20,463 nt of DNA from IMG/VR virus record IMGVR_UViG_3300009320_000135, positions 1 to 20,463 of that record; one strand, written 5' to 3'. The position numbers and the translations under genes were made by a program. This DNA is from a virus. Position 1 is the first letter of the stretch; every line of letters starts with the position of its first letter. Under the pieces are notes generated by a model, which was not told where the DNA came from, ran no database searches, and worked only from the letters and a program-made list of their open reading frames with translations. Shown here in pieces: positions 1 through 20,463 of this stretch.

Positions 1-321
1 GGTTGTGAGTATATGGAAGAAAAACAACAAGACATTTCAAGAAAAGAGGGAAATCCAGGTGGAGATAATCCGAGAAATAGGGGAGTGCATTTAAGAAAAA
101 ACCATCACCCAACAGTAAAACCAACAAAACTAATGCAATACCTTGTCAGATTGGTAACACCTAAAGACGGAACAGTATTAGACCCATTTATGGGTAGTGG
201 AAGCACAGGAAAGGCTTGTATGATAGAAGGCTTTGACTTTATCGGAATTGAGTTAGATGAAGATTATTGCAATATTGCAAAGGCACGAATAGAAGCGGTG
301 CCGAAAACACTATTTGAGTGA
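1..321 (+). CDS. DNA methyltransferase (N4-cytosine/N6-adenine type), 3' end only
   Basis: The frame is open to the left edge of the window, so this is the C-terminal part of a longer gene; the ATG at 13 is probably internal. The visible residues hold the S-adenosylmethionine-binding motif (TVLDPFMGSGSTGKAC, roughly residues 55-70 counted from the ATG at 13), preceded by HHPTVKPTKLMQYLV and followed by FIGIELDEDYCNIAKARIE. This is the usual tail of beta-type amino-methyltransferases, in which the catalytic DPPY-type motif lies upstream of the binding motif; that half lies outside the window. The enzyme would methylate phage or host DNA at an unknown site. Its position just upstream of the packaging genes suggests protection of phage DNA from restriction, which is inference. 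Family assignment is confident; the target base and sequence are unknown. Confidence 0.93.
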   Translation, partial: GCEYMEEKQQDISRKEGNPGGDNPRNRGVHLRKNHHPTVKPTKLMQYLVRLVTPKDGTVLDPFMGSGSTGKACMIEGFDFIGIELDEDYCNIAKARIEAVPKTLFE

Positions 322-328
322 GGGTGTT

Positions 329-463
329 ATGAAAGATAAACTGATAGAAGTGCTGATCGAAATAGCAGACAGGGAAAAACTAATAGACTTATTACTGGAC
401 TTGCTTGCAGATCGTGAGCGGTTGGTGAAAGTCACGGAAAAGTTAATGCAGATGACCGAATAG
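329..463 (+). CDS. Small helical protein of unknown function (44 aa)
   Basis: A 44-residue frame starts at ATG 329, eight bases after the methyltransferase stop, with a GAGGG-like purine run just upstream. The product is very rich in charged residues and leucine/isoleucine and looks like one or two amphipathic helices. It carries a short internal repeat: ADREKLID and then ADRERLVK, thirteen residues apart. It has no membrane segment, signal peptide or cysteine. The position between a methyltransferase and the terminase is common for small unrecognised phage proteins. I do not recognise a family. It could be a small packaging accessory or a regulator, but nothing in the sequence decides this. 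The good ribosome binding site and tight spacing are the main reasons to believe it is real. Confidence 0.6.
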   Translation: MKDKLIEVLIEIADREKLIDLLLDLLADRERLVKVTEKLMQMTE

Positions 464-504
464 TAAATAGATGTTAGAATGAAAATAATAACGAAACGGT
501 GAAA

Positions 505-969
505 ATGAGTAAAAGAGTAAACTACAAAACACAGTTAGAAATAGTAATCCGTCAGGTTAAAGTTGCTGAAATGTTAGTACAGGGTGAAAAGGCAAATACT
601 GAAATAGCTACGATTTGCGGGGTGTCACCCGCAACGATAACACGGGACATAAAGGCAATCAAAAAACGATGGGAACGGGACATTGACTTAACAGATCGTA
701 AAAAGTGGCGGTTAGAACAAAACAGAAAACTTGACGCTTTGGAAGTCAACTTATGGAATTACATAGAAAACAGCACCACCGATAATGTAGCTAAACTATC
801 AGGTGCAATGTTACGGGTGCTGAAACGCCGTGCTGAATTGCTGGGTTTAGACGCACCGATTAAGATACAGGTAACTGACAGCGACCTTGATAAACTGATA
901 GAAGAGAGATTAAATGAGCTTGCAGAATCTAACCGAAACGGACAAAAGAAAATTGCTTCAAAAGATTGA
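505..969 (+). CDS. terS: Terminase small subunit-like DNA-binding protein
   Basis: About 154 residues. Near residues 25-55 is a helix-turn-helix (KANTEIATICGVSPATITRD), followed by a basic helical stretch (KAIKKRWERD) and a long helical, coiled-coil-prone region (RRAELLGLDAP, then LIEERLNELAES). This fits a small terminase subunit, which binds the packaging site and feeds DNA to the large subunit. The call rests as much on its place directly before the large terminase as on sequence. Two starts are possible, GTG at 499 or ATG at 505. Neither has a strong Shine-Dalgarno sequence, and ATG is preferred here. The last 56 bases overlap the large-subunit gene in another frame, so the pair is probably translationally coupled. 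It could instead be a general HTH regulator, which is less likely in this position. Confidence 0.75.
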   Translation: MSKRVNYKTQLEIVIRQVKVAEMLVQGEKANTEIATICGVSPATITRDIKAIKKRWERDIDLTDRKKWRLEQNRKLDALEVNLWNYIENSTTDNVAKLSGAMLRVLKRRAELLGLDAPIKIQVTDSDLDKLIEERLNELAESNRNGQKKIASKD

Positions 970-2413
970 GAAGCAGTTAGCAGACACAAAGCGGGACACG
1001 GTTATATCATACAAAGACAGACCCGCTGACTTTGTGTGTGACATGATAGACTGCACACCGACTGAATATCAATTACAGATACTACAGGGGTTACAGGATA
1101 AGAAACGGCTGGCAGTAGTTGCACCGCATGGTGTTGGTAAAACAGCGGTTGCAAGTTGGATCGTGCTATGGTTTGTAGCAACCCGTAATGCACAGGGAGT
1201 TGACTGGAAAGTCTTGACGACTGCAAGTTCATGGCGACAAGTCACTTACTATTTGTGGGTGGAGATCCACAAATGGTATCGTAAGTTAAATTCAGGCACG
1301 CTGTATCTGACAACACAAGAGTTGTTAAAACAGCAAATAAAAACAGAATATGGTATAGCTATTGCAATGGCTTCAACGAATCCGGCACTCATAGAGGGTG
1401 CACACGCTGAACAATTACTATATGTATTTGACGAGTCGAAAGAGATACCTAACGGGATATGGGATAGTGCGGAAGGTGCATTTTCGACTGCGGGTGACGG
1501 TGGAACGGAAGCGTTTGCATTCGCAATAAGCACTGCCGGTAAGATGTCAGGTCGCTTCTATGAGATAATAAACAAAAAGATAGGTACGGAAGAGTGGGAG
1601 ACTTACCATATAAAGCTAACTGACGCAATCAAAGCAGGTAGGATTACTCAAGAATGGTCAAATGAAAAGGCAAAGTTGTGGGGTAAGGATTCCGCAATCT
1701 ATCAACGGCGGGTGTTGGGTAGATTTGCAAGTGATAGTAAAGACTGTATAATTAACAGCGTATGGATTGAAAGGGCGTTTGACAATTATCTTGAAATGCA
1801 AATTGAAAAAAGCATACCGATACCGACACGGCTTGGTGTGGATGTCGCAAGGTACGGTGACGATAGATCGGTGCTTTGTGTAGGTACTAATACCGGCGTG
1901 TCTGAAATACATATATTCAGGGGTAAGTCAACTATGGAGATTTGCGGTCAAATTATGTTACTGCTTAACAAATACATAACTATAAGTGCCGTGATAATAG
2001 ATGTAATCGGTATCGGTGCGGGTGTAGTTGACAGGTTGCGGGAGTTGACAGATAATAGAAGCAGTGTAACGGTTATCCCGCACAACGCAAGCGAAAGCAC
2101 ACCAAAGACTGATAGATCCGGTGAATTGAGCTTTGTTAATAAGAGATCCGCTTTGTGGTGGTCAGGGCGTGAGTTGCTTGACACTGAAAATACAGACGAG
2201 AAACCTTACATAGTACCTAACGAAGAGTTGATTGGTGAATTGTCAAGCGTTAGTTACAGTACCACTTCAAGGGGTAAGATAGTTATAGAGAAAAAAGAGA
2301 ATATTAAAAAGACGCTGGGAAAGTCACCCGATATTGCTGACGCTGTATTGCTTACCGTGTGGAACGAACACGGTGAAAGAACGGTAAGCTGGGATGATAT
2401 AATCGTAGGTTAA
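914..2413 (+). CDS. terL: Terminase large subunit (packaging ATPase and nuclease)
   Basis: 499 residues, full length for the family. The N-terminal ATPase carries a Walker A motif at about 71-78 (PHGVGKTA) in the context RLAVVAPHGVGKTAVASWIV, and a Walker B at 170-174 (YVFDE). The C-terminal RNase H-like nuclease shows acidic positions expected of the metal site: D310 (GVDVARYGDD), D363 (IIDVIGIGAG) and D473/D476 (SPDIADA). The protein cuts concatemeric DNA and drives it into the prohead through the portal. The ATG at 914 has an AGAGAG-type ribosome binding site and lies inside the small-subunit gene (56-base overlap). The next methionine (residue 43) is too close to the ATPase core to be a better start. 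Nothing looks truncated. Confidence 0.95.
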   Translation: MSLQNLTETDKRKLLQKIEKQLADTKRDTVISYKDRPADFVCDMIDCTPTEYQLQILQGLQDKKRLAVVAPHGVGKTAVASWIVLWFVATRNAQGVDWKVLTTASSWRQVTYYLWVEIHKWYRKLNSGTLYLTTQELLKQQIKTEYGIAIAMASTNPALIEGAHAEQLLYVFDESKEIPNGIWDSAEGAFSTAGDGGTEAFAFAISTAGKMSGRFYEIINKKIGTEEWETYHIKLTDAIKAGRITQEWSNEKAKLWGKDSAIYQRRVLGRFASDSKDCIINSVWIERAFDNYLEMQIEKSIPIPTRLGVDVARYGDDRSVLCVGTNTGVSEIHIFRGKSTMEICGQIMLLLNKYITISAVIIDVIGIGAGVVDRLRELTDNRSSVTVIPHNASESTPKTDRSGELSFVNKRSALWWSGRELLDTENTDEKPYIVPNEELIGELSSVSYSTTSRGKIVIEKKENIKKTLGKSPDIADAVLLTVWNEHGERTVSWDDIIVG

Positions 2414-2437
2414 AAAGGGGGTTGACAATCAATCTAA

Positions 2438-2473
2438 TATGTATTAAGGAATATACATACAAACAACTGTATG
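2438..2473. promoter_or_regulatory. Inverted-repeat cluster, possible operator or attenuating stem-loop
   Basis: The 57-base gap between terL and the membrane-protein gene holds TATGTAT (2438-2444), ATACATA (2453-2459) and TGTATG (2468-2473). The first two form a perfect 7-bp dyad with an 8-base spacer. The second and third pair over 5 bp with another 8-base spacer, so the two hairpins would be mutually exclusive. A TTGACA matching a -35 box sits at 2422-2427, but no good -10 box lies 16-18 bases downstream. The arrangement could be an operator for a dimeric regulator or alternative RNA structures in front of the small gene. AT-rich dyads can occur by chance. Confidence 0.35.
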
Positions 2474-2485
2474 AAAGTAGGTAAT

Positions 2486-2692
2486 ATGAAATGGAACATT
2501 AAGTCAAAAAGGTTACTTGCAACTTCAATTTTACTACTCATATATATCATAATGCTATTCACAAATACAGATATTGCAAAGCACTTAACACCGTACATTT
2601 TCTCACTTGTAGCTTGCTATTGCGGTTTCGAAACATGGAAGCCGTCAGGCGTTGAAGAGCAAACAATCAATCGACTTTTAGATCAGGAATAA
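2486..2692 (+). CDS. Small two-helix membrane protein, unknown function
   Basis: 68 residues from ATG 2486. That start has a GTAGG ribosome binding site close upstream, unlike the in-frame ATG at 2471, which has none and would add five residues. After a basic N-terminus (KWNIKSKR) there are two hydrophobic segments, near residues 10-28 (LLATSILLLIYIIMLF) and 35-49 (TPYIFSLVACYCGF), joined by a short polar loop and followed by an acidic tail. The size and hairpin topology would suit a small holin, but no endolysin lies beside it, and the gene sits between terminase and portal, where small membrane proteins of unknown role are often found. The stop is three bases before the portal start. Function is therefore left open. 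Confidence 0.65.
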   Translation: MKWNIKSKRLLATSILLLIYIIMLFTNTDIAKHLTPYIFSLVACYCGFETWKPSGVEEQTINRLLDQE

Positions 2693-2695
2693 TCG

Positions 2696-4903
2696 ATGAG
2701 ACAACAAATACTTGAAATGGTGGAACGGGTTGCATTGCAAAAGAGCACCAAAAATGAAGTGTTGTGGCGTGATATATACCCCGCTTACGAAACAGGTTTA
2801 CAGCGTGACACCGACATTAGTTACGAAACATATAAGGATATGATGAGAGATCCTAATATTGTATCATCACTAAAATTAAGAGCGGTAATGACACTACCTG
2901 ATTACCATGTTGAAGCCGGTGGTGAAAGTGAAGAGGATAAGGAAAATGCTTTTATAGTCAGATACATACTAGAACACATGGAAGGCAGTTTTTTGAGCTG
3001 GTTACAAGAGCGTTTATACCATAGTCTAATGTTGAACGGATTTGTAGTCAGTGAGATTAAACAAAATGTGCTGGAGTACAGCGGGTTAGAAGATAGAACA
3101 CTTGTAGGTATTGATAACATAAAAATAAAGCCGGTTGAATCGTTTGACGGGAATATTGTGTTAGACGACTACGGAAATATTAAAGAGATAAAACAATGGC
3201 AATCAGGTGAATTGGTTTCATGTCCCGCTGACCGCACCTTATATCTAAAGATAGGTGGTGCACCTGATAATCCATACGGCACTTCCGTATTAGATAGCAT
3301 ACATGACGCTTGGAAGAGTAAGCAACAAGTATTCAGAGCATGGCAATTATATCTTGACGCTTTTGCCGGCGGTAGAACGGTTGCGAAACTTGAAGATAGC
3401 AGATACCGTCAGGGTAAAGCACAAGCGGAAAAGATAGTCAAGGCAATGAGCACCGGCACTTATGTCGTACAACCTGACTGGATGTCGATTGAAAGAACGG
3501 AAGTGTCAGGCACTACAGCAAACCTGTATAAGGAAGCAATTACATATTTAGACAAACAGATACGGTTGGGAATACTGATGTCAGAAACCGTAAATGCGGA
3601 AGGTCACTATCAAGGTAGTTATGGATCTCAAAAAGCACAACTATCAATAATACAAACAGCATTTGCCGGTTATGGTGAAGCACTTGCAGAAGAGATAAAC
3701 GAGAAGGTGGTGCAAAGACTCATGAAGTGGAACGAGCTCAAAGGTGCAAGACCCCGCTTTGTTTCCCGCCGTGAATCCATAACAGATATTGAGGATGTAT
3801 TAGAGGGAATTACACAAATGTTAATGCAAAGCAATACCTTAAAATTACCGGAAAGCACCGAAATAGCATTACTAAACACACTGCTATCAAAGATAGGAGT
3901 ACAAGAGATAAACGAAACTGAAATAGAAGAGGTAGAAGAGGAGTCGATAATAGACATACAACCTATTGACTTAAACGAGCCGGATCTACCTGAAAGTATA
4001 GCAATGGCTGGAACGAAAGAACCGGCGGGATATACTGACGCTGAATTGAAAGCGGAAAAAAAGCAGTGGATTGAGATAGAAAACAAAGCTATTGCTGACT
4101 ATCAAAGGGCGTGGAAAAAAGCAATACCCTCAATATTTGAAGCACTGCTAGACGGGCTGGTTACAAAATCCGGCGGGTGGAAAAATATATCGATTGCAAG
4201 CATGAGAAAAGTAATAGAAAAGGCAATCACAAAAGACGGTGGAAACCTACGATCCGTAATCGAGCAACTCTTATATAAAAGGTGGACTGACGGACAGCTT
4301 GAAACCGCACTGAAAATAGGTACAGGTGTCAAGGCTGGGATGTCTATTACTCACGAAAAGATAGATCCTACAAGGGCGTTAGAGATACTTTCACAGGATG
4401 TATATATGTTACTGAAAAAGCGGTACGCAACGGTTGCCGGCAAAGTCTATCACTTGGTGCGAAATGCACTACAGGCAAACATATCAACGCAAGACGCTTT
4501 CAGGCAAATTTCAGCACTACTATCGGAAGTCGGTAAGGAAAGCGAGGCAAGGACTGTACTCAACACTTCACTTGCAAGGGCGTACAATGATGGTGCAATG
4601 TCGAGCTTTGCACCGCTGGAAAATGCAGATACAATCAAGCGTGAATACAGAACGGGGGATGTTGTAGGTTACGGATTTAAGGCTGTAATGGATGATGTTA
4701 CAACCGATCTATGCAAGGCATGGAACGGTAAGTTTTTTAAGGTTGATTGCAAACACAGGGTAAGTCCACCGCTTCACTATAATTGCCGGTCAATATTAGT
4801 ACCAATATTATACCCCGAAACACCTTACGGTGGTGGTGAATATATGAGTGACAAAGAGGCGGGGGCGTTACCCCGACCAATGGAAGGGTTTGGTGAAGGA
4901 TAA
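2696..4903 (+). CDS. Portal protein fused to a MuF-type minor head protein
   Basis: 735 residues in one uninterrupted frame, starting at ATG 2696 behind an AGGA ribosome binding site. Residues about 20-400 look like a Mu gp29/SPP1-type portal (MMRDPNIVSSLKLRAVM near the N-terminus, YLKIGGAPDNPYGTSVLDSI about 183-202, AGGRTVAKLED about 224-234). Portals form the dodecameric DNA channel at one head vertex. An acidic linker (about 402-435, EETEIEEVEEE-like) leads to a helical region and then, at about 565-708, a MuF head-morphogenesis domain ending in PPLHYNCRSI. C673, C685, H687, H694 and C697 could bind a metal. In Mu and SPP1 these two functions are separate genes; here they are one polypeptide. 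The reading frame shows no sign of an assembly error at the junction. Downstream come the accessory genes, not the protease. Confidence 0.88.
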   Translation: MRQQILEMVERVALQKSTKNEVLWRDIYPAYETGLQRDTDISYETYKDMMRDPNIVSSLKLRAVMTLPDYHVEAGGESEEDKENAFIVRYILEHMEGSFLSWLQERLYHSLMLNGFVVSEIKQNVLEYSGLEDRTLVGIDNIKIKPVESFDGNIVLDDYGNIKEIKQWQSGELVSCPADRTLYLKIGGAPDNPYGTSVLDSIHDAWKSKQQVFRAWQLYLDAFAGGRTVAKLEDSRYRQGKAQAEKIVKAMSTGTYVVQPDWMSIERTEVSGTTANLYKEAITYLDKQIRLGILMSETVNAEGHYQGSYGSQKAQLSIIQTAFAGYGEALAEEINEKVVQRLMKWNELKGARPRFVSRRESITDIEDVLEGITQMLMQSNTLKLPESTEIALLNTLLSKIGVQEINETEIEEVEEESIIDIQPIDLNEPDLPESIAMAGTKEPAGYTDAELKAEKKQWIEIENKAIADYQRAWKKAIPSIFEALLDGLVTKSGGWKNISIASMRKVIEKAITKDGGNLRSVIEQLLYKRWTDGQLETALKIGTGVKAGMSITHEKIDPTRALEILSQDVYMLLKKRYATVAGKVYHLVRNALQANISTQDAFRQISALLSEVGKESEARTVLNTSLARAYNDGAMSSFAPLENADTIKREYRTGDVVGYGFKAVMDDVTTDLCKAWNGKFFKVDCKHRVSPPLHYNCRSILVPILYPETPYGGGEYMSDKEAGALPRPMEGFGEG
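4895..4900 (+). promoter_or_regulatory. Ribosome binding site deciding the start at 4905
   Basis: GAAGGA lies four bases before ATG 4905, just upstream of the portal-MuF stop. It favours 4905 over the in-frame ATG at 4848, which would add 19 residues overlapping the portal gene and has no comparable site. Confidence 0.6.
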
Positions 4904-4904
4904 G

Positions 4905-5903
4905 ATGTGCGAAGCAGAAAAGGATAATATCGAAAAGACAGCGTTCCAAAAAAACAACGAAACGGTAGAGCGTGGCAAACAATATTTGAGTAAGAATTGC
5001 AAGGTAGTGTTTGAGGTTAGTAAAACACTTATCGAAAGGTTACGAGCAATAGATGTTATGCTTGCAGGGGATGATGAGTGGGATAGGTATTGTCACGAGG
5101 TCATGGGTGATGTCACGGATTTTAGAAACCTTAATATAGAACAAGTACAAAATTTACTAAAGCGAGGATTATTGCTATTAGATAAACACGGTAAACACTT
5201 AAACATATCCCTGCCGTTCCTTTCAACCGGTGGGTCGAAAGCAGTACGGTTGTCAGTTGCAAGAACCATAATCGAACAATTAGGTGGCAACCGCTTCAAG
5301 GCAATGACAGGTGCACATACTTTTGTGGATAGTGGGAATGGTGTTTCTTTTCAGATAGGAAAAAATCCTAAAGGCGTGACTCATGTTAAGATAACGCTTG
5401 ATAAGACTGATACATATAGAGTAGAGTTTTACATAGGTTCAACGATTTCAACTATTATAACGAGGTGTTATGCTAATATGTTGTCAAGCGTTTTCAAGCA
5501 CTCAACCGGATTGGACACACATTTGAGCCGTCAATCAGATACGGTAAGAGCGTCAGGCTTCTATATAGGAAAAACAGCGGAAGCAATGGCATTTCAATCA
5601 TCAGAGGGGAGATTTTCCCGTATTAAAGCCGACAGGGGTTCTGCTGGTGCTGACTTTGAAGAGAGAAACGGAAGTCTGTATGTAGATGGTAGCAAGGTTC
5701 TCAAAGGCTGGGAAAGTGCGTTTGGGTGGTATTGGTTTGCAGTTGAAAAATTAGCAGGGAACATCAAGGGTAAGGCAATATGGTTCGGATTTGTTCAGGG
5801 TGAGTTTAATGAGTGGGGTACGTTTTCAGAAGCAGAGTTGGATTCCATAAGTGATATTTGGGAATTATCAAAAGAGGCTTTATTGAGGTCAGGAAGAAGG
5901 TAG
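4905..5903 (+). CDS. Accessory protein with polyvalent-protein-like and DUF2958-like regions
   Basis: 332 residues. The first 100 are helical and charged. Residues about 131-207 (FKAMTGAHTFVDSGNGVSF, GVTHVKITLDKTDTYRVEF, NMLSSVFKHSTGLDTHL) match my memory of an uncharacterised module with the pattern 'NFV...LSFxIG...VxHVKITLxxxDTYxVEF' that recurs in large phage and plasmid proteins. Residues about 270-320 (WYWFAVE, then IWFGFVQGEFNEWGTFS and EAELDSI) resemble the small DUF2958 domain seen in mobile elements. No catalytic motif, membrane segment or signal peptide is visible. It follows the MuF domain by one base, where phages often carry proteins that are packaged and act early in infection. 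I infer a host-takeover or anti-defence role, without direct evidence. Confidence 0.7.
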   Translation: MCEAEKDNIEKTAFQKNNETVERGKQYLSKNCKVVFEVSKTLIERLRAIDVMLAGDDEWDRYCHEVMGDVTDFRNLNIEQVQNLLKRGLLLLDKHGKHLNISLPFLSTGGSKAVRLSVARTIIEQLGGNRFKAMTGAHTFVDSGNGVSFQIGKNPKGVTHVKITLDKTDTYRVEFYIGSTISTIITRCYANMLSSVFKHSTGLDTHLSRQSDTVRASGFYIGKTAEAMAFQSSEGRFSRIKADRGSAGADFEERNGSLYVDGSKVLKGWESAFGWYWFAVEKLAGNIKGKAIWFGFVQGEFNEWGTFSEAELDSISDIWELSKEALLRSGRR

Positions 5904-5911
5904 GGTATCTC

Positions 5912-6079
5912 ATGAAAAGAAATAAAAGAGAAATTAAAAGTTCTGCGTGGTGGAGATTACCCCCTGAAAATGTAAAAGAAGGATTCTGGAAAGATTGTAT
6001 TTGCAGTACAGGATTTTTCTTGGAGTTGCGAGGCGGTGTTTGGACTGCATTTGTTATTGACGACCATAATTATTATTAA
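5912..6079 (+). CDS. Small protein of unknown function (55 aa)
   Basis: Starts at ATG 5912, eight bases after the preceding stop, with AGGG about seven bases upstream. An upstream in-frame ATG at 5858 would add 18 residues overlapping the previous gene and is less likely. The product is basic at the N-terminus (MKRNKREIK) and then rich in aromatic residues (SAWWRLPPENVKEGFWK, GVWTAFVIDDHNYY), with two cysteines in CICS. It looks like a small compact beta-containing domain. I do not recognise a family. It lies between two accessory genes of unknown function and probably travels with them. Its size leaves some doubt whether it is expressed. Confidence 0.55.
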   Translation: MKRNKREIKSSAWWRLPPENVKEGFWKDCICSTGFFLELRGGVWTAFVIDDHNYY

Positions 6080-6081
6080 CT

Positions 6082-6106
6082 GTTTTGCATATAAATAGTG
6101 TAAAAC
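6082..6106. promoter_or_regulatory. AT-rich dyad between accessory genes
   Basis: GTTTTGCA (6082-6089) and TGTAAAAC (6099-6106) form an 8-bp stem with one G-U pair and a 9-base loop. It lies in the 50-base gap before the 547-residue gene, 18 bases ahead of that gene's AAAGGA site. There is no run of T after it, so it is not a standard terminator. It may be an operator, an mRNA-processing site, or chance. Confidence 0.25.
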
Positions 6107-6129
6107 AATAACAAACGAAAGGAACGAAA

Positions 6130-7773
6130 ATGAGTAGCACAAAGAAAATGCTTGCAAAGGGTAAGCAGTATGTCAAAGAGGTCTTTGGTGGGGTGGACAC
6201 CAAGCGATTTAGGAAACAAGTAAAGTTATCAGAAAACCTAATAAGAGGGTATGTAGATATGCTAATGAATGATCCTGAATTAGAGTGGTTTCCGCTTTAC
6301 ACAAAATCACACACGGAAGCAGAGTGTTTAGCAGAGCTTAAAGAGATATTTATAGATAGAGGGCTGGACACAGAGAGCATCCTAAAAGTCTATCAGCGAA
6401 TAGTAGCAGATCCATATACACAAATGATGACAAAATCTGTAAGAGCAAGTGGTGAATCTGAAAAAGCGGTTGGTAAGTACACGATATATTTAGTACAATC
6501 ACGCAACTTGTGTATATATGCAGGATACTGCGATAGCGTTGCTGTATGGGAAGGACTGACACAGCTTGGCATCAAATGGTACATGCCATCACAGGAAGCA
6601 CGAAACGCATACGACTCACTTGAGTTTGAAATGGATGTAGAATACTGGTTGAAAAAGCTCAATTTTTCGCATGGATCGAAACATATCCGTATGGAATACA
6701 ACGGCTGGTCAAACTGGGAAACTTGGAATCTTATGCTTTGGTTTGGTGACAATAAAGCCGGTATGCAGTCGGTGTATCGAACCTACAAAGGCACTACAAT
6801 AACAGCGGAAACCGCAAAAGCAATTATGTCTGAAATGTATCCAAGCGGTACACCTGATATGAAAGTCGGTCAAATGGGTGCGGTGGACTGGTCGGAAGTT
6901 GCAACGGCACTCAATGATGATATTGAAAGTGGATCGTACAACTTTGCAAGGCGTTCAGGAAACATGGTAAGAGCTGAAAGTATATTTACGGAAGAGGCGT
7001 ATGCTGAAATAGTAAGGGTGTTAGAGCAAAATGAGACGAGAATAATAAGAGCGAGATACCCCGCATCGGAAGCGAGTAATATACTATGTAATGAAAACGG
7101 GATTAACTATTCGGTTGCAAAGTGGGGTTTCACGAGGTGGATGGATAGTTACCGACTGGATGACGGCACGGAAGGGTTGCTGTATAACCCTAATAATTTT
7201 TCTACAGGCACTGACAAAGCAAAGCTATCAAAAGCACCCGCAAAGATACAGCTTGGTGGTCAATACCCTTACCATATATTCGAATTATCAGGGGATGTTC
7301 ATACATACGCAAGAGGTAATGCTAACGATTATAGTGAAGCAACGGCACGGAAACTGTACGAATCAGCGTTAGGTAAGAATATAACAAGGATAGAGCGTAA
7401 TTATGAAGAGTATGGTGCGGTAACTTATATAGTAACTACTAATACAGGGGGGCGTGTAGGTATTACTTTCGAGGGTACACCGAACATACCAAAGGTTGGT
7501 TATTCGAGATCCGGCAACGGTGTCAGAATGAGTTACAACGGTTGGTCAAACTGGGACACTTGGACTGTATCAATGTATTTGAGGGCTGACGAGCCAGTTT
7601 ACCGCTTCTACCTGCAGTTAATAAAGAACACGAGAATAGATAAGTACACCGCAAAAGGTATAGCTTTGGAATGTAAAAGTCATAGTAGTGACGGTTATAG
7701 TTGGGATAAAGTAAATATAGAGGCGGTAAACTGGAGTGAAATAGCAAGCATGATGATTGAAGATAAGGGTTAG
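6130..7773 (+). CDS. Accessory protein with duplicated NGWSNWxTW domain, unknown function
   Basis: 547 residues from ATG 6130, with AAAGGA seven bases upstream. The protein contains the same domain twice, at residues about 187-264 and 466-545. Each copy opens with RMxYNGWSNW(E/D)TW, has a middle 'TAK(A/G)I' segment and ends with A-V-(D/N)-WSE(V/I)A. This resembles an uncharacterised phage and plasmid family with an NGWxNYETWxxxLW signature. Between the copies is a stretch with TARKLYESALGKNITRIERN and VTYIVTTNTGGRVGITFEG. The N-terminal 180 residues are helical and unrecognised; GKQY near residue 12 recalls a GKQY in the 332-aa neighbour, a weak hint of kinship. There is no enzyme motif, membrane segment or signal peptide. 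It sits in the head gene cluster, just before the capsid protease, but looks unlike any structural protein. Confidence 0.75.
   Translation: MSSTKKMLAKGKQYVKEVFGGVDTKRFRKQVKLSENLIRGYVDMLMNDPELEWFPLYTKSHTEAECLAELKEIFIDRGLDTESILKVYQRIVADPYTQMMTKSVRASGESEKAVGKYTIYLVQSRNLCIYAGYCDSVAVWEGLTQLGIKWYMPSQEARNAYDSLEFEMDVEYWLKKLNFSHGSKHIRMEYNGWSNWETWNLMLWFGDNKAGMQSVYRTYKGTTITAETAKAIMSEMYPSGTPDMKVGQMGAVDWSEVATALNDDIESGSYNFARRSGNMVRAESIFTEEAYAEIVRVLEQNETRIIRARYPASEASNILCNENGINYSVAKWGFTRWMDSYRLDDGTEGLLYNPNNFSTGTDKAKLSKAPAKIQLGGQYPYHIFELSGDVHTYARGNANDYSEATARKLYESALGKNITRIERNYEEYGAVTYIVTTNTGGRVGITFEGTPNIPKVGYSRSGNGVRMSYNGWSNWDTWTVSMYLRADEPVYRFYLQLIKNTRIDKYTAKGIALECKSHSSDGYSWDKVNIEAVNWSEIASMMIEDKG
6697..6727 (+). 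repeat. 31-bp near-identical repeat, copy 1
   Basis: This stretch encodes YNGWSNWETW in the first domain copy of the 547-aa protein. It matches 7534-7564 at 29 of 31 bases, in the same orientation, 837 bases apart. The surrounding domain copies have diverged much more than this core. Confidence 0.85.
7534..7564 (+). repeat. 31-bp near-identical repeat, copy 2
   Basis: Second copy of the repeat at 6697-6727, encoding YNGWSNWDTW in the C-terminal domain. The two differences are a C/T at a synonymous site and an A/C that changes Glu to Asp. Homologous recombination between the copies would delete 837 bases in frame. Confidence 0.85.
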
Positions 7774-7784
7774 GAAAGGATAAC

Positions 7785-8816
7785 ATGGCAAGGTCAATAA
7801 TAAAAATAGCAGAAGCCGGTGACTTTGACGCTTCAACGGGGGCGGTAAGTATATCCGAAAACGACCTTGTAGGAATGGTCAACGGCTTCGAAGAGGCAAA
7901 AAGCAAGGGTGTTTTACCGGCACTTAAATACACTCATGCTCAAGGCAAAGACAGCATAGGAATCGGCAAGATAACCGATATATGGATCGAAGATGGTTGG
8001 TTAAAAGGTAGAGCTGACATACTTGACGATAAGTACACCGATCAGATAAACAGCGGTATCTTGGAAGCCGTGTCTTTAGAAGCTGATGTCGGTAAGACGG
8101 CATACGGTGAAACCGAATATCCATTTTTGCTTACAAGCGTTGCACTATTGCCGGCTGGTGAATTTCCGGCAATCGGTGGTGCTATGATAGAGTCGCTTAT
8201 TGCAAGCAAAAGCAAGGATAGTATTGTAGTCTATTTAGGTAAAAAAGACGATAAGGAAAAAGAGACAACCAAAACAGACACAAAAGAGGATGTCGAAAAG
8301 GTAAGTTTGACAGATGTTATGGAAGTGCTTATAAAGGTAGTTGACAATCAGAATCAGCTACTTGAATACATAGCATACAAAGACAAACCTGAAAAGATAG
8401 TCGAAAAGGACATAGAGAAAATAGAGGATGATGATCAGATAGAAGCGAAACGGTTACGGGTAAGGAATACAGACAGAATAGTTGCAAACTTGCGGGGTCA
8501 AGGCACGGGTCGAATGCGAATAAAGCAGTCTGAAAGTGATAAGTATAGACGGCTTTTGTCAACGCTTGACAACAAAGACGCTGATAATGTTGCACAATTC
8601 CTAATGAACGAATTACCGGTAATATATCCTGAAAGAGAGATCATGCACTCAAATAGCACTGCACGGAAAACCACAATGTCAGCACCGTGTGACGAGTTGG
8701 ATCAAAAGGTGCGGTTGCGAATGGACACAAAGCATGAAAGTTATGATGTAGCTACAAGCAAAGTGCTTGAAAGCGACATTGAATTAAGGGAACGATACAG
8801 AAAGGAAATGAGGTAG
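7785..8816 (+). CDS. Prohead protease/scaffold protein (Mu I-like)
   Basis: 343 residues from ATG 7785, behind a strong AGGAAAGGA-type site. Residues 1-135 resemble Mu gpI-like capsid proteases: ALKYTHAQGKDSIGIGKITD holds H51, followed by DGWLKGRADI and then GILEAVSLEADVG with S97, and a beta-strand segment FLLTSVALLPAGEFPAIGG. H51 and S97 are the likely catalytic pair, by analogy with this family. From about 145 the protein becomes highly charged and helical (KDDKEKETTKTD, DKPEKIVEKDIEKIEDDD), as expected of an internal scaffold, and the C-terminus (YPEREIMHS onwards) could contact the capsid. It would template prohead assembly and then degrade itself and the scaffold. Its place just before decoration and capsid genes supports this. 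Whether the protease is active is not proven. Confidence 0.8.
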   Translation: MARSIIKIAEAGDFDASTGAVSISENDLVGMVNGFEEAKSKGVLPALKYTHAQGKDSIGIGKITDIWIEDGWLKGRADILDDKYTDQINSGILEAVSLEADVGKTAYGETEYPFLLTSVALLPAGEFPAIGGAMIESLIASKSKDSIVVYLGKKDDKEKETTKTDTKEDVEKVSLTDVMEVLIKVVDNQNQLLEYIAYKDKPEKIVEKDIEKIEDDDQIEAKRLRVRNTDRIVANLRGQGTGRMRIKQSESDKYRRLLSTLDNKDADNVAQFLMNELPVIYPEREIMHSNSTARKTTMSAPCDELDQKVRLRMDTKHESYDVATSKVLESDIELRERYRKEMR

Positions 8817-8819
8817 AAC

Positions 8820-9212
8820 ATGGCAGATCTATCAATACCGGAAGGACATACTATAAGACTTGCGGGTCTGTATGCCGGTGAAGATATTACCAAATACCGC
8901 TTTGTAAGATGGACTTCCGCCGGAAGTACAACAATGGCAGATGACGGACACTTGGTAGGAATATCAGAAGATACAATAGACGATACAAAGTCAGTACCTG
9001 TATGTGTAGCAGGGGTAACATTTTTGGAAGTCAATGCGAACGGTGCGGATAACAACATAGCAGTAGGTGACTTTTTGACAGGTACTAACAACGGAATCGG
9101 TGTGCTTGCAGATACAGATTTGCAGGAGATCGGTGCAGTTGCACTTGACAGTGCTACGGCGGATGGCGTTCATATCCCTGTAGTTAAAATATCCGGAATT
9201 TACGGAGTATAG
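8820..9212 (+). CDS. Capsid decoration/cement protein (DUF2190-like)
   Basis: 130 residues, starting three bases after the protease/scaffold stop, with AGG in the site upstream. It is a small all-beta protein: an N-terminal strand region (EGHTIRLAGLYAGEDITKYRFVRW), GHLVGISEDT, then VAGVTFLEV, a glycine-bearing turn VGDFLTGTNNGIGVLAD, and a C-terminal EIGAVALDSATADGVHIPVVKI. The 'GD.L...NGIG......IGAVALDSATADGVHIPV' pattern is typical of DUF2190-type capsid cement proteins, which bind the outside of the expanded head and stabilise it. Its place between scaffold and major capsid genes is the classic one for a decoration protein. Confidence is good for role and fold, lower for exact family. Confidence 0.78.
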   Translation: MADLSIPEGHTIRLAGLYAGEDITKYRFVRWTSAGSTTMADDGHLVGISEDTIDDTKSVPVCVAGVTFLEVNANGADNNIAVGDFLTGTNNGIGVLADTDLQEIGAVALDSATADGVHIPVVKISGIYGV

Positions 9213-9226
9213 GAAAGGGGTAAACA

Positions 9227-10147
9227 ATGCCATCAGCATTAACACAAATGCAGATAACAAAAAATGTACTTCCTATATACTGGGGGTACGAATCTCAACG
9301 ATACATCAGTACAATGATTGCACCGAACACCGCAACAACAAAACAGTCAGGGTACATTATCAGTTTAGGTGACGCATACTTGAGACCGGTTAATGGAGAG
9401 GTTGCAAGCACTTCACCGGCTTCCGCAATCGATGACGAGTTTTCAACAACTGAATACAACCTGAAAAGATACCGCTGGTCTTACAAAATAGCAGACGAGG
9501 ATAAGGAAGAGTGGGAATTGCCGGTTGAAAGTGCACAACTTGCTATGAGAGCACTGACAGCACAATCCGCAGTCAACCGTGAAATGTTGCTTTCAGCATG
9601 GATGACAGATACAGACAACTTCACAAACAAAATAGACATCACAGCCGACAGCACTTCATGGGATGACGCAAGTGCAACGATTGACGAGGATATTTGGGAA
9701 CAAGAGGAAGCAGTCAGATCCGCAATCGGTGTTAGACCGAACACAATGGTTGTAACAGCCGACACATACCGTTATTTGAGAATTTGGGTGAAGAATTACC
9801 TTGAGAATTCCGGTAGAGTGAAAATGCCGACAGATAAGGACATTGCTGACTTTTTCGGTTTCGACAACTTCGTTGTAGCAACCGCAAGATATATCAGTAG
9901 TGCGAAAGGTGCAACCACTGCATATACCGATTGTTGGGGTAGTGAAGGTTGCTGGTTGCTGTATGTAAAGAGTTCACCAAAGGAAGAGCCGGCGTTTGCT
10001 TGCACGGTTACAGGTAAAAAGGATCTTGAATTCAAGACATACCGTGAAAATAATCCTGAAGCAGATGTTCACATACTAAAAGCTAATATGCAAGTTAAGA
10101 TACTCAACGAGACATCCGGTGCTTATTTGTATAATGTGCTTGCATAG
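9227..10147 (+). CDS. Major capsid protein (HK97 fold)
   Basis: 306 residues from ATG 9227, with a strong AGGAAAGGGG site. The sequence shows hallmarks of an HK97-like capsid subunit: an N-terminal segment leading to a long extended loop region (EFSTTEYNLKRYRWSYKIAD), a long helix with LAMRALTAQSAVNREMLLSAW, and in the axial domain RPNTMVVTADTYRYLRIW, followed by IADFFGFDNFVVATARYISS and WLLYVKSS. No long N-terminal delta domain is seen, in keeping with scaffolding being supplied by the preceding gene. It forms the icosahedral shell. A GC-rich hairpin lies 21 bases after the stop and may set it apart from the less-needed connector genes. Confidence 0.92.
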   Translation: MPSALTQMQITKNVLPIYWGYESQRYISTMIAPNTATTKQSGYIISLGDAYLRPVNGEVASTSPASAIDDEFSTTEYNLKRYRWSYKIADEDKEEWELPVESAQLAMRALTAQSAVNREMLLSAWMTDTDNFTNKIDITADSTSWDDASATIDEDIWEQEEAVRSAIGVRPNTMVVTADTYRYLRIWVKNYLENSGRVKMPTDKDIADFFGFDNFVVATARYISSAKGATTAYTDCWGSEGCWLLYVKSSPKEEPAFACTVTGKKDLEFKTYRENNPEADVHILKANMQVKILNETSGAYLYNVLA

Positions 10148-10167
10148 AGATAACTAAACACTAAACG

Positions 10168-10187
10168 GCGGGGGTGAATACCCCCGC
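10168..10187 (+). terminator. GC-rich hairpin after the major capsid gene
   Basis: GCGGGGGT (10168-10175) and ACCCCCGC (10180-10187) form a perfect 8-bp stem with a 4-base loop, GAAT, in the 53-base gap after the capsid stop. There is no T-run behind it; the ribosome binding site AAAGGA of the next gene starts three bases later. It is more likely a partial terminator, an mRNA-stabilising 3' end for the capsid message, or a translation-modulating structure than a full terminator. Confidence 0.6.
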
Positions 10188-10189
10188 TC

Positions 10190-10195
10190 AAAGGA
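10190..10195 (+). promoter_or_regulatory. Ribosome binding site deciding the start at 10201
   Basis: AAAGGA lies five bases before ATG 10201. It favours this start over the in-frame GTG at 10174, which falls inside the hairpin. Confidence 0.65.
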
Positions 10196-10200
10196 CGGTT

Positions 10201-10980
10201 ATGTTTTGTAGTTATAGTGAAGCTGTAAGTCAAGAGCCGGTACTATCTGAATTCGAATTGGATCAGGTAGTCACCGGACTTGGATATGCTTATAACGAAA
10301 TAAGTCAGGCGTTAGTGGTACATTATACGACACCCGTGCTGGGAAACAATCAGTGGACACTTGAAGTAGGAACGAATCCCGCAGGTGACGATACTTTCAC
10401 AGTTGACGATACTACCTATACTTTTGTTGACGAGGTGGAAACAGGTAACGATATTCTTATAGGAGACACAATAGCAGATACCGTAAAAGCAATAGCTTAT
10501 TCAATAAATGGGTGGAATACAACAACGGTCAACACAAAGGTAAGTGCAACCTACAGCGGAAGCACCGTCACACTTAAAAGCAGGTGTTTAGGAAACAGCA
10601 ACACTGACTACACGGTTGAAACAAGCGTGCCGACAAAGATAACGATAACACAATCCGCAACCGCAACGGCGTGGACTTATCCCGTTTTAACTGAATTGAA
10701 TATACGCTTATGTGCAATGCGAATGATTGAGGGTCAACCCCGTTCCGGTATCGGATCAGGGAGTGCTGACTATGGTACGAGACTTGACACCCGTGTCAAG
10801 AACAATCTCAAAGACATAGCAAAGGGAACGCTTATGATAGTATCTGACAGCGGTACTTTGCTTGAATATTGTGACGAGGCGTTACCAACTTCTAATACGG
10901 AAGGTATGCACCCGTTTGCGGATGAGAGCGATCCTACTAACTGGAAACACGACACCGATAAGGACTGGGATCGTGGATGA
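10201..10980 (+). CDS. Head-tail adaptor/connector with inserted beta domain
   Basis: 259 residues from ATG 10201. The N-terminal 45 (SEAVSQEPVLSEFELDQVVT) and the C-terminal part from about 160 (LTELNIRLCAMRMIEGQPR, then NNLKDIAKGTLMIVSD) are helical and look like the two halves of a small adaptor of the kind that follows the capsid gene and docks to the portal. Between them, at about 50-155, is a beta-rich segment with DDTFTVDDTTYTFVDEVETG, ILIGDTIADTVKAIAYSING and VTLKSRCLGNSNTDYTVETS. This resembles a recurrent phage structural module with a 'TYTF' strand and an 'IG.(T/A)...(T)(V/L)..(I/L)..IN' helix. The adaptor call rests on position and helix pattern. The insertion might decorate the neck. 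It overlaps the next gene by eight bases. Confidence 0.62.
   Translation: MFCSYSEAVSQEPVLSEFELDQVVTGLGYAYNEISQALVVHYTTPVLGNNQWTLEVGTNPAGDDTFTVDDTTYTFVDEVETGNDILIGDTIADTVKAIAYSINGWNTTTVNTKVSATYSGSTVTLKSRCLGNSNTDYTVETSVPTKITITQSATATAWTYPVLTELNIRLCAMRMIEGQPRSGIGSGSADYGTRLDTRVKNNLKDIAKGTLMIVSDSGTLLEYCDEALPTSNTEGMHPFADESDPTNWKHDTDKDWDRG
10960..10964 (+). promoter_or_regulatory. Ribosome binding site for the GTG start at 10973
   Basis: AAGGA lies eight bases before GTG 10973, inside the end of the adaptor gene. An ATG at 11009 with GAGG upstream is the alternative start. Confidence 0.45.
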
Positions 10981-11506
10981 GTACACCGCACTTAAAATAG
11001 AGGTCGAAATGAAACCGCACTATTCAGCGGTTGCAAAGTACCTATCGTCAGAAGTAAGAGGTAGGTATTTGAAAGCAGAACAAGCAACCGTGAATATTTT
11101 AGGAGTTACGGCACTTGCAAAGAGCCGTCAGGCGTTTGCAGAAGGTAAGCAATGGAAAGGTGTACAATGGGAAGCGAACACCGGTGACTGGGCGATGTTT
11201 AAGCGTTTCGAGCTTGGTCAAAATCCGGTACAGGTTGGTATCGTAAACGGTGCATTGTTGCGGTCTATATCGTTACAGCTTGATGATGACGGCACGGTGT
11301 GTCGAGTAGGATCACCGCTTGATTATGCAAAGACATTCACGGAAGGCGGGACATTCGCACCATACTGGGCACGATCACACCGTACTAAAAGGTGGCATGA
11401 ATTCGAGGGTGGAGTACAGCCGGCAAGACCGTTTTTTCCGGATATTGACTGGTTACATAGCTACATGGAAACAGTGTTTACCGAACAATGGAATAGTACA
11501 GCATGA
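10973..11506 (+). CDS. Tail completion / head-tail joining protein (Mu gpG or HK97 gp10-like)
   Basis: 177 residues from GTG 10973, or 165 from ATG 11009; extension further upstream in the frame would overlap the adaptor gene and look unlike coding sequence. The pattern is that of virion-morphogenesis/tail-completion proteins: N-terminal helix (YSAVAKYLSSEVRGRYLKAEQ), GKQWKGVQWEAN, GALLRSISLQLDDDG, VGSPLDYAKTFTEGGTF and near the end GVQPARPFFPDIDWL. 'G.L..S', 'YA....EGG' and 'ARPFF' are family marks. Such proteins attach the finished tail to the head or cap the tube. It follows the adaptor and overlaps the tail terminator candidate by an ATGA junction, as expected for a coupled connector operon. 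Confidence 0.75.
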   Translation: MDEYTALKIEVEMKPHYSAVAKYLSSEVRGRYLKAEQATVNILGVTALAKSRQAFAEGKQWKGVQWEANTGDWAMFKRFELGQNPVQVGIVNGALLRSISLQLDDDGTVCRVGSPLDYAKTFTEGGTFAPYWARSHRTKRWHEFEGGVQPARPFFPDIDWLHSYMETVFTEQWNSTA

Positions 11507-11931
11507 CAATTATAAACTACAGGCAATATGCAACGGCAATAGCAGAGCACATAGCAGATGGTTTAGATGATTATTATGTTACACAGAACCCGACATTTGT
11601 AATGAATAGACGGGAAGAGTCGCTTGGAATAAGTGTGCTTTTTAGTAGTTTCACCCGTGCAAATGCTGAAAGTGAAAGCGGTGGCAGTACACGGGATTGT
11701 AAGTATATTGTCACCATGATTTCAAGAAAAAAGAGTGAGTCAGAAGCTGACGCTGAAATAGACGAGGCGGTTGGTAAAATAGAACAATTACTCAATCCGT
11801 CAGGTCAAGGGACACCGGTGTATGGTGACACTGACATTGAAAGAGCTTATGTAGTGTCGGTTAGAAAAGTTGGTATCGGAATTGCAGATATGGAAGTAGG
11901 TATAAGGTTATGGAACGCAATGATTGGGTAA
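11503..11931 (+). CDS. Tail terminator-like protein
   Basis: 142 residues, starting at the ATGA overlap with the preceding gene. It has an N-terminal helix (YRQYATAIAEHIADGLDDYY), a beta strand region (SLGISVLFSSFTRA, DCKYIVTMISRKKSE), a second helix (ADAEIDEAVGKIEQLLN) and C-terminal strands (VYVVSVRKVGIGIADMEVGIRLW-like). This alpha-beta order and size fit gpU/TrP1-like tail terminators, which cap the tail tube and bind the head connectors. The assignment leans on position between the tail-completion protein and the tail tube; no diagnostic motif is visible. Its end overlaps the next small gene by 22 bases. Confidence 0.6.
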   Translation: MTIINYRQYATAIAEHIADGLDDYYVTQNPTFVMNRREESLGISVLFSSFTRANAESESGGSTRDCKYIVTMISRKKSESEADAEIDEAVGKIEQLLNPSGQGTPVYGDTDIERAYVVSVRKVGIGIADMEVGIRLWNAMIG

Positions 11932-12122
11932 AGGTCAAAAGCGTTGCTAATTGTGATCAGACTATTGAAACGGCTTGCGGGAAAATGGTATCGGTTACAA
12001 ACGGTGACGAGGTCGTAATTACTAAAGAACAATGGAAACATATTAAGAACGATAAGGGGTGGATAAAACCCCGCAAAAAGGTAGCTAAAAAGAAAACAAC
12101 CGAAGATAAGGGCGGTGAATAA
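11910..12122 (+). CDS. Small basic protein between tail terminator and tube (70 aa)
   Basis: 70 residues from ATG 11910, with AAGG upstream, overlapping the tail terminator candidate by 22 bases and the tube gene by one. The first 50 residues form a small beta-rich, aromatic domain (DWVKVKSVANCDQTIETACG, KMVSVTNGDEVVITKEQWKH). The tail is a lysine-rich low-complexity stretch (KPRKKVAKKKTTEDKGGE). Similar small proteins with a basic tail occur next to tube genes in other phages. I do not know a function. The very tight spacing on both sides argues that it is a genuine, coupled gene. Confidence 0.65.
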   Translation: MERNDWVKVKSVANCDQTIETACGKMVSVTNGDEVVITKEQWKHIKNDKGWIKPRKKVAKKKTTEDKGGE

Positions 12123-13138
12123 TGGGATTTATTTCAGGAAGGCAAACCGTAGTCTCGGTTGCTGTTAATGAGTTAAGCGGTGGTACTACTTACGGTAACG
12201 ATCCGGTCGAAGATTGGAATAGTATGCGAGTGAAGTCAGGCGGGTTTACCTGTACTGTAACCAACAAGAAAACAGAGGTTGACGAAATGAATGTCAACTT
12301 GCGGGATGTTGTAACCGGTGGCGTTAGCTATGGGTGGACACTCAATACTATCGGTTCGTACAATAACAGATACAACCTATTGAGACTTGCTCTTGGTGGT
12401 GGTATCACGGGTGCAGTACATGATAGTTGCTGGACTAACACTTATGCACTTTCAGATATGCCGTTGTTTGGTACAATCAGAGTGTATTATGGAGATCAAG
12501 CAAATGTTTCAGGTAGTAGAATAAAGGAAACGCTATCGAATGTTGCGGTTACAAGCTGGTCAAGTTCGATCAATGCAGAGGGTGTTATGGAGTGGAGTTT
12601 CGGCGGTGTAGCGACTGGTAGAGCTGTCGCTACCGACAATACAACCGTACCGTCAGTTTCTGAAACAGAGATTATCAAGTGGCAAGATTTTTGTGGTGCT
12701 AACGGCTTGCTTTCAGTTGGTGGTGAAGCCGATTTCAATATCAAGTCGCTTGGATGGGATGTTTCTCAATCTTTCGAAGAGTCTTTTGATATGGTGTCAG
12801 CAAACCATGCAAGCGTAACATCACTGATACGAAGTGGTCGAAGATCCATAACTTGGAAGTGTGAAATAGTAGAAAAGCGTACAGAACCGGAAGCCACTAT
12901 CGGTGACACTACTTCTGTATTTGAAAGCAATCAGTTTACCGCACATAATGAACAATCCGGTGTTGATGAGCGTTCTTTAGATGTTACTTTCGGTGACTCA
13001 TATCTAAACGACACTAATTACACACGGGGGTCTTGGAATAGATCGAGTAGAAGTTGTAGCTTCAAACCGGTGCATAGTGGAACAACCGCAATATTCGCAT
13101 TAGTCTTAACCAACGATAATGAAGATAATGTTGAATAA
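12122..13138 (+). CDS. Major tail tube protein
   Basis: 338 residues, starting at a TAATG junction with the previous gene. It is almost entirely beta-structure, rich in Ser, Thr, Gly and Asn, with an N-terminal GFISGRQTVVSVAVNELSGG, then FTCTVTNKKTEVDEMNVNL and LRLALGGGITG, and later strands IKETLSNVAVTSWSSSINAE and MEWSFGGVATG typical of tube subunits. Repeats of strand-rich units in the second half (SRSCSFKPVHSGTTAIFALV) may be an outer decoration domain, which would explain a length well above the 150-200 residues of a bare tube fold. Hexameric rings of it would build the non-contractile tail. The absence of a sheath gene before it and the chaperone and tape measure after it support the call. 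Confidence 0.8.
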   Translation: MGFISGRQTVVSVAVNELSGGTTYGNDPVEDWNSMRVKSGGFTCTVTNKKTEVDEMNVNLRDVVTGGVSYGWTLNTIGSYNNRYNLLRLALGGGITGAVHDSCWTNTYALSDMPLFGTIRVYYGDQANVSGSRIKETLSNVAVTSWSSSINAEGVMEWSFGGVATGRAVATDNTTVPSVSETEIIKWQDFCGANGLLSVGGEADFNIKSLGWDVSQSFEESFDMVSANHASVTSLIRSGRRSITWKCEIVEKRTEPEATIGDTTSVFESNQFTAHNEQSGVDERSLDVTFGDSYLNDTNYTRGSWNRSSRSCSFKPVHSGTTAIFALVLTNDNEDNVE

Positions 13139-13716
13139 TGTCGAAAGCAGATGATCTTGCTAAAAGGGTAAAATCACTAACTCAAAGAAAAGTAGTATTA
13201 CCTATACTTGGTATTGAGGTTGAGGTAAGGGCGTTTAGTTCAAGGACAATGCTAAACGCCGGGGTTTTGCCGTTAATACAATTCGAGCCGGAAGAGTTAG
13301 ATCCGTCAGAAGCCGAATCCAAAGCAGATGAGTTTTTGTCAATATGTAGGGACTTGTTAATATCACAGGCAATCAAACCTAAATTCGTATTTGGTGAAAC
13401 AGATAAGGAAAACGAGGTTAGTGTTGACAGCGTACCTGACGCTGACTTGACCGCTGTTTTCTATCAGGCGTTGAGTGTTAGCAACGAATTGTACTATGGC
13501 ACTAATCGAAAAGCGTACATCATAGAACAACACGAAAGGTTAGCAAAGCGTCAGGAAGAGGTAACACTTATCATAGATGCTGTTTGCCGGCGGTATTCCA
13601 TACCACCGTATGAATTGACAAAACTATCGGAATCGGAATTAAGAGAAACTATTGCAATATGTCAACTTGGACTGGAAAAAGAAAAGCAAGCAATAGAAGA
13701 GGCAAAGAATGGCTGA
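13138..13716 (+). CDS. Tail assembly chaperone
   Basis: 192 residues, joined to the tube gene by TAATG and overlapping the tape measure by eight bases. It is a soluble, helical protein: an N-terminal beta segment (KVVLPILGIEVEVRAF), then an alpha domain with FLSICRDLLISQAIKP and VFYQALSVSNELYYG, and a C-terminal part (YIIEQHERLAKRQEEVTLII, SIPPYELTKLSESELRETI, QLGLEKEKQAIEEAK). Position and make-up match chaperones that coat the tape measure and recruit tube subunits. Many siphophages make two forms by a programmed frameshift; here a single frame covers both halves and I saw no canonical slippery heptamer in the right phase. Confidence 0.72.
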   Translation: MSKADDLAKRVKSLTQRKVVLPILGIEVEVRAFSSRTMLNAGVLPLIQFEPEELDPSEAESKADEFLSICRDLLISQAIKPKFVFGETDKENEVSVDSVPDADLTAVFYQALSVSNELYYGTNRKAYIIEQHERLAKRQEEVTLIIDAVCRRYSIPPYELTKLSESELRETIAICQLGLEKEKQAIEEAKNG

Positions 13717-16700
13717 AGCAAACAAGGTCGAGTTAATAATAGCTCTAAAGGATCAGGTAACAAAAAAGTATAATGAGATTGTCAAAACGATAGGTACGGG
13801 TTACAAGTCGATTACAGGACACTATGACGCTGTTAAAAAACTTGTAACTGAAATGATCAACGCCACTAAAGCACTTGCAGTGTATGCACAAGGTTTGGAA
13901 AAACTTGCGGGGCGTTTAGACTTATCAATAGCAGATACACAACGGTATATGTATGTTTTGGAAAGGTTGGGTGTCGAAGCCGGCACTGCAAGTGGTTTGT
14001 TTCGGACGCTCAACGAAACAATAGAAAAAGCACACGATCCAACAAGTGACACTGCAGAAGCAATGGAAAAACTGGGGATTACCTATGCTGAAATGATGAC
14101 TATGTCAGATACTCAAAGAGTATATAGAGTAGTCGGAATACTATCACAAATAGAAGATAAGACGGAAAGAACATATAGAGCACAGGAATTATTGGGTGAT
14201 TCCTATCAGACATATTTAGACATGGCTGAACAAGCAGAGGGTTTAGGTGACTTATCGGAAGTCGGTATGCAAGCGGATCGATGGGCGTTAAGTGAGGATC
14301 AGGTCGATACGCTTGATAATTTCAAGGAAACATGGGATGATTTACAGCACATAATTCAGGGTGCAACCGCTGACGCTTTAGTGCCGTTTTCGGATGATTT
14401 GTCAGCATTGTTGGTACAGGTCGGTGAATTCGTAGAATCCGCAATCCCGCTGGGTCAACAATTATTAGGAAGTTTCCTACCAGTTATTACAAGCGTAATC
14501 CAACTTGGGACTGAAGTCAATGAATTAGGTGGTGGTCTTGCAGATCTATTTGCACTTTCCGCTGACGGCTGGGTAATGATTATCGACCTGTTTACAGAAT
14601 ACGATAGTTACCAAAGAGAAGCAGTTGGTGAATTAGAAGAGTTTGCAAATACATTAGAGGATGATGTTGCCGGCGGTACAAAAAGTGTTGCTCAAGCAAT
14701 GGCTGACATGAATAGAGAGACAAACCTGATAATAGGTAGTTACGGTGTATTTGCAACCGCAAGCCGTGAAGCGTCAGAAGCTCAAAGGGAATTCACAGAA
14801 GCTATCATTGATACAGTTAGTGAACCGATGGTAGGATTAGATAATATACTCACACAATATTACATGGGATTTATAGACGAGACAGAATTTCAAAATATGT
14901 TTGATATGTATATAGCAAATACGGAAAGTTCACTTAATGAGTTGCAGGATATGTATGATGTTGCACAAAGTAATCGTAGTTCCGTTGTAGGTATTGTATC
15001 ACAGGAAATAATAGACTTTTTAGAAGATAATATGGGGGGCTTTCAGGCGTTTGCTAATCAAGCAACAGAGGTTATGGTCGATCAATTACACACATATAAA
15101 GATGAGTTAGACAGCACTGCAAGGTCACTTACGATAGCGATCTCTTCATATGAAACAAGCACAATATTAAAGTTTGGTCTTAAACCGCAAGAGTTAAGAA
15201 ATTTAGAAACCCTTTTAGAATCAATAAATACTAAACGAGGTGTATTAGATCAGATAGAAGCAACTATGGTAGGATCAATATCAATGTTAGGTAGTGCAAA
15301 TACCATAATAGAAAACACCGGTGAAACACTAACAGAATTTCAATTCAGCACTTCCGACACTGTAATATCTATATTAAGCGACCTGAATACAGTAGGGACT
15401 GAATTACAGGCGGGTGTTTTGGATCACAGTATTACCGTACAGGAAGCAAGCGACTTATATGCAACGGCGGTACAGGGGATGATCGAGCGGTTTATTGCAC
15501 TAAAAGAAGTTGCGACTTGGACTCCCTTTGTTGACGATATTGACGCAATGATAGAAAATTTGCAAGAGAGTATAACTACATTAAACAACCTACTTCCAAC
15601 ATTATGGGAACGGGATAGCAGTAGTAGCGGTATAGACACTGAATTGCAAGCGTTTGAGAATTCCATAGACGCAATCGAGGGTAAGATCCGGCAATTACAG
15701 CAATCCCGTATGAACGAAAGAGAGCTTGCACTTGCACAGCACGCCGTTGAAATCGAGGCGTTGGATCTGTTAGCAGAAAAAGCAGTGCTCATGGGTGACG
15801 CTAACGACCTTGCTGAAATAGCAAATTACCGTGCTGAATTGGGATTACAACTTGCTTCCGATTTAGCAGATATAGAAGCAACGGCACTTACAAATGCTAA
15901 TACATATATAACCGCAAGCGAAACTGCACACTTGTCGGAAGCAGAAGCGTTAGAACGGGAATACGACTTAAAGGTTGAAATATTAGTTGCGGATCTTGAA
16001 TTGCTGGAATCACAGGAAGATCGGTTGCGAGTTGGTGAAGCAATCAGGGTGTTAAATGAAGATTTACAGGTAGCTCTACAGGATTTGTCAGAAGCAGATA
16101 GAGTGGAAGCACTTGAATATGCAAACGAGGTAATTGCGGAACGCCGTGAGTCGTTAATGAACGAAGTACAAATATTAGCAGAAGAGTATGCCATTAACCA
16201 ACAAAACCTATATACAACGCTTTCGCAAACCGAAAATTTACAGGATAGACAAACAATACTACAAGCACTATACGACCTTGAATTGACATACCACGAAGCC
16301 GTTGACGATAAAATAGACGCTCAAGCGGAAACCATAAGCACACAATATTTTCCATACCTTGAAAACTTTTTCAATGCTTTTAGAGACGGTAAAGACGCAA
16401 TGCAACAATTTTTCATTGCATTGCGAAATGAAATATTGCGGACTGTAGCAATGGAAGCGTTTAAGGCACTAATTAAATTGGTGCTTGCTTGGGTAACGAG
16501 TGGGGGGTCAACGATTGGTGAAGCAACGGCGGGTGCAGTAACCGCACCGCAATTCATGGGTTATCAAACAGGTGGTTATGTACCGGATGTTGGTGAATTT
16601 GGGGATCTACACCCCGCACTATTAGAGCGGGGTGAATTGGTCTTACCCCGTGATATGGTAAATCGTATGAAACAGGGTGACAGCATAAGCAAAAGTAGTA

Positions 16701-16813
16701 ATATTAACATTACCCTTGCAAGCACTTTTAGTTCTGCTTCAAAGACTGAAATGCTGGAAAGTGCAAACCTGATAGTGAAGTGTTTAAGAGAAAGGGGTGT
16801 GACGGTTGAATAA
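13709..16813 (+). CDS. Tail tape measure protein
   Basis: 1034 residues, the longest gene of the window. The N-terminus carries the tape-measure core pattern (ALAVYAQGLEKLAGRLDLS, TASGLFRTLNETIEKA). A central region has hydrophobic stretches (QLLGSFLPVITSVIQLG) that could help DNA entry. A long coiled coil covers about 660-890. The C-terminus has the recurrent TGGYVPDVGEFGDLHPALLE and RGELVLPRDMVNRM motif, which contacts the tail tip. Tape measures fix tail length; at about 1.5 angstroms per residue this predicts a tail near 150 nm, an estimate only. It overlaps both neighbours. No lytic transglycosylase or peptidase motif was seen within it. Confidence 0.92.
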   Translation: MAEANKVELIIALKDQVTKKYNEIVKTIGTGYKSITGHYDAVKKLVTEMINATKALAVYAQGLEKLAGRLDLSIADTQRYMYVLERLGVEAGTASGLFRTLNETIEKAHDPTSDTAEAMEKLGITYAEMMTMSDTQRVYRVVGILSQIEDKTERTYRAQELLGDSYQTYLDMAEQAEGLGDLSEVGMQADRWALSEDQVDTLDNFKETWDDLQHIIQGATADALVPFSDDLSALLVQVGEFVESAIPLGQQLLGSFLPVITSVIQLGTEVNELGGGLADLFALSADGWVMIIDLFTEYDSYQREAVGELEEFANTLEDDVAGGTKSVAQAMADMNRETNLIIGSYGVFATASREASEAQREFTEAIIDTVSEPMVGLDNILTQYYMGFIDETEFQNMFDMYIANTESSLNELQDMYDVAQSNRSSVVGIVSQEIIDFLEDNMGGFQAFANQATEVMVDQLHTYKDELDSTARSLTIAISSYETSTILKFGLKPQELRNLETLLESINTKRGVLDQIEATMVGSISMLGSANTIIENTGETLTEFQFSTSDTVISILSDLNTVGTELQAGVLDHSITVQEASDLYATAVQGMIERFIALKEVATWTPFVDDIDAMIENLQESITTLNNLLPTLWERDSSSSGIDTELQAFENSIDAIEGKIRQLQQSRMNERELALAQHAVEIEALDLLAEKAVLMGDANDLAEIANYRAELGLQLASDLADIEATALTNANTYITASETAHLSEAEALEREYDLKVEILVADLELLESQEDRLRVGEAIRVLNEDLQVALQDLSEADRVEALEYANEVIAERRESLMNEVQILAEEYAINQQNLYTTLSQTENLQDRQTILQALYDLELTYHEAVDDKIDAQAETISTQYFPYLENFFNAFRDGKDAMQQFFIALRNEILRTVAMEAFKALIKLVLAWVTSGGSTIGEATAGAVTAPQFMGYQTGGYVPDVGEFGDLHPALLERGELVLPRDMVNRMKQGDSISKSSNINITLASTFSSASKTEMLESANLIVKCLRERGVTVE
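16610..16634 (+). other. GC-rich inverted repeat inside the tape measure gene
   Basis: CACCCCGC (16610-16617) and GCGGGGTG (16627-16634) form a perfect 8-bp stem with a 9-base loop, within the codons for HPALLERGEL. Its stem shares the ACCCCGC/GCGGGGT core of the hairpin after the capsid gene. No T-run follows. It may affect message stability or be chance in conserved coding sequence. Confidence 0.35.
16791..16797 (+). promoter_or_regulatory. Ribosome binding site supporting the TTG start at 16806
   Basis: AAAGGGG lies eight bases before TTG 16806. A stop in the same frame at 16800-16802 excludes any longer start, and the next ATG lies over 100 codons downstream. Confidence 0.6.
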
Positions 16814-18434
16814 ATACGAAGCAACGGATGGATTGGTATGTGATATAGTCACACACCCTGACTATTATCCTCGGTTGTGGGTAAGACTACCGTTAGTGCC
16901 GGCGTTTAAGAATTTTAATGTTAAAGCGAACACAAATGATTTTACAAGCATAGACGGTAGTGTCCACCGATTGGTACTTTCAACACCAAAGTTAGATATG
17001 TCTTTTGATATAGATGTTATTGACAGTGAAACAAAGGCGGTGCTTGAAGAGATAGAAAAGCGTGGCGTACCCGTGCAGATATACAGTCACAATGCCGGCA
17101 GTCGGTTGTTTTCCGCTTCACTTGAAGATACCATACCGGAAGGTAGTATGCTGTCAATAACAGCGGATGTTTGCACGCCGTACATATTGAAATCTGACGC
17201 TGGACATGGGTATAAGTTGGTGTCAGCAAGTAATGAAGATAACTACAGTGCCGGTGTTCCGGTAGGAATATCCGAAATAGCGGATTTTATACTACAGCGT
17301 GGTATGGTGTTTCAATGTGCGGTAAATAACTTAATAGACAACTCAATATTAGACGGTGACACAAACTGGACTTTTAGTGATGATAATGTTTGTGAAGTGA
17401 TAGACGGATCTTGGTTAAACGATGATTTTGGTACTATCCTGATAACCAACGATGACGATTATGCCACAAGTGCAACCTTTGCTACTAACGATGACGAGAA
17501 TTATGCAGTAGTGGTTTGCGGGTATCAATCAAGCGGTCAAATAAAGATACAGATAACATGGGATGGTGGAGATGTTACGGTTGCGAATCATGCAAAGGGT
17601 ACAGGTCTAATAAATGAAACAGTAGAAGTGCCGTCAAATACAAATTGTCGATTAAAGTTAATTTGTCAAGATGGTGACTTTGCTTGTTTCACCGCACCGG
17701 CTGTACTACAGGGAAAGAGTGTTATATTGAGCATGGAAAGTGCAGTGTTAATACCTTATGCAAATGCAGTCGAGAATTTCACTTGCGGTGCTTATTTGAA
17801 GATAGAAGATTTACACCTACAGCAATACGATAGTGAGGGGCTTTGTGTTGTAAGTTGCTATTGTCAGCCGGCGGGGGGGTTTGGACAAGAATCGGAAAGC
17901 ACGGTGTTGTACCTGAAAAATAACAATGTTTCCGGTGTTGGTTATCGAATGAGTTTTATGAATAATCACGGTGACTATGGTATATCTTTTCAAGTGGAAT
18001 CCGATCAAGATTCGGAAGAGATAACACACACCGCTGGGGATATTTGGTTTGTAGCTATAGCTTATGGACATAATACAACCGCACACCCTGACACTGTTAT
18101 AAGACGGATGTATGCAAAAAACATAACTACAGGCACTTTGCACACGATCAATTCAACGAATACAACCCGTTATCTGACAAACGATACAATGTATATAGGA
18201 TCTCAAACAGGTGAAAATACTTTTTGCGGTCTTATCGGTGGAGTGTCAGCACAAACAGTGCCGGTAAGTGACATTACAGATTACATAAGCTACATGACAG
18301 ACGAGAATATCATAGACATATTTAGGAATACCATCGGAAGGGCTTTTTACCTATCGACTAAACTCAAACCGACCCCGTGGGAAAGAAAAAAGTATGACGG
18401 GTCTATCGACTTAAAACAGTGTGGTATTGAGTAA
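16806..18434 (+). CDS. Dit-like distal tail protein with carbohydrate-binding/LamG-type modules
   Basis: 542 residues from a TTG start that overlaps the tape measure by eight bases. Residues about 1-165 look like a Dit-type domain (AFKNFNVKANTNDF, STPKLDMSFDIDVIDSETK, LEEIEKRGVPVQIY), which would form the ring at the tail end. Residues about 175-315 start with NLIDNSILDGDTNWTFSDD and end with SVILSMESAVLIPYA, like a jelly-roll carbohydrate-binding module. Residues about 320-500 resemble a LamG/concanavalin-like domain (TVLYLKNNNVSGVGYRMSF, then TMYIGSQTGENTFCGLIGGV, then DITDYIS). This is the layout of an 'evolved' distal tail protein that binds host surface sugar. The C-terminus (PTPWERKKYDGSID) continues directly into the next gene at a TAATG junction. 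Sugar binding is inferred, not shown. Confidence 0.68.
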   Translation: MNKYEATDGLVCDIVTHPDYYPRLWVRLPLVPAFKNFNVKANTNDFTSIDGSVHRLVLSTPKLDMSFDIDVIDSETKAVLEEIEKRGVPVQIYSHNAGSRLFSASLEDTIPEGSMLSITADVCTPYILKSDAGHGYKLVSASNEDNYSAGVPVGISEIADFILQRGMVFQCAVNNLIDNSILDGDTNWTFSDDNVCEVIDGSWLNDDFGTILITNDDDYATSATFATNDDENYAVVVCGYQSSGQIKIQITWDGGDVTVANHAKGTGLINETVEVPSNTNCRLKLICQDGDFACFTAPAVLQGKSVILSMESAVLIPYANAVENFTCGAYLKIEDLHLQQYDSEGLCVVSCYCQPAGGFGQESESTVLYLKNNNVSGVGYRMSFMNNHGDYGISFQVESDQDSEEITHTAGDIWFVAIAYGHNTTAHPDTVIRRMYAKNITTGTLHTINSTNTTRYLTNDTMYIGSQTGENTFCGLIGGVSAQTVPVSDITDYISYMTDENIIDIFRNTIGRAFYLSTKLKPTPWERKKYDGSIDLKQCGIE

Positions 18435-20463
18435 TGCCGGCATGGATTAAAAGAGAACCTGCAACAATAGAAATCGGTGTTGGTGAAGTATTGTCAGCCG
18501 GCGGTGAATTGAATAACGAAGCACCGTATATATTACAGGCAAATAAGGCTTCATATCACATAATAGCATATCTCAAAGCAAGCGTATCTACTGACGAGGA
18601 GTATTTTGGAGTGGATTACCCTGACTTTTATCCTACATTAGATAGTGTGAGCATACGGTTTCTTAACATAACAGGTACAGATAGGTATTATAATTTAGCT
18701 GGTCAACAACAAAGTCCCGCTTTAACCATAACTTTACGATATTGTGAAACTGAAATAGATCCGCAAGACGAGGATGACTTAAAAGACTTGTACGATGACA
18801 GTACAATATTAGGGACTATTGAACCGGATATACAAGGTAACAATATGACACTGGATCTTGGTGACTTATCAGGTGATGAGCTTGCATATATTACAGACTA
18901 TGGTATTCTTATTGAGCTGAATGACACCATGCCGGCGGGGACATATTATCCTTCCCCCCGCACAATGATAATACAAGATATACAAATATTCTATCATTAC
19001 AAACATGAATATCCGGAGACTTATACCGATGGTCAACCGCTTGTTCGACAAAATATAGCAAGCATATTAGCAGATACTTCTGTAGTAGATGGAAGTGTAC
19101 GAGAAACGGTTGTAATAAAAAACAAATATGGTACTACTTTGTATTCAATCAGTACAGGTATAGACACAAGTCAATATTCAAGGGTTAATGCAGATATGGA
19201 AAGTACAACGATGTCAACGCTGGGAACACAAACGATTAGTATAGATAAACGAGAGCTTAATGTTAGTGATATTGAAACTATGCTTGACCTGAAAGAATGT
19301 AACATAAGACATACAATCTATTATAAATATAGCGGGTCTGAATATATTTTACATACAAGCGGTGGTTATATTAAAGGGGTGACGGGGGATATACACACTA
19401 TCACAATCAAATACGCTGGTCTTTTAGAAAACCTAAAACATAAGGGTTATTATAGACATAGACTTGGGTCATATCTTGAAATAACGCCGGATGGATGTGA
19501 TGATGTCCCGCCGGTACATGGAAGAGCGGTTTCATCTTTGTGGGGTGTATTGACAAATAGTCACGAAACAGCAAGTCACGATGTTTTCCTTAATGATTGG
19601 TACTACTTGTGGCAACGGTATGATAATGTTTATGTATATACAGAAGAGGATGATATAAACGAGGGGTTTGAGGGCGGTACTTATGCAGATGTTGCTGACT
19701 TATTGATAAAAATGCTTGGTGTTGTTGTATGTAGTACAAACCAATGTCCCGTTTTGGTATTTCACCCCGCCGTATATAGACCTTCAATGCAAATAATAAA
19801 TATAGACTTGGAAAGCGAATGTAACAATGTAAAGTGGAATACAAAAGATTGGGATAACTTCGACACTTGTACGGTCAGTGGAAATAGTTATGAGAGCGTA
19901 TCAAAACAGACAACTATTGATTTGGATAAAGAATCTCTGACAGGAATGAATAAAACAATTTCACCAACAAACAGTGCGGGGGTGTGTCCTTACAAGGACT
20001 TTGCAAGGACACAAACACGGCGGGGTATTGCGGGTCAATGGTTACAACGGTATGCTTCAACAAAGATCGTTTTAGGGTTTGATATTGGTAAAAAAGGAAT
20101 TGGAATTATGGTGGGGGATCAGATACTTATAACAAGTATAGATGGTGTTATTGACGGGATATATTTCCTTGTAACCGAAACAAACATAAATATCAAAGGG
20201 AAAACATCCGTTAAGTGTGTTCACTACAAAGATACACCGGCACTGCACTCAACTTTCGAAGAGTCAGCACCGCTTGCTATTTATAAGCACTCACAATCCC
20301 GTCAATATATTGAAAATTACAGTTGGGGTACGGATGTATTAGATGATGTTACGCCATCCGCAACGGTGTATAATGCTTGCTGGGAGTTCGGAACATATCA
20401 CGGTACGCCGTATGGGTCAGAGTGGGGGACATGGAGTACACACGCTCAATGTAGCTATGAATT
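18434..20463 (+). CDS. Tail hub/tail-associated protein, 5' part, runs off the window
   Basis: A continuous frame of 676 complete codons starts at ATG 18434, overlapping the preceding stop by one base, and is still open at the right edge. Residues 1 to about 200 are a beta-rich domain (MPAWIKREPATIEIGVGEVL, GILIELNDTMPAGTYY, MIIQDIQIFYHY), possibly a binding module. Residues about 200-600 look like a tail hub: RELNVSDIETMLDLKECN, IKYAGLLENLKHKGYY, then the C-terminal GIGIMVGDQILITSIDGVID, GIYFLVTETNINIKGKTSVK, as in gp27/Tal-like proteins that close the tube. After residue 600 a new segment begins (SWGTDVLDD, WEFGTYHGTPYG), which could be a linker, fibre or lysin. The call is by position and this hub-like pattern; no peptidase motif is visible in the part present. 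Confidence 0.62.
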   Translation, partial: MPAWIKREPATIEIGVGEVLSAGGELNNEAPYILQANKASYHIIAYLKASVSTDEEYFGVDYPDFYPTLDSVSIRFLNITGTDRYYNLAGQQQSPALTITLRYCETEIDPQDEDDLKDLYDDSTILGTIEPDIQGNNMTLDLGDLSGDELAYITDYGILIELNDTMPAGTYYPSPRTMIIQDIQIFYHYKHEYPETYTDGQPLVRQNIASILADTSVVDGSVRETVVIKNKYGTTLYSISTGIDTSQYSRVNADMESTTMSTLGTQTISIDKRELNVSDIETMLDLKECNIRHTIYYKYSGSEYILHTSGGYIKGVTGDIHTITIKYAGLLENLKHKGYYRHRLGSYLEITPDGCDDVPPVHGRAVSSLWGVLTNSHETASHDVFLNDWYYLWQRYDNVYVYTEEDDINEGFEGGTYADVADLLIKMLGVVVCSTNQCPVLVFHPAVYRPSMQIINIDLESECNNVKWNTKDWDNFDTCTVSGNSYESVSKQTTIDLDKESLTGMNKTISPTNSAGVCPYKDFARTQTRRGIAGQWLQRYASTKIVLGFDIGKKGIGIMVGDQILITSIDGVIDGIYFLVTETNINIKGKTSVKCVHYKDTPALHSTFEESAPLAIYKHSQSRQYIENYSWGTDVLDDVTPSATVYNACWEFGTYHGTPYGSEWGTWSTHAQCSYE

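Follow-up and report, generated by a model that had tools for sequence, protein, structure and literature searches.

Head proteins that are packaged and then cleaved are already known from T4, the giant phages and P1. In T4, IPI-III and Alt are cut by the prohead protease gp21 and ejected, and each internal protein of this phage has one domain and a short targeting peptide at its N-terminus. Cleavage of T4 Alt by gp21 takes place at ITE and LTE and cleavage in SPN3US at AxE, always after a Glu (PMC5694885). The giant phages SPN3US and phiKZ eject head proteins that carry multiple prohead-protease sites (AxE/SxE), and P1 packages the accessory proteins DarA and DarB, which reach the capsid; DarA is thought to be processed, and DarB has an N-terminal signal. 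Multi-domain injected proteins are also known as polyvalent proteins (PMC5512222); here, several unrelated domains share one polypeptide encoded beside portal or terminase genes, delivery with the DNA is presumed, and a metallopeptidase acts in cis (Iyer et al. 2017). Since no sequence is common to all ejected head proteins, such proteins are difficult to spot.

We compare these systems with a locus in an uncultured virus fragment of 20,463 nucleotides (IMG/VR record IMGVR_UViG_3300009320_000135), which we call the window. Its genes are ordered TerS, TerL, a 73-aa membrane protein, portal-MuF, P0001, P0002, P0003, protease, cement, major capsid protein (MCP) and tail genes, and every window feature located below lies on the + strand. 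On the upstream flank, a portal (Portal_Mu) is fused to a MuF domain (2696..4903, 735 aa; PF06074 1.8e-30, PF04233 (Phage_Mu_F) 1.9e-7). Three accessory genes follow, each with a plausible ribosome-binding site upstream: the three-module P0001 (4905..5903, 332 aa), the orphan P0002 (5912..6079, 55 aa) and P0003 (6130..7773, 547 aa), which has at least five modules. Behind them lie a head maturation protease/scaffold protein (7785..8816, 343 aa; weak profile matches to phrog_3894, 7e-4, and phrog_976, 1.4e-3) and, on the downstream flank, a cement/scaffold-type head protein (8820..9212; phrog_673 3e-10) and the MCP (9227..10147; phrog_1005 1.5e-36). The original prediction had placed these three open reading frames between portal-MuF and the head protease and had noted that they do not look structural; the coordinates are as it gave them, and profile searches returned no structural family match for any of the three proteins and no family match of any kind for P0002. 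The connection that it drew between MuF and delivery is not the decisive point, since MuF in the window is joined to the portal rather than to an effector, unlike in MuF-fused effectors, and the accessory genes are separate reading frames.

P0001 consists of three modules. The first, D1 (residues 11–107; 4935..5225), has a single other carrier among viral contigs, the distant phage described below, and none in genome contigs. The second (residues 117–207; 5253..5525) belongs to phrog_9437, with a match (E 4e-22) that spans positions 2–98 of this 98-aa family and so covers the family as a whole. The 'VKITLxxxDTYxVEF' stretch, which had been singled out from the letters, is real and forms the core of phrog_9437, its match being far beyond chance; in alignment, the module is 37–44% identical to solo phage proteins. 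AlphaFold models it as a confident, isolated fold (pLDDT 94–98) and predicts disorder in the flanking linkers (98–113 and 208–247), and the module is accordingly predicted to fold autonomously. A likeness of its model to the C-terminal domain of T4 MotA was too weak to use (1kaf, Z 5.7, 3.4 A over 81 residues, Foldseek E 0.8). The third module is C-terminal (residues 217–332; 5553..5900). It had been read as DUF2958-like, and we drop that assignment: there was no Pfam match for the whole of P0001 (E up to 5) or for the C-terminal piece (E up to 10), and the quality of the AlphaFold model in this region does not allow its fold to be compared with DUF2958.

P0003 is longer and more mixed, and most of its structure model has low confidence (mean pLDDT 54). 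Module D2 (residues 40–102; 6247..6435) has two homologous copies in an accessory protein of the same distant phage (37% and 27% identity, E 3e-9 and 8e-5; phmmer 3e-12). Module M3 (residues 106–182; 6445..6675) contains a 24-aa core that resembles an insert in the protease C-terminus of that phage, with moderate support (Smith-Waterman 52, 0/2000 shuffles; BLAST E 0.03). The duplicated NGWSNWxTW domain reported in the original prediction proved to be DUF7249, present twice (PF23907, 7.5e-16; 59.4 bits against a curated cut-off of 27); copy 1 occupies residues 189–263 (6694..6918; supported by PF23907, alignment and pLDDT 75–91) and copy 2 residues 468–544 (7531..7761; PF23907). No family could be assigned to the region between them (residues 282–461; 6973..7512), where a glyoxalase-like half (386–470) is a lead only (PF00903 E 0.0074, below the cut-off; Z 5.1).

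The joints between these modules share a short motif. In P0001, the candidate site SKAVR|LS (residues 111–117; 5235..5255) immediately precedes the phrog_9437 module and SDTVR|AS (211–217; 5535..5555) immediately follows it. P0003 carries TKSVR|AS (101–107; 6430..6450), SKHIR|ME at the native start of DUF7249 copy 1 (183–189; 6676..6696), GNMVR|AE after that copy (277–283; 6958..6978) and GNGVR|MS at the native start of copy 2 (462–468; 7513..7533). The strict motif, [STG][KDN]x[VI]R|[ALM][SE], has six matches in the 879 aa of P0001 and P0003, where shuffling leads one to expect 0.007, and none in the 5,820 aa of the remaining window proteins, although the motif was formulated after the joints had been seen and these statistics overstate its strength. 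All six matches sit at joints defined by homology, and every module border in the two proteins has one. The minimal motif [VI]R is concentrated in the same places, with six of nine occurrences falling in joint windows that span 11% of the sequence (P about 1e-4). A predicted cut after the Arg would yield pieces that begin LSVARTI, MEYNGW and MSYNGW, to be compared with the native N-termini MSVAKTI, MEYNGW and MSYNGW of the solo homologues. The linker DNA is non-repeated (mean identity 0.45), with Arg and Ser codons drawn from both codon sets; because the linker DNA differs in this way, the likeness lies at the protein level, which argues against copied DNA repeats. The module joints in the window thus look like processing sites, and the product of 7785–8816 is presumed to be the enzyme that processes them. 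This protease comes from another family than T4 gp21; candidate sites for it are present at six of six joints. P0001 and P0003 also differ from the T4 internal proteins in combining several modules in each putative precursor and in having no recognised targeting peptide. We identified no packaging tag in either protein when a scaffold-like tail and a shared N-terminal signal were sought; the GKQY common to both N-termini is not significant (411/3000 shuffles).

A second, distantly related phage has the same design. Its contig (IMGVR_UViG_3300009128_000130, here L002) is the only further portal relative among viral contigs, with none among genome contigs; the two are the only phages of this group that were found. 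L002 encodes portal-MuF, a 99-aa gene, protease, a 404-aa accessory protein, cement and MCP in that order; its portal-MuF is 31% identical to that of the window and its protease 24%, with H51 and S97 invariant between the two. The genomes are otherwise diverged, and their sole DNA match is a 285-bp block at 98% identity (window 4934–5218, L002 10000–10284) that corresponds to module D1 and stops immediately short of the linker, which at the nucleotide level shows a recent transfer of this one module between the two phages. The remainder of the 404-aa protein contains the two D2 copies. The three module pieces of L002 were left out of the DUF7249 alignment, into which they did not align properly.

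The module borders of L002 read FSRRIRAY|KG, LSRRQIY|AD, FSRRNTNQIY|AE and LRRIAY|GD, and its linkers end in [IA]Y, with four matches that all fall in the protease C-terminus and the 404-aa protein. Between window and L002, the position of the border is therefore kept while its last residue has switched from R to Y at all borders together, which is what sites adapted to the protease of each phage would be expected to do. The C-terminus of the 404-aa protein copies the protease/scaffold tail of L002 (Smith-Waterman 65, 0/2000 shuffles), and a role for it as a packaging or targeting tail is plausible on the strength of this similarity, if only as a possibility.

The phrog_9437 module occurs in a T4 setting as well. 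A profile scan recovered about 14 marine T4-like contigs in which it forms the C-terminal end of multi-module proteins of 170–1043 aa, and in most of these contigs the protein is encoded directly behind the portal and a gp21-type prohead protease (portal phrog_213 1.7e-66, protease phrog_207 2.5e-53, MCP phrog_138). Using a site consensus taken from the literature and not fitted in our analysis, we found [ILV]xE immediately ahead of the module in 14 of 14 cases (background 0.22, from other windows of the same proteins) and the narrower [ILV][TN]E in 10 of 14 (background 0.06), counts that come from related phages and are non-independent, so that the statistics overstate their strength. Over the T4-like proteins as a whole, [LIV][TN]E occurs 31 times where 6.4 are expected (portal control, 26 where 15.8 are expected). 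The [ILV]xE sites ahead of the module match the known cleavage sites of T4 gp21. T4 IPI-III and Alt and the accessory proteins studied here have in common a head-gene context, small non-structural proteins and candidate prohead-protease sites. With the SPN3US and phiKZ proteins, which belong to a different phage group and differ in site type and protein family, the likeness would lie in ejected head proteins having multiple prohead-protease sites; with P1 Dar, it would lie in accessory proteins that are packaged into the capsid, and P1 Dar is non-homologous to the window proteins as far as tested.

Elsewhere, the two families are found mostly away from head genes. Homologues of phrog_9437 and of DUF7249/phrog_871, which are direct homologues of the window's modules, are mostly stand-alone phage genes of 75–120 aa outside head clusters. 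In isolated phages, both families are solo genes of about 80–100 aa in early or accessory regions, as in Rhodobacter phage RcSpartan, Pseudomonas phage Paride, Sinorhizobium phage phiM12, Rhizobium and Agrobacterium phages, a Microcystis phage and, for DUF7249, a Synechococcus phage. Of 42 viral-contig loci with DUF7249, 40 have it as a solo gene, the exceptions being the window and a 455-kb contig (L214) with a 1051-aa DUF7249 protein two genes upstream of a terminase; the similarity of M3 to this L214 protein is not significant. None of the 41 other loci places DUF7249 alongside T4-like head genes. The related head cluster of Rossellomorea phage phiT1 lacks the accessory insert. TerL relatives came from 80 loci; among the loci under study, 19 had a portal/MuF-profile match and three, the window included, an MCP match, which is too few for a gene-neighbourhood survey.

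We consider it somewhat more probable than an even chance that P0001 and P0003 are made as precursors of cargo held inside the capsid, cut by the prohead protease at their joints, with the pieces ejected along with the DNA. Each precursor would string together several small phage modules that are usually solo proteins, would be produced together with the head genes and would then enter the prohead; there, the prohead protease would cleave the linkers at ...[VI]R|[ALM][SE]..., releasing modules with native N-termini inside the head, and the freed modules would leave with the DNA to act early in infection. The sequence itself shows the identity of the modules, their position in the head cluster, a motif at every joint, the parallel design of L002 and the recent module transfer; from these we infer that the precursors enter the prohead, are cut and are ejected, and that each module is active. 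The autonomous phrog_9437 fold between disordered linkers in the P0001 model also favours this reading, as does the tail of the L002 404-aa protein; the weak profile matches of the protease and the failure to find a packaging tag in the window count against it. The original prediction of packaging is weakened, on the terms it set for itself, by the many solo homologues away from head genes and revived by the T4-like arrangement with its [ILV]xE sites and by the window's joint motif, to which the L002 design adds; packaging is in this sense partly supported, for reasons other than those first given and better than reading the letters could reveal. The same prediction's separate polypeptides hold at the level of genes, while each large gene is probably the precursor of several pieces.

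The main rivals to a cargo precursor are uncut polyvalent proteins and unpackaged late accessory proteins. We think it unlikely that P0001 and P0003 enter capsid and host uncut, with linkers that serve as flexible hinges. Three modules in P0001 and at least five in P0003, encoded in a head cluster, agree with the polyvalent concept (PMC5512222), as does the disorder predicted in the linkers, but hinges need no fixed [VI]R|[ALM][SE] sequence, nor one that differs as a set between two phages (VR and IY) while keeping its place. In addition, Pfam and NCBIfam scans revealed no ArdC, MPTase, PBECR, DUF2958, N6A methylase or other recognised polyvalent domain, and in place of an in-cis metallopeptidase the window has joints that look as if the head protease could cut them in trans. 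We give a rather small chance to the idea that these are moron-like proteins of the late operon, active in the cell late in infection and never packaged. Solo homologues in early or accessory regions are what this idea would lead one to expect, and D1 has been exchanged as a cassette, as morons are; it fits poorly with the fact that two phages have modules fused, through site-like joints, into proteins of the head cluster, and with the T4-like contigs, where an independent arrangement behind gp21 has sites of the gp21 type.

It is improbable that the modules serve head assembly as scaffold or minor structural proteins, to be removed or kept as structure. Such a role would suit the head-cluster location and the scaffold-like tail of the L002 protein, while the absence of a structural family match, the solo occurrence of the modules in many unrelated phages outside head clusters and the existence of related head clusters without them, such as that of phiT1, speak against it. 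Very improbable is an origin of the linkers as leftovers of module shuffling, or of the D1 block as a mis-joined metagenome contig. A 98% identity over 285 bp between otherwise unalignable contigs is the sort of repeat that can mislead assemblers; against this, the linker DNA is non-repeated, reading frames continue through the D1 block in both contigs, portal, protease, cement and MCP are present once per contig and follow one another identically in the two, and one site type per contig is kept on both sides of the block.

More broadly, and at slightly less than even chance, we propose that effector modules are carried in precursors and freed inside the prohead by the maturation protease, that linkers co-evolve with each protease and that modules swap between distant phages with their linkers re-tailored, which would suggest a general route by which phages mix effector modules. 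An incomplete literature search found no description of a single precursor that links cargo modules through joints specific to the phage, and none of a role for phrog_9437 or DUF7249. If the joints between modules hold the site at which a phage's own protease cuts, cargo becomes recognisable from sequence alone, both families gain a testable role as capsid cargo, and the protease site specificity of uncultured phages becomes readable from their genomes.

In the T4-like contigs, the modules of the phrog_9437 proteins are joined by EGKLTE, ESVNE and KINE linkers. Many small neighbouring genes in these contigs begin with MIKLKDLLxE, which resembles the T4 targeting peptide.

The 285-bp stretch encoding D1, the N-terminal module of P0001, is a recently transferred single protein module, since window 4934-5218 is 98% identical across 285 bp to L002:10000-10284, while the window and this distant phage elsewhere have no DNA similarity. 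The head protease of L002 (L002:8451-9992) contains an additional module ahead of its scaffold-like tail, with one IY-type candidate processing site on each side (two in total). In the window, the packaging genes begin shortly downstream of an N6/N4 DNA methylase gene (PF01555), whose C-terminal portion is encoded at 1-321.

In the marine T4-like contigs (L105, L106, L110, L112, L140, L147, L153, L161 and L173), a string of small genes of variable content lies 3′ of the protease, and their products start with MIKLKDLLxE, resembling the T4 targeting peptide. These contigs also encode multi-module proteins with LTE/VNE/INE linkers between modules, the first module often being DUF3008. Together, the small genes and multi-module proteins look like a repertoire of internal head proteins.

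On contig L130, a large protein (L130:1926-8903) carries phrog_9437 close to its end, and its 1183-aa neighbour has a Zeta_toxin/AAA_33 kinase domain. The 455-kb contig L214 encodes a 1051-aa protein (L214:4630-7782) with an internal DUF7249, adjoined by a 1478-aa protein and followed two genes downstream by a TerL-like gene.
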